This document shows, one piece after another, positions 1 through 48,768 of a stretch of DNA of 48,768 bases. The stretch comes from Acidobacteriota bacterium (lineage in GTDB: Bacteria; Acidobacteriota; Terriglobia; Acidiferrales; UBA7541). Location of the stretch: assembly GCA_003224085.1 (NCBI GenBank), contig QHYK01000112.1, positions 1-48,768 of the forward strand, given 5' to 3'. Under the pieces are notes generated by a model. The model ran no database searches. It saw only the letters and a list, made by a program, of their open reading frames with translations, and had not been told where the DNA came from. Numbering within the stretch: the stretch's first letter is position 1; the number at the start of each line of letters is the position of its first letter. Position numbers and translations under genes: made by a program.

Positions 1-433
1 TCAGCGGACGCGCATCGCGGCCGAAAAAACCGCTGCCAAAGAAGCGCACGCGTGACCGCAGCGCCGTAATGTTTGGAGTGGTTAGCACGAAAACGCCACC
101 GGGTTTGAGAATTCGGCTGACCTCACGCAAAAACGAATAATGATTCTCAAGGTGCTCAATCCCTTCGGTGGAGATCACCGCATCGAAACTCTGTTCGGGC
201 CAGGGAAGCCCGGCGTCCAAATTTACTTTCCGAAACGCGGCTCCGAGATGCAGCGCCGCTTCGGCATCAATGTCCGCACCAATCGCCTCAAAGCCGCGCT
301 CCCTGAGAGCAAGCGTGAGAGAGGCTGAGCCCCCGCACGGCGCGTCCAGAATACGCGCCCTCGAAGGCAGCCCAAGCGTGAGGAGGTAATTCAAAACAGC
401 TTGCTGAATCACAGTAAGGTTCGACAAGTTCAA
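1..433 (-). CDS. Class I SAM-dependent methyltransferase, partial (C-terminus off the left edge)
   Basis: Read on the minus strand from a TTG codon at 433 the frame stays open to the window edge, giving about 144 residues. It carries a glycine-rich SAM-binding motif I (ILDAPCGGS), a following acidic stretch (GADID) and the post-motif 'LKPGGVFVLTTPN' typical of Methyltransf_11-type enzymes. The TTG overlaps the TGA of the upstream glycosyltransferase by three bases, so the genes are translationally coupled and belong to the same surface-polysaccharide operon; a sugar or lipid-linked glycan is a likely substrate, but this is inferred from context only. GTG codons a little further in are alternative starts. 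The C-terminal part of the protein is missing from the window. Confidence 0.72.
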   Translation of the reverse strand, partial: MNLSNLTVIQQAVLNYLLTLGLPSRARILDAPCGGSASLTLALRERGFEAIGADIDAEAALHLGAAFRKVNLDAGLPWPEQSFDAVISTEGIEHLENHYSFLREVSRILKPGGVFVLTTPNITALRSRVRFFGSGFFGRDARPL

Positions 434-1521
434 CTTTTACACCGCTTTTCGAAGACGTCCTCGTAGACCTGGATGGTGCCGTCGACCATGCGGGCGGCCG
501 AAAAGCGTTCCTGCACTTCGCGGCGGCCGGCTTCGCCGAGTTTCTTTCGAAGGCTCGCGTCCGTCATCACTCGCAACATGGCAGATGCGAACTCCTTTCC
601 GTCCGGCTGAACGACTAGCGCTGTTCGCTCGTGCTCTACGACTTCCGCCAACGCTCCGCGATTTGTCGAGACTGAAGGCAGCCCCGCCGCCATTGCCGAT
701 TGCAGCGCCGTGCCGAGGCCTTCGAATTCGGAAGGAAAAACGAAAGCGTCGAGCGCGTCGTACACTCCAGAGACATCATTCACGAATCCGGGAAAGAGCA
801 CGGCTTCCGATTGGCCAAGTTTATTCGTAAGCGCCGCCAATTCGCCGCTACATTCGCCGTCGCCTGCGAGCAAGAGCCGCGCCTCGTGGTGAGATTTTCT
901 GACTGCCGCAAGCGCTTCGATCAAATGCCGCTGCCCTTTTTCGGGCACAAAGACGCTGACACAGCCGAATAAGAACTCCCCATCCTTGACGCCCCAATGG
1001 CTTCGTGCGCTACTTTTTCGTTCTGGTGAAGGCAGAGGCGGAATTTCCACTCCTTCATTCACGACGGAAATCCGCTCCGGCGCGATACCGCAATCGATCA
1101 GGCTTTGCGCGACATTCCTGCTGTTGGCTATAAACCGTTCAACTGATGCGTATCGAGCGCGCGAAACCCAGCCCCTTCTCAGCGGAAAGCCAATTCTGCG
1201 CGAGAGTAGCAGCGGTAGCTTTTTGTGCGCACCGGCCAGCCATGCTGCTGTCAGCGCGTGAGGCTCGTTGAGATGCACGAGGTCAAAGCGATTTCCTGCG
1301 AGCAAGCCGCCGATCGCCGCGGCCGCCCAAGCGAGCAAGCCCAACCGCGGTACATCGTGCACCGTAATTCGAGCTTGCATGCTGCGCACTTCTAACGGCG
1401 AATCGCGCGCCGCTACGAGCTCGACTTGCAGCCCGCGCTCGCGCAAGCCACGCAGCGTCAACAGAGCCTGGCTCTGGCCGCCGCGCCACTCGCGTTCCAG
1501 GTCCACGTAGAGCACTCTCAT
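430..1521 (-). CDS. GT4-family (GT-B fold) glycosyltransferase
   Basis: This 363-residue protein has the two-Rossmann GT-B layout: an N-terminal acceptor half beginning MRVLYVDLEREWRGGQ with a glycine-rich loop, and a C-terminal donor half with 'VSVFVPEKGQRHLIEAL' (about 188-204) and the E-x7-E signature in PSEFEGLGTALQSAMA (263-278). Such retaining enzymes transfer a hexose or aminosugar from a nucleotide donor to a growing lipid-linked glycan at the cytoplasmic face of the inner membrane. It starts inside the stop of the GT2 gene (ATGA overlap at 1518-1521) and ends in overlap with the methyltransferase, so it is part of a tight operon. Length is normal for the family; the sugar and linkage cannot be told from sequence. 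Confidence 0.85.
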   Translation of the reverse strand: MRVLYVDLEREWRGGQSQALLTLRGLRERGLQVELVAARDSPLEVRSMQARITVHDVPRLGLLAWAAAAIGGLLAGNRFDLVHLNEPHALTAAWLAGAHKKLPLLLSRRIGFPLRRGWVSRARYASVERFIANSRNVAQSLIDCGIAPERISVVNEGVEIPPLPSPERKSSARSHWGVKDGEFLFGCVSVFVPEKGQRHLIEALAAVRKSHHEARLLLAGDGECSGELAALTNKLGQSEAVLFPGFVNDVSGVYDALDAFVFPSEFEGLGTALQSAMAAGLPSVSTNRGALAEVVEHERTALVVQPDGKEFASAMLRVMTDASLRKKLGEAGRREVQERFSAARMVDGTIQVYEDVFEKRCKS

Positions 1522-2294
1522 AAGGTTTTCATTGCGGGACTACACTGCTCCGCATCGATGAGTTTCCCCAGTTTCTTGAATTTCAGCCACACGCCGCGAG
1601 CCGCCATCCGTGAAATCAACCAGCCGCGATTACCATCAAGAAAGCCGCCTCGCAAAACAAAACTGTTAAACCATGTCCAAGGAGTTGCCACCCACATCGC
1701 GGCGCGCCAGCCCCGTTTACCCGCATCGAACATTTGCCGGGCCGCAAGCGTCGTATAGCGTTCCACTTTGTCCTGGTGTTCCGCGAACGAGTTCATCGTG
1801 TAATGAAGCAGATCGCCGCGCAACCGCCCGGGCCGACCTTCGAACTTCAAAACTTCGTGGATAATTCCCGCGAATCGCGCCGAATCGCGCCGGTACAGCC
1901 GCCGCTGATAGTCGGGATACCATCCGCAATGCTTGATCCACGCGCCCAGATACCAAGCCCGGCGCGCCATTTCGTAAACGGAAAATTCCGGTTCTTGCTG
2001 TTTCCATTTCAGTAGCGACGCCCGAAGCTCGGGGCCCAGCTCTTCATCTGCCGCCAGGACAAAGACCCATTGGTTTGTCGCGCAAGAGGCCGCGAAATTC
2101 CATTGTTCTTCGTAGCTCGTCCAAGCGCGCTCAAAAACCTCCGCGCCATGTTCTCGCGCAATCTCTCGCGTGCGATCCTTGCTTCCGCAATCCACCACCA
2201 CAATTTCATCCACCACGCCCCGAACCGATGCAAGGGCGCGCGGCAAATTCCGTTCTTCATTCAAGGTGATGGTGCAGACGGAGAAAGGGGGCAT
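1518..2294 (-). CDS. GT2-family glycosyltransferase (WaaE/KdtX-like)
   Basis: A 258-residue GT-A enzyme: it opens with FSVCTITLNEERNLPRAL, has VVDCGSKDRT (33-42) for nucleotide binding, and a metal-site region reading LAADEEL (80-86) where the relatives of this subfamily usually have LDADE, so the first aspartate is replaced by alanine while the second is kept. The 'GWYPDYQRRLYRR' and 'HEVLKFEG' stretches match the lipopolysaccharide core glucosyl/heptosyl-transferase WaaE-KdtX group. It probably adds a sugar to a cell-surface glycan. It overlaps the next gene by four bases (ATGA). A gap of 100 bp separates it from the acetyltransferase upstream, in which I see no gene. Confidence 0.82.
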   Translation of the reverse strand: MPPFSVCTITLNEERNLPRALASVRGVVDEIVVVDCGSKDRTREIAREHGAEVFERAWTSYEEQWNFAASCATNQWVFVLAADEELGPELRASLLKWKQQEPEFSVYEMARRAWYLGAWIKHCGWYPDYQRRLYRRDSARFAGIIHEVLKFEGRPGRLRGDLLHYTMNSFAEHQDKVERYTTLAARQMFDAGKRGWRAAMWVATPWTWFNSFVLRGGFLDGNRGWLISRMAARGVWLKFKKLGKLIDAEQCSPAMKTL

Positions 2295-2394
2295 CAGGCT
2301 CCCGCAAACAGCGGATTCAGCGGTAGTATCTCACAACGGCGAGAAACGAAATCACCTAAGCCAGAGTTCAGGTGGTCAACAACAAGCCACTACC

Positions 2395-2892
2395 TCATGT
2401 AGAAACGCGTTTGGTATCCCTGAGAAAACGGAGGACGCGCGCGGGATTTCCTGCCACAATCACGTTGGCAGGAACATCCCTGGTCACCACGCTCCCGGCG
2501 CCCACGATGGAGTTCTCGCCGATGGCCACGTTGCTCAGGATGGTTGCTCCCGAACCAATCGAAGCGCCCTTTTTCACCACGGTCTTTTCCACTTTCCAGT
2601 CCGCCTCGGTCTTGAGTTCACCCGTTGTCGTGGTGGCGCGCGGATAAAGATCGTTGATGAACATCACGCCATGGCCGATAAAAACGTTGTCCTCGATTTC
2701 CACTCCCTCGCAAATAAAAGTGTGGCTGGAAATCTTGCAGCACCGTCCGATTCGCGCGTTTTTCTGAATTTCCACGAACGCGCCGATTTTGGTTTCATCC
2801 CCGATTTCACAGCCGTATAGATTGATGAATTTCGAGAGCTTTACGCCCTTGCCTAGCCTGACGTCTGGCGCGATGCATTGAAATGCGCTCAA
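2395..2892 (-). CDS. Hexapeptide-repeat sugar N-acetyltransferase (WbpD/WlbB-like)
   Basis: The 165 residues are almost entirely imperfect hexapeptide repeats ([LIV]-G-x4: VRLGKG, CEIGDE, TKIGAF, ARIGRC, VFIGHG, ASIGSG, VAIGEN, SIVGAG), the signature of a left-handed beta-helix acyltransferase, ending in 'VIVAGNPARVLRFL', the usual C-terminal cap. Size and motifs fit trimeric UDP-2-acetamido-3-amino-2,3-dideoxyglucuronate N-acetyltransferases. Its start overlaps the stop of the Gfo/Idh dehydrogenase by four bases; dehydrogenase plus N-acetyltransferase is the pairing seen in WbpB-WbpD and WlbA-WlbB, which build diacetamido-uronic acids for O-antigen. The expected aminotransferase is not in the window, so the pathway assignment stays tentative. 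Confidence 0.83.
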   Translation of the reverse strand: MSAFQCIAPDVRLGKGVKLSKFINLYGCEIGDETKIGAFVEIQKNARIGRCCKISSHTFICEGVEIEDNVFIGHGVMFINDLYPRATTTTGELKTEADWKVEKTVVKKGASIGSGATILSNVAIGENSIVGAGSVVTRDVPANVIVAGNPARVLRFLRDTKRVST

Positions 2893-3890
2893 AATGCCAC
2901 CGCTTCTCCGCGGTTGCGAATGGATTTGTCCGCGGCTTCGAGAATCCTCACAATCCGCAATCCATTGAGGCCATCGTTAAAAGGAGTCCTGTTCTCCAGG
3001 ATACATTGCAAAAAGTAGGCGGTTTCTTCGGTCAGCGCCTCGACCTGCTCGACCTGCGGCGACCACATGTCGCCCGACCGGTAACTCACCAAAAGTTTAT
3101 GAAGTCCTTGTCCGTCGGAAAGGCTCACGCCTTTATCGTACACTTTGACTTTTTCGTTGGGCTCCAGGTCATTCCACACCAGCATCTTTTTTTCGCCGCC
3201 AATCAAGGTGGTCCGCACCTTTACGGGGGAAAGCCAATTCACGTTAATGTGCGCAATGACCCGGTCCGGGAAGTAGATCGATAGGAACGCAATGTCCGGC
3301 ACTTCATTCAAATGCTTTTCGGCGGCGGCAACAACGCCTTCCGGTTTCTCGCGGATGATGTAATCCATGATGGAGAGGTCGTGCGGCGCCAGGTCCCAGA
3401 TCACGCTGACGTCATGCTGAAAAAGTCCCAGGTTCACGCGCAGCGCATCGTAATAAAAGAGCCTTCCCAGGGCGCCTTCGTCAACCAACTGGCGAATTTT
3501 CCTGACCGCTCCGGTGAATAGAAAAGTGTGATCCACCATGATCTTCAGATTCCTGCGGTCGGCCAGCTCAATCAACTCTTCCGCCTGCGCGGAGTTGCAG
3601 GTAAACGGCTTTTCGACAAAAACGTGTTTGCCGTTTTCAAGCGCTCTTTTGGCCAGTGAATGATGCGAAGCCACCGGAGTAATCACGCACACTACGTCTA
3701 TCTTCGTTGAAGTAAGAATCTCGTTCTCGTCGGTGGTGAACGGAATCGCAGGATAAGCCTTTCGAAGGCGATCGCCCGCTTGCCGGCTCTTGTCGCAGAC
3801 CAGAACAACCTCAGATTGTTCCTGGGCGTGAAAATTCCTGACGAGGTTCGGCCCCCAATAACCGTATCCGAGGACGCCGACGCGAATCAT
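2889..3890 (-). CDS. Gfo/Idh/MocA oxidoreductase, UDP-aminosugar dehydrogenase type (WbpB/WlbA-like)
   Basis: The 333-residue protein has an N-terminal Rossmann fold with GVLGYGYWGPN (5-15), the EKP catalytic-lysine motif of the family (93-95, in HVFVEKPF), and the C-terminal alpha/beta domain with 'WDLAPHDLS' (165-173) contributing the general-base histidine. NAD(H)-dependent sugar or nucleotide-sugar oxidation in the cytoplasm is expected. Overlap with the acetyltransferase gene supports a role in making a 3-amino-3-deoxy-uronic acid precursor for surface glycan. It is the first gene of the visible minus-strand operon; the 120 bp before it contain no other gene. Substrate assignment is inferred from the neighbour, not from diagnostic residues. 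Confidence 0.85.
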   Translation of the reverse strand: MIRVGVLGYGYWGPNLVRNFHAQEQSEVVLVCDKSRQAGDRLRKAYPAIPFTTDENEILTSTKIDVVCVITPVASHHSLAKRALENGKHVFVEKPFTCNSAQAEELIELADRRNLKIMVDHTFLFTGAVRKIRQLVDEGALGRLFYYDALRVNLGLFQHDVSVIWDLAPHDLSIMDYIIREKPEGVVAAAEKHLNEVPDIAFLSIYFPDRVIAHINVNWLSPVKVRTTLIGGEKKMLVWNDLEPNEKVKVYDKGVSLSDGQGLHKLLVSYRSGDMWSPQVEQVEALTEETAYFLQCILENRTPFNDGLNGLRIVRILEAADKSIRNRGEAVAF

Positions 3891-4010
3891 GATTTCCCTG
3901 CGGGTTGTGGAACCATTTTTCCCGGCGGCATTTGCGAAGACAACATTTTATCCGCGCTTCCCCCAGCGGCCAATTCCCTTGTCCAATCCAAGTCGCAGTG
4001 CAATGTGTAT

Positions 4011-4544
4011 CTATTTTGCCTGGAAGCTGACGCGAATCAAACTGTTGCCGACGCGGAATTCAGCCCCGTCAGTGAGCATGGCGGCGCGCACGCGCTCCTC
4101 TTCATAAAATGTCCCGTTGGTGGAATCCATGTCTTTCAGATTGATGTACGTGTCGCGTACTTCCAGCAAGCAGTGATGCCGGGAGATTTCCGGGTCGTTC
4201 AAAGCAACGTCCGCCCCTTTGCGCCCTAGCACCACGCGCGGCTTGCCGAGGGTGTGACTCTGTCCTTTCGAGGGACCGGAGAGAATGCTGAGGACAACCT
4301 TCTTGTTGGCGGGGAGCTTCAGCCCGGGATCGGGCGGAGGGAGGTTCAAATTTGAGCTGGTGGCGGTGGCGCGGGCGAAAGAGGGAAGCGGCGTCATCGC
4401 TACGGTGGCGTCGGTGCGCCGCTTAATCTCGACGATTGTTGTTTTCCCGCATTTCGAGCACTTGAACTGCACTTTCGTGTGCCCGCCAAATTCCATGTCT
4501 TTGAGTAGATGTTCGGCACCGCAATGAATACAAGCTGTCTTCAT
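4011..4544 (-). CDS. Zinc-ribbon plus FHA domain protein
   Basis: The 177-residue protein has a short N-terminal zinc ribbon (Cys5, Cys8, Cys29, Cys32; CIHC...CSKC, MJ0042-like), a proline/serine-rich linker of about 40 residues, and a C-terminal forkhead-associated domain at about 82-175. The FHA phosphothreonine-binding positions are present: GR at 107-108, SRHH at 121-124 and STNGT at 141-145. FHA domains read Ser/Thr phosphorylation, so it is likely a target or adaptor of an unlinked Hanks-type kinase; no kinase or phosphatase lies nearby. It is monocistronic and divergent from the membrane TPR gene at 4698, with about 150 bp of shared upstream DNA. Confidence 0.85.
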   Translation of the reverse strand: MKTACIHCGAEHLLKDMEFGGHTKVQFKCSKCGKTTIVEIKRRTDATVAMTPLPSFARATATSSNLNLPPPDPGLKLPANKKVVLSILSGPSKGQSHTLGKPRVVLGRKGADVALNDPEISRHHCLLEVRDTYINLKDMDSTNGTFYEEERVRAAMLTDGAEFRVGNSLIRVSFQAK

Positions 4545-4697
4545 AGCTCCAAACTAGCACCGTTCGAAGAATCGGAGCGACTACCTCACGGCTTTCTGTC
4601 GGAAAAGTAATCCGAGCCATGGTCGATGACCGCATGGGCCGTGCACTGCGGTCTTGTGTTACGATGACATGTTCCAGGCCATTCGGGAGAGCGTCTC

Positions 4698-5420
4698 TTG
4701 GCAGAGCACATTTCGCGCAAAGAGCTAAAACAGGACAAAATCAAGGAAACCATCGAGCATGGCGCCGAGGCGGTCATTTCGCACGGTCAGTTCGCAAGCA
4801 TCGTCGTCGCCATAGCGCTGGTCCTCGCCATCGGCTACGGGGGGTGGCACTTCTACATTGATCGCCAGACCGCTCAAGCCGCCATCGGACTCGGCGAGGC
4901 GACGAAGGCTTATCAGGGCCGCATCGGCACTTCGCCCAATCCCGCGGATTCGAGCGTTCCTACGTACCCCGATGAAAAGGCGCGGGCCCAAGATGCCTGG
5001 AGCAAGTTTTTGAAGGTCGCCAATTCTTATCCGTCGACGAATCCCGGCAAGCTTGCGCGCTACTATGCTGCACTTTGCTTGGAAGACTTGGACCGCCAGA
5101 ACCAGGCTCTGGAAGAGTTGAAGAAGATCAGCAGCAGCAGCGACAAGGAACTTGCCTCCATGGCTCAATACCAAATGGCCATCATTGACGTGCGCACCGG
5201 CAAGAACGACGACGGGATAAAACTGCTTCGGGCTCTTGCGGATAAGCCGAGCGCGCTGGTTCCGCGTCCCCTCGTGCTTCTGGAGCTTGCCGGCGCTCTC
5301 CGCGCCTCCAATCCAAAGGAAGCAACGAGCATCTATCAACAAATTAAGAAAGAATTCCCGGACACGAATATTTCCGAGCAGGCCGACCGCGGCTTGGATT
5401 CGATTTCGCCGAAATCCTGA
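4698..5420 (+). CDS. Single-pass membrane TPR protein (YfgM/TPR_21-like)
   Basis: The start is a TTG at 4698 preceded by GGGAGA at a seven-base distance; no ATG in this frame offers a better ribosome site. The 240-residue product has a charged cytoplasmic N-terminus (about 30 residues), one membrane helix at about 32-53, and a helical repeat region (about 85-235) with TPR-like features such as 'ARYYAALCLEDLDRQNQALEELKKI' split over helices. This is the layout of the E. coli YfgM family, ancillary proteins of the secretion/outer-membrane chaperone network, and of related TPR_21 proteins. The role here is unknown. The dNTPase gene begins 37 bp downstream on the same strand, so they may be cotranscribed. 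Confidence 0.7.
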   Translation: MAEHISRKELKQDKIKETIEHGAEAVISHGQFASIVVAIALVLAIGYGGWHFYIDRQTAQAAIGLGEATKAYQGRIGTSPNPADSSVPTYPDEKARAQDAWSKFLKVANSYPSTNPGKLARYYAALCLEDLDRQNQALEELKKISSSSDKELASMAQYQMAIIDVRTGKNDDGIKLLRALADKPSALVPRPLVLLELAGALRASNPKEATSIYQQIKKEFPDTNISEQADRGLDSISPKS

Positions 5421-5457
5421 TCCTCGCGGCGGATGGATCCCGCGTTCGCGGAACGAG

Positions 5458-6600
5458 ATGGAGCGAACCATCGCAGCTCTTCCCCCCTCGGCCCCTTGGG
5501 CCATGCGCGCGGAAGAAACTCGCGGCCGCCGTTTTCCGGAACCTGCTCATCCTTACCGCAGTGAATATGCCCGCGACCGCGACCGCATCATTCATTCCCG
5601 GGCTTTTCGCCGGCTCGAGGCGAAAACGCAGGTCTTCACAACTCGCTATTCCGATCATTTTCGTAACCGTCTGACGCATACCCTGGAAGTGGCGCAGATT
5701 GCCCGCACCGTGGCGGGCGCGCTGGGACTAAACACGGAACTGGCCGAAGCGCTCGCTCTGGTTCACGACATTGGCCATCCGCCGTTCGGACATGCGGGGG
5801 AACGCAGGCTCGACGAATTGATGCGCGCCCATGGCGGCTACTTCAATCACAATTTGCATGCCCTGCGCATCGTCGAGCATTTTGAGCAGCGCTACCTGGA
5901 TTTTCCCGGCCTCAATCTTACGTTTGAAGTGCGCGAAGGCATCATCAAGCATTCGCGGGATTACTCCGCGGCGGAGTTTCCGGAGCTCCGCGAATATCTG
6001 CTCGATTTGCGTCCGCCGCTCGAAGCGCAGCTGATTGATTGGGTGGACGAAATTGCGTACAACACGGCGGACATTGACGACGCGCTGGAAGCGTCGCTGC
6101 TCGATCTGCGCCTTTTGTGCCGGGAAGTTTCATTTTTCGGGGAAGCCTACGCGCCGGTGGATTCAGCGCATCCGAAAGCGCGTGAAAAATTGAAATTTAA
6201 CGAGGCGCTCCGGCACGTTTTGGATTTGCTGGCCACCGATCTCATCGTGGCCACGCAGCAGCGCGCGCTGGCATCTGGTGTTTCTTCGACCGAGGAGCTT
6301 CGCCGCGTCCCGAGACGGCTTGCCGGATTCAGCCAAAGTGCTGCGGAGCAAAATGCGGCGCTAAAGCGATTCCTGTTCGCTCACATTTACAATCACCCGG
6401 CGATCACCGAAGACCGCGACCGCTCCGTGAAATGCCTCGAAGAACTTTTTGCGTACTACCTCGCAAAGCCGGGCTCGATGCCCGCTTCTTATGAAGAATT
6501 CGCGCAGACAGAAGCGCGCCACGTCATCGTTTGCGATTACATCGCGGGAATGACCGATCAATTCTTGCTGCGCCAGCATCGCGAGCATTTCGGAGCATGA
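5458..6600 (+). CDS. dgt: Deoxyguanosinetriphosphate triphosphohydrolase-like HD protein (dNTPase)
   Basis: The 380-residue protein from ATG 5458 matches the dGTPase-like family: SRAFRRLEAKTQV (47-59), TRYSDHFRNRLTHTLEVAQIA split across the first metal histidine (His74), the HD pair His103-Asp104 in LVHDIGHPPFGHAGE, and a later YNTADIDDA helix supplying the second metal-site aspartate. It hydrolyses dNTPs to deoxynucleosides and triphosphate in the cytoplasm, balancing dNTP pools. The frame is open further upstream to 5236, but that extension overlaps the previous gene and looks like its shadow, so the internal ATG is preferred. The length is that of the short 'type 2' enzymes rather than of the ~500-residue E. 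coli Dgt. Confidence 0.88.
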   Translation: MERTIAALPPSAPWAMRAEETRGRRFPEPAHPYRSEYARDRDRIIHSRAFRRLEAKTQVFTTRYSDHFRNRLTHTLEVAQIARTVAGALGLNTELAEALALVHDIGHPPFGHAGERRLDELMRAHGGYFNHNLHALRIVEHFEQRYLDFPGLNLTFEVREGIIKHSRDYSAAEFPELREYLLDLRPPLEAQLIDWVDEIAYNTADIDDALEASLLDLRLLCREVSFFGEAYAPVDSAHPKAREKLKFNEALRHVLDLLATDLIVATQQRALASGVSSTEELRRVPRRLAGFSQSAAEQNAALKRFLFAHIYNHPAITEDRDRSVKCLEELFAYYLAKPGSMPASYEEFAQTEARHVIVCDYIAGMTDQFLLRQHREHFGA

Positions 6601-6718
6601 GGGGCTGCGGCGGGCACCCGGCCGTTTGACCAGGGTGAATTGACCGGGCCCCGGCGTTGCAAGTAGGATGGGCCGAAATTACCTGATTCCAGAAAATGTG
6701 CTGAAGCAAGGAGCGCTC

Positions 6719-7318
6719 GTGTACTGTTCCAAGTGCGGTGCCCTGATGGCGGACGGAACGGTATTCTGTTCGGCTTGCGGACAAGCATTCTCAACTGCCG
6801 TTTCGCCCGCGCGTCCAGTGAATGCGCAAGTAGTTGCCGCCGCTCCGCGCGTGGAATATGGCGGGTTCTGGCTGCGCTTTCTGGCCTACCTAATCGATGG
6901 CGCGGTAATCACGCTTGGCATTTTCGTTGTCGGGATTCCATTGGTTTTTCTAACGGGCCTCGGAACTTTCTTGAGCGAGATTCACCCGGATGAAGATTTC
7001 AACGACGCCGGATTTTGGTTGATCATGGGCGTGATCTTTTTGTTCGTTGCGGTCAGCTTGGCGGTCACCTGGCTCTATCACGCGTTGATGGAAAGCTCCG
7101 AGTGGCAAGCGACCGTCGGAAAGAGGATTCTGGAGCTCGTGGTGACGGACATGGCAGGCCGTCGCGTGAGCTTTTGGCGCGCCACAGGGAGACACTTTGC
7201 CAAGATTGTCTCGAACATGATTTACCCCTTCGGCCATATCTTGGCCGGCTTCACGGCACAAAAGCAGGCGCTGCACGACATGATCGCGGGCTGCTTGATC
7301 CTGCGCCGAACTCCCTAA
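6719..7318 (+). CDS. RDD-family membrane protein with N-terminal zinc ribbon
   Basis: I place the start at GTG 6719 because AAGGAG sits six bases before it and the protein then begins directly with the zinc ribbon (Cys3, Cys6, Cys17, Cys20); an in-frame ATG at 6668 would add 17 residues without a ribosome site. After a linker the RDD domain begins at about residue 47: 'YGGFWLRFLAYLIDGAVI' contains the family's R...D pair in the first membrane helix, followed by two further membrane segments (about 98-120 and a weaker one near 165-185). The family is implicated in transport or membrane stress but has no settled function. The gene stands alone, 68-118 bp after the dNTPase. Confidence 0.8.
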   Translation: MYCSKCGALMADGTVFCSACGQAFSTAVSPARPVNAQVVAAAPRVEYGGFWLRFLAYLIDGAVITLGIFVVGIPLVFLTGLGTFLSEIHPDEDFNDAGFWLIMGVIFLFVAVSLAVTWLYHALMESSEWQATVGKRILELVVTDMAGRRVSFWRATGRHFAKIVSNMIYPFGHILAGFTAQKQALHDMIAGCLILRRTP

Positions 7319-7388
7319 CCCAATAGACTTTAGAAATCCAGCTTCGCCGAAGCCCGATTTTGTTCTCTCGACAAGCTATCTAAGAGAC

Positions 7389-7447
7389 CGTCATTTCGAC
7401 CGCAGGGACGGACCCTTTAGGCCGTCCCGAAGGGAGAAAACCCTCTT
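7389..7447 (+). repeat. Hairpin-bearing element of the 'GTCATTTCGACC...GAGAAA' type
   Basis: The stretch starts GTCATTTCGACCG, contains a stem GGGACGG (7405-7411) pairing with CCGTCCC (7422-7428) around a 10-base loop, and continues GAAGGGAGAAAACC. This pattern, a conserved left arm, a variable hairpin and a conserved GAGAAA right arm, resembles dispersed intergenic repeats seen in Acidobacteriota and Bacteroidota genomes. Only one copy lies in this window, so its repeat status is from recollection of the pattern rather than shown here. It lies between the convergent RDD gene and the barrel gene and could also act as a terminator. Confidence 0.4.
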
Positions 7448-7498
7448 CAACTCCGGAATCCAGATTTAGATTTCCCCGAAGCTCCGGCCTTTCACTCC

Positions 7499-8092
7499 TC
7501 AGAAGCGCAGGAACGGCCCAAACGCCAGGCGCACGTTGTGGTGAGGGTTGCCCGTGTAATAGATCTCGTCGCCTGCCTCAAGCCGCAGTCCAACCGGACC
7601 AAGGTGACCCTCGACTCCCAACGCCGCATAAAACACGCCGCTGACATTGTTGGCGCGAAGATTTTGCACGGAAGTCGCAAACTGGCCGAAGCTGGCCGGT
7701 TTCGGATTCAATTGGAAATTGAGGAAGCCGCCCTTGAGTGCGAGGAATGGCCGGATCGACCCATGGCCACTGATGAATTTCGGGCCAACAAGTCCGTGCA
7801 GGACTTTCAGGTTGCTGTTCGCCACGGTTACGCCCCCGCAAGACGGACTTAGGCAATGCTCAACGAATCCCTGATCGAAGTCGTAGTTGATTTCTCCCTC
7901 GATCATCACATGGGGAAACAACTTGTAGCCTACACGCCCGCCAAGTCCCGCCATATTCGTGGCTGTCTGCTCGATACGGAAATAATCGCCGTAGGCGCCC
8001 ACTTGATATTGATCCTGCGCCTTAGCCAGCGGCACGAGCCAACCTGCCCCTGCCAAGAATACCAAGAACAAGAGTAGAGCAATGCGTTTCAT
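7499..8092 (-). CDS. Small outer-membrane beta-barrel protein, exported
   Basis: The 197-residue product begins with a clear signal peptide (MKRIALLLFLVFLAGAGWLVPLAKAQ, split at about residue 26). The mature part alternates polar and aromatic or hydrophobic residues, with 'GGRVGYKLFPHVMIEGEINYDF' and 'PFLALKGGFLNF' as typical strand-turn-strand units and a terminal aromatic residue (...FGPFLRF) as required for BAM-dependent assembly. It matches the eight-stranded OprF-N/OmpA-like barrel size. The ligand or role is unknown. A GGAGAT run lies just before the ATG. It is monocistronic, convergent with the RDD gene. Confidence 0.75.
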   Translation of the reverse strand: MKRIALLLFLVFLAGAGWLVPLAKAQDQYQVGAYGDYFRIEQTATNMAGLGGRVGYKLFPHVMIEGEINYDFDQGFVEHCLSPSCGGVTVANSNLKVLHGLVGPKFISGHGSIRPFLALKGGFLNFQLNPKPASFGQFATSVQNLRANNVSGVFYAALGVEGHLGPVGLRLEAGDEIYYTGNPHHNVRLAFGPFLRF

Positions 8093-8665
8093 ACATGATC
8101 TCCTTGGGCACAGTCGTTGGGATGCAAGAGAAAGCAGGATTGGCCGCGGCTAGGGGAGGCTTCTGCTTCAAGCTTAGATGAGCCTTCGCCAAACGGAGTT
8201 GCCCGCACGTGACCTGAGCCGGGGATTTTTGCAAATGATAACCAAGCCGTTCGTGCCGCCCCACCATGAGAAGGCGGTACCAATAGGCAACCCTTGTGTT
8301 TTTAGATGAGGCTTTGCTCCAACGTAGTAGAATCGTTGATTATGCCGTCCCTTTTGTGGGTTTCTATGCTTTTGCATTCCGCCGGCGGATGGCTGGCCTT
8401 TAACCTTCCCTGACCATCGGCCCGCAAACAAATCTTGGGCGGCCCTCGATAAGAGCGAAGGCGTTGTCAAGTGACACTTCTTCGCCGCAATGCTTTTGAG
8501 CACCGTGTTGCCGTCGGAGTGGTGGGGGACCGAAGCTCTGAAACTCTCACGGTGAATCTGGCTAGGGGGACAGACGCGACGTTTTCCAGGGATATCGGGA
8601 GTTCGCTGGGAGGTGCGGAAGTTCACTATTCCTCACTCAAGTTTCGCCCCGCTATCCCTGTCCGG
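8093..8665. other. 573-bp gap without a convincing gene
   Basis: Between the barrel gene (starting at 8092, minus) and the end of the TreT-like gene at 8666 I find no gene with a plausible start, codon pattern or recognisable product. The 150-codon minus frame at 8174-8626 is rich in Pro, Ser, His and Arg with no ribosome site and is considered noise. The left part must carry the promoter of the barrel gene. A small palindrome TGTCA-AG-TGACA is at about 8465-8476. A stretch near 8566-8580 (GGGGGACAGACGCGACG) could be a decayed repeat but has no partner here. Confidence 0.5.
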
Positions 8666-9892
8666 TCAGGCCCGATCGAGCAACAAGAACAACGCGAGAT
8701 AGCGCTTCAATTTTTGCGTGATAAGAAAATTCTCTTTGACGTGCTCGTGGCCATTTGCTCCGAGCTTGGCGGCGATCTCCGGATGCGACAGCAAAAAGCG
8801 AATTTGATAGGCGATGCCTTCCACGGAATGCGCCAGCAGGCCAGTGTGCTTATGAATGATTTGCGTGGGAATTCCTCCAACCGCCGAAGCCACGACCGGC
8901 TTCTTTTTCCAAAGCGCTTCCGAAACCGTCAAGCCAAAGCCTTCGCGCAAACTTTTCTGCACCACAATCGTGGAAGCGCGCTGGAGCGCGTTCACTTCCA
9001 GAGGCGCCCAGGCCGGCAGTTCGAGGATTTTAATGTCGGGATCCTGATCGGCCGCGCGCCGAACTTCCTTCAGAACGAGAACGCCCTCGGGATCGTCCGA
9101 GGCGCTGCCGCCCGCGAGGACGAGCTGGCAATCAAAGTACCGCTTCGCGATGCGATACGCGCGAATCACTCCCACGGGGTCCTTCAACCGATCGAAGCGC
9201 GAAATCTGCGTCAAGATCGGACGCTGAGGATCAATCTGATAGCGAAGGAGCACTTGGGCGATGAATTCCGAATCCAGCGGACAATTTTTCTCGGAAAGCG
9301 GGTCGATGGCCGGATAGAAAAGATATTGCGGAATGGGGAGCTGGCGGGAAAATTCGGGAGAAGAGAACATGGCTCCGTCGTAGCGCGAGACAAATTGTTC
9401 CAGAAACTCCCAGACGGCGCGGTTCGGGCGCGACAAGTCAATGTGACACCGCCACACCCAGTGATTCGGGCCGGGCTTTCGCGCATCAACCAGCGCCGCG
9501 GGCTGCAGGTCGTGAACGACCACGAATTCGGCGTCGAGCGGAAGGGTCGCGCGGTTCTGTTCGTTGTAACGGAGGAAGATCTCAAAATCTTTGGGCTTCG
9601 CAAGATAAGGCTCCCCATGGAGCGCATTGTGGAACGATTTCGTTACGTCGAAGAATTCCTCGTCGCCTTTCATCACGTCCCAGCGGATGCCGAGTTCGAG
9701 CTCTTCCGCGAGCGGCACCAGGTGGTTGAGAATTTCCGCAACGCCGCCTCCAACCGCGGTAGAGTTAATCATCTCGACGCTGCGGCCCCGCAGCGGCTTC
9801 GCTAGCGCGCGCAATTCTTCGATCTCGCCTGCGCCGACCACCTCCGAATAATTTTCCAGCGGGATGCGGTTCGCCGCCAAAGTTTTCGTCAT
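8666..9892 (-). CDS. treT: TreT-like GT4 glycosyltransferase (trehalose synthase type)
   Basis: The 408 residues form a GT-B enzyme: an N-terminal half with 'INSTAVGGGVAEILNHLVPL' (42-61), which is diagnostic for the TreT / trehalose-glycosyltransferring-synthase branch of GT4, HDLQP (127-131), WRCHID (147-152), then the donor half with SRFDRLKDP (231-239), 'LVLAGGSASDDPEG', and the E-x7-E motif REGFGLTVSE (316-325). TreT makes trehalose in one step from NDP-glucose and glucose, or acts in reverse. It has AAGGAGAAAAGC before the ATG and overlaps the DUF5752-like gene by four bases, with the OtsA fusion upstream, which fits a trehalose role. Relatives make other glucosides, so the exact product is not certain. 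Confidence 0.8.
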   Translation of the reverse strand: MTKTLAANRIPLENYSEVVGAGEIEELRALAKPLRGRSVEMINSTAVGGGVAEILNHLVPLAEELELGIRWDVMKGDEEFFDVTKSFHNALHGEPYLAKPKDFEIFLRYNEQNRATLPLDAEFVVVHDLQPAALVDARKPGPNHWVWRCHIDLSRPNRAVWEFLEQFVSRYDGAMFSSPEFSRQLPIPQYLFYPAIDPLSEKNCPLDSEFIAQVLLRYQIDPQRPILTQISRFDRLKDPVGVIRAYRIAKRYFDCQLVLAGGSASDDPEGVLVLKEVRRAADQDPDIKILELPAWAPLEVNALQRASTIVVQKSLREGFGLTVSEALWKKKPVVASAVGGIPTQIIHKHTGLLAHSVEGIAYQIRFLLSHPEIAAKLGANGHEHVKENFLITQKLKRYLALFLLLDRA

Positions 9893-10566
9893 GCTTTTCT
9901 CCTTGTGCGGTCAATCAGACGGAGCAACTTGGCGCGCGCGCTGTCCAGCGTGTTCGTATAGACGTCAATGTGATTGATGCTGTCGGCGAGAGTTCGCAAG
10001 CCCAGGCTGCCGGAGAGCCAAACGGAAAAGTCATTGGTCTGGAGCTGGAGCCGCAATCGCGAAGAGATGAAGTGATAATAGAAACCGGCATGGCTCAGGT
10101 GCTCGAGAGCTTCGCGGAACTCATCGAGATTGCGCGCGCTGCGGCCAAGGGGCATGGTCACTTCGACGCTTTCGCAGAAATGGAAGCGTTCGAGACCCGA
10201 TTGCGTTGCAAGCTGCGGCTGGGCGGCGCAGAAATCCCGGACCACGCGGCAAAGATCGCTGCGAAGCGCAGCAATCGATGTGTAATCGCGAATGTCGAGC
10301 GCCGCGAGGTGCTCCGCGAGGTCGTTCCGGTTGGTGGAGGACAGCGTCCATTGCGCGAAATCGTTGGAAAAACCCTCGGTGAGAAAGTGATGGACGCCAA
10401 GGGTCTGAAACGTGTGATGAAAAATGGAGGCGTCGCTGCAATGTTCGAGCCCGGTCAGCAATTCCGCGATGTTTCCGGCCGATTGATTTCCTATGCGCGT
10501 GAGGTAGGAGGCGGTTACGAATTCAAACGGTGCTTCGGCGGCGTTCAAAGCAGAAACCCTCTCCAC
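9889..10566 (-). CDS. DUF5752-like protein of unknown function
   Basis: A 225-residue, mostly helical soluble protein without signal peptide or membrane segment. Segments such as 'IFHHTFQTLGVHHFL', 'YDFAxWxxSxTNRNDLAEHLAALD' (here NDFAQWTLSSTNRNDLAEHL) and 'AGFYYHFISSRLRLQ...FSVWLSGSLGL' show an internal similarity: two copies of a 'His-rich helix then W(T/L)S...LA' pattern, near residues 49-90 and 160-205. I recall DUF5752 proteins accompanying trehalose-type glycosyltransferases, and the four-base overlap with the TreT-like gene supports a joint function, perhaps as a regulatory or scaffold subunit. The frame's first codon is GTG at 10566 with a poor ribosome site, so the start is uncertain. 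Function is not known. Confidence 0.65.
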   Translation of the reverse strand: MERVSALNAAEAPFEFVTASYLTRIGNQSAGNIAELLTGLEHCSDASIFHHTFQTLGVHHFLTEGFSNDFAQWTLSSTNRNDLAEHLAALDIRDYTSIAALRSDLCRVVRDFCAAQPQLATQSGLERFHFCESVEVTMPLGRSARNLDEFREALEHLSHAGFYYHFISSRLRLQLQTNDFSVWLSGSLGLRTLADSINHIDVYTNTLDSARAKLLRLIDRTRRKA

Positions 10567-10638
10567 CCTTAGATGCCGATGCCATCGCGCGGGTGCCGAT
10601 GCGGCACACCGCTCCTTAAAAATTGTTGGCTGTCTTTG

Positions 10639-12930
10639 TTACGCTTCGGCGCGTTCGGCCAGCTCGATGCGAATCTCGGTCAGGTCGGAAAGGAGATGGG
10701 CGGCCCAGCGATAAACATTGTGCTGCCGCACCACATGGCGCATCCGCTGCATGCGCTCGGCCTGCTCGTCTTCGGGCATTTCCAGCGCGCGGTGAATGGC
10801 TCGCGCGACCTGCGCAATATCGTAGGGATTCACGAGCAGCGCGTCAGACAGTTCCTGGGACGCGCCTGCAAACGTGCTCAGGATCAGCACCCCGCGCTCG
10901 TCTTCCCGGGAAGCCACGAACTCCTTGGCCACCAGATTCATCCCGTCGTGCAGGGAAGTGACCATGCAAAGGGAAGCAGCTTTATAAAAGCGCGAAATTT
11001 CTTCATGCGAATGATGCTTTTTGCGAAACACGATGGGCTTCCACCGCGACGTTTGGAGGCGCGCGTTGATGCGGTCCGCTTCAGAGCTGACTTCGTCGAG
11101 GAAATTCCTGTAACGCTCGATATCGGTACGGCTGGGCGCGCCAATCTGCACAAACGTAAATCGCTGCTGGTAGGCCGGGTTCAATTCAAGAAATCTTTCC
11201 AGTGCGCGGAAGCGCTCCAGGATTCCTTTCGTGTAGTCAATGCGATCCACGCCCACGCCCATGTGCGTGGCCTCGATTCCCGTGTCGTCGAGCAAGGCCG
11301 CGCGCAGCCCGTTGATATTTACCAAATCGTGGTCGGGCAGCGAATTCTCCGAAAACGCCACACTAATCGGGTAGGGTCGCACGCGCGTGACGTGACCTTG
11401 GCGGCTTACGGCGAAGCGATCCCATTCCGTGAGCGCTTCCAGGGCGCGGTCCACGGTTTCCAGAAAATTGTTGCAATGCGTTTGGATATGGAAACCAATC
11501 AGGTCCGCGCCCAGCAATCCTTCGATGAGCTCGCGCTGCCAGGGGCAAATCCCGAAGACTTCTGCGTTGGGCCAGGGGATGTGCCAAAAAATCGCCACAC
11601 GCGCGTCTGGGCGGACGTCTTTGACCATGCGCGGAACCAATGCAAGGTGATAATCCTGAACAAGCACAATCGGCGAATCCACCTCCGCCATCTCCTGCCG
11701 AACGACGTCGGCAAAGCGCTGGTTAATCCGTTGGTATTGCAGCCAATCTTCCGGGCGGAAAATCGGCCGTGTATGGGCGGTGTGACAAAGCGGCCAGAGA
11801 CCTTCATTCGAAAATCCATCATAGTAGCCTTTGGTTTCTTCGCCGGTGAGCCAGACGCGGCGCAACGTGTAACTCGGATGATCGGGAGGAACGCGGAGCC
11901 GATCGTGGGCATCCGCCACTTCGCGGTCGGCGCTGCCAGAGCCGTTCGCGACCCACGTGCCATTGCACGCCAGCAAAACGGGTTCGATAGCCGTGACCAC
12001 GCCGCTGGCAGGCACGATCATTTTGATGGTTTTTTCTCTTCCGTCGTAGACGTGCATGTAGGGTTCGCGGTTCGAAACGACGAAGAGAGGTTGGTCCTGA
12101 AGCCGGTCTCGCAGGCTGACGCGCAACCGTTCCGCAGTCCATAGAGACGCATTGGAGTCGCGAAGGCGGGCTTCTACTTCCGCAGCCGCCCTTGCGGAAT
12201 GCAAATCTCTGGCCAGGTGCGTAACTTCATGATGCAATTGCTCCAAGATTTCGCCTTGCACAAAAGCAGGAGGCGGATTGGGCTGCCCTGTGCGCAGAGT
12301 GCGCAGCCATTTTGCGGTACGAGTCAGCGGCCCGGTAAACGTCCAGCGCACCATCACTAGCGCGAGGCCGCTAATCAGGAGTGTTTGTATCAGCGCAGTC
12401 AGAAGCGCATCGCGGAGAGTGCGGGTGAGCTGCATTTCAATGTAACTGATGTCATGGATCAGGACGAGGGCGCCGGCGACTTCGTCGTTGCGATGCAGCG
12501 GTAAGGCGTATACATGCACAGGAACGGCGTCGCTTGTCTGTGTCGAAGAGGTCTCCTCGGGCGGAAGAAATTCGCTGACACCTTTGTTCTCGTGGGTGGC
12601 TTTTATTATCGCGGTTGGATGGAGCGGCAAGGCCGGCCCCAGTCCCGGCGTAATTGCCAGTGCGTGACCCGCCGCATCGTAAATGGCGATTCCTTTGATG
12701 CGCTCGCGCTGCCCGTAACGCTCCACCAGGCGCTGCAGGTTTTTTTCCTGGCCCCGCTCGAGCAGCCGTTCGACGCTTTCCTGAAGGCTGTCGGCGAGGA
12801 TCTCTGCGCGGCGGTCGAGGTCATTGCGCAGAATTCGCCGCTCGTTCCTCACCTGATAACCAGCAAAGAGCAAAGACACACTAGCGACGCTCACGATCAG
12901 GGGCAGGACGATTTTCAAAGTCGTGCGCAT
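10639..12930 (-). CDS. otsA: Membrane sensor / HAMP / trehalose-6-phosphate synthase (GT20) fusion
   Basis: The 763 residues (ATG 12930, chosen for GAGGG six bases upstream; a TTG at 12942 would add four) contain: membrane helix 1 (about 6-24); an extracytoplasmic segment (about 25-175); membrane helix 2 (about 176-196); a HAMP-like linker with the conserved Pro (GPL) and Glu (GEI) at about 197-245; a coiled helix; and a full GT20 domain (about 277-756). Catalytic positions of OtsA are all present: Arg288, the glycine loop ASGVV, the [16 protein letters not shown] substrate loop, Asp426 in VQDYHL, HIPWP, Arg563 and Lys568 in [10 protein letters not shown], Asp662 and Glu670 in [11 protein letters not shown]. 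Ordinary OtsA is a soluble protein of about 470 residues. The product should be trehalose-6-phosphate, made at the membrane under control of an external or membrane signal (inferred). No OtsB follows. Confidence 0.88.
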
Positions 12931-12983
12931 CGGAGCCCTCAATCCAACTGAAAAATGGACCGCGGACTGGGCGCGTGCGGCAG

Positions 12984-13000
12984 TTTAGAACTAAGGACTT
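12984..13000. repeat. Degenerate 'TTAGAACTAAGGACTT' intergenic repeat
   Basis: The run TTTAGAACTAAGGACTT lies in the 117-bp gap between the OtsA fusion and the small exported protein. It belongs to the same degenerate family as 22463-22490, 43878-43900, 44369-44405 and 44531-44566, all in gaps between genes. Confidence 0.45.
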
Positions 13001-13047
13001 CACTTACTGATTTCCAGTGCGGGAACGAATCGGTTCTACCTTACAGG

Positions 13048-13398
13048 TCACCGCGCCTTCAGGCCCGAGGCAGGTGCGACGACAACGTGAACGGCGACAT
13101 TCTTGCCATCTGCAGTACGGTACTCGACGGTGGCCTGAGAACCGATTTGGAGCTTCCCTTCCACCCTGGTATCGTCATCGACCAGGAATTCGATCGTCTT
13201 GCGTTCTTGACCCTTCATAACCTCCAGCGAGAAGGTAGCGTCACCGATCGACGCGATTTTCCCCGATTCCGAGGGGTTGTCGGGGCTCGGGGCTAATCGA
13301 GGCGGCACAAGCCGATCCGGAATCGGCGTGGCCCACGCGGCCACAGTGAAGCATACAATAAAGATAGAGGCCAAGCTAAGTGCAGTGCGGAAACGCAT
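13048..13398 (-). CDS. Small exported protein with a DUF5666-like beta domain
   Basis: From ATG 13398, preceded by AGGAGAG, the product has 116 residues: a signal peptide (MRFRTALSLASIFIVCFTVA, cleaved near ATP), a proline-rich stretch, and a small beta domain with 'GKIASIGDATFSLEV', 'IEFLVDDDTRVEGKLQIGSQATVEYRT' and 'AVHVVVAP', the pattern of DUF5666-type exported OB-like domains. These are periplasmic proteins of unknown role. The frame is open 66 bases further upstream but that part looks non-coding. It lies upstream of the OtsA fusion on the same strand; the 117-bp gap argues for separate transcription. Confidence 0.65.
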   Translation of the reverse strand: MRFRTALSLASIFIVCFTVAAWATPIPDRLVPPRLAPSPDNPSESGKIASIGDATFSLEVMKGQERKTIEFLVDDDTRVEGKLQIGSQATVEYRTADGKNVAVHVVVAPASGLKAR

Positions 13399-13922
13399 AA
13401 ATTTCTCTCCTATTATTCTATTCAGTTTTGACCGGGGCGGACAAGAGGGCACGAGAAGAACCAATCGAGGCGTAACGCTCGGGCAGGCGATAAGGTCTTA
13501 AGAATCAGCTCAGTACACGGCAGTGCGGATAGTTGCTTCTTAATGGTGCGTAAGTACTAAAACTATGAAAATTTTGCTCTTGGCCTAGATGTTCTCCGCG
13601 TTCGGTTTTGGGGTTTTGCGCGCATAGTTTCAGGAAACCAGCCTGAAGAGTGCAGTCGAAGAAATCCCGCTACAGAAAAAACAATGGCCTCCCCTTGGAA
13701 CGTAATTTTTAGACAACGAATCGATATCTTCGTATTTACTTGCCATTTAGTAAAGCATGGATGCTATTTCTAGCGTCGAGACATTTAGGTCAATATCGTA
13801 CAGTTGTTGTGGGTGTTGAGACTACACACCTAGCAGAAAAAGTCCTATGGCTATTGCCTTGCTGTCCCATCATCATAGGATCTCCACACAAGTTTGCGTT
13901 TGATGTAGCGTACGGGGGGGAA
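13399..13922. other. 524-bp AT-richer gap before the receptor gene
   Basis: This gap between divergent genes is visibly richer in A+T than its surroundings from about 13500 to 13920. It must hold the promoters of the small exported protein (leftward) and of the TonB-dependent receptor (rightward). The receptor frame is open to 13740, but codons before 13923 do not look coding and a good start with a purine run exists at 13923. I see no RNA gene, and no confident promoter could be assigned. Confidence 0.5.
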
Positions 13923-16900
13923 ATGAGGAACCTGAGGGGGTTTGTTCTTGGTGTTCTCTTTTTGTTGCTTGTTTCGTTGCCGCTGAAAGCGCAGCAGTTT
14001 TCCGCTCTCAGCGGCGTCGTTTCGGATAAATCCGGAGGCGTCATCTCCGGCGTCACCGTGGAACTCACGAACACCCAATTGGGCCTGCACGAGACCACGA
14101 CCACGCACGATTTGGGGTTTTATCAATTTCTCCGTCAGACGCCGGCACAAGGTTACTCGCTGACATTCACGAAAGAGGGTTTTGCGAAGCTCGTCGTAAA
14201 TAGCATTTCCCTTGGTGTAAGTACGACGGAAACTCGCAACGTCAGCCTCGAGGTGGGATCGGTGACGCAATCCATCAGTGTGGAAGCTTCCGGCGAAGCC
14301 ACGCTGAATGCGACGGACGCCACCATCGGAAACGTGATCGATGCCAGAGCGGTGAGCGAGTTGCCGATCCAATTCCGCCTAGACGCCGCGAACTTGATGA
14401 AACTCCAAGCCGGTGTAAATGATGCCGGCTCGATTACCGGGGCCCGTAGCGACCAAGGGAACATCACGCTGGACGGCTTAGACATAAACGATCAGACCAC
14501 TGGCCGAGCGTTTACTTCTACGATCCCCGTTTCCATCGACGCGCTGCAGGAAGTGCGAACGGTCACGGCCGGCGAGACGGCCGATTATGGGCGCAGCAGC
14601 GGCGGCGGCATCAATTTAGTCACCAAGAGCGGGTCGAACAGCTGGCATGGCAACCTGCGGGAAAACAACAGAAACACGCTTTTTGCGGCCAACGAGTGGT
14701 TCAACAATCGCAGCCACGTGGCGCGTGCGCCGCTCATCCGCAACCAGTTTGGCGGTAATGTCAGCGGCCCTGTTTTGAAGGATAAGGTGTTTTTCTTTTT
14801 CGACTATGAAGGGCTTCGCCGCTCCTCCAGCAGCCAAAACGTGAGAGCGGTTCCCACGCCACAGTTCCGGGCCGGGGAGTTAGGCTATATTAATAGCAAT
14901 ACGGGCTGCGACGGCACGGCGCGTTTCACGAATCAGCCGAGTTGCATCACATACCTCACACCCAATCAAGTTGCGAGTATTGACCCGCAAAATGTTGGGG
15001 ACAACACCGCCCTCCTCAACTTCGTCAATGGCCGCTATCCCAGCACGATTAACGATCCAGGCGCTGCCGGAGACGGAATCAACACAGACGGCTTTCTTTT
15101 TATCGCTCCCGTGCACGAGTCGGAAAATGTTTACACTGGGCGAATTGATTATAACCTGAGCTCCAGGCACAAATTGTTCCTCCGGGCGAGCGTGGGGCGC
15201 CATGGAGTGGATGATGATTTCAACGTCGCCATTGAGCAGTTTCCGGGAGATCCTGTACCCGACCTTCGAGACACTTTCAATGGGTATGCGTCGTCCATTG
15301 GATGGACCTGGACAGCGACCCCGAACGTCATCAGCCAGTTCTCGGCGGGGCTTGTTCGCGCCATTCTGGATTTCCCGACACGCCCAGCACCCACGTTTCC
15401 GAATTCGTTCTTTTTCACTCCCAATATTACGGGTCCTTATCTAGGCTCATCCTCTCAGTCGCGGAACGTGCCCGTTCCGGAGTTTCGCGAGGGTTTGACC
15501 TGGATCAAAGGCAAGCACGCCATGGATTTTGGCGGCGATTTGAAGCTGATCCGCCAAATCAGTTCCCTGAAAAACGACTTCAACTTCATTGGCATTGGCC
15601 TTGGCGGCCAGATTCAGTCCCTTGATACAGCCCCGCAGAATCAACTGCGGCCGTCAGACATCAATTCCGATCCCTCGGCCGTCGGGAATTGGGACAATTT
15701 CTTCCCGTTCATGCTGGGGCGCTACTCTCAAGTGTTCAGCAATTTCAATTACGACAAAGCGGGAAATCCCTTCGCCAATGGAACGGGAAAGAAGCGCGAC
15801 TACAACTACAATGAGTTCGAATTTTATGGTCAGGACTCCTGGAAGCTGCGTTCTGACCTAACCTTGACCTATGGATTGCGCTACCTCTTCCATACCGTCC
15901 CTTACGAGGTCAATGGCTTTCAATCCGTTCCGTCGGTCAACGAGAACACCTACCTAGCGGCAAGAATCAATGCGGCCGCCCAGGGCCTCAGCGGGATCAG
16001 TACGGTTCCCATCATGAGCTACAGCTTGGGCGGGTCGGCGAACAGCGCCCCGGGCTATTACAAGCCCGACTACAAGGACTTCGGGCCACGTTTAGGCTTG
16101 GCTTACAATCCCGGATTCCGCAGTGGTCTGCTTGGCAGTCTTTTCGGCGACCGCAAATCCACGGTTCGTTTGGGCGGGGCGATTCTTTACGATCGCATCA
16201 GTGGCGGCGCAAGTTTTGGGCTCGATCAAAACACTTTCCTCTTCGATTCAGGAGCAAACAATCCGCTTGGCGTTCCCAATGACCCCATCACATCGCTTAA
16301 GACCGACCCGCGATTTAACGGTCTTAGCACCAACTTGCCGCCATTTCCCGCTCCGCCTAGCAGCAAGCCTCCGGTCCAGCCGAATGTTTTTGGCGGCCAA
16401 CCGCTCGGCCTGGCACTTGGCGGATTCCCTTCATTTTTCCAGTTCGACCGAAATACCAAGAGTCCGTATGCGACGATTCTCAACTTTGGGATCCAGCGCG
16501 AGTTACCTGGGAATTTATTGCTGGAGGCAGGCTACGTCGGACGAATGGGCCGCAGACTCTTAGCGGTAGGCGACGCGGCCACGGTGACGGATTTCAAGGA
16601 CAATGCCTCCGCCACAACACTGCGGCAGGGCTTCGCGGCATTGCAGCAGCAAGTCTTGAACCGGGTAAGCTTGCTTAATATCGTAAACGCACCATGGTTC
16701 GAGGATCAGATGGGCGGTACTGCCAATTGCCAGGCCTTCTCTCAAGCTAATTTCCATATTGCCCTGAGTTGTTCGCAGATCGCCGTTGGCCTCAACCGGC
16801 GTCTGTTTCGCGTAGGCGACGTATCGGATACGGTTCAAGCCCTTTTTGCAAGCGGGTTTCTGGACTTCAACGTTGGTCTCCCGGCGCAAACAGGCGCCAA

Positions 16901-17699
16901 CGGCTATATAGGCAACTACGCTGCATCGGACTACAACGCTTTGCTGGTCAGTCTTCGTAAGCGCGTATCGAACGGTCTTCAATTCGATTTGAATTACACT
17001 TATTCCCATTCCATTGACAACCTATCGGAAATCACAAACAACTACGTGGCGTATACCAGCTCGGGCGCCGGCCTCGTGTGTGAGCTTGATAATCTTCGCA
17101 TCTGCCGCGCGAGCTCCGATTTCGATGCCCGCCACACCGTCAACTTGAATTACGTTTATGACCTTCCTCTAGGTCAAGGCAGGCATTTCCTGCATGGTGC
17201 TCCCGGATGGATGAACGCAATTGTAGGCGGATGGAGCACCTCGGGCATTGTTACCTGGAGGACGGGTTATCCATTCACTGTTCGTACCAACTCTTTCCCG
17301 ACGGCCTTCACGCTGGACGCGCCTGCAGTTCTGTTGAACGCGGCTGGTCTCAAACCAGGCATCCACACGGACGCAGTCGGAAATTTACAATACTTCTCCA
17401 GCCAGCCTGCTGCCATTGCCGCTGTTGGCTTTCCTTTCGGGGGTGGCACGGGGACTCGCAATGAAACTCGGGGACCAGGATTTTCTTCAGTGGATATGGG
17501 CTTGTGGAAGGTTGTGAAAGTGCCAGGATCCGAACGACAGCAGTTCATCCTTCGCCTGGACACTTTCAACACGTTCAACCATCCCGTGTTCAACGGGCCC
17601 GCATCAGCGACTCTTTTCGACACCAGTCAGTTCGGCATCATCACATCCACGGCTAGCGCTCCGCGCGTGCTGCAGGTTTCGCTGCGTTACGAGTTCTAA
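13923..17699 (+). CDS. Oar-like TonB-dependent outer-membrane receptor with carboxypeptidase-like N-domain
   Basis: From ATG 13923 (after a GGGGGGGAA run) the product has 1258 residues. It begins with a signal peptide (MRNLRGFVLGVLFLLLVSLP, cleaved after KAQ), then a carboxypeptidase regulatory-like beta domain (about 28-115, starting SALSGVVSDKSGGVISGV), a plug domain (about 120-230, with QGNITLDGLDIND and DYGRSSGGGINLVTKSG), and a long barrel ending in ...VSLRYEF with C-terminal phenylalanine. This Oar-like architecture is the hallmark expanded receptor family of Acidobacteriota, thought to import polysaccharide fragments or other large substrates with TonB energy. The substrate is unknown. 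It is monocistronic, with a strong terminator right after it; a TonB-C protein is encoded convergently downstream. Confidence 0.92.
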   Translation: MRNLRGFVLGVLFLLLVSLPLKAQQFSALSGVVSDKSGGVISGVTVELTNTQLGLHETTTTHDLGFYQFLRQTPAQGYSLTFTKEGFAKLVVNSISLGVSTTETRNVSLEVGSVTQSISVEASGEATLNATDATIGNVIDARAVSELPIQFRLDAANLMKLQAGVNDAGSITGARSDQGNITLDGLDINDQTTGRAFTSTIPVSIDALQEVRTVTAGETADYGRSSGGGINLVTKSGSNSWHGNLRENNRNTLFAANEWFNNRSHVARAPLIRNQFGGNVSGPVLKDKVFFFFDYEGLRRSSSSQNVRAVPTPQFRAGELGYINSNTGCDGTARFTNQPSCITYLTPNQVASIDPQNVGDNTALLNFVNGRYPSTINDPGAAGDGINTDGFLFIAPVHESENVYTGRIDYNLSSRHKLFLRASVGRHGVDDDFNVAIEQFPGDPVPDLRDTFNGYASSIGWTWTATPNVISQFSAGLVRAILDFPTRPAPTFPNSFFFTPNITGPYLGSSSQSRNVPVPEFREGLTWIKGKHAMDFGGDLKLIRQISSLKNDFNFIGIGLGGQIQSLDTAPQNQLRPSDINSDPSAVGNWDNFFPFMLGRYSQVFSNFNYDKAGNPFANGTGKKRDYNYNEFEFYGQDSWKLRSDLTLTYGLRYLFHTVPYEVNGFQSVPSVNENTYLAARINAAAQGLSGISTVPIMSYSLGGSANSAPGYYKPDYKDFGPRLGLAYNPGFRSGLLGSLFGDRKSTVRLGGAILYDRISGGASFGLDQNTFLFDSGANNPLGVPNDPITSLKTDPRFNGLSTNLPPFPAPPSSKPPVQPNVFGGQPLGLALGGFPSFFQFDRNTKSPYATILNFGIQRELPGNLLLEAGYVGRMGRRLLAVGDAATVTDFKDNASATTLRQGFAALQQQVLNRVSLLNIVNAPWFEDQMGGTANCQAFSQANFHIALSCSQIAVGLNRRLFRVGDVSDTVQALFASGFLDFNVGLPAQTGANGYIGNYAASDYNALLVSLRKRVSNGLQFDLNYTYSHSIDNLSEITNNYVAYTSSGAGLVCELDNLRICRASSDFDARHTVNLNYVYDLPLGQGRHFLHGAPGWMNAIVGGWSTSGIVTWRTGYPFTVRTNSFPTAFTLDAPAVLLNAAGLKPGIHTDAVGNLQYFSSQPAAIAAVGFPFGGGTGTRNETRGPGFSSVDMGLWKVVKVPGSERQQFILRLDTFNTFNHPVFNGPASATLFDTSQFGIITSTASAPRVLQVSLRYEF

Positions 17700-17719
17700 C
17701 GGAATCTCACTTGAGCAGG

Positions 17720-17753
17720 CGGAAAGGGAGACTGTTTTCGGTCTCCCTTTCCG
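17720..17753 (+). terminator. Strong hairpin terminator of the receptor gene
   Basis: CGGAAAGGGAGAC (17720-17732) pairs perfectly with GTCTCCCTTTCCG (17741-17753) around the eight-base loop TGTTTTCG, giving 13 base pairs 20 bases after the receptor stop. The following TATTTGA is only moderately T-rich. Confidence 0.8.
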
Positions 17754-17911
17754 TATTTGAGCTGGTTTCTTAAACCTGCAGAAGGAACAGTCTCGGGCCT
17801 CTGCTTTTCCAGAAACGCGAATCCGCTTTGCCTCCACCGGCTGCCCCCAGGCACTGAAGCCGCGCGGGCGAAAGCAGAATTTCTTAGAGGACGGACGACC
17901 CTGGTGAATTC

Positions 17912-18283
17912 TCAGTCGCCGGGGTCGGCGTGGGGGTCAAAGGTGACGGAAAGCTCGATCGCCGTTTCCGAGCTGGCCGAGGAGAATTTCCACTGCGTTA
18001 CTGACTTCTGCGCGCTCTCAGCCAAGATGGGATTGCCGCCTAGCACTTCCGTGTCTCGCACCGTGCCATCGGGCTTGACGAAAACTTTCAGGCGAACGAC
18101 GCCGCCGATGCCTCTGGATTTCAGAATCGAAGGGTACGTTACAGGGACCTTTTTGACGATTTTGCGGTCGCTGTTCTGGGCCATTCCGGCAGCCCCAAAG
18201 AACAGGAACACTGTGAAGAGAAGGGCCCCGAGGGCGCTCTTCAAGCAACGAGAGCCGCAGCTGTTGGAGCAGCAGCAGAACAT
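17912..18283 (-). CDS. Cysteine-rich TonB C-terminal domain protein
   Basis: The start is set at ATG 18283, where the preceding GGGGG run can pair with the ribosome; upstream codons do not look coding. The 123-residue product begins MFCCCSNSCGSRCLKS, with five to six cysteines in the first 13 residues, then one hydrophobic segment (about 17-35, ALGALLFTVFLFFGAAG) and a TonB-C domain at about 48-118 ('VTYPSILKSRGIGGVVRLKVFVKPDGTVRDTEVLGGNP', split). There is no Pro-rich spacer, so it cannot span the periplasm like classical TonB; it is of the short 'TonB family C-terminal domain' type common in Acidobacteriota. Its position, convergent with the receptor, suggests but does not show a link. The cysteine cluster could bind metal or be lipidated. 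Confidence 0.7.
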   Translation of the reverse strand: MFCCCSNSCGSRCLKSALGALLFTVFLFFGAAGMAQNSDRKIVKKVPVTYPSILKSRGIGGVVRLKVFVKPDGTVRDTEVLGGNPILAESAQKSVTQWKFSSASSETAIELSVTFDPHADPGD

Positions 18284-18643
18284 GGGTAGTCCCCCGAATT
18301 TTGAATGGTGCGTGACAATGGTGGGAGACTTGAAGTACAAGCGCCCCACAGGGCCGCACTAGTACATACGCAAAAATGCTGCAGGCCATTGGCCCGACCA
18401 GACACCGGCTTTGAGGGACGATTCGATAGAGTTACCCTGCGTTTGGAACCCGCTGTAACGGATTGATAGAAGGCTGCTTGCTTTAGTGCCTTTCTCTGCC
18501 AACCCTTAGCCGATTTTCAAGCAAGGCTGTACCCCTTCGTGAAGTTCTCAGCCCGACCCTCCAGACTTGAGACTGGCCTCTGGTTTGTCGCCCAATGAGA
18601 CTCCCGAAATTCGGTGGCTCCTTAGGCGTAGAATCAACCCAAT
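18284..18643. other. 360-bp gap, no gene seen
   Basis: The gap between the divergent TonB-C gene and the endonuclease III-like gene has no supported gene. It must contain both promoters; none is close enough to consensus to call. Confidence 0.5.
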
Positions 18644-19387
18644 ATGCTTTCAAAGTTGGAGCAAATCTTAGAGACCCTGGAAGAGACTTACGGGCCGCAA
18701 AAGCTGGCGGGACCGACTGACCCGTATGAAATGATTGTCTTTCTCAACTGCGGCTACCCTGCAAGGGATGGAAAGTGTGCAAAGGGTTTTGAAGCGCTAA
18801 AGCGAGAGGTCGGCGTGCAGCCCAACAAGCTTTTGGCCGTTTCAAAGACGAAGCTTGCCAAGTTGATACGGCCTAGCGTAATCCTGCCTGCCGTTTGCGC
18901 CCAGCGGCTGAAGGATATTGCGCGAAGAGTTAAAAACGATTTGGACGGAGACCTCGCGGCTACCCTGCAAAAGCGGATGGACGAAGCCAAACGCAAGGCA
19001 GGAAACGGCTCCGCAGAGAAGAGTCTCAGGGCCACCAAGAGAGTGCTCCGGGAATTCCCTACGATCGGGGAGCCCAGCGCGGAAAAGATCCTGCTGTTTT
19101 CCGGGCTGGCGCCAATTGCAGCCGTGCCGTCGGCGTTCGTGGATGTACCCATACGACTGTTTGTAGGCGAACCCGGAAAGAATTACGCCGCCGATTACGT
19201 GGCTGCGAGGGAGATCCTAGACTCGGGATTGCCGAAGACCTTCGGAGCGCGCCAGCGGGCTTACCTGCTGCTGAAGAAGCACGGACAGGAGATTTGCAAG
19301 CGTTCCAAGCCAAAGTGCGAGGTGTGTCCCCTAACCGCCCATTGCGCCTATCTTCAAGCAAAGGCGGCGGACAGCAATGCGGAATGA
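18644..19387 (+). CDS. Endonuclease III-like HhH-GPD DNA glycosylase lacking the lyase lysine
   Basis: The 247-residue protein has the HhH-GPD fold with 'FPTIGEPSAEKILLFSGL' in the helix-hairpin-helix position (138-155), the catalytic-aspartate equivalent Asp167 (AFVDVP), and a C-terminal [4Fe-4S] signature Cys218-x6-Cys225-x2-Cys228-x5-Cys234, exactly the Nth spacing. In Nth the hairpin reads GVGRKTA with the Schiff-base lysine; here the aligned stretch is TIGEPSA, so the lysine is replaced by proline. A monofunctional glycosylase (as in MutY- or UDG-type members) is therefore expected rather than a bifunctional lyase. The region 90-128 carries extra charged helices not present in Nth. The substrate lesion is unknown; it stands alone. 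Start ATG 18644 has a weak ribosome site. Confidence 0.8.
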   Translation: MLSKLEQILETLEETYGPQKLAGPTDPYEMIVFLNCGYPARDGKCAKGFEALKREVGVQPNKLLAVSKTKLAKLIRPSVILPAVCAQRLKDIARRVKNDLDGDLAATLQKRMDEAKRKAGNGSAEKSLRATKRVLREFPTIGEPSAEKILLFSGLAPIAAVPSAFVDVPIRLFVGEPGKNYAADYVAAREILDSGLPKTFGARQRAYLLLKKHGQEICKRSKPKCEVCPLTAHCAYLQAKAADSNAE

Positions 19388-19446
19388 GTACTGGGCCCAA
19401 TAGTTGACAAGATGGGTGCACAAACAGCAAGTTATGCGCGGCTTCC

Positions 19447-19475
19447 TTGACTTGGCGTGAACCCCTCTGAATAAT
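19447..19475 (+). promoter_or_regulatory. Sigma70-type promoter of the yceD-rpmF-plsX operon
   Basis: TTGACT (19447-19452), a 17-base spacer and AATAAT (19470-19475) match the consensus at five of six positions each. Transcription should start near 19482, which leaves the ATG at 19484 nearly leaderless but gives the ATG at 19514 a 32-base leader with GGAGG at 19499; this decides the start of the next gene. Confidence 0.6.
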
Positions 19476-19513
19476 GGTAAAGCATGAGCGTGCGCGCCGG
19501 AGGCGCTGAACAG

Positions 19514-20056
19514 ATGTTCCTGAACGTAAAGGAATTGGCTGTCCGCAAACTCCGTGTCCACAAGGTTTATGCGCCGGGCAGCATCGACTTCCATTCGGCG
19601 GAATTGAGGCAGATTGAGCCGCTGGAAGTGACGGCCACGGCGGAGTTGCTGGATGATCAGATTCGCATCGAAGGCAACCTCGACACCAAGGTGGAGCTCG
19701 TTTGCGCGCGCTGCCTCGAACCGGTCAACGAAGAGGTGAGCCGGTCGTTTGATTTGTTTTATGCTCCGCTTCCCAAGGACGCTCATCTCACCAGGCATCG
19801 GGAAGACCGGCTGAAGGATGACGATACGGAAATCGGCTTTTACGAAGGAGATGGCCTTTTCTTGGCGGACGTGTTGAAAGAGCAGGTGCTTCTGGCGCTT
19901 CCCATCAAGGCCATTTGCCAGAGCGACTGCCGGGGGCTGTGCCCGAATTGCGGCGCCAACCTGAACCACGAAGAGTGCCGCTGCGAGACCCACGCCACGG
20001 ATCCCCGCCTGGCTTCTCTCGCACGCCTCAAACAGGACTGGCTGAAAAAACAATAG
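19514..20056 (+). CDS. yceD: YceD/DUF177 family protein (23S rRNA accumulation protein type)
   Basis: From ATG 19514 (GGAGG ten bases upstream) the product has 180 residues. It shows the DUF177 pattern: an N-terminal beta region (MFLNVKELAVRKLRVHKVY), a CARC pair in 'ELVCARCLEPV', 'FDLFYAP', and a C-terminal zinc-like cluster 'LCPNCGANLNHEECRC'. The family precedes rpmF in most bacteria; E. coli YceD affects 23S rRNA accumulation, and plants and bacteria need it for 50S assembly. Here the order yceD-rpmF-plsX is conserved with 61 bp before rpmF. A ten-codon longer form from ATG 19484 is possible. Confidence 0.88.
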   Translation: MFLNVKELAVRKLRVHKVYAPGSIDFHSAELRQIEPLEVTATAELLDDQIRIEGNLDTKVELVCARCLEPVNEEVSRSFDLFYAPLPKDAHLTRHREDRLKDDDTEIGFYEGDGLFLADVLKEQVLLALPIKAICQSDCRGLCPNCGANLNHEECRCETHATDPRLASLARLKQDWLKKQ

Positions 20057-20117
20057 CTTTTTGAGGGCGAAAGCCCTATATAATCCGCCCAACGCGGCGG
20101 GAACGAGGTGTAGTGTT

Positions 20118-20294
20118 ATGCCTAACCCAAAACGGAGGCATTCCAAGAGACGGACCAGCACGCGGCGGGCGCACGATTTCTTGACCAAGCCGCAACTGGG
20201 AAAATGTCCGAATTGCCATGAAATGAAACGGCCGCACCAGGCGTGTCCGCATTGCGGCTACTATAAGGGCAAGGCGGTACAAGCGTCGGCTTAG
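20118..20294 (+). CDS. rpmF: 50S ribosomal protein L32
   Basis: The 58-residue product MPNPKRRHSKRRTSTRRAHD... is a standard L32 with a basic N-terminus and a zinc ribbon of four cysteines (Cys30, Cys33, Cys43, Cys46; CPNC...CPHC). GAGGTG lies before the ATG at 20118. This is the C+ form of L32, which binds zinc. It is embedded between yceD and plsX as in most bacteria, coupling ribosome and lipid synthesis. Confidence 0.96.
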   Translation: MPNPKRRHSKRRTSTRRAHDFLTKPQLGKCPNCHEMKRPHQACPHCGYYKGKAVQASA

Positions 20295-20330
20295 GCTTTC
20301 GCGTTTCGCTGATTCCGCGAGCAAAATCCC

Positions 20331-21338
20331 ATGATTACCATCGCCGTTGACGCCATGGGCGGGGACCATGCACCACGTCCTGAAGTGGAAGGCAGTGTGC
20401 TGGCCGCACGCGAGTTCAACGTGCGCATTTTGCTCGTGGGGCAGCCGAACGTGGTGCGGGCCGAGCTTGTCAAGCACTCCGCGCCGAACCTGCCGATTGA
20501 GATTATTCCTGCGAGCGAAGTGATAACCATGAACGATCACCCCGCGCAGGCCTTTCGGCGGAAGAAAGACAGCTCAGTGCACGTGGCTGCTCGCCTGGTT
20601 CACGATAGCAAGGCCGATGGCATGTTCAGCGCGGGAAATACCGGCGCGGCGATGACGGCGGCCAAATTCATTCTTGGCACGCTTGAGTCGGTGGACCGTG
20701 TGGCGCTGGCCGCTCCATTCCCCAACGCCAGAGGCGGCGTTTCCGTGCTGCTGGACGTGGGGGCGAATGTGGATTCGCGTCCCGAGCATCTGGTGCAGTT
20801 TGCGGTGATGGGTGAAGTGTATTACCGCGCGACGTTCGGCAGCAGGCGGCCCCGTGTTGGTTTGCTTTCGGTCGGCGAAGAAGAGATCAAGGGCAACGTG
20901 CTGACCCGCGAAGTCTATACCTTGCTGAAGAAAAGTCCGGTCCATTTTGTAGGCAACGTCGAAGGGGGCGACCTTTTCTCGGGCAGCGTGGACGTGATTG
21001 TCTGCGATGGATTCGTGGGCAACATCGCCTTGAAGATTTGCGAAGGTTTGGCCGTTTCCATTTTCGATTTGCTGAAGAAGTCCTTGAAAAGCTCCATCCT
21101 TTCCCAAGTGGGAGCCAAGCTTTCGCAAGGGGCGTTCAAGGGGTTGAAGAAAAAGATTGATTATACGGAGTATGGTGGCGCGCCGCTTTTGGGGGCGCGC
21201 GGCGTCTGCGTGATTGGCCATGGACGTTCGAACGCCAACGCCGTGAAAAACGCCATCCGCGTGGCCGCGGGACTCGCCCGCGCGCGCATCAACGAAAGAA
21301 TCGAACAGGAGCTCTCCGCCACTGCGGTTCCCGCGTGA
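20331..21338 (+). CDS. plsX: Phosphate acyltransferase PlsX
   Basis: The 335-residue protein starts MITIAVDAMGGDHAP, the PlsX hallmark, followed by 'FSAGNTGAAMTAA' (about 99-111) and 'DGFVGNIALKICEG' near the C-terminus, all conserved in the family. PlsX converts acyl-ACP and phosphate to acyl-phosphate, the donor for PlsY at the membrane in phospholipid synthesis. It follows rpmF by 36 bp and its stop overlaps a possible GTG start of fabD, so the operon is tight. Length is normal. Confidence 0.96.
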   Translation: MITIAVDAMGGDHAPRPEVEGSVLAAREFNVRILLVGQPNVVRAELVKHSAPNLPIEIIPASEVITMNDHPAQAFRRKKDSSVHVAARLVHDSKADGMFSAGNTGAAMTAAKFILGTLESVDRVALAAPFPNARGGVSVLLDVGANVDSRPEHLVQFAVMGEVYYRATFGSRRPRVGLLSVGEEEIKGNVLTREVYTLLKKSPVHFVGNVEGGDLFSGSVDVIVCDGFVGNIALKICEGLAVSIFDLLKKSLKSSILSQVGAKLSQGAFKGLKKKIDYTEYGGAPLLGARGVCVIGHGRSNANAVKNAIRVAAGLARARINERIEQELSATAVPA

Positions 21339-21361
21339 CGGTGGCAGAGAGGAAATCGGCC

Positions 21362-22315
21362 ATGGGCAAAGTCGCATTTGTGTTTTCTGGACAAGCTTCG
21401 CAATACCCCGGCATGGGCAAGGAACTCGCGGAAAAGTATCCCGTTGCGAAATCCACTTTCGACGAAGCGGATAAGGTGCTCGGGTTTTCGATTTCCAAGA
21501 TGTGCTTCGAAAGCTCGGAAGAAGAACTAAAGCTTACAGCGAATACGCAGCCGGCCATCCTGACTTGCTCTGTAGCGGTAGCCAGGGTTCTGGCGGAAAA
21601 AGGTTTGGAGCCGGATTTTGTCGCCGGCCACAGCCTCGGCGAATATTCCGCGCTGGTCTGCGCTGGTTCGCTGAAGTTTGCCGACGCGGTGCGGCTGGTG
21701 CGCAAGCGCGGCACCTCCATGCAGGACGCCGTTCCTCAAGGCGTGGGCGCCATGGCCGCGATCATGGGTTTGTCCCACGCGGTGGTGGCGGACGTGTGCA
21801 AGCGAGCCGCCAATGACGAGGTTTGCGCACCGGCGAATTTGAATTCGCCGGACCAGACGGTCATCTCCGGCCACGCTGGCGCGGTCAAGCGCGCGGTCGA
21901 ACTGGCTTCGCAGGCGGGCGCCAAGCGCGCCGTGATCTTGCCGGTCTCGGCGCCATTTCATTCCGCGCTGATGGCGCCCATGCAGCAGAAACTCGAGCAG
22001 GATTTGCGGGCCACGGAGTTTGCGGATTTGCGCGTGCCGCTCGTTACCAACGTGGACGCGGACACCGTCACTACGGGCAGCGAAGCGCGCGAAGCGCTCA
22101 TCCGCCAGGTTTCCATGCCGGTTCGCTGGGAAGAATCGGTGCGCCTGCTGATTGATGAAGGAGTGAACACCTTTGTGGAAGTGGGGCCGGGCCGCGTGCT
22201 GACGGGATTGCTGAGGCAAACCGAGCGATCCGCCGGAGCTCTGAACGTCGAGGACGAAAAGAGCCTGGTGGTCACGCTTGAGAAAATTGCTGCAGCGCGC
22301 TCCGACGCGGCGTGA
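21362..22315 (+). CDS. fabD: Malonyl-CoA:ACP transacylase FabD
   Basis: From ATG 21362 (GAGAGGAAA upstream) the product has 317 residues. It contains the oxyanion/nucleophile motifs of the family: FSGQASQYPGMGKEL near the start, GHSLGEYSALVCAG with the catalytic serine (about 90), and 'PVSAPFHSALM' carrying the active histidine. It transfers malonyl from CoA to ACP for chain extension. A GTG at 21335 overlapping the plsX stop would add nine residues. Normally fabH sits between plsX and fabD in this operon type; it is absent here. Confidence 0.95.
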   Translation: MGKVAFVFSGQASQYPGMGKELAEKYPVAKSTFDEADKVLGFSISKMCFESSEEELKLTANTQPAILTCSVAVARVLAEKGLEPDFVAGHSLGEYSALVCAGSLKFADAVRLVRKRGTSMQDAVPQGVGAMAAIMGLSHAVVADVCKRAANDEVCAPANLNSPDQTVISGHAGAVKRAVELASQAGAKRAVILPVSAPFHSALMAPMQQKLEQDLRATEFADLRVPLVTNVDADTVTTGSEAREALIRQVSMPVRWEESVRLLIDEGVNTFVEVGPGRVLTGLLRQTERSAGALNVEDEKSLVVTLEKIAAARSDAA

Positions 22316-22396
22316 GGCCAATGCAAAGTTTTAAGTGGTATGTCCTAAGTAAAAAACGGCAAAAAAGGCCTGTAAACAACAAGGACAATGGTTGTC

Positions 22397-22438
22397 GGGG
22401 GCAGAGTCTGAGCGAAAACCATGACTGCTCCCCTTTTC
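22397..22438 (+). terminator. Possible terminator or attenuator after fabD
   Basis: GGGGGCAG (22397-22404) can pair with CTGCTCCCC (22425-22433) with one bulge, followed by TTTT. The stem is imperfect and the 20-base loop is long, so termination would be partial. It lies in the 197-bp gap before fabG, so fabG may have its own promoter. Confidence 0.3.
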
Positions 22439-22462
22439 CAATTTCCTTCTGCTTTGTTTACA

Positions 22463-22490
22463 TTAGAACTAAGAACTTATGACTTAGAAC
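22463..22490. repeat. Degenerate 'TTAGAACT/AAGAACTTA' repeat before fabG
   Basis: Three near-copies of an AGAACT-type unit lie in tandem (TTAGAACTAAGAACTTATG then ACTTAGAAC), ending 23 bases before the fabG ATG. See the related elements at 12984, 43878, 44369 and 44531. Confidence 0.5.
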
Positions 22491-22512
22491 CTTTCTCCAG
22501 GTTCCAGCGCGA

Positions 22513-23259
22513 ATGTTCAGCCTGAAAGACAAAGTAGCGCTCGTCACCGGCGCGTCGCAGGGCATCGGGCGCGACACCGCCATGGCGCTCGCGGAAGCCG
22601 GCGCCAAAGTCGCCGCCGCCGCGCGCAATGAAGAAAAGCTCGCCGCGCTCGTAAAAGAGATTGCCGGGAGGGGCGGGGAAGCTTTCGAGGTGAAGATGGA
22701 CGTGGCCGATGCGGAGCAGATTAAGGCGGGATTTAAGGCCGTTCTCGATAAGTTCGGGCGCCTTGATATTTTGGTGAACAACGCGGCGATAACGCGGGAC
22801 GGCCTAGCGATGCGCATGAAGGCGGACGATTGGGACGCAGTGATTCGCACGAACCTGACCGGCGCGCACCTTTGCATCCAGCAGGCGCTGCTTCCGATGA
22901 TGCGCGCGCGCGCGGGCCGCATCATCAACATCGCTTCCGTAGTCGCGCAGATGGGGAACGCTGGCCAGGCGAATTATGTCGCCGCAAAAGCGGGGCTGAT
23001 TGGCTTGACCAAAGCCATCGCCATGGAAATTGCTTCCCGCAACATCACCGTGAACGCTGTCGCACCGGGCTTCATTGCAACTCCTATGACCGACGTGCTT
23101 TCCGACCAAGTGAAAGAGGATTTGAAGACGCGCATACCGTTGGGACGCATGGGCTGCCCGCGCGACGTTGCGGCGGCTATTGTTTTTCTAGCCAGCGACG
23201 AGGCTGGCTACATCACCGGCCACGTCCTCGACGTCAACGGCGGCATGTATTTGGCTTGA
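22513..23259 (+). CDS. fabG: 3-oxoacyl-ACP reductase FabG
   Basis: The 248-residue short-chain dehydrogenase has the NADPH motif TGASQGIG (12-19), NNAA (about 89-92), the catalytic serine in IASVVAQMG, and Y-x3-K in ANYVAAKAG (about 155-162), plus the terminal 'GHVLDVNGGMYLA' typical of FabG. It reduces 3-oxoacyl-ACP in the cytoplasm. Other SDRs share these motifs, but location between fabD and acpP-fabF makes FabG firm. Confidence 0.94.
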   Translation: MFSLKDKVALVTGASQGIGRDTAMALAEAGAKVAAAARNEEKLAALVKEIAGRGGEAFEVKMDVADAEQIKAGFKAVLDKFGRLDILVNNAAITRDGLAMRMKADDWDAVIRTNLTGAHLCIQQALLPMMRARAGRIINIASVVAQMGNAGQANYVAAKAGLIGLTKAIAMEIASRNITVNAVAPGFIATPMTDVLSDQVKEDLKTRIPLGRMGCPRDVAAAIVFLASDEAGYITGHVLDVNGGMYLA

Positions 23260-23278
23260 ACTTCAATGTATGGATTTC

Positions 23279-23473
23279 ATGGCTGACTACACGCAAGCTT
23301 GGGAACGACACCGGCACCGTAGAAATCGATTCTTCTTCGTTGCTTTCTCGATTCTCCCTGCTTGGCTACTTCTTCGAGCGGTAGCCCTGGCGGGAAGCGG
23401 TTCGGCTCCAATTGGTTGTTCCACCAGGGATGGCTTTTGCCCCGCGATGGCACACTGCGGACTCGCGAAATAG
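23279..23473 (+). pseudogene. Decayed small membrane / zinc-ribbon protein gene
   Basis: The ATG at 23279 opens MADYTQAWERHRHRRNRFFF followed by a hydrophobic segment (VAFSILPAWLLL), as in small acidobacterial membrane proteins that end in a zinc ribbon. Downstream, the coding signal is split over frames: one frame reads GGKRFGSNWLFHQG, as after a CPRC knuckle, and another reads CPAMAHCGLAK then stop, the expected second CxxCG knuckle. The middle of the protein, with the second membrane helix, is missing and at least one frameshift and substitutions in the cysteine motifs are present. I infer a dead gene left between fabG and acpP; the family assignment is by pattern only. Confidence 0.45.
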
Positions 23474-23722
23474 GCCAGTTCGGACACCGAGCAAAGTTGA
23501 CCTTGCAGGGAGCGCTGACTAGAATGGGCAGGTTATCCGGGGGCGTAATTTCAAGGTAAATCGGCTCGTAACCGCGGCGAGGGGCCGCGAATCGGATTCT
23601 AAGGGCTAAAACACTACGATTTTTCGCGCGGCTGTACTCCGCGCAAGCACGGCAGGCTCTTCAGCCTGGGATCAGCGGGCTAAAATAGCTACTTGCACTG
23701 ACTCAACATCGCGGAGGAACGG

Positions 23723-23965
23723 ATGGCTAGCGTAGAAGAACGCGTCAAGCAGATTATCGTCGAGCAGCTCGGCGTGGACGAAGCGGAAGTGACGCCCACC
23801 GCTTCGTTTGTGGACGATTTAGGAGCAGACTCCCTCGATCAGGTAGAATTGGTGATGGCGTTTGAGGAAGCCTTCGGCATCGAGGTGCCGGACGAGGACG
23901 CCGAAAAAATGACCACGGTAAAAGACGCCGTCGATTACATCGACAAACACGCCAAGGGTAAGTAA
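23723..23965 (+). CDS. acpP: Acyl carrier protein
   Basis: The 80-residue acidic protein has the phosphopantetheine site [10 protein letters not shown] with Ser37, flanked by the standard helices ([20 protein letters not shown] and [16 protein letters not shown] split). GGAGG precedes the ATG at 23723 by seven bases. It carries acyl chains for the Fab enzymes. The 463-bp gap after fabG, filled in part by a decayed gene, suggests its own promoter; TAAAAT at about 23682 is a possible -10 without a clear -35. Confidence 0.97.
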
Positions 23966-24002
23966 CCACGAAACGAACACCTCAACAGGGAGTATCGGAA
24001 CT

Positions 24003-25247
24003 TTGACTCGCCGGGTAGTTGTCACTGGTGTTGGACTGGTCTGCGCGCTGGGTATCGGCACGGAAGAAAGCTGGAGAAACCTTGTCGCCGGATGCAGCGG
24101 CATCGCGCCCATCACGCAGTTTGACACCAAAGGTTTCGACTGCACCTTTGCGGGCGAAGTCAAGAACTTCGACCCGCTCCGGTGGATCGAAAAAAAAGAA
24201 CTCAAGAAAATGGCGCGGTTTATCCAGATCGCGCTGGCGAGCGCAGATTTTGCGGTAAAGTCCGCAAACTGGAAGCCCGAAGATTCGAATCTCGACGAAG
24301 TCGGCGTCTACGTTTCTTCCGGAATCGGCGGGTTCGACATCATCGAGCGCGAGCACTGGAAACTCGTTCAGGGCGGCCCCGGCAAGATTTCTCCCTTTTT
24401 CATTCCTTCGGCTATCGTAAATCTCGCTTCCGGCCAGATTTCCATTCGTTACGGCGCACGCGGGCCAAATTCCGCCACGGCCACGGCTTGTTCCGCGTCC
24501 GCGCATGCCATTGGCGATTCTTTCAAAATCATCGAACGCAATGCGGCGGAAATGATGATTTGCGGCGGCTCCGAAGCGACCATTACGCCCATGGGCATCG
24601 GCGGATTCGCGGCGATGAAAGCGCTTTCCACGCGCAATGACGACCCCGCGCATGCCAGCCGCCCCTGGGACGCTGGGCGCGATGGATTTGTCGTTGGCGA
24701 AGGCGCGGGAATTCTCATCCTGGAATCCCTCGAGCACGCGCAGAAGCGCAATGCAAATATTCTCGCGGAAATTGTCGGCTACGGCATGTCGGGCGACGCC
24801 TACCACATCACGCAGCCGGAAGAAAACGGCGAAGGCGCGTATCGCGTGATGATGGCAGCGATTAAGGACGCGAAGCTTTCGCCCAACGACATCGGCTACG
24901 TGAACGCACACGGCACTTCCACGCCCATCGGCGACGTCATCGAGACGCGCGCGCTGAAGCGTGTTTTCGGCGACCGCGCCAGAAAAGTTCCGGTGAGCTC
25001 CACGAAATCCATGACCGGACACTTGCTGGGCGGCGCGGGCGGCCTCGAAGCCGGCATCAGCGTGCTGGCGCTGCGCGATGAGATTTTGCCGCCTACGGTT
25101 AATCATGAGAATCCGGATCCAGAGTGCGATTTGGATTATGTGCCAAATCACGCGCGCAAAGCGTCAGTCGAATACGCGCTTTCGAATTCCTTCGGTTTTG
25201 GCGGCACCAACGCCGCGCTCATTTTCCGGCGCTGGTCCGGCAAGTAG
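24003..25247 (+). CDS. fabF: 3-oxoacyl-ACP synthase II (FabF, KAS II)
   Basis: From TTG 24003 (GGAGT upstream) the product has 414 residues with the full KAS triad: Cys163 in ATACSASAHAIG, His303 in NAHGTSTPIGD and His340 in KSMTGHLLGGAG with Lys335. The end 'NSFGFGGTNAALIFR' is the conserved thiolase-fold C-terminus. It condenses malonyl-ACP with acyl-ACP. It lies 37 bp after acpP as in E. coli. Without FabH nearby, initiation must come from an unlinked FabH or this enzyme by malonyl-ACP decarboxylation. Confidence 0.95.
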   Translation: MTRRVVVTGVGLVCALGIGTEESWRNLVAGCSGIAPITQFDTKGFDCTFAGEVKNFDPLRWIEKKELKKMARFIQIALASADFAVKSANWKPEDSNLDEVGVYVSSGIGGFDIIEREHWKLVQGGPGKISPFFIPSAIVNLASGQISIRYGARGPNSATATACSASAHAIGDSFKIIERNAAEMMICGGSEATITPMGIGGFAAMKALSTRNDDPAHASRPWDAGRDGFVVGEGAGILILESLEHAQKRNANILAEIVGYGMSGDAYHITQPEENGEGAYRVMMAAIKDAKLSPNDIGYVNAHGTSTPIGDVIETRALKRVFGDRARKVPVSSTKSMTGHLLGGAGGLEAGISVLALRDEILPPTVNHENPDPECDLDYVPNHARKASVEYALSNSFGFGGTNAALIFRRWSGK

Positions 25248-25324
25248 AGGAGTTTTCTTTTTAGCCGCGCTCCCGGGGTTCCTCGCACCCATGGAATTGG
25301 GAGATTCCGAAAGGAAGCATCCTC

Positions 25325-26095
25325 GTGAACATCATCGTGTGCATCAAGCAGGTTCCCGCGAAGGACGCGCCGCTAGCCATCGCGGGAAACTGGATCAAGG
25401 AATCCGACATCGGCTTTGAAATGAACGAGCCGGACAGCTACGCGCTCGAAGAAGCATTGCGCCTGAAGGAAAAGCATGGCGGCGAAGTTGTCGCGCTCTC
25501 GATGGGCCCGGAACGCGTGAAGCAAACCATCAAAGAAGCGCTGGCTAAAGGCGCAGACCGCGGCATGCACATTGCCGACGACAAATTCGCGCAGCTCGAT
25601 CCGCTGGGTTCGGCGAAAGCTCTCGCCGCCGCCATTCAAAAGGAAAAGGCCGATCTCGTCCTCACCGGACTTCAGAGCGAGGACCACGGCTTCGGCCAGA
25701 CCGGCGTGCTTCTGGCAGCCCTGCTCGACCGTCCCCACGCCACCATCATCATGCAAATCGAAGTGCTGGACGGAAAGATGAAGCTCAAGCGCGAGCTTGA
25801 GGCCGGCTGGTTTCAATGGATGGAATGCCCGTTGCCCGCCGTGCTCACCATTCAATCCGGCATCAGCAAAGTTCGCTACGCCACCCTGAAGGGCATCATG
25901 GCCGCGAAGAAAAAAGAAATCGCCACGGTCTCCCGTGAATCGCTGGGCGTTTCCCATGATCCAACGCAGAAAATCGAAAAAATCTACGTGCCCACAAAGA
26001 CGAAGAAGACAGAGTTTTTAACCGGCGCGCCGAAAGAAGTGGCCACGAAATTGGTCGAGAAACTCAAGTTTGAGGCGCGGGTGATCTGGTCATGA
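25325..26095 (+). CDS. etfB: Electron transfer flavoprotein beta subunit
   Basis: From GTG 25325 the 256-residue product begins NIIVCIKQVPAKDAP and carries 'ALEEALRLKEKHGGEVVALSMGP', 'LVLTGLQSEDHGFGQTG' (AMP-binding) and the recognition-loop region 'ATLKGIMAAKKKEI' typical of EtfB. Together with EtfA it shuttles electrons from acyl-CoA dehydrogenases. It overlaps etfA by four bases (ATGA). AAGGAAG lies ahead of the GTG. Confidence 0.94.
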   Translation: MNIIVCIKQVPAKDAPLAIAGNWIKESDIGFEMNEPDSYALEEALRLKEKHGGEVVALSMGPERVKQTIKEALAKGADRGMHIADDKFAQLDPLGSAKALAAAIQKEKADLVLTGLQSEDHGFGQTGVLLAALLDRPHATIIMQIEVLDGKMKLKRELEAGWFQWMECPLPAVLTIQSGISKVRYATLKGIMAAKKKEIATVSRESLGVSHDPTQKIEKIYVPTKTKKTEFLTGAPKEVATKLVEKLKFEARVIWS

Positions 26096-27075
26096 GAATC
26101 CTCGTCATCACCGAGCAGCGCCAAGGCAAATGGAACAATGCAAGTTTCGAAACGCTCGCCGCCGCGCAACAAATCGCCAAAGACACTGCGAGCACGGTAA
26201 GCGCGCTGGTCATCGGCAAAGGCGTTTCTTTGTTTGCCGGCGAACTCGTCGTAAAAAACGTCGCCGAAGTTCTGCGCGTCGAACACGATCTTCTCGAAGT
26301 CTATACACCGGACGGGTACTGCATCGCTCTCAAACAGGCCATCGAATCCATCAAACCCGATCTCGTCTTATTTCCGCACACTTACCAGGTTCGCGACTTC
26401 GCGCCCAAGCTCGCTGCCATGCTCGGTAAAGGCATGATTGGCGACTGCATCGGCTATCGCCATGAAGGCGGCAAACTGGTCTTCGTGCGCCAGATGTTCC
26501 AGGGCAAGACCGCTGCCGACGTCACCTTCACCGGCTCCGCGCCGTGGTTCGCCTCGTTTCAGTCCGGGGCCTTTCGAGCGGACCTGCTTGCCGCGCATGC
26601 TTCCGGCAAAGCTCCTGTGAATGCCGTCAGCGTTACCTTAAGCGCAGCGCAAATTCGGACGAAGCCGCTGGAGCTTTTCAAGGAAGCCAAATCCGCGGTC
26701 GACCTCACCCAGGCGCCACTCATTGTTGCCATCGGCCGCGGCATCAAAGCTCCCGAAAACATTCCGCAAGCGGAAGCGCTTGCGAAAGCTCTTGGCGCGG
26801 AAATTGCCGCGTCGCGCCCCATTTGCGATGAAGGCTGGCTTCCCATGGAGCGCCAGATTGGCAGCTCCGGCCAAACCGTCGCGCCAAAACTCTATCTCGC
26901 GCTTGGCATCAGCGGGGCCATTCAGCATGTTGTGGGCATGAAGGGCGCGCGCACCATCGTCGCCATCAACAAAGATTCGAATGCGCCCATTTTCGAAATC
27001 GCCGATTACGGCGTCGTTGGCGATATTTTCGAAATCATGCCCGCCCTCACCGAAGCTTTGGAAAAAGCCAAGTAA
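26092..27075 (+). CDS. etfA: Electron transfer flavoprotein alpha subunit
   Basis: The 327-residue protein has the N-terminal Rossmann-like domain (MRILVITEQRQGKWNNAS) and the C-terminal FAD domain with 'VAIGRGIKAPENIP', 'RQIGSSGQTVAPKLYLALGISGAIQH' split and 'VVGMKGARTIVAINKDSNAPIF' split, the ETF-alpha signature. It forms the FAD-bearing heterodimer with EtfB. The ubiquinone oxidoreductase partner follows after a cupin gene. Confidence 0.95.
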   Translation: MRILVITEQRQGKWNNASFETLAAAQQIAKDTASTVSALVIGKGVSLFAGELVVKNVAEVLRVEHDLLEVYTPDGYCIALKQAIESIKPDLVLFPHTYQVRDFAPKLAAMLGKGMIGDCIGYRHEGGKLVFVRQMFQGKTAADVTFTGSAPWFASFQSGAFRADLLAAHASGKAPVNAVSVTLSAAQIRTKPLELFKEAKSAVDLTQAPLIVAIGRGIKAPENIPQAEALAKALGAEIAASRPICDEGWLPMERQIGSSGQTVAPKLYLALGISGAIQHVVGMKGARTIVAINKDSNAPIFEIADYGVVGDIFEIMPALTEALEKAK

Positions 27076-27200
27076 ACTCAAGTCCGCAGAACTCTTAACA
27101 GCTTTTCCTTCAATCCGGCAGTGCGCGAAGCGACAATTTGGCTCTGTTCTTGAAGACTGCTCGCATTCATCATCACGCACCGAAACGAAGGAGAATCCTA

Positions 27201-27578
27201 ATGGCCAATGTGGAAAGCTTCCCGTACGAAACGCGCCTCAACCTCCTTTGCCAGCCTCTGGAAGTGATCGACGAACGAGCGCTCGCCGATGCTTGCACCT
27301 ACAAGTGGTACAACCAAACGCTCTGTCAGGTGAACGGCTCCGTCGTTCGCCTTGGCGTTGTGCAGGGCGAATATCACTGGCACAAACATGCTGACGATGA
27401 CGAATTTTTCTACGTTGTCGAAGGCAAGCTGCTGATCGATCTTGAAAGCCGTACGATGGAACTAGGTCCTCGGCAGGGCGCCGTTGTTCCCAAAGGCGTG
27501 CTGCATCGCACGCGCGCTCCGCAACGCACTGTGATGCTCATGGTCGAGAACGCCGGCATCATCCCCACCGGGGACTGA
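27201..27578 (+). CDS. Single-domain cupin protein
   Basis: From ATG 27201 (AAGGAG upstream) the product has 125 residues. Cupin motif 1 is EYHWHKHADDDEFFYVVEG (metal ligands in HxH...E) and motif 2 is PKGVLHRTRA with the third histidine. The fold can hold a metal for dioxygenase, isomerase or simple binding activity; this size resembles 'mannose-6-phosphate isomerase-like' small cupins, without a known reaction. It sits between etfA and the ETF-ubiquinone oxidoreductase on the same strand, an unusual insertion whose link with fatty-acid oxidation is not known. Confidence 0.85.
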   Translation: MANVESFPYETRLNLLCQPLEVIDERALADACTYKWYNQTLCQVNGSVVRLGVVQGEYHWHKHADDDEFFYVVEGKLLIDLESRTMELGPRQGAVVPKGVLHRTRAPQRTVMLMVENAGIIPTGD

Positions 27579-27642
27579 AAACGGCGTGTCATCCGACAAT
27601 ACATAGAGCAGTAGCGGATTTCCACTCTGGTAAAATGTTGCG

Positions 27643-29301
27643 GTGACAGTTCAACGCGAACAACTCGAAGCTGATGTCCTCATTGTAGGGGCCGGCCCTG
27701 CCGGCCTTTCCTGCGCTCTGCATCTCGCCAGTCTCATCAGCAAGCACAACGGCTCCGGCGCAAAGCCCGAACTTTCCGCCGAAAACATCTACGTCCTCGA
27801 AAAGGGCCGGGAAATCGGCGCGCACCAGCTTTCCGGCGCCATCATGAACCCGAAAGCCCTTGCGGAACTCGTTCCGGACTTCCAAAAATCTGCGCCCCTC
27901 GATACTCCAGTAACTGATTCTGCCGCTCTCCTGTTTACAAGAAATTCGTCCTTCCGTTTCCCCATCACTCCGCCGCCGTTTCAGAACAAAGGAAACTACG
28001 TCATCTCTCTCGGCGGAATCACGAAATGGCTCGGCGGACTTGTGGAAGCTGCGGGCGTCAACGTCTTCACGGAATTTGGCGGGGCCGAACTCATTTATCA
28101 AGGCGATGGAATCGCCGGCGTCATTACCGAAGACAAAGGCCTCGACAAAAACGGCAAGCCCAAGGACAATTTCACACCAGGCTACGAACTTCGCGCCAAA
28201 GTGACCGTCCTCGCCGAAGGCACGCGCGGCTCGCTTACCAAAAAACTCGTCGCCACCAAAAAGCTCGACAACATCAATCCGCAAAGCTACGGCATTGGCA
28301 TCAAGGAACTCTGGGACGTTCAGCCCGGCCGCATTGAGCCCGGCCACGTCGCGCACACGCTTGGCTGGCCCTTTCCTACCAGCATGTACGGCGGGGGCTG
28401 GATTTACGGTCTTTCGAACAATCGCGTCTCCATAGGCCTCGTTATCGCTCTTGAATATGCCGACCCGCTGTTCGATCCACACGCCGCCTTTCAAACCTGG
28501 AAAACGCATCCGTTTCTGAAAAAACTTCTCGAAGGCGGCAAGCTTGTTCGCTACGGTGCGAAGTCGCTGCCTTACGGCGGCTGGTACGCTATGCCGCGCA
28601 CTTATGTAGACGGTGGCCTCATTATCGGCGATTCCGGCAGCTTTCTTGACTCGCAGCGGCTCAAGGGCATTCATCTGGCGATGAAAAGCGGCATGCTCGC
28701 CGCCGAAACGATTTTCGAAGCGCTGCAATCCGGCGACAGCTCCTCGAAAACGTTGGGCGCTTTTCCGAAAAAAGTCGAGCAAAGCTACATCAAGAAAGAA
28801 CTTTGGCAGGTTCGCAATTTCCACCAATCCTTTTCACGCGGGATGCTTCGCGGATTTTTTCACACCGCGTTTCAGCAAATTACCGGCGGCCGCGGCCTTA
28901 TCAATCCCCTGCGCGCGCACCCCGGCCATGAAGCCTACAAAAAAATCAACGGCCGCTCCGCGCCCCAGCGCTTCACGGGCGATGGCAAACTCACCTTCGA
29001 TCGCCTCACCGACGTCTACCATTCGGGAACGCGCCACGAAGAGGATCAGCCTTGTCATCTTCATGTTGCCGACACCAACATCTGTTCGACGAATTGCGTC
29101 GTCGAATACGGCAATCCCTGCCAGTATTTTTGTCCTGCGGCCGTCTATGAAATAGTGAAGGAAACCGGCGGCGCGCCGAAGCTGAAAATCAACGCTTCGA
29201 ATTGCGTGCACTGCAAAACCTGCGACATCGCCGACCCTTACCAGATTATTGACTGGGTGGTTCCCGAAGGCGGGGGCGGCCCCAACTACGAAGGCATGTG
29301 A
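27643..29301 (+). CDS. Electron transfer flavoprotein-ubiquinone oxidoreductase
   Basis: From GTG 27643 the 552-residue protein has the FAD motif VGAGPAGLSCAL (15-26), the 'EKGREIGAHQLSGAIM' stretch typical of ETF-QO, the ubiquinone/membrane-binding region with 'SMYGGGWIYGL' and 'SGMLAAETIFEAL', and a C-terminal ferredoxin-like segment with [4Fe-4S] cysteines (NICSTNCVVEYGNPCQYFC and NCVHCKTCDIADPYQI). It passes electrons from reduced ETF to the quinone pool at the inner membrane. With etfBA upstream a complete acyl-CoA electron route is encoded here. Full length. Confidence 0.95.
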   Translation: MTVQREQLEADVLIVGAGPAGLSCALHLASLISKHNGSGAKPELSAENIYVLEKGREIGAHQLSGAIMNPKALAELVPDFQKSAPLDTPVTDSAALLFTRNSSFRFPITPPPFQNKGNYVISLGGITKWLGGLVEAAGVNVFTEFGGAELIYQGDGIAGVITEDKGLDKNGKPKDNFTPGYELRAKVTVLAEGTRGSLTKKLVATKKLDNINPQSYGIGIKELWDVQPGRIEPGHVAHTLGWPFPTSMYGGGWIYGLSNNRVSIGLVIALEYADPLFDPHAAFQTWKTHPFLKKLLEGGKLVRYGAKSLPYGGWYAMPRTYVDGGLIIGDSGSFLDSQRLKGIHLAMKSGMLAAETIFEALQSGDSSSKTLGAFPKKVEQSYIKKELWQVRNFHQSFSRGMLRGFFHTAFQQITGGRGLINPLRAHPGHEAYKKINGRSAPQRFTGDGKLTFDRLTDVYHSGTRHEEDQPCHLHVADTNICSTNCVVEYGNPCQYFCPAAVYEIVKETGGAPKLKINASNCVHCKTCDIADPYQIIDWVVPEGGGGPNYEGM

Positions 29302-29349
29302 CGATTCGACGGAGAATGGTCATGCATCCAAGAATGATTTCAGGGATTC

Positions 29350-30387
29350 TTACGACCCGCGCGTCCAAAGTTTGCGGACGAAATGCACCATGCGATCCAT
29401 CACAGAATCTTTGGCCTGCGCGGCGGGTTTCGGCGGACTGCCAGCGGGGCGCGGCGATGTCGGCGCCGGCGCGGCCGCCGGGGGAGAGGAAAGCGGCAAC
29501 TCTCCTTCCACACGCCCTTGGAAAATGAGCGTGGGCCGCACGCGAACGCGCCGAACGACCGTGATCTTACTCATATCCACTTCCGGTTGGACTTCGGCGT
29601 TTGCGTTGTAGATTAGCGGCGGCACATTGAATTGATAGATCGGTCCGTCCTTGGGAGCCGGTTTTTCGAGCGGCAGAGCCGCAATAGTCGTACCGGACCC
29701 CAAAGGTCTCGCCTGGGCTTCTTCGGAAGGCGGTGGCGGCGCGCTCAACTCCAATCGTGGAGGAGGAAGGTATTTCGTGAGCTGAGGATCGCACGTGCAC
29801 CGGTCGCCGCCTCCGCGCAAACCGTCCAATTGACCGTTGAGCAGCAGTACGTCGCTCGATTGCGGGACGACGATGTTCTGGCTCGTCAGCTGCTGCTCCA
29901 GCCGAACTGCCCCGCGGTACGCGCGGACGCACATCGCGCCGGTGGAGTCAAAACCAACCAGCGTATCCTGCGGCCCGTCGCCAATCGCAATGGGTTGAAT
30001 CTGAAGAAGCGGCGTGTAGATGGTCACTGCGGGTCCGTGCTCGATGGACAGGTGGATCGTACCGGTATCCAGAGCAAAAGTGAGCAAGTTGCCGGACTTG
30101 AGAACAGAAAAGTGTGCGGGACCACAAATGCTGATGGTGCCGCCTTCGGTTAAATCCAGGCGAGCAGTCCCGGATTTGACCAGCACGTCGCTGCCGCTGC
30201 GCAGAACGGTTCTCGGAAAGCCACGAACGACTTCCATGCGCAGGGGGCCGGTAACGGCGACGGCCGCGCCATCAATAGTTCCAACCGAGTCGGTGACCGG
30301 CTCATCGGAGCGAACGGTCCTTGTTGTGAGAACGGCGGTAGCAGCTAAAACCGTCACGCTCGTCAGCAGCCAAGCGGCGCGCCGCAT
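29350..30387 (-). CDS. Exported FecR-like protein with proline-rich C-terminus
   Basis: ATG 30387 gives 345 residues starting with a good signal sequence (MRRAAWLLTSVTVLAATAVL); the frame extends to GTG 30453, which would place 22 polar residues before it. The centre (about 45-190) is a FecR-like beta repeat domain ('VRGFPRTVLRSGSDVLVKSGTARLDLTEGGTISICG...FALDTGTIHLSI' pattern). The rest is Pro/Ala-rich (PPPPSEEAQARP and PPAAAPAPTSPRPAGSPPKPA) and ends in a basic helix. It is periplasmic or surface-anchored, role unknown. It is convergent with the ETF-QO gene 49 bp away and divergent from the acyltransferase. Confidence 0.65.
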   Translation of the reverse strand: MRRAAWLLTSVTVLAATAVLTTRTVRSDEPVTDSVGTIDGAAVAVTGPLRMEVVRGFPRTVLRSGSDVLVKSGTARLDLTEGGTISICGPAHFSVLKSGNLLTFALDTGTIHLSIEHGPAVTIYTPLLQIQPIAIGDGPQDTLVGFDSTGAMCVRAYRGAVRLEQQLTSQNIVVPQSSDVLLLNGQLDGLRGGGDRCTCDPQLTKYLPPPRLELSAPPPPSEEAQARPLGSGTTIAALPLEKPAPKDGPIYQFNVPPLIYNANAEVQPEVDMSKITVVRRVRVRPTLIFQGRVEGELPLSSPPAAAPAPTSPRPAGSPPKPAAQAKDSVMDRMVHFVRKLWTRGS

Positions 30388-30454
30388 CACTCTCAGAGGG
30401 ATGGATGGAAGCTGCACGTAGCCGAACTCCCGAAACAATGGCCGGGCTCTCACC

Positions 30455-30463
30455 TATACTATA
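30455..30463. promoter_or_regulatory. Possible divergent promoter core with overlapping -10 boxes
   Basis: TATACT (30455-30460) reads rightward toward the acyltransferase, and TATAGT (30463-30458 on the minus strand) reads leftward toward the FecR-like gene. Both are five of six matches to a -10 box; neither has a good -35 at 17 bases. The overlap would make the two transcripts mutually exclusive. Confidence 0.3.
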
Positions 30464-30520
30464 CTTCGGCGAGATTGCCGCTGCATCAGCTATGACGACG
30501 AATCGCGGCGCAAAAAGTTC

Positions 30521-31312
30521 ATGCCTCGACGCAATACCATTCTAAAGCCCGTGAATCAGCCCGCAGCGGAAGCGGTGAGCGTGCATTACGACACGCGGCT
30601 CTCGCCATTGCCGTGGACCCGGCGCATCCAGATTCCTTTCATTGCCGCTGCGGTTTACAGCATTATTCGAACGCTGGGACCGACGCTGCGCTACGAAGTG
30701 CTTGGCTGGCATCGCGCGGAGAGAGTTCACGCTTCGGGCAAGCGCATCATTTGGGCGTTCTGGCACCGCATAATTCTTCCGATTGTCTGGTGGCACCGCC
30801 ATCACGGCGTGGTCGTGATGAACACCACGGCATTTGACGGGCAGTGGACCCGCAAAGTCATAGAGTGGCTGGGGTTCGGCACGGCGCAGGGAAGTTCCTC
30901 GCGCGGCGGATTGCGCGGCCTCGCCGTGATGGCCAAGCGCCTCGAAGAAGGATTGGATTGCGCGTTTACGATTGATGGGCCGCGAGGGCCTCGTTATGTC
31001 GCAAAGCCGGGGCCGGTGATGCTGGCACGAAAGAGCGGCTGCCCGATTATAGTGTTCCACATCGGCGTGGACCGCGGAAAAACCCTCAGGAAGACCTGGG
31101 ATCATTTTCTCTTGCCAATGCCCTTCGCGCGCGCCGTGATCTTGTTTGCTCCGCCGATTTATGTGCCTGCCGAAGCCAATGCGGAAGTGATGGAAGCCAA
31201 GCATGCGGAAATGCAGCGTGAACTCGAGCGCGTCCGGGACATTGCCGAAGGCTGGTTTCTCTTGAGCCAGGACGCCCGCGAAAAACGCCGCGCCGAATTC
31301 AGCGAGAAATGA
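30521..31312 (+). CDS. DUF374 lysophospholipid-acyltransferase-like protein
   Basis: The 263-residue protein has an N-terminal hydrophobic segment (IPFIAAAVYSIIRTLG, about 38-53) and the DUF374 LPLAT pattern: 'IIWAFWHRIILPIVWW' (the H(x)nD-like motif is degenerate), 'SSSRGGLRGLAVMAKRLEEG', and TIDGPRGPRYVAKPGPVMLARKSG split at 144-165, where DGPRGP corresponds to the acyltransferase EGTRS block. The family includes KDO/lipid A-type acyltransferases on the inner leaflet. A role in outer-membrane lipid modification is likely. It stands alone between divergent and convergent neighbours. Confidence 0.82.
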   Translation: MPRRNTILKPVNQPAAEAVSVHYDTRLSPLPWTRRIQIPFIAAAVYSIIRTLGPTLRYEVLGWHRAERVHASGKRIIWAFWHRIILPIVWWHRHHGVVVMNTTAFDGQWTRKVIEWLGFGTAQGSSSRGGLRGLAVMAKRLEEGLDCAFTIDGPRGPRYVAKPGPVMLARKSGCPIIVFHIGVDRGKTLRKTWDHFLLPMPFARAVILFAPPIYVPAEANAEVMEAKHAEMQRELERVRDIAEGWFLLSQDAREKRRAEFSEK

Positions 31313-31425
31313 AAATAGAAAATGGAGTCTTCAGCCGGCTCCCTCAAAGAGAAGCTAGCGGCTCAGAATCTCAGGCTCAAGTTTCTCCCACGCCACGAAT
31401 ATCGATTTTCCATTTTCGAGTTCCC

Positions 31426-32589
31426 TCAGTTGCCGTCGCGCTCGCCGAGCTTTACCGGGATATCCATTTTCTTTCCGCCGCGATACAAAGTTACGTTGAC
31501 GGTATCGCCGGGACGGTGGTGATTCAGAATCGAATTAATGTCGAACTGGTTGGCCACTTTCTGGCCGTCAAGCGCTACAATTACGTCGCCGCCGATATAG
31601 AGCCGCCGCATGCCCGCTAGGACCGTGCGATCGCCGCCGCGGATTCCCGCCGCAGCGGCGGGCCCGTCTTTCGTCACAATCTCGACCAGCAAACCTTCCT
31701 GAACTGGCAAATCCAGGGCTTCCGCAAGTCCCGCCTCGAGCGCATACGTTTGCACGCCCAGGAACGCGCGATGCACGCGGCCGGAAGTGATGAGGTCGTT
31801 GGCGATGTTCTTCGCCGTGTTAATGGGAATAGCGAAGCCGATGCCCGCGGTGGTTCCCGTCGGCGTGTAAATCGCGGTATTGATGCCAATCACCTCTCCG
31901 CGCGTATCAATCAGCGGACCGCCCGAATTGCCCCGATTGATGGCCGCGTCGGTCTGAATGGCTTCTTCAATGGCCGTTGTCTGGCTCGTCTGCACCGTGC
32001 GGCCAAGGGCGCTCACCACGCCCGTGGTAAGCGTGGACTGAAATCCAAACGGATTGCCAATGGCGAGAACTTTTTGTCCCACCTGAATCGCGCGCGAATC
32101 GCCAAGCTTTAAAACCGTGAGCTGCTTTCCCTTAGGCTCGATTTTTACTAACGCGACGTCGTTGCGCTGGTCCGCGCCAATGTATTTCGCGGGATAACGG
32201 GATTGGTCGCCAAGGACAACTTCGATGGACTGCGCGCCTTCAACGACGTGGTAATTGGTAAGGATGTAGCCGCGAGGATCGATGATGAAACCGGAGCCGG
32301 CGCCCTCGACAGGAACGGGGTCCATGAAGAAATCGTATTCGGTCGCCTTGGTAAGGATGTTGGCCACAGCCGGTGACGCCTGGCGGTAAATCCGCACATT
32401 GATGACTTCGTCTTCGGTCAATCCTGCGTCGCGCTCGGAGGCGTTGAAGATAGCGCCGCCGCGTGGCACGGCCTCGACGCTAGTGGGTTGCCGCGGACCG
32501 AAGCGGGCACCGGCCCAGAAAGCTCCGAGAATCAGCACCAGCGCGGCAAGCAGGACGCGCGCGCGATTCGATGTATTGACTAAACTCAT
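31426..32589 (-). CDS. Membrane-anchored HtrA/DegS-type serine protease with one PDZ domain
   Basis: The 387-residue protein has an N-terminal membrane anchor (about 11-28), a trypsin-like domain with triad His114 (TNYHVVEG), Asp144 (NDVALVKI) and Ser222 (GNSGGPL), and a single PDZ domain at about 280-380 (YIGGDVIVALDGQKV). This is the DegS/HhoB layout: periplasmic, tethered quality-control or signal protease that senses misfolded proteins through PDZ. No rseA/sigE pair is nearby. It has its own promoter region upstream of 32589 and ends 113 bp from the acyltransferase stop on the opposite strand. Confidence 0.92.
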   Translation of the reverse strand: MSLVNTSNRARVLLAALVLILGAFWAGARFGPRQPTSVEAVPRGGAIFNASERDAGLTEDEVINVRIYRQASPAVANILTKATEYDFFMDPVPVEGAGSGFIIDPRGYILTNYHVVEGAQSIEVVLGDQSRYPAKYIGADQRNDVALVKIEPKGKQLTVLKLGDSRAIQVGQKVLAIGNPFGFQSTLTTGVVSALGRTVQTSQTTAIEEAIQTDAAINRGNSGGPLIDTRGEVIGINTAIYTPTGTTAGIGFAIPINTAKNIANDLITSGRVHRAFLGVQTYALEAGLAEALDLPVQEGLLVEIVTKDGPAAAAGIRGGDRTVLAGMRRLYIGGDVIVALDGQKVANQFDINSILNHHRPGDTVNVTLYRGGKKMDIPVKLGERDGN

Positions 32590-32649
32590 AGGCTTTTATC
32601 CCTTCTGTTCCACTCGATGTCCCTAGTATAGGCAAATTGCGAAAACTGG

Positions 32650-33258
32650 TCACCGCGCGGCTTTGTTGCGAAAGAGTTTGGCTGCCAGCGCTGCGACCTG
32701 TTGGCGCGTTTGCTCAAGCGCGCCGGAACAGTCTATCTTTTCGGTGGCGAGACGCAGTTTTTCTTCCACTGGCATTTGCGCGGCGATGCGGCGGCGCGCT
32801 TCGTCCTCACTGAGTCCGCGCGCGGTGAGGCGCTCGAGCTGCTGCTCAGGAGTGCACCACGCAACGACCAGTCCGTCGAGATGCTTGCGAATGCCGGACT
32901 CGATCAGCAGTGCTGCCTCCACGAATGCGGCGTCGCACGTGCCATTGCGCCCCCATTCATCGAACTGGCGGAAGACTTCTTTCGCGACGCGCGGATGGAC
33001 GATGGCATTGAGGCGATCGAGCTTGGCGCGATCGGCAAAAACCAGCGCGCCGAGTCTGGCGCGATCCACCCGGCCCTGACCGTCGGTGATCGCCGGCCCG
33101 AATTCGCGAACAACCTCTTCGCAAGCGGGCTGGCCCGGTTCGATGAGCTTGTGCGCGAGTGAGTCGGCGTCCAGAACCGAAAAGCCCAGTTCGCGGAGCA
33201 TGGCCGCAACGGCGCTCTTGCCGCTGGCGATGCCGCCGGTCAATCCGAGTCGGAGCAT
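32650..33258 (-). CDS. coaE: Dephospho-CoA kinase
   Basis: The 202-residue protein has the P-loop GGIASGKS (8-15), DADSLAHKLIEPG (30-42), the LID-type 'ARGLSEDEARRRIAAQMP' and the final helix. It phosphorylates the 3'-OH of dephospho-CoA as the last CoA step. It starts seven bases after the folD stop, so the two are cotranscribed; HtrA follows 60 bp later and may belong to the same transcript. Confidence 0.94.
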   Translation of the reverse strand: MLRLGLTGGIASGKSAVAAMLRELGFSVLDADSLAHKLIEPGQPACEEVVREFGPAITDGQGRVDRARLGALVFADRAKLDRLNAIVHPRVAKEVFRQFDEWGRNGTCDAAFVEAALLIESGIRKHLDGLVVAWCTPEQQLERLTARGLSEDEARRRIAAQMPVEEKLRLATEKIDCSGALEQTRQQVAALAAKLFRNKAAR

Positions 33259-33265
33259 TTGTGGC

Positions 33266-34222
33266 TCACCGGGCCGTGGCGGTTGATTGTGTCGGGGAAA
33301 TCCTAAGGGAAGCGCGGCGAAGACGCGCGGCCTTGACGGTGTTGCTCATCAACATGGTGATGGTCATGGGGCCGACGCCGCCGGGGACAGGAGTCAGCGC
33401 ACCGGCGGTGTTGACGGCGTCGGGATGAACGTCGCCGACAAGGACGGAGCCTTTGGCGCGGAATTTTTCGAGGCGGGCAGGGAAGTTGTGAAGGAGGCGT
33501 TCGGCCTCGGCGGCATCCTTGATGGTGTTGGTCCCGACGTCAATGACGGCGGCGCCGGGCTTGATCCAATCCGATTGTAGGAAGCCCGCTTTGCCCATGG
33601 CGGCGACAACGATGTCGGCGCGGCGGACGATTTCGGGAAGATCGCGCGTTTTGGAGTGGCAGATAGTAACGGTGGCGTTCGCGTGCATGAGCAGGAGGGC
33701 CATGGGCTTACCAACAATGTCGCTGCGGCCGAGCACCACGGCGTTCGCGCCCTCAATGAGTATGCCGCTGCGGCGAAGAATTTCCAGGCAACCCGCGGGA
33801 GTACAGGCAACCAGGCCGGGACGCCCGCTCGCGAGGCGGCCGAGATTAACGGGATGGAAACCGTCCACGTCCTTGGCGGGATCGACGGCTTCGAGGATGC
33901 GCTTGGTGTCCACCTGCGGAGGAAGAGGAAGTTGGACAAGAATGCCGTCCACATTGTTATCGCGATTCAAATCCTCAACAACGGCGAGAAGTTCCAGCGT
34001 GGTAACCGTCGCCGGAGGCGTGAGAAGGGCGCTCGCGAGGTCCACCTGTTCGCAGGCGGCGATCTTGCTCTTCACGTAGAGCTGAGAGGCTGGATTTTCG
34101 CCCACAAGCACGGCGGCAAGACCTGGGCGGATGCCCGCGGCAGTAAGCAGGCGAACTTCGTCCTTCAATTCGGCGAGGATTTCATCGCGGATTTTCTGGC
34201 CGTCGAGAATGCGTGCGGTCAT
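33266..34222 (-). CDS. folD: Bifunctional methylenetetrahydrofolate dehydrogenase/cyclohydrolase FolD
   Basis: From ATG 34222 the 318-residue protein has the FolD blocks: 'GLAAVLVGENPASQLYVKSK' with the catalytic lysine (YVxxK, at about 51-55), 'GILVQLPLPPQVD', 'DVDGFHPVNLGRL', 'TPAGCLEILRR', the NADP loop 'VVLGRSDIVGKPMALLL', and 'TPVPGGVGPMTITMLM'. It interconverts one-carbon folates. The frame is open 81 bases further upstream but those codons have no family counterpart. The C-terminal tail is about 15 residues longer than in E. coli FolD. Confidence 0.95.
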   Translation of the reverse strand: MTARILDGQKIRDEILAELKDEVRLLTAAGIRPGLAAVLVGENPASQLYVKSKIAACEQVDLASALLTPPATVTTLELLAVVEDLNRDNNVDGILVQLPLPPQVDTKRILEAVDPAKDVDGFHPVNLGRLASGRPGLVACTPAGCLEILRRSGILIEGANAVVLGRSDIVGKPMALLLMHANATVTICHSKTRDLPEIVRRADIVVAAMGKAGFLQSDWIKPGAAVIDVGTNTIKDAAEAERLLHNFPARLEKFRAKGSVLVGDVHPDAVNTAGALTPVPGGVGPMTITMLMSNTVKAARLRRASLRISPTQSTATAR

Positions 34223-34293
34223 GCGGCGCTCGCTTTCGTGCAGCGAAAGAGCATCATAGCACACACTAAAAACGTGGCTCGTGTCTTGCCCAA

Positions 34294-34316
34294 CGGGGGG
34301 CAACGGGGGGGCGGCG
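34294..34316 (+). repeat. Tandem CAACGGGGGG units, G-tract
   Basis: Two adjacent CAACGGGGGG(G) units (G runs 34294-34299 and 34304-34310) are followed by CGGCGG. On the minus strand this is the region ahead of folD, as a C-rich leader. It has potential to form a G-quadruplex on the plus strand, though only two runs are longer than two G. Confidence 0.4.
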
Positions 34317-34320
34317 GCTT

Positions 34321-34548
34321 TCGATCATTGACGGACCGCAACAGCACGGCATAGGATGGCGAACCAAGCGCCTCGACGCCACGGGTGGTTGTTCCGGCCC
34401 TGTTTCCAATGGCCTGGATATCTTTGATGTGAGTCCCGCTGGAAAGCGTTTCCTGATCCGTTACAAACCGGGACACCCAGTCCAGATTAACGTGGTCTTG
34501 AATTGGAGCGAGCAGTTGCGTCACCTGGCCGCTTCGGGCAAAAACTGA
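34321..34548 (+). pseudogene. C-terminal remnant of a TolB/WD40-like beta-propeller protein
   Basis: In one plus frame the codons 34354-34548 read ...RLDATGG, then GLDIFDVSPAGKRFLI, RYKPGHPVQINVVLNWSEQL and RHLAASGKN before TGA. The 'FDVSPDGKRFLI...INVVLNW' ending is the standard C-terminus of acidobacterial PD40/TolB-like propeller proteins, often fused to Ser/Thr kinases. No start codon, propeller blades or kinase domain precede it; upstream is the folD leader. It is therefore a stranded gene end, presumably left by deletion or recombination. The antisense 206-codon frame here is considered its shadow. Confidence 0.6.
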
Positions 34549-34666
34549 GTGGCTGGCCGAAGGGCTTTTGCGCCTTTTCGGTAGGGCGGCGCATCTATGA
34601 ATGGCGGGCGTCGGCGGGAACCAGGTCACCAAGAAAATAGAGATCGCTGAGGCGAGGGAGGAATTT

Positions 34667-34903
34667 ATGGCGGCACCAAGCGCAGGCACAAAGATAGTTT
34701 TGCAGGTAGGTGAAGAATTGCGCATTCGAAACAATGGCGACATCGTCGTGGACAACCCCGAGTTGGAACTGGAAGGGGAAGACCGCGCCGCGGACGCGGT
34801 GCTGCTGTATCGCTTTGACGCGCAAGCCGGAGAACACATTTTGCGGCTGCTGGACCCCGTGGCGGATCACAAGCACGTCAAGGTGCACCGACGCGACGAT
34901 TGA
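34667..34903 (+). CDS. Small hypothetical protein, 78 aa
   Basis: ATG 34667 has a strong ribosome site (GGGAGGA, five bases upstream). The acidic, beta-rich product contains 'KIVLQVGEELRIRNNGDIVVD' split over two strands and 'AVLLYRFDAQAGEHILRLLDP', with a basic tail VKVHRRDD. There is no signal peptide or membrane segment. I do not recognise a family. It lies downstream of the beta-propeller remnant on the same strand. Confidence 0.5.
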   Translation: MAAPSAGTKIVLQVGEELRIRNNGDIVVDNPELELEGEDRAADAVLLYRFDAQAGEHILRLLDPVADHKHVKVHRRDD

Positions 34904-35012
34904 GCGTCGAGCGCCAGCAGGGCGACGAAGTTTTCCTTAGCCGGTTCCTCGGTACGGCCGGCCAATAGGATCCGCGCGATTGGCAGTCGCACAAACAAAT
35001 CGTCGAAACGCC

Positions 35013-35030
35013 CAAGCGCCCAAGCGCTTG
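35013..35030. other. Small perfect hairpin CAAGCGC-CCAA-GCGCTTG
   Basis: Seven perfect base pairs (35013-35019 with 35024-35030) enclose a tetraloop in the 242-bp gap between two small hypothetical genes. No T-run follows, so it is not a standard terminator; it is flanked on the right by three TGTAGG/CGTAGG repeats (35029-35069). Confidence 0.4.
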
Positions 35031-35145
35031 TAGGACGCACGTAGGAACAGTCGCACGAGTCTTGTAGGAGAAATTTAGCTGTACTTCAGAACAGCTAGTC
35101 GCGAGGCCATCTGTGTGCGACATTGAATGCTCCAAGGGGGGAGTC

Positions 35146-35403
35146 ATGGACGACACGATTGACTTTGACTTGACCATGCCGGTACCGGCGGCGGAAAAGC
35201 AGGATAGGCTCAGGGAAGACTGCAAGAAAATCGCCGATCTTTTTGAAGCCAGTGCAAGCGACATGTTCGAAAGCCAGGACGGACTGGTCTTTCACCTGGA
35301 ATTTGATGACGCCACGAAATTCGGGAAATTCGCCGAATATTTGAGAACGCACGGTTTGCTGCGGGTGGATCGTGTTCAGACGAAAAGCGATAAAGTGCAC
35401 TGA
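35146..35403 (+). CDS. Small hypothetical protein, 85 aa
   Basis: ATG 35146 follows an AAGGGGGGAG run. The product is acidic at the start (MDDTIDFDLTMPVPAAEKQD), then has two amphipathic helices around 'CKKIADLFEASASDMFES' and 'DATKFGKFAEYLRTHGLL'. No signal, membrane segment or known motif was recognised. A strong terminator at 35500-35548 lies 97 bp after the stop, which supports a real transcript. Confidence 0.5.
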   Translation: MDDTIDFDLTMPVPAAEKQDRLREDCKKIADLFEASASDMFESQDGLVFHLEFDDATKFGKFAEYLRTHGLLRVDRVQTKSDKVH

Positions 35404-35499
35404 AGCCCGCTACTAGGCTTTGTCTGGTCAAGTCTGGTCCTGAAAATCGGCACCGCGCAAAATCACTCGTTCCGCAGACAATCGTTTCTCCTTGACTAG

Positions 35500-35548
35500 A
35501 AGCCTTGGTCTCTTTCGCGCTGTCAGCAAAAGAGATCAAGGCTTTTTT
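35500..35548 (+). terminator. Long-stem rho-independent terminator, overlapping the end of arsC
   Basis: AAGCCTTGGTCTCTTT (35500-35515) pairs with AAAGAGATCAAGGCTT (35529-35544) over 16 bp with one G-T pair and a 13-base loop, followed by a T-run to 35548. It serves the rightward small gene. The right arm covers the last codons and stop of the leftward arsC, so arsC transcripts also carry the hairpin, without a T-run on that side. Confidence 0.8.
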
Positions 35549-35982
35549 GTTGCGGTTCGATCGACAAAAACGCGATGGGCAAGAAATTGGCGGAGGCGCG
35601 AGGCCAGTTCGTCGCGGACGCGGCAAAACGCGGCGAGTTTTTCTTCGTGGGAACCACTGGCGTTGCCAGGATCCCAGATGCTCCAGTGGATGCGCTCCGC
35701 GCCCGGAAAAACGGGGCATTCTTCCGCGGCGGAATCGCAAACGGTGATGACCGTGTCGAAGCGCTGGCCATCGAACTCGGCGACGGACTTGGAGCGGTGC
35801 GCGGAGATGTCGATGCCGATTTTCCCCATGGCCTCGATAGCGAGCGGGCTGACGTAGCCGTTGGGCTGGCTGCCGGCGCTGTGCACTTCGAAAGCGCTGC
35901 CGCCAAGACCCCGCAAAAGCCCTTCCGCCATTTGGCTGCGCACGCAATTGCCGGTGCATAAAATGAGAACGCGATGGGCCAT
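35536..35982 (-). CDS. arsC: Thioredoxin-coupled arsenate reductase ArsC
   Basis: The 148-residue protein has the low-molecular-weight phosphatase loop CTGNCVRS (Cys9-Ser16) and the redox pair Cys82 and Cys89 in VCDSAAEECP, spaced exactly as in S. aureus ArsC. It reduces arsenate to arsenite with thioredoxin. It follows arsM by 66 bp on the same strand. All residues for activity are present. Plain protein-tyrosine phosphatase function is unlikely because the 82/89 pair is conserved. Confidence 0.92.
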   Translation of the reverse strand: MAHRVLILCTGNCVRSQMAEGLLRGLGGSAFEVHSAGSQPNGYVSPLAIEAMGKIGIDISAHRSKSVAEFDGQRFDTVITVCDSAAEECPVFPGAERIHWSIWDPGNASGSHEEKLAAFCRVRDELASRLRQFLAHRVFVDRTATKKP

Positions 35983-36048
35983 AACCTGATTTTTATTATG
36001 CGCAGCCGGGCAAACAAGGGACAGTTAAAAATGCATATCCCCAAAAAC

Positions 36049-36900
36049 TCAAGCGCAGCAGGTTGGCGAGCAGCAGGCCGATTTCGCTGCGGGCTTCACC
36101 GCGCGGACGAAAGCGCTAATGAACTTGCCCTCGACCTCGGGGCCGACACTTTCCGGGTCGAGTCCGGCGGCTTCGAGAAATTCGCAGGCTTCTTCGACTT
36201 TGTAAACGCGAGTGGGCTCGACCTCGACGGATTCGAATCCCGCGCGCGCCAGCTTTTGGCGATATTCGTTTTCCTCCAGCGCGCCCGCGATGCAGCCGAC
36301 CCAGAGTTCCATGCCTTTGCGAATGTCCGCAGGAACGTCTCCGCGAAGGACAACATCGGAAACCGCGAATCGTCCGCCCGGCTTCAGAACGCGAAACGCT
36401 TCGCTAATCACGCGGTCCTTATCTCCCGAAAGATTGATGACGCAGTTGGAGATGATGACGTCGACGGAATTATCGGGGAGAGGAACATTTTCGATGGCTC
36501 CTTTGAGGAATTCTACGTTTTCGGCGCCGGCTTTTTTCTGATTTTCGCGGGCCAGCGCGAGCATTTCGTCCGTCATGTCAAGCCCATAAGCTTTACCGGT
36601 GGGCCCGACTCGCTTGGCGGAAAGGATGACGTCAATGCCGCCGCCGGAGCCGAGATCGAGAACGGTCTCGCCAGGCTGCAATTTCACGAGGGCGGTCGGA
36701 TTGCCGCACCCCAGTGAGGCGGCCACGGCCTTTTCGGGCAAGGCGGCTTTTTCCGCGTCGCTGTACAAGTCCTTGGTGATCGGATCGCAGCCGCTCAGTT
36801 CCGCGCCGGCGCCGCAACAAGCGGTGCCGCCGGTTGCAGCCCGCTTGGCTGCTTCACCGTATTTTTGCTTCACTGCGTCCTGGATGTTGGATTCGCCCAT
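36049..36900 (-). CDS. arsM: Arsenite S-adenosylmethionine methyltransferase ArsM
   Basis: From ATG 36900 the 283-residue protein has the SAM motif LDLGSGGGID (81-90), Cys65 (LGCGNP), Cys153 (SNCVINLS) and Cys203 (VGCIAG), corresponding to the three arsenic-binding cysteines of ArsM, and a cysteine-rich tail ACCSPTCCA. It methylates As(III) to mono-, di- and trimethyl forms, the last volatile. Extra N-terminal cysteines (28-29 and 38) are also seen in bacterial ArsM. A GTG at 36912 two bases after the arsR stop is an alternative start; the ATG is better placed relative to GAGGTGGGG. Confidence 0.94.
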   Translation of the reverse strand: MGESNIQDAVKQKYGEAAKRAATGGTACCGAGAELSGCDPITKDLYSDAEKAALPEKAVAASLGCGNPTALVKLQPGETVLDLGSGGGIDVILSAKRVGPTGKAYGLDMTDEMLALARENQKKAGAENVEFLKGAIENVPLPDNSVDVIISNCVINLSGDKDRVISEAFRVLKPGGRFAVSDVVLRGDVPADIRKGMELWVGCIAGALEENEYRQKLARAGFESVEVEPTRVYKVEEACEFLEAAGLDPESVGPEVEGKFISAFVRAVKPAAKSACCSPTCCA

Positions 36901-36913
36901 GGGATTCCCCACC

Positions 36914-37258
36914 TCACTTCGAGATTTGAACGACGGATTCGGCAGGCACAGCGCGCGAGCGGGTGCAGCATTCCTCGTACAGGAAACTCAAAACTTCGCG
37001 CAAGGCGTCAGTGTCCGCGGAATACCAGAGATACGTGCTCTCGCGGCGCACGTTGACGAGGCCGACTTGCTTCAGCTTTTCAAGGTGGTGCGAAAGCGTG
37101 GAGGCAGGAATGCCCAGCTCTTCCTGAATTTCGCCGGCGACCATGCCCGTGGGGTGGGCGGCCAGGAGAAGGCGGAGAATTTGCAAACGCGGCTCCGCGC
37201 CCAGGGCAGAGAAGCGGTCGGCCGCGCGGGTAACCAGGAGCGGATCGGGCCTTCGCAT
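36914..37258 (-). CDS. arsR: ArsR/SmtB-family arsenite-responsive repressor
   Basis: The 114-residue winged-helix protein has the recognition helix 'GIPASTLSHHLEKLKQVGLV' (49-68) and wing 'RRESTYLWYS'. The classical ELCVCDL arsenite site in the DNA-binding helix is absent; instead a vicinal pair Cys97-Cys98 lies in the C-terminal dimer helix (LYEECCTR), as in ArsR proteins with a C-terminal As(III) site (AfArsR type). It should repress its own operon, releasing on As(III). It heads arsR-arsM-arsC. The start codon overlaps a CATATTTC/GAAATATG operator. Confidence 0.92.
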   Translation of the reverse strand: MRRPDPLLVTRAADRFSALGAEPRLQILRLLLAAHPTGMVAGEIQEELGIPASTLSHHLEKLKQVGLVNVRRESTYLWYSADTDALREVLSFLYEECCTRSRAVPAESVVQISK

Positions 37259-37293
37259 ATTTCCATGTTTGCAGAAATATGGAAGAATGTCAA
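37256..37293 (-). promoter_or_regulatory. arsR promoter and operator, leaderless start predicted
   Basis: On the minus strand TTGACA (37293-37288) and a 17-base spaced weak -10 (AAACAT, 37270-37265) would start transcription at about 37258, which is the A of the arsR ATG, so the mRNA would be leaderless; indeed no ribosome site precedes the ATG. A perfect inverted repeat CATATTTC (37256-37263) / GAAATATG (37274-37281) spans the -10 and +1, an ideal site for self-repression. Confidence 0.55.
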
Positions 37294-37409
37294 GAACTCT
37301 TTCGCCCCCATCGCCCCCAACTCATTTCGTCCCCATCGCATCCTAAGCCAAGGGGGTGCCCAAGCTCTGAAAACGCGCGAGCTTCCTGGAAACGCCCTGC
37401 AATTCGCTT

Positions 37410-37438
37410 TTGACCCAGTTTCAGCCGCATGGGATACT
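37410..37438 (+). promoter_or_regulatory. Sigma70-type promoter of the TPR protein gene
   Basis: TTGACC (37410-37415), a 17-base spacer and GATACT (37433-37438) lie 20 bases before the ATG at 37458; five and four of six positions match consensus. Leader of about 12 bases. Confidence 0.5.
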
Positions 37439-37457
37439 TTTAGATTCTGGGACAACC

Positions 37458-39578
37458 ATGAAACTTCAACGGATAACCACTCTTGCATGCACTTTGGGCT
37501 TCGTCGGCTTGCCCGGCTGGGCGCAGACCACGGAGAACCCTCCCGCCAAGTCACAGGGCCAGGCTCTCGTCGCGCCAAAAGATCCCTTCGCTGAACCCAA
37601 GGCGGTTGGCGCGGAGAAAGATTCCGCGCGTGCCGAGGCCTATTACAACTACACGATGGGCCACATTTACGAGCAGCAGTATGAAGCCACGAGCAACGCG
37701 GACTACGCTACGAAAGCCATCGAAGCCTACAAAAAGGCTTATGCGCTGGACCCAAGATCCCCGGTAATTGGCGAACGCCTCGCGGAAATGTATTGGAAGG
37801 CGCAGCGCACCAGGGAAGCGGAGAGCGAAGCGAAAGACATTCTCCGGCGCGATCCCAACGATGTGCAGTCGCGCCGGCTGCTGGGAAGAATTTATCTGCG
37901 AAGCCTGGGTGACGTGAACGCCGGGAGCGGACAATCCGAGACGGCGAACAAAGCCATTGAACAATTCCGTGAAATCAACCGGCTCGACGCTTCCGACACG
38001 GAATCCGCGCTGTGGCTGGCGCGCCTTTACCGGCTGAAGAACGAGCATGACAAGAGCGAACAGGTCTTGCGGGGCATCCTGAAGACTGATCCGGACAACG
38101 AGCAGGCGGTGGAGCAACTGACGCAACTCTTGATGGATGAAGGCAAGTCCGAGGAAGCCGTGAAGCTTCTCGAAGGGATTACCGACCACTCGCCGTCGCC
38201 GGTGTTGCTGGACCTGCTTGGCGATGCCTACACGCAGGCGCACGAATTACCGAAAGCAGAAACCGCTTACCGCAAAGCCGCGGAAATGGATCCCTCCGAA
38301 CTGAGCCATCAGCGCGGGTTGGGGCAGACGCTCTATTCCGAGGAGAAATATTCCGAAGCGCTGAAGGTGTACCGGAAATTGTCGGACTTGATGCCTGACG
38401 ATTCCGATGTGTATCTGAGGATGGCGCAGATTTACCGGGAACTGCATCAACTCGACAAAGCCGAAGAGAACCTCGTGAAAGCGCGCCAGTACGCGCCCGG
38501 CAGCCTCGAGGTCATGTACAACGAGGGCATGCTGTACGAATCGCAAGGACGTTACGACGATGCGATTCGTGTGCTGACGGATGCGGTAACCGGGATCAAG
38601 GGGCAAGCACCGGCGATGCCCTCGCGGCGGCGGTCGCTTTCGGTTTTGTACCTGCAACTCGGCCAGCTTTACCGCGAAGTGCAGAATTATCAGGCGGCCA
38701 TTTACACGTTTGAAGAGCTGGGGCATTTGGGCGACGAAGAAGACCGGCGCGCGCGCATGATGATCATGGATACCTACCGCGCGGCCAAGGATTTGCCGCG
38801 GGCGCTGCAGACCGGCAAAGAAGCCATGGCCAAATATCCAGCGGACCCAGGAATTCGCACCAGCTATGCGCTGCTGCTTGGCGAAAACGAACAGACCGAC
38901 GAGGCCGTCAAACTCCTTCGCGCGCAGTTGCGCGGGGATACCAGCGACCGCGACACTTACCTGAACATCGCACAAGTTTACGAACGCGGGCGCCGCTACC
39001 AGGAAGCCGAGGAATCTGCCCGCGCCGCAGAGGTGCTGCCCGGCCAGCCGCGCGACAATGAAATGGTGTGGTTCCTCCTCGGCGCCATCTATGAGCGGCA
39101 GAAGTTCTATGACAAGGCCGAGGAAGAGTTCAAGAAGGTGCTGGCCGTGAATCCCAAGAACGCGCCGGTGCTGAATTACTACGGCTACATGCTGGGGGAC
39201 CTGGGAATCCGCCTGGACGAAGCGCGGGCGTTGGTTGAGCGGGCGCTGAAGGAAGAGCCTTACAACGGCGGCTACCTGGACAGTCTGGGCTGGATTTATT
39301 TTAAGCAGAATCGGACAGCGGACGCGGAAGCCACGCTGCGCAAAGCCCTTGCGCGGGAGAGCCACGACCCAACGATTCACTCGCACATGGGTGATGTGTA
39401 CGCCAAGCGCGGCCGCACCGACCTAGCTGCCTCGGAATGGGAGAAGTCCTTGGCGGAATGGCGCAGGTCGCTTCCGGCGGACGTCGAAAACGACAAAGTC
39501 GCGGAACTCGAAAAGAAGCTTTCGCAATCGAAACATCGCGTGGCGCAGAAGGCCACGGCCACGGACGACAAGCCTTAA
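37458..39578 (+). CDS. Exported TPR-repeat protein, 706 aa
   Basis: From ATG 37458 the protein begins with a signal peptide (MKLQRITTLACTLGFVGLPG, cleaved near WAQ), followed by at least 14 TPR units through the whole length, e.g. 'YYNYTMGHIYEQQYEATSNADYAT' (pattern split), 'ESALWLARLYRLKNEHDKSEQVLRGIL', 'PVLNYYGYMLGDLGIRLDEA', and a final 'HSHMGDVYAKRGRTDLAASEWEKSL'. TPR arrays of this kind mediate protein-protein contacts in the periplasm. The IspE gene starts seven bases after its stop, so the two are cotranscribed, though a functional link is not evident. Function unknown. Confidence 0.85.
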   Translation: MKLQRITTLACTLGFVGLPGWAQTTENPPAKSQGQALVAPKDPFAEPKAVGAEKDSARAEAYYNYTMGHIYEQQYEATSNADYATKAIEAYKKAYALDPRSPVIGERLAEMYWKAQRTREAESEAKDILRRDPNDVQSRRLLGRIYLRSLGDVNAGSGQSETANKAIEQFREINRLDASDTESALWLARLYRLKNEHDKSEQVLRGILKTDPDNEQAVEQLTQLLMDEGKSEEAVKLLEGITDHSPSPVLLDLLGDAYTQAHELPKAETAYRKAAEMDPSELSHQRGLGQTLYSEEKYSEALKVYRKLSDLMPDDSDVYLRMAQIYRELHQLDKAEENLVKARQYAPGSLEVMYNEGMLYESQGRYDDAIRVLTDAVTGIKGQAPAMPSRRRSLSVLYLQLGQLYREVQNYQAAIYTFEELGHLGDEEDRRARMMIMDTYRAAKDLPRALQTGKEAMAKYPADPGIRTSYALLLGENEQTDEAVKLLRAQLRGDTSDRDTYLNIAQVYERGRRYQEAEESARAAEVLPGQPRDNEMVWFLLGAIYERQKFYDKAEEEFKKVLAVNPKNAPVLNYYGYMLGDLGIRLDEARALVERALKEEPYNGGYLDSLGWIYFKQNRTADAEATLRKALARESHDPTIHSHMGDVYAKRGRTDLAASEWEKSLAEWRRSLPADVENDKVAELEKKLSQSKHRVAQKATATDDKP

Positions 39579-39585
39579 TCTACGA

Positions 39586-40488
39586 ATGACCGAAGTTCGC
39601 ATCCCAGCTTTCGCGAAAGTCAATCTGCGCCTGGACATCTTGGGCAAGCGGCCGGATGGCTATCACGAACTGCGCACGATTTTTCAAACGCTTTCCTTGC
39701 ACGACGAAATCCGGCTGCGAACCTCGCGCGGGCCGGGAATCACGCTAACCATTCAAGGAAACGCCTCGCTCACCGTGGAGCCCGTGCAGAAAAATCTGGT
39801 GTATCGCGCCGTAGAAGCCGTAAAAGGAAAACTGAAAATCGGTGGCGGTGTCGAAATCGAGCTAAAGAAAAGGATTCCCGCAGGAGGCGGACTGGGCGGA
39901 GGCTCGAGCGACGCTGCAGCAGCGATGCTGGGCTACCTGCAACTGACCAGGAAGAAGTTGCCGACGGCTGACATGCTGGAAATAGCCGCCTCGCTCGGCG
40001 CGGACGTGCCGTTTTTCCTATGTGGCGGCCGCGCGCTCGGGGTGAACCGTGGCGACGAAATCTATCCCTTACAAGACATGCCGAAAATGCATGTTCTCGT
40101 GGTGGTTCCGCGGGGAATCCGCGTGCTCACGCCGGAGGCCTTTCGCTGGGCCAGCGCCAAGCCTCTCGGTTTGACAAAATCTCTGGTAAACTCTAAACTC
40201 TTAAGGTTCTGTGCTCTATCTTGGAGCGCGCAGGAAAACGGCCTTTCTAACGATTTTGAGAGACCGGTTTTCCGGCGCCATCCCCGGCTTGAACAAATCA
40301 AGCGGGGCTTGCTCCAAAAAGGAGCGACAGAAGCCTCGCTGGCTGGTAGCGGTTCGGCGGTGTTTGGAATTTTCCCGAGCCCAGCGATGGCGCGCCGAGC
40401 CGCTGTTGGGTTTCCGCACGACCAGACCTTCGTTTGCGAGACTCTCTCGCGCGACAGGTACGCTCGTAGGATGCGCATCGCCGGGTGA
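39586..40488 (+). CDS. ispE: 4-diphosphocytidyl-2-C-methyl-D-erythritol kinase IspE
   Basis: The 300-residue GHMP kinase has 'AFAKVNLRLDILGKRPDGYHEL' (start of the fold), the ATP loop PAGGGLGGGSSDAAAAM (about 98-114), and the third motif 'EASLAGSGSAVFGIF'. It phosphorylates CDP-ME in the MEP isoprenoid pathway. It starts seven bases after the TPR gene stop. The segment around 195-225 (LTKSLVNSKLLRFCALSWSA) is atypical and encodes a perfect -35 box; see the promoter entry. Confidence 0.94.
   Translation: MTEVRIPAFAKVNLRLDILGKRPDGYHELRTIFQTLSLHDEIRLRTSRGPGITLTIQGNASLTVEPVQKNLVYRAVEAVKGKLKIGGGVEIELKKRIPAGGGLGGGSSDAAAAMLGYLQLTRKKLPTADMLEIAASLGADVPFFLCGGRALGVNRGDEIYPLQDMPKMHVLVVVPRGIRVLTPEAFRWASAKPLGLTKSLVNSKLLRFCALSWSAQENGLSNDFERPVFRRHPRLEQIKRGLLQKGATEASLAGSGSAVFGIFPSPAMARRAAVGFPHDQTFVCETLSRDRYARRMRIAG
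40171..40199 (+). promoter_or_regulatory. Consensus-like promoter inside ispE, likely for prs
   Basis: TTGACA (40171-40176), a 17-base spacer and TAAACT (40194-40199) lie within the ispE coding region, 474 bases ahead of the prs GTG. The -35 is perfect and the -10 is four of six. It could drive prs and the translation genes behind it independent of ispE, with a long leader. Confidence 0.4.
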
Positions 40489-40672
40489 AGCCGGGTGTGT
40501 GTGCGCAGGGGAATCAACCTTCAGCGTCTCCAACAGTAGTAGTCCGTCAACAGTCAGCGGTGAAGCATTCCGGGATCGCTTTTTCGCTTGGAATGTTTTA
40601 GTCTGCGCGTCTCGGCCGGAAGCCGAAACGAGGGAAGCTGCAAAGACTCAGACGTGCAGGAGAACCCGCGCG

Positions 40673-41617
40673 GTGAACGACGACCGATTCAAGATTTTCT
40701 CGGGGACGGCCAACCCCGTGCTCGCGGAGAGCATTTGCGGCCACTTGAACGTTTCTCTGGGCAAAGCGCTGCTGGGGCGGTTCAGTGACGGCGAGATTTA
40801 TTTCCAGATTCTGGAAAACGTCCGCGGTGCGGACGTCTTTGTCGTGCAGCCGTGCCATCACCCGGTGGACAACCACCTGCTCGAGCTTTTGCTGATGATT
40901 GACGCGTTCAAGCGCGCTTCGGCGTGGCGCATTACCGCGGTGCTGCCGTATTACTGCTACGCGCGGCAGGACCGTAAGGATAAGCCGCGCGTCCCGATTT
41001 CTGCGAAGCTCGTGGCGGACTTGCTGGAAACGGCGGGTGCGAGCCGTGCGCTTACGCTGGATTTGCACGCGCCGCAGATTCAGGGCTATTTCGATGTGCC
41101 CGTGGATCATTTGTATGCATCGCCGGTGCTGGTCGAATACTTCCGGCACCTGAAGCTGCCGAATCTGACGGTGGTCGCACCGGACGCCGGCGGCGTCGAA
41201 CGCGCGCGCTTTTTTGCCAAGAAGTTGGATGCGCCGTTGGCCATTGTCGACAAACGGCGCGTGGATGTGGACGTGAGCGAAGTGATGCACCTGATCGGCG
41301 ATGTGCGCGGCCGCAGCGCGCTGGTGGTGGACGACATCATTGACACCGCCGGAACGCTGGTAAAAACAGCCGACGCTTTGCTGCGCGAAGGTGCCACGCA
41401 AGTCTACGCCGCTTGCACCCACGCGGTGCTTTCCGGTCCTGCGGCGGAGAGGCTCCAGAAATCTAAGATTTGCGAGGTTGTGGCTACCGATTCGGTGCCC
41501 TTGAACGAAGCCGCAAAGAAGATGGGGAAGATCAAAGTTCTAAGCGTCGCGGACCTGCTGGCCCGCGGGATTCGCTCGATTCACGAAGAGACTTCGATCA
41601 GCGAGCTGTTTATTTAA
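40673..41617 (+). CDS. prs: Ribose-phosphate pyrophosphokinase (PRPP synthase)
   Basis: From GTG 40673 (AGGAG ten bases upstream) the 314-residue protein starts NDDRFKIFSGTANPVLAESI, has the flexible-loop 'RQDRKDKPRVPISAKLVADLL' (split), 'DLHAPQIQGYFDVPVDHLYA', and the PRPP-binding VVDDIIDTAGTL. It makes PRPP from ribose-5-phosphate and ATP. Length and motifs are class I. The reading frame is open upstream inside ispE but that is shadow. ispE-prs-rplY is the expected order. Confidence 0.95.
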   Translation: MNDDRFKIFSGTANPVLAESICGHLNVSLGKALLGRFSDGEIYFQILENVRGADVFVVQPCHHPVDNHLLELLLMIDAFKRASAWRITAVLPYYCYARQDRKDKPRVPISAKLVADLLETAGASRALTLDLHAPQIQGYFDVPVDHLYASPVLVEYFRHLKLPNLTVVAPDAGGVERARFFAKKLDAPLAIVDKRRVDVDVSEVMHLIGDVRGRSALVVDDIIDTAGTLVKTADALLREGATQVYAACTHAVLSGPAAERLQKSKICEVVATDSVPLNEAAKKMGKIKVLSVADLLARGIRSIHEETSISELFI

Positions 41618-41691
41618 GGTGGGCTAGGTTTTCACCAGTCACGGCGAAAGGTCTTGAAAAAAGAACCAAGAGTTAAGAAGGGAAGAAGGCC

Positions 41692-42456
41692 ATGGCAACC
41701 AAGGCACAGAATACCGAGCAGATTGTAGTGGAAAGCGCGCCCCGAGCGACTCGGGGCAAGAACGAAGCGCGGCGGCTCCGCCAGACCGGCAAAGTCCCGG
41801 CAGTCTTGTATGGCGGCAAGGGAGGACCGGTCACCTTGGCGGTGAATGCCAAGCAGGTCGGTGCCATTCTGCGCTCGGCCACCGGGCATAACACGCTTTT
41901 CCAAGTCACCGTGAGCGGCAAGCCGGAACCGGCCATTGTGAAGGATTGGCTGGTTGATCCGGCCACCGGAAAGCTCTTGCACGTAGACCTCATGCGCGTG
42001 GCCATGGATGTGCGCATGAAGGTGAAAGTGCCGGTGCACACTTTCGGCGAGCCTGCCGGGGTGAAAGTGCAAGGTGGCGTCTTCGAGGTGGTCACTCGCG
42101 AAGTGGAAGTAGAATGCTTGCCGAGCGACATCCCGACTGAGTTTCGCATGGACGTCACTGAGCTGATGCTTGGCAAGCAGTTGCGCGTTGGCGACCTGCC
42201 GATTGACCCGTCAAAGATCAAACTGCTCACCGAACCAGAGCGCGTAATTGCGCACGTGGTCGCGCTCAAGGTCGAAGAAGAGAAGCCCGCCGAAGCAGCC
42301 GTGGCGGAAGGCGCCGCTCCGGCCGAGCCCGAAGTCATCAAGAAGGGCAAGAAAGAAGTGGAGGGCGAGGAAGGCGCCGAAGCCCCGGAAGCCAAGGCGG
42401 AGAAAACAGAGAAACCGGAGAAGGCGGAGAAGGCGGAGAAGAAAGAAAAGAAGTAA
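41692..42456 (+). CDS. rplY: 50S ribosomal protein L25/Ctc (long form)
   Basis: The 254-residue protein has an N-terminal L25 domain (about 14-105, 'TRGKNEARRLRQTGKVPAVLYGG'), a TL5/Ctc C-terminal beta domain (about 106-195), and a disordered Lys/Glu/Ala tail of about 55 residues, ending in EKAEKAEKKEKK. It binds 5S rRNA. GAAGAAGG precedes the ATG. It lies between prs and pth as usual. Confidence 0.94.
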   Translation: MATKAQNTEQIVVESAPRATRGKNEARRLRQTGKVPAVLYGGKGGPVTLAVNAKQVGAILRSATGHNTLFQVTVSGKPEPAIVKDWLVDPATGKLLHVDLMRVAMDVRMKVKVPVHTFGEPAGVKVQGGVFEVVTREVEVECLPSDIPTEFRMDVTELMLGKQLRVGDLPIDPSKIKLLTEPERVIAHVVALKVEEEKPAEAAVAEGAAPAEPEVIKKGKKEVEGEEGAEAPEAKAEKTEKPEKAEKAEKKEKK

Positions 42457-42494
42457 GTACGATCGGGATGGACTGCGAGTCATGTTTCTTTCAC

Positions 42495-42526
42495 CAGTCA
42501 CGAGTCAGCAGTCACGAGTCACGAGT
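42495..42526. repeat. Tandem AGTCACGAGTC repeat before pth
   Basis: AGTCACGAGTC occurs at 42496-42506 and 42510-42520 (14-base period), followed by ACGAGT. Related single units CCAGTCACGG at 41634 and CAACAGTCAGCGG at 40548 lie in gaps before rplY and prs. Low-complexity intergenic family. Confidence 0.5.
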
Positions 42527-42569
42527 GGGATGCTGGTGAAGATTTGTCATCAGCCGCAGTGACGGCCAT

Positions 42570-43166
42570 ATGCGGCTCATTGTCGGACTTGGGAATCCCG
42601 ATCCGGAGTATCAATGGACGCCGCACAACCTGGGATTCATGGTCGTGGACGAGCTGGCGAATCGCAACGGGATTCGCGTGGAGCGCCCGGAAGGCAGGGC
42701 GCTGGTAGGTCGGGGCAAGGTTGCAGGAGAAGAAGTGCTCCTGGCCAAGCCGCAAACGTACATGAACCTGAGCGGCATCTCGGTGCGAGAGCTGCTCGCG
42801 AAGTACGAGTTGGACGTGGACGCGCTGCTGGTGATGTGGGATGAAGTGCAACTGCCGCTGGGCACGATTCGCATTCACCCCGACGGCAGCGCGGGCAGCC
42901 ACAACGGTGCCGGGTCGGTGATCAACGCCGTGGGCACGCAGAAGTTTGCGAGGCTCCGCCTTGGGTGCGGACCGGAGCATTCGTTCGGCAGCCGCCGAGA
43001 GCACGTGCTGCGGCCCATGAAGAAGGCAGAGTTGGAAGTGGCGGCTGAAATGGTGGGCCAGGCGGGCGATGCCGTGGAACTGATTCTGACGGAGGGGCTC
43101 GACCGGGCGATGACGAAGTACAACCGCCGCAAGCCTGCCGATCCGGAAGAGCCGGAGCAGAAGTAG
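42570..43166 (+). CDS. pth: Peptidyl-tRNA hydrolase
   Basis: The 198-residue protein has GLGNPDPEYQWTPHNLGF with the catalytic His19, the 'KPQTYMNLSG' substrate loop, 'WDEVQLPLGTIRI' with the catalytic Asp, and GSAGSHNGAGSV. It recycles peptidyl-tRNA. The usual GSAGGHNG is GSAGSHNG here. Context rplY-pth-rpsF is canonical. Confidence 0.95.
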   Translation: MRLIVGLGNPDPEYQWTPHNLGFMVVDELANRNGIRVERPEGRALVGRGKVAGEEVLLAKPQTYMNLSGISVRELLAKYELDVDALLVMWDEVQLPLGTIRIHPDGSAGSHNGAGSVINAVGTQKFARLRLGCGPEHSFGSRREHVLRPMKKAELEVAAEMVGQAGDAVELILTEGLDRAMTKYNRRKPADPEEPEQK

Positions 43167-43244
43167 AAAAGAATTTGCCGGCCGCGCCGGAAAGAAAAAC
43201 AGGCCGCGGACGCAAAACGGTTGAGAGAGGGGAAAGAGGTCACC

Positions 43245-43655
43245 ATGGAAGAGCGTTACTACGATTTGATTTTCATCGTCCGGCCGGCAACGCCGGAGGA
43301 GGAGATCAAGAAAATTCTTGGTGTGGTCGACCACGCCTGCCAGGAAAAAGGCGGCAAGATCGAGAAGACCGAGCAGTGGGGCACGCGCAAGCTGGCCTAT
43401 CGCGTGCACAAGCACCGCGAAGGAATCTACGTCCACCAGGAGATTCGCACTGCGCATGGCGAGCTTATCGCTGAGATTGAGCGCCGCCTGCGCACGCAGG
43501 ACGCAGTGATCAAGTACCAGACCGTGCGGCTGGACGAAGATTTGAAGCGCCAGAAGAAGCTTTCTCAGAAGCGCGAGAAGCGTGCCGCGCGGCGTCCGCG
43601 CCGTCCAGCAGCGCCTCCTGCTGCCGCTGCCGAGCAGGCTGCGGCCGCAAATTGA
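43245..43655 (+). CDS. rpsF: 30S ribosomal protein S6 with basic/Ala-rich tail
   Basis: From ATG 43245 (AAAGAGG upstream) the 136-residue protein has the S6 fold (MEERYYDLIFIVRPATPEEE..., 'WGTRKLAYRVHKHREGIYVH', 'DAVIKYQTVRLDEDL') up to about residue 100, and then a tail of about 36 residues: first basic (KRQKKLSQKREKRAARRPRR) then Pro/Ala (PAAPPAAAAEQAAAAN). S6 binds S18 on the 30S platform. The tail is longer than in E. coli. A set of hairpins follows before rpsR. Confidence 0.95.
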   Translation: MEERYYDLIFIVRPATPEEEIKKILGVVDHACQEKGGKIEKTEQWGTRKLAYRVHKHREGIYVHQEIRTAHGELIAEIERRLRTQDAVIKYQTVRLDEDLKRQKKLSQKREKRAARRPRRPAAPPAAAAEQAAAAN

Positions 43656-43692
43656 TGGGGGCGCGCTCGCGAATTAAAGAGGCTGCGGCCTC

Positions 43693-43800
43693 AGGATTAA
43701 GGACGCACCATAGGGAACTTAATCCTTTCAGCATCAGCACTTGGGAGGCCCCCTCGCAAGTGCTGATGCTAAGGAACTTACGCAAAAACGTAAGGCCCTT
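43693..43800 (+). other. Three consecutive hairpins between rpsF and rpsR
   Basis: Hairpin 1: AGGATTAAG (43693-43701) with CTTAATCCT (43718-43726). Hairpin 2: AGCATCAGCACTTG (43730-43743) with CAAGTGCTGATGCT (43757-43770), and inside the loop GAGG (43745-43748) with CCTC (43752-43755), i.e. 18 pairs with one G/G mismatch. Hairpin 3: CTTACG (43777-43782) with CGTAAG (43789-43794), extended by AAGG (43771-43774) with CCTT (43797-43800). GGAACTTA repeats directly at 43714 and 43773, flanking hairpin 2. No strong T-run follows. A structured mRNA element, such as a translational regulator, attenuator or processing site, is possible; a decayed mobile palindrome is the alternative. Confidence 0.65.
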
Positions 43801-43877
43801 GAAGCGAACCCTTACAAAAAACAGGGGGATGGGGCAGGTTGTTCGTATCCCCGAACCAAGGGTCTCAGATTTTGTAG

Positions 43878-43900
43878 CTTAGAACTTGCAACTCAGAAGG
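43878..43900. repeat. Degenerate CTTAGAACTTGCAACTCAGAAGG repeat before rpsR
   Basis: This copy of the AGAACT-type family ends 10 bases before the rpsR ATG, so its GAAGG end may also serve as the ribosome site. Confidence 0.45.
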
Positions 43901-43909
43901 GTGGTAGGT

Positions 43910-44365
43910 ATGTCAGAGGAACAGAAACAAGCGCCAGCGCCGAGTGGAACTCCGCGGCGGGAAGCCGGCCCCAATGCTGGTCGGCGTGAAGGTGCTCCGG
44001 GCGGCGGTGGTCCCGGCGGTCCTGGGGGGCGTCCACGTGGGAAGCGCCAGTATTTCCGCAAGAAGAAAGTCTGCAAGTTTTGCGTCGAGAAGATGGACTT
44101 CATCGACTACAAGCGCGCGGACATTCTGTCGCAGTTTGTCCAGGAGCGCGGCAAGATTCTGCCCCGCCGCATGACCGGCGTGTGCGCGCGGCACCAACGG
44201 GGACTGGGCGTGGCCATCAAACGCGCTCGGAATATCGCCTTGCTGCCGTTTTCGGGCAGCGCCGCGGGCGTCCAGGCGCCGCGCCCGGTAACCCCCGGCG
44301 CGCACGGCGCGCATCCGCCGGCTGCAGCGCATCCAGCTCCTGCCGCCGAAGCGCCCAAGGCTTGA
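43910..44365 (+). CDS. rpsR: 30S ribosomal protein S18 with long low-complexity N- and C-terminal extensions
   Basis: From ATG 43910 the protein has 151 residues, double the normal 75. The S18 core runs from about residue 51 to 115 ('[26 protein letters not shown]', '[34 protein letters not shown]'; cysteines retained). Before it lies a Gly/Pro/Arg-rich segment ([20 protein letters not shown]) and after it a Pro/Ala/His tail ([20 protein letters not shown]). S18 binds S6, which also has a tail here. Translation is from the GGTAGGT-proximal ATG; the eight upstream codons are non-coding. Confidence 0.93.
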
Positions 44366-44368
44366 TGA

Positions 44369-44405
44369 ATCAGTTTTCAGTTCTCAGTTTTAGGTTTTAA
44401 CTAGA
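44369..44405. repeat. Inverted copy of the AGAACT-type repeat (after rpsR)
   Basis: CAGTTTTCAGTTCTCAGTTTTAGG and AACTAGAAC match, in the opposite orientation, the copy at 44531-44566 (ACAACTGAAAACTTAGAACTGAAAGG split). The two may pair to enclose the spacer between rpsR and rplI. Confidence 0.5.
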
Positions 44406-44530
44406 ACAGCAGCCCTGAGGATCCGCTTTTTGGTTTTTTGGAGTCTTGGGGCTTCTTTAGAGTGCGCAAAGAGAAGAAATAAAGCTTTTTCAGCGACTTA
44501 GCTCTTTTAGCGCTTTCGGATTTGTTTTCA

Positions 44531-44566
44531 CTTGGGACTTACAACTGAAAACTTAGAACTGAAAGG
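44531..44566. repeat. AGAACT-type repeat before rplI
   Basis: CTTGGGACTTACAACTG then AAAACTTAGAACTGAAAGG are tandem degenerate units of about 12 bases, ending 23 bases before the rplI ATG. Confidence 0.5.
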
Positions 44567-44588
44567 TGCGGGAGCGAAGGGAAGCAAG

Positions 44589-45035
44589 ATGCAAATCATT
44601 CTTCAGGAAGATATCGACAAGTTGGGGCATCGCGGCGACGTTGTGGAGGTCAAGCCGGGCTACGCGCGCAACTATTTGCTGCCGCGCAAGCTCGCGGTGG
44701 AAGCGACAACAGGGAACTTGAAAGCTATCGAGCGCATTCGCGCCTCGCTGGCCAGAAAGACCGCGACGGAGCTCGATGCCGCGCACAAGCAGGCCGAACT
44801 GCTGCATGTCGTCGCGCTGAAGTTCACTCGCAAAACCGGCGAGAACGATCAGATGTTCGGCTCTGTGACGACCGCGGACATTGCCGAAGGGCTCGCCGCG
44901 CAGGGATTCAAAATCGACAAGCGGCAGGTGCAGCTTGCCGAGCCGATCCGGATCATCGGCGAATCGCAAGTGACCATCAAGGTGTTTCGCGACGTCACCG
45001 CGCAAATCAAAGTTACCGTCGAAAAAGAATCGTAG
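44589..45035 (+). CDS. rplI: 50S ribosomal protein L9
   Basis: From ATG 44589 (GGGAAG upstream) the 148-residue protein has the L9 N-domain MQIILQEDIDKLGHRGDVVEVKPGYARNYLLPRKLA (pattern split), a long connecting helix and the C-domain ('QMFGSVTTADIAEGLAAQGF', 'IRIIGESQVTIKVFRDVTAQIKVTV'). It binds 23S domain V. A terminator follows at 45126. Upstream codons of the open frame lie in repeats and are not coding. Confidence 0.95.
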   Translation: MQIILQEDIDKLGHRGDVVEVKPGYARNYLLPRKLAVEATTGNLKAIERIRASLARKTATELDAAHKQAELLHVVALKFTRKTGENDQMFGSVTTADIAEGLAAQGFKIDKRQVQLAEPIRIIGESQVTIKVFRDVTAQIKVTVEKES

Positions 45036-45125
45036 TGCACGCGCGTCGCCGATGGGGTCTATCGTGGCGGGTTTTTGATCGCAACGAGCCGCGCAGTCAA
45101 CGCCCGCAAGTAATGTTCTCTACCA

Positions 45126-45147
45126 AGGGCGCGACGAAACGCGCCCT
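45126..45147 (+). terminator. Terminator after rplI
   Basis: AGGGCGCG (45126-45133) pairs with CGCGCCCT (45140-45147) around ACGAAA, followed by ATTTCT. It closes the ribosomal protein transcript 91 bases after the rplI stop. Confidence 0.65.
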
Positions 45148-45480
45148 ATTTCTATGCAAAAAGTTTTCCGACATTTCCGAAGGGGTTCACAGATGTGCAC
45201 AGCCAACCCGATTGACGCGCGCAGCCACAGCGCGCACAATGCGCCTACGATTCAAGCAGTCAAACAGGAATTGGTCGAGCCCAGCCTGCCTGTCTTGTGG
45301 CAAGCCTAAGACCTCGCCGCCCTGAAAATAGTCAAAGTGCCCTGGGCGCGTGAATAGACTTGCCCTCGCAAGAAGGGTGTGGTCTACTATGGCGAATGAA
45401 AAGCGAACATCAAAGGGCGATAGAAACGACTTCCCATGCAGCGGACTGAGGCCAGACCCGGCAGGTTGTTTAGAGATTGA
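45148..45480. other. 333-bp gap before dnaB
   Basis: No gene is supported; open frames here have no ribosome site or recognisable product. A weak promoter, TTGCCC (45360-45365) with 17 bases to TCTACT (45383-45388), could serve dnaB with a leader of about 90 bases. Confidence 0.4.
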
Positions 45481-46857
45481 ATGAAAGCCATGGTCGCTGA
45501 CGCCACTCTCGAAAAGCCGTTGCCGAACAATCTGGAAGCGGAACGTTCTGTGCTTGGCGCCATTTTGCTGGATAATCACGCGCTGAACGCCGCGTTGGAA
45601 ACATTGCGCCCCGAGGATTTTTTCCTCGATCAGCACCGCCGCGTCTTCACGCACATGATCCAGCTCGGCGAAAGCCAGCAAGCCATCGACCTGGTGACGC
45701 TGAGCGACGAATTGCACCGCAAGGGCGAACTCGAAGCTTCGGGAGGCGCGCCGTACCTGGCTGCGCTGGCTGACGGCATGCCGCGCGTCTCGAACATCGA
45801 GCATTACGCGCGCATCGTCAAAGAAAAAGCCATCCTGCGAAACCTGATTCACGCCACGCACGACATTCAGCAGCGCGCGTTTGAAGGCGAAGACGGGGCC
45901 GACGCCATCCTTGACGGCGCGGAGTCTTCGATCTTTGCGCTGGCGGAAGATCGCGTGCGCGTCGGGCTGGTTCCGGTGAAGGAAATCGTCCGCGACAATT
46001 TCGAGCGCCTGGAGAAAATTTTCAAAGAAGGCAAAAGCGTCACCGGAGTTCCCACAGGCTACACAGAATTTGACAAGCTGACCTCCGGCTTGCAGCCGTC
46101 CGAACTCCTGATTCTTGCGGCGCGGCCTTCGCAGGGGAAAACGGCGCTGGCGCTGAACCTGATGGAAAACATCGCGATTCGCGGCGGACATCCCGTGGCG
46201 ATGTTCAGCATGGAAATGTCCAAGGAGTCGCTGCTGCAGCGCCTGGTCGCCTCGGTGGCGCAGATTGACGCGCACAAATTCCGCACCGGGCACCTGAACC
46301 GCGAAGACTGGCGGCGCATGACCGAAGCGCTGGGAACCATTTCTTCTTCGCCGCTGTGGATTGATGATTCGGGCTCGATCAGCGTGCTCGAAATTGGCGC
46401 CAAGGCGCGAAGGCTGAAACGCGATAAAGGCATGTCGCTGCTGATTGTGGACTATCTCCAGCTCATCACCGCGCGCGGACGCTTTGGCAACCGCCAGGAA
46501 GAAGTCGCGAGCATTTCGCGCGGCTTGAAGGGGCTCGCCAAAGAGTTGCAGATTCCCGTACTGGTGCTCAGCCAGCTTACGCGCGCTCCGGAGCGCGATG
46601 AGCGCGGCCCGCAGCTTTCTGATTTGCGCGAATCGGGCGCCATCGAGCAGGACGCCGACGTGGTGATGTTCATCTACCGGCCGCATTTCTTCAAAGCGGG
46701 CGCTACTCCCGAAGAGCGCGAAGAAACCGATCTGCGCATCGCGAAGCAGCGCAACGGCCCCACGGATATGGTGAGATTCGTTTTCCGCAGCCGGTTTACG
46801 CGCTTTGAAGAGGCGGCGCCGGACGCGTTCTCGCAATTCACTCCAAACGAGAGGTAA
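45481..46857 (+). CDS. dnaB: Replicative DNA helicase DnaB
   Basis: The 458-residue protein has the N-terminal DnaB domain (PNNLEAERSVLGAILLDNHA), a linker, and the RecA-like core with Walker A ARPSQGKTALAL (214-225), 'FSMEMSKESLLQRLV', Walker B LLIVDYLQLI, and the arginine finger region. It unwinds DNA at the fork as a hexamer. The order rplI-dnaB-alr is common. There is no intein. A second ATG at 45490 is possible. Confidence 0.96.
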   Translation: MKAMVADATLEKPLPNNLEAERSVLGAILLDNHALNAALETLRPEDFFLDQHRRVFTHMIQLGESQQAIDLVTLSDELHRKGELEASGGAPYLAALADGMPRVSNIEHYARIVKEKAILRNLIHATHDIQQRAFEGEDGADAILDGAESSIFALAEDRVRVGLVPVKEIVRDNFERLEKIFKEGKSVTGVPTGYTEFDKLTSGLQPSELLILAARPSQGKTALALNLMENIAIRGGHPVAMFSMEMSKESLLQRLVASVAQIDAHKFRTGHLNREDWRRMTEALGTISSSPLWIDDSGSISVLEIGAKARRLKRDKGMSLLIVDYLQLITARGRFGNRQEEVASISRGLKGLAKELQIPVLVLSQLTRAPERDERGPQLSDLRESGAIEQDADVVMFIYRPHFFKAGATPEEREETDLRIAKQRNGPTDMVRFVFRSRFTRFEEAAPDAFSQFTPNER

Positions 46858-47145
46858 GTTTTGCGCGGAGCGCGGTAAGCAAGCCGCAGCGTGTGCTGCG
46901 AGCCACAGCCCACGAACTGAGTCCTCGTTCCCTGCGCTTGCCAAATGGATTCGCTGAGCTCGTAATCCCATCAAGAAGCAGGGTTTAGGTGCGCTTCCAT
47001 GAATGCTCACAGGGGCGTGCGCCCCGACAAAGCTTCGGTCCTGGAAGTGCTTCCTCGTGTGGTGTTGTCTTTTGAGTGCAGCCGCCAAAGTAGCCGTCTG
47101 GCTGGACATCGTGGTTATCGTAAAATTGATGTTTTCGGAAGGCAC

Positions 47146-48378
47146 ATGCCAAGCAAAGAGAAAAGTCCCCGGAGTGAAGTTCGTAAGCAGGCTTATAGCG
47201 AAGCGCGACGGCCGGTCTGGGCGGAAGTTTCGCTTAGCGCGCTCGCGCACAACCTTGAGACGATTAGAGAGTACGTGAATCCGCCGGAAGAAAAGCGCAA
47301 GACGCCGCGCAAAATCCTGTCTATCGTGAAGGGCAACGGTTACGGCCACGGCGGACCGCAAGTCGCCAAGGCGCTTGAAAAGGCCGGTTCAGACTGGTTT
47401 GGCGTCACCTGCACCGACGAAGGCATCGCCGTGCGCGAAGGCGGCGTGCGCAAGCCGATTCTCGTGCTGACGGGCTTCGTCCCGGGAGAAGAAGCGCGCC
47501 TGCTGAAATACGACCTTACGCCAGCCGTCCATCGCTGCGATCAGTTGCCGCTGCTCGAACGCGCTGCCGCTCGCCGTAGTGGCCGCAAGCCCGCTTCCTT
47601 CCACTTGAAAATTGACACCGGGATGAACCGCCTGGGCATTGCGCCGACCGACATCGAGTGTTTTGCGCGGCAACTGGGCAAGTGCAAGCACCTGCAGCTC
47701 ACGGGCATCTTTTCGCACTTCGCGTCGGCGGAAGTTTTCACAGACACCGCCGTCGGCAGGCAAACGCGCGAGCAGGAAGAATGCTTCTACGCTGCGCTCG
47801 ACCGCCTGCGCGCGCTCGGCATCCATCCAGGCCTTGTGCATCTTGCCAATAGCGCGGCCATCGTCTCGCGCCCGGAAACGTGGGCGGACATGGTGCGGCC
47901 CGGTGCGATTCTCTACGGTTACCATCCCGGCTACGATCCCGCGGAAAAGCGCGAAGAAGCGGAGAAGCTCCTGCCGCTGAAGCCGGTGATGAGCCTGCGC
48001 ACGAAAATCATTCATTTTCGGCGCGTTCCGGCGGGCGCGGGGGTCGGCTACGACGCCACTTTTGTCCCCAAGCGGCCTTCGCTCATTGGCGTGCTGGCCG
48101 CGGGCTATGGCGACGGCATCCACCGCTCGCTCGGCAATCGCGGCAGCGTGCTGGTGCGCGGCAAGCTCGCGCCCATCGTGGGCATCATCTCGATGGACGT
48201 CACCATGATTGACGTCACCGACATCGAAGGCGTGGAAATCGGCGACGTGGCCACCATCTACGGCACGGACGGCAATCAGGTACTTCTCGCCAACCGCGTC
48301 GCGCGCAGCATCGGCACGGTCACTTCCGACCTGCTCTGCGCCGTCAGCCAGCGCGTCGAGCGCGTCTATGTCCGCTGA
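47146..48378 (+). CDS. alr: Alanine racemase
   Basis: From ATG 47146 (GGAAGG upstream) the 410-residue protein has the PLP lysine Lys62 in SIVKGNGYGHGG (the common form is VKADAYGHG), 'HLKIDTGMNRLGI', the catalytic tyrosine in GAGVGYDATF, and 'GIISMDVTMIDVTD'. It makes D-alanine for peptidoglycan. The N-terminus is about 20 residues longer than E. coli Alr; the frame's further upstream part is non-coding. 288 bp separate it from dnaB without a gene. Confidence 0.94.
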   Translation: MPSKEKSPRSEVRKQAYSEARRPVWAEVSLSALAHNLETIREYVNPPEEKRKTPRKILSIVKGNGYGHGGPQVAKALEKAGSDWFGVTCTDEGIAVREGGVRKPILVLTGFVPGEEARLLKYDLTPAVHRCDQLPLLERAAARRSGRKPASFHLKIDTGMNRLGIAPTDIECFARQLGKCKHLQLTGIFSHFASAEVFTDTAVGRQTREQEECFYAALDRLRALGIHPGLVHLANSAAIVSRPETWADMVRPGAILYGYHPGYDPAEKREEAEKLLPLKPVMSLRTKIIHFRRVPAGAGVGYDATFVPKRPSLIGVLAAGYGDGIHRSLGNRGSVLVRGKLAPIVGIISMDVTMIDVTDIEGVEIGDVATIYGTDGNQVLLANRVARSIGTVTSDLLCAVSQRVERVYVR

Positions 48379-48709
48379 GGCGCGGTCGCGCGGCAAAGAA
48401 CTCTCCGCTCTCCTAACCCTTCTGATGCGTTGCGATGAATGAAGGGACGTTCGTGGTGATGGAATTATCGTTTAGCGTTTCCAAATGTAGAAGTTTTCGC
48501 TGTCCGAGGAGGTTTCTACATCCAGTTTCTTGGCGACGGTTGCCCTGTGTACGGCTGAGCGAAGGTCAGCCAGGGTCACTCCATTAGCCTGACTTCCCTT
48601 AAAATATAGAAAACCTCTTACAAAGAAGGAGTTTACGTCTGAAATGTAGCAAGTAATAATTTAAGATTGGGCTTGCATTACTGGATTTATTTGCTGTAAT
48701 GTAGCACGT
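48379..48709. other. 331-bp gap, AT-rich leader of the insertion sequence
   Basis: After alr no gene is supported. From about 48480 the sequence becomes AT-rich. ATGTAGAA (48485-48492) and TTCTACAT (48514-48521) form an inverted repeat; the string AATGTAG recurs at 48484, 48643 and 48696. The left end of the insertion sequence should lie in this stretch, but its exact terminus cannot be fixed without the other end. Confidence 0.45.
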
Positions 48710-48768
48710 ATGTTCGTTCAGGCCACCAAGTGCAAGCGTGGCAATACCACCTACCTCACCTATCTGGT
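48710..48768 (+). mobile_element. 5' end of an insertion-sequence transposase (IS1634/IS4-like), partial
   Basis: ATG 48710 opens MFVQATKCKRGNTTYLTYLV and runs off the edge. The beginning 'MFV..TK.KRG..TYLTYLV' is the usual start of IS1634-type DDE transposases found in Acidobacteriota and other phyla. The catalytic domain is outside the window, so intactness is unknown. The flanking AT-rich DNA differs from its neighbours. Confidence 0.45.

Follow-up and report, generated by a model that had tools for sequence, protein, structure and literature searches.

Trehalose synthesis is generally regarded as controlled at the level of gene expression and by metabolites. A gene located in the window, as the whole stretch of 48,768 nucleotides of DNA analyzed here is called, raises the question of whether an enzyme of this kind could be controlled from outside the cell: its product joins a membrane sensor of a type usual for signalling enzymes directly to an enzyme that probably synthesizes the precursor of the stress sugar trehalose. 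If this is true, the cell exterior would set sugar production directly through a widespread receptor-shaped synthase, and a biosynthetic glycosyltransferase would join the outputs of Cache/HAMP-type receptors. No paper describing a receptor-GT20 or exchanger-GT20 fusion was found in the open-licence literature by title and start of abstract. The features of the locus are as follows.

10639..12930, minus strand: gene with the order TM-Cache-TM-HAMP-like-GT20, 763 amino acids (single open reading frame)
12859..12918, minus strand: first transmembrane helix (TM1), residues ~5-24 (hydropathy; helix 2-58/59 in the models)
12451..12849, minus strand: Cache-type extracytoplasmic domain, residues ~28-160 (PDB profile match, Foldseek, VIA and a Pfam dCache_1 match below cut-off)
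12349..12405, minus strand: second transmembrane helix (TM2), residues ~176-194 (hydropathy; helix 162-213 in the models)
12157..12345, minus strand: HAMP-like linker and following helix, residues ~196-258 (hhalign, conservation)
12100..12141, minus strand: entry helix, residues 264-277 (alignment, model, joint in relatives)
10678..12084, minus strand: GT20 domain, residues 283-751 (Pfam, structure matches, residue check)
9889..10566, minus strand: DUF5752 protein, downstream neighbour (Pfam 178 bits; recurrent neighbour)
8666..9892, minus strand: TreT-like GT4 glycosyltransferase, downstream neighbour (Pfam TreT_GT1 172 bits)

One reading frame, recurrent across genomes

The gene starts with an ATG at 12930, five bases downstream of a Shine-Dalgarno-like GAGGG, and its stop codon ends at 10639 with no internal stops; the coordinates agree exactly with the original prediction. 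The order of parts claimed there was recovered as well by hydropathy, profiles, predicted fold and Pfam. Neither of the two flaws that it had allowed for, a lack of any HAMP or TM prediction in the N-terminal part and an assembly error joining two genes near residue 260, was encountered: TM helices and a HAMP-like module were found, and the joint recurs widely.

The frequency of the architecture, which the prediction had proposed to survey, was assessed in a sample of 297 genomes of the phylum, 106 of which encode GT20 above the cut-off; the 111 loci inspected in these 106 genomes (L001-L111) are part of all GT20 places. The two-TM fusion is present in at least 31 of the 297, including the genome of the window, at 34 loci (three genomes carry two each), a count in which L043, L056, L064 and L094 were assigned by eye and from which L070 was left out. 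L070 encodes its sensor and GT20 parts in separate frames, a copy of the fusion that is split or carries a frameshift. A profile of 28 aligned members detected at least 586 relatives in genome contigs. Among the best 80, which were kept, 74 have at least two predicted TM helices before GT20, and the distance from the first to the last helix is 145-185 residues in 71. As labelled, the carriers among these best 80 of at least 586 belong to Acidobacteria, Nitrospirae, Omnitrophota, Elusimicrobia, Methylomirabilis, Rokuibacteriota, Gemmatimonadetes, Verrucomicrobia, Bacteroidales, Niastella, a Deltaproteobacterium, Edwardsbacteria and several Patescibacteria groups. Contamination is possible among them since nearly all are labelled MAG; beyond plain MAGs, the carriers include the isolate Niastella soli, one single-cell Omnitrophus and one complete Elusimicrobiota chromosome from a metagenome.

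Selection on the parts of the gene was estimated against three relatives, with synonymous change near saturation in all comparisons. The nearest one (L179, 86% identity) gave dN/dS values of 0.061 (linker), 0.087 (Cache domain), 0.293 (TM2) and 0.049 (GT20); the more distant L114 gave 0.239, 0.276, 0.157 and 0.057 for the same parts. The comparison with L113 gave 0.094 for GT20 and no linker value, because synonymous change was saturated. Every part with a dN/dS value is thus under purifying selection, and the constraint on the linker equals that on the enzyme in the closest comparison only, not against L114.

The source is a draft assembly of 159 contigs, in which an assembly error or a chance read-through might have fused two genes. 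The probability of this is negligible, as the same joint occurs throughout the phylum sample and in loci labelled as many other phyla, the isolate and the complete chromosome named above carry the fusion, and dN/dS stays below 0.3 in all parts for which it could be computed. Recurrence and selection together rule out an assembly error or frame artefact, and the fusion of a membrane sensor module and GT20 in a single frame is real.

A mobile origin was considered and rejected. Searches of plasmids by tblastn returned 359 records, all with less than 80% query coverage, and the ten matches listed start at residue 264 or later; the four phage records all start at 282 or later.

The membrane module and its linker

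Hydropathy detected two membrane helices separated by ~135-150 residues, in accordance with the pair of helices flanking about 150 extracytoplasmic residues that had been predicted (TM residues are counted here from the ATG; the hydropathy run began at an upstream TTG, with numbering four higher). Net charge is +2 ahead of TM1, -3 between the helices and +4 past TM2, a pattern that fits an outside location of the loop.

The loop has a predicted Cache fold. Pfam dCache_1 matches the protein with a score below cut-off, and NCBIfam gives partial matches, far below cut-off, to the kinase models WalK (weak, E 2.7e-7), CreC and AtoS. When 33 related N-terminal modules were combined in a profile, this matched the outer domain of WalK in the PDB at E 5.8e-5. 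The predicted Cache domain resembles the same outer domain in Foldseek (E 4.8e-7) and in VIA (Z 15.4, rmsd 2.5 over 139 residues); three crystal structures of WalK/YycG outer domains score Z 14.9-15.4 against the predicted module, followed by sensor domains of other kinases and of chemoreceptors at Z 12-14. The likeness extends to the whole module: residues 1-262, as modelled by AlphaFold2 from 33 sequences (mean pLDDT 83.7), align with WalK from TM1 through HAMP over 254 of 262 residues (VIA Z 16.7, rmsd 3.1; Foldseek E 3.4e-11), the WalK entry matched at this length being itself an integrative model. In the full-length model (64 sequences, mean pLDDT 87.4, pTM 0.67), helix 162-213 is separated by a connector from the helices 227-258 and 266-277, after which the GT20 domain begins. 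The predicted TM-Cache-TM-HAMP fold is therefore shared with the histidine kinase WalK/YycG, and the output differs: a Pfam scan of the protein (E up to 1) detected no kinase family after the linker, where GT20 stands instead.

A search of the same genome with the sensor profile matched the gene itself, one weak hit in a 597-aa frame in which Pfam also detects HAMP (E 0.002), and a further sequence with a stop inside (E 0.44). Elsewhere in this genome, at C88:6047-8134, a 1879-aa frame has eight HAMP matches spaced about 90 residues apart.

HAMP domains consist of two amphipathic helices and a connector placed after a TM helix, with a conserved Pro and Glu. The predicted models show this arrangement past TM2, with helices that extend to residue 213 and resume at 227, and both Pro201 and Glu235 are nearly invariant among 64 aligned members. 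An hhalign comparison of the linker profile to 12 HAMPs encoded in the same genome gave a match at 94.4% (E 9.3e-8), and a control consisting of TM1 and its following helix matched at 1.6%. In the PDB search with the 33-module profile, the HAMP of Af1503 was found at the expected place with a value that is not significant (E 0.084). The Pfam HAMP model matched neither the window protein (E up to 10) nor the sensor module (E up to 1), and detected seven of the 33 related modules (best E 0.012). The HAMP-like linker of the original prediction is thus upheld by the controlled profile-profile comparison and the predicted WalK-like fold, and because Pfam does not detect HAMP, the segment is labelled only HAMP-like. 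According to the alignment, one two-TM clade has a gap of seven residues in the first HAMP-like helix and another of seven in the next; here the match to HAMPs is lost (4.5%) and the likeness to the window's linker is kept (91.3%).

The linker is followed by the entry helix, in which Trp264 and Leu269 are invariant among the 64 aligned members, and this helix leads to the first strand of GT20 and then to Arg288, the counterpart of E. coli Arg9. Several stand-alone members have a helix-like stretch starting with Trp-Thr or Trp-Asn before a conserved Ser-Asn-Arg-Glu-Pro-Tyr, and a homologue on an Aminobacter plasmid aligns with the window protein from residue 264. For these two reasons, the Trp264 helix is taken to mark the joint, ahead of which the sensor has probably been attached.

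The glycosyltransferase domain, its neighbours and its likely product

The search for a GT20 domain proposed at the outset gave a Pfam Glyco_transf_20 match of 393.7 bits (gathering threshold 32.5) that spans profile positions 4-472 of 473. The closest structures are solved trehalose-6-phosphate synthases, whose GT-B fold was matched with a Foldseek E of 8.3e-36 and a TM-score of 0.91 on 5jio. Eleven substrate residues of E. coli OtsA are listed in the available text of a published study (PMC1769515), and these were located using the OtsA sequence of MG1655. Ten are kept (Arg9, Gly22, Tyr76, Trp85, Asp130, His154, Arg262, Arg300, Asp361 and Glu369), as is Lys267 in the same numbering. The eleventh, Trp40, has no certain place: E. 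coli OtsA has Trp at mature positions 38 and 41, of which the former is kept (Trp326 in the window protein) and the latter is replaced by Asn. At the position of this second Trp of the E. coli Trp-Phe-Gly-Trp motif, 53 of 64 aligned subfamily rows have His, and 35 of 37 other GT20 rows have Trp. The claim that every catalytic position is intact therefore holds for ten of the eleven listed residues and is in doubt for Trp40, which would be Asn if it corresponds to mature 41. A dead enzyme is ruled out by the conservation of the listed residues save the uncertain Trp.

Curated family models place the domain at some distance from the known synthases. It scores 431.3 bits with NCBIfam TIGR02400 (OtsA; cut-off 564.85) and 495.1 with PRK14501 (OtsA-OtsB; cut-off 634), and all seven relatives that were scanned, including an exchanger fusion, also miss both cut-offs; for this reason the protein is assigned to a divergent GT20 subfamily. 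The glucosylglycerol-phosphate synthase model scores 313 bits, lower than the OtsA model.

Downstream, the TreT-like gene overlaps the DUF5752 gene by 4 bases, and its product reaches 387 bits with NCBIfam TreT_Thcocales, below the cut-off of 775. Upstream, on the other strand, 13740-17699 encodes a large outer-membrane receptor that contains a carboxypeptidase regulatory-like domain. The neighbourhood was compared at 114 loci labelled two-TM (112 distinct after removal of two duplicates), which include the best 80 of at least 586 relatives, all given the two-TM label as a set; the following counts have this composition. OtsB was detected with a home-made profile (fused phosphatase halves and E. 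coli OtsB, one iteration), and loci ending at contig edges were scored as lacking it. It lies on the same strand within 4.5 kb at 68 of the 112 distinct loci, and near 18 of 33 GT20 rows labelled soluble. DUF5752 adjoins 39 and a TreT-like gene 38 of the 114. Both occur in the absence of OtsB in the window and at 10 other distinct loci, and none of the three is present at 33 of the 114, some of them at contig ends. OtsB (PF02358) was not found in the genome of the window, which is 97% complete. A member of the OtsB family is encoded in 26 of the 31 phylum genomes that carry the fusion; one of the five without it is 67% complete.

Synthesis of trehalose-6-phosphate is likely, not certain, and the best evidence for it is the OtsB gene adjoining so many relatives. 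Caution is advised by the missed cut-offs, the replaced Trp and the lack of OtsB in this genome, and the same three observations, together with the His found in most of the subfamily, speak for a transfer to another acceptor, by which a different phosphorylated or free glucoside would be formed. This alternative appears rather improbable: the residues equivalent to Arg9, Tyr76, Trp85 and Arg300 are kept, the OtsA model outscores that of glucosylglycerol-phosphate synthase, and the association of relatives with OtsB weakens the idea of a different product that its lack in one genome would suggest.

With trehalose-6-phosphate as the likely product, the protein can be compared with known systems. 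It shares the GT-B fold and the GT20 domain with the OtsA enzymes of E. coli and Mycobacterium thermoresistibile, keeps ten of the eleven substrate residues listed for E. coli, and differs in having a receptor module in front, one conserved Trp replaced and scores below the NCBIfam equivalog cut-offs. Its relatives share the OtsA/OtsB pathway through the adjacent phosphatase gene, whereas no OtsB was found in the window's genome. In a haloarchaeon, trehalose is assigned to OtsA and OtsB by genome analysis, according to the available text (PMC9995536). A helpful precedent, the TPSP-GT-MSC operon of Thermoproteus tenax, as far as described in the available text, also encodes a GT20 synthase with a GT4 protein, which activates the synthase, and with a membrane protein; in T. 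tenax the membrane channel is encoded by a gene of its own and the synthase forms a fusion with its phosphatase, whereas in the window a receptor-like membrane module is fused to the synthase and any role of the GT4 neighbour is hypothetical (PMC3634074). A regulatory role of a trehalose-6-phosphate synthase in osmotic stress is described for Arthrobacter OtsA, an osmotic stress sensor that, in contrast, acts by self-assembly and for which the abstract mentions no receptor module (PMC5685639).

Possible sensory control or membrane anchoring

A transmembrane receptor with a biosynthetic glycosyltransferase as its output is the reading favoured here, with a probability somewhat above even. The Cache domain would bind or sense something in the periplasm or envelope, and the resulting change would pass via TM2 and the HAMP-like linker of a putative dimer to the Trp264 helix, which runs straight to the first GT20 strand. 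This strand sits a few residues ahead of Arg288, which corresponds to the acceptor-phosphate residue Arg9 of OtsA, and of the active-site loop. The domain would most likely link NDP-glucose and glucose-6-phosphate into trehalose-6-phosphate, and an outside signal, possibly of envelope or osmotic nature as originally proposed, may thus set sugar production without gene control, the direction of control being presumed inward.

Several observations argue for such a receptor. The domain order and the joint recur, with the conserved TM spacing in 71 of the best 80 of at least 586 relatives; the N-terminal model matches WalK over nearly its entire length; the linker is HAMP-like by a controlled comparison; the output domain resembles solved synthases and keeps their residues; OtsB accompanies most distinct loci and most phylum genomes with the fusion; and against the nearest relative the linker has a dN/dS close to that of GT20. 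Counted against it are the lack of a Pfam HAMP match, the clade in which the HAMP likeness is lost, the weaker constraint on linker and Cache domain against L114, the missed OtsA cut-off, the OtsB gene absent from the genome, and the existence of Cache-less, stand-alone and single-TM relatives.

The relatives just mentioned make a serious rival of a plain membrane anchor, in which the module would only hold the synthase near a transporter or envelope machinery and would not gate it, since related proteins are linked to membranes by simpler means. L064, L190 and L191 have two TM helices, a short loop, a HAMP-like linker and GT20 with no Cache domain, eight proteins carry a Na+/H+ exchanger domain, the Aminobacter homologue has a single TM helix (by eye), and the same GT20 domain is found in stand-alone members that lack a membrane part. 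The linker is, moreover, four times less constrained than GT20 against L114. Mere anchoring, however, would require no Cache fold and no HAMP-like linker with near-invariant Pro and Glu, and against L179 it is TM2 that is least constrained, with the linker as constrained as the enzyme. Anchoring is accordingly regarded as the less probable explanation, with a chance of roughly one in four, and a gated receptor remains preferred.

The exchanger fusions (L054, L073, L078, L079, L084, L087, L088 and L090) occur in the same phylum, join a Pfam Na_H_Exchanger domain with ten TM helices to GT20 of the same subfamily, and pass both Pfam cut-offs in all eight cases; OtsB lies near four of them. In a quick tree of 105 rows with many weak branches, which served only for the clustering of architectures, they form together with four soluble members a clade apart from the two-TM fusions (two-TM labels were set by hand for L043, L056, L064, L094 and 30 profile-search loci, and L070 was labelled soluble). 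The separate fusion of the same subfamily to an exchanger suggests that this enzyme was coupled to membrane inputs on more than one occasion, and such repeated fusions make membrane-to-metabolism control directly testable. The Aminobacter aminovorans relative, encoded on plasmid pAA02 (L228 3782-5599), has no Cache or HAMP-like part and stands after genes for a GT4 protein and an amylo-alpha-1,6-glucosidase.

Receptor diguanylate cyclases have an arrangement comparable to that of a receptor-type synthase. By analogy with them, trehalose-6-phosphate could be a signal and not just an osmolyte precursor, with OtsB as its off-switch where present and the DUF5752 and TreT-like proteins as candidate receivers where OtsB was not found; this is proposed as a long shot. 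No paper naming DUF5752 was found in the open-licence literature. The family recurs near GT20 and a TreT-like gene, and among 14 control genomes it was matched only in Sulfolobus acidocaldarius, whereas TreT_GT1 was matched in this organism and in Thermotoga maritima.
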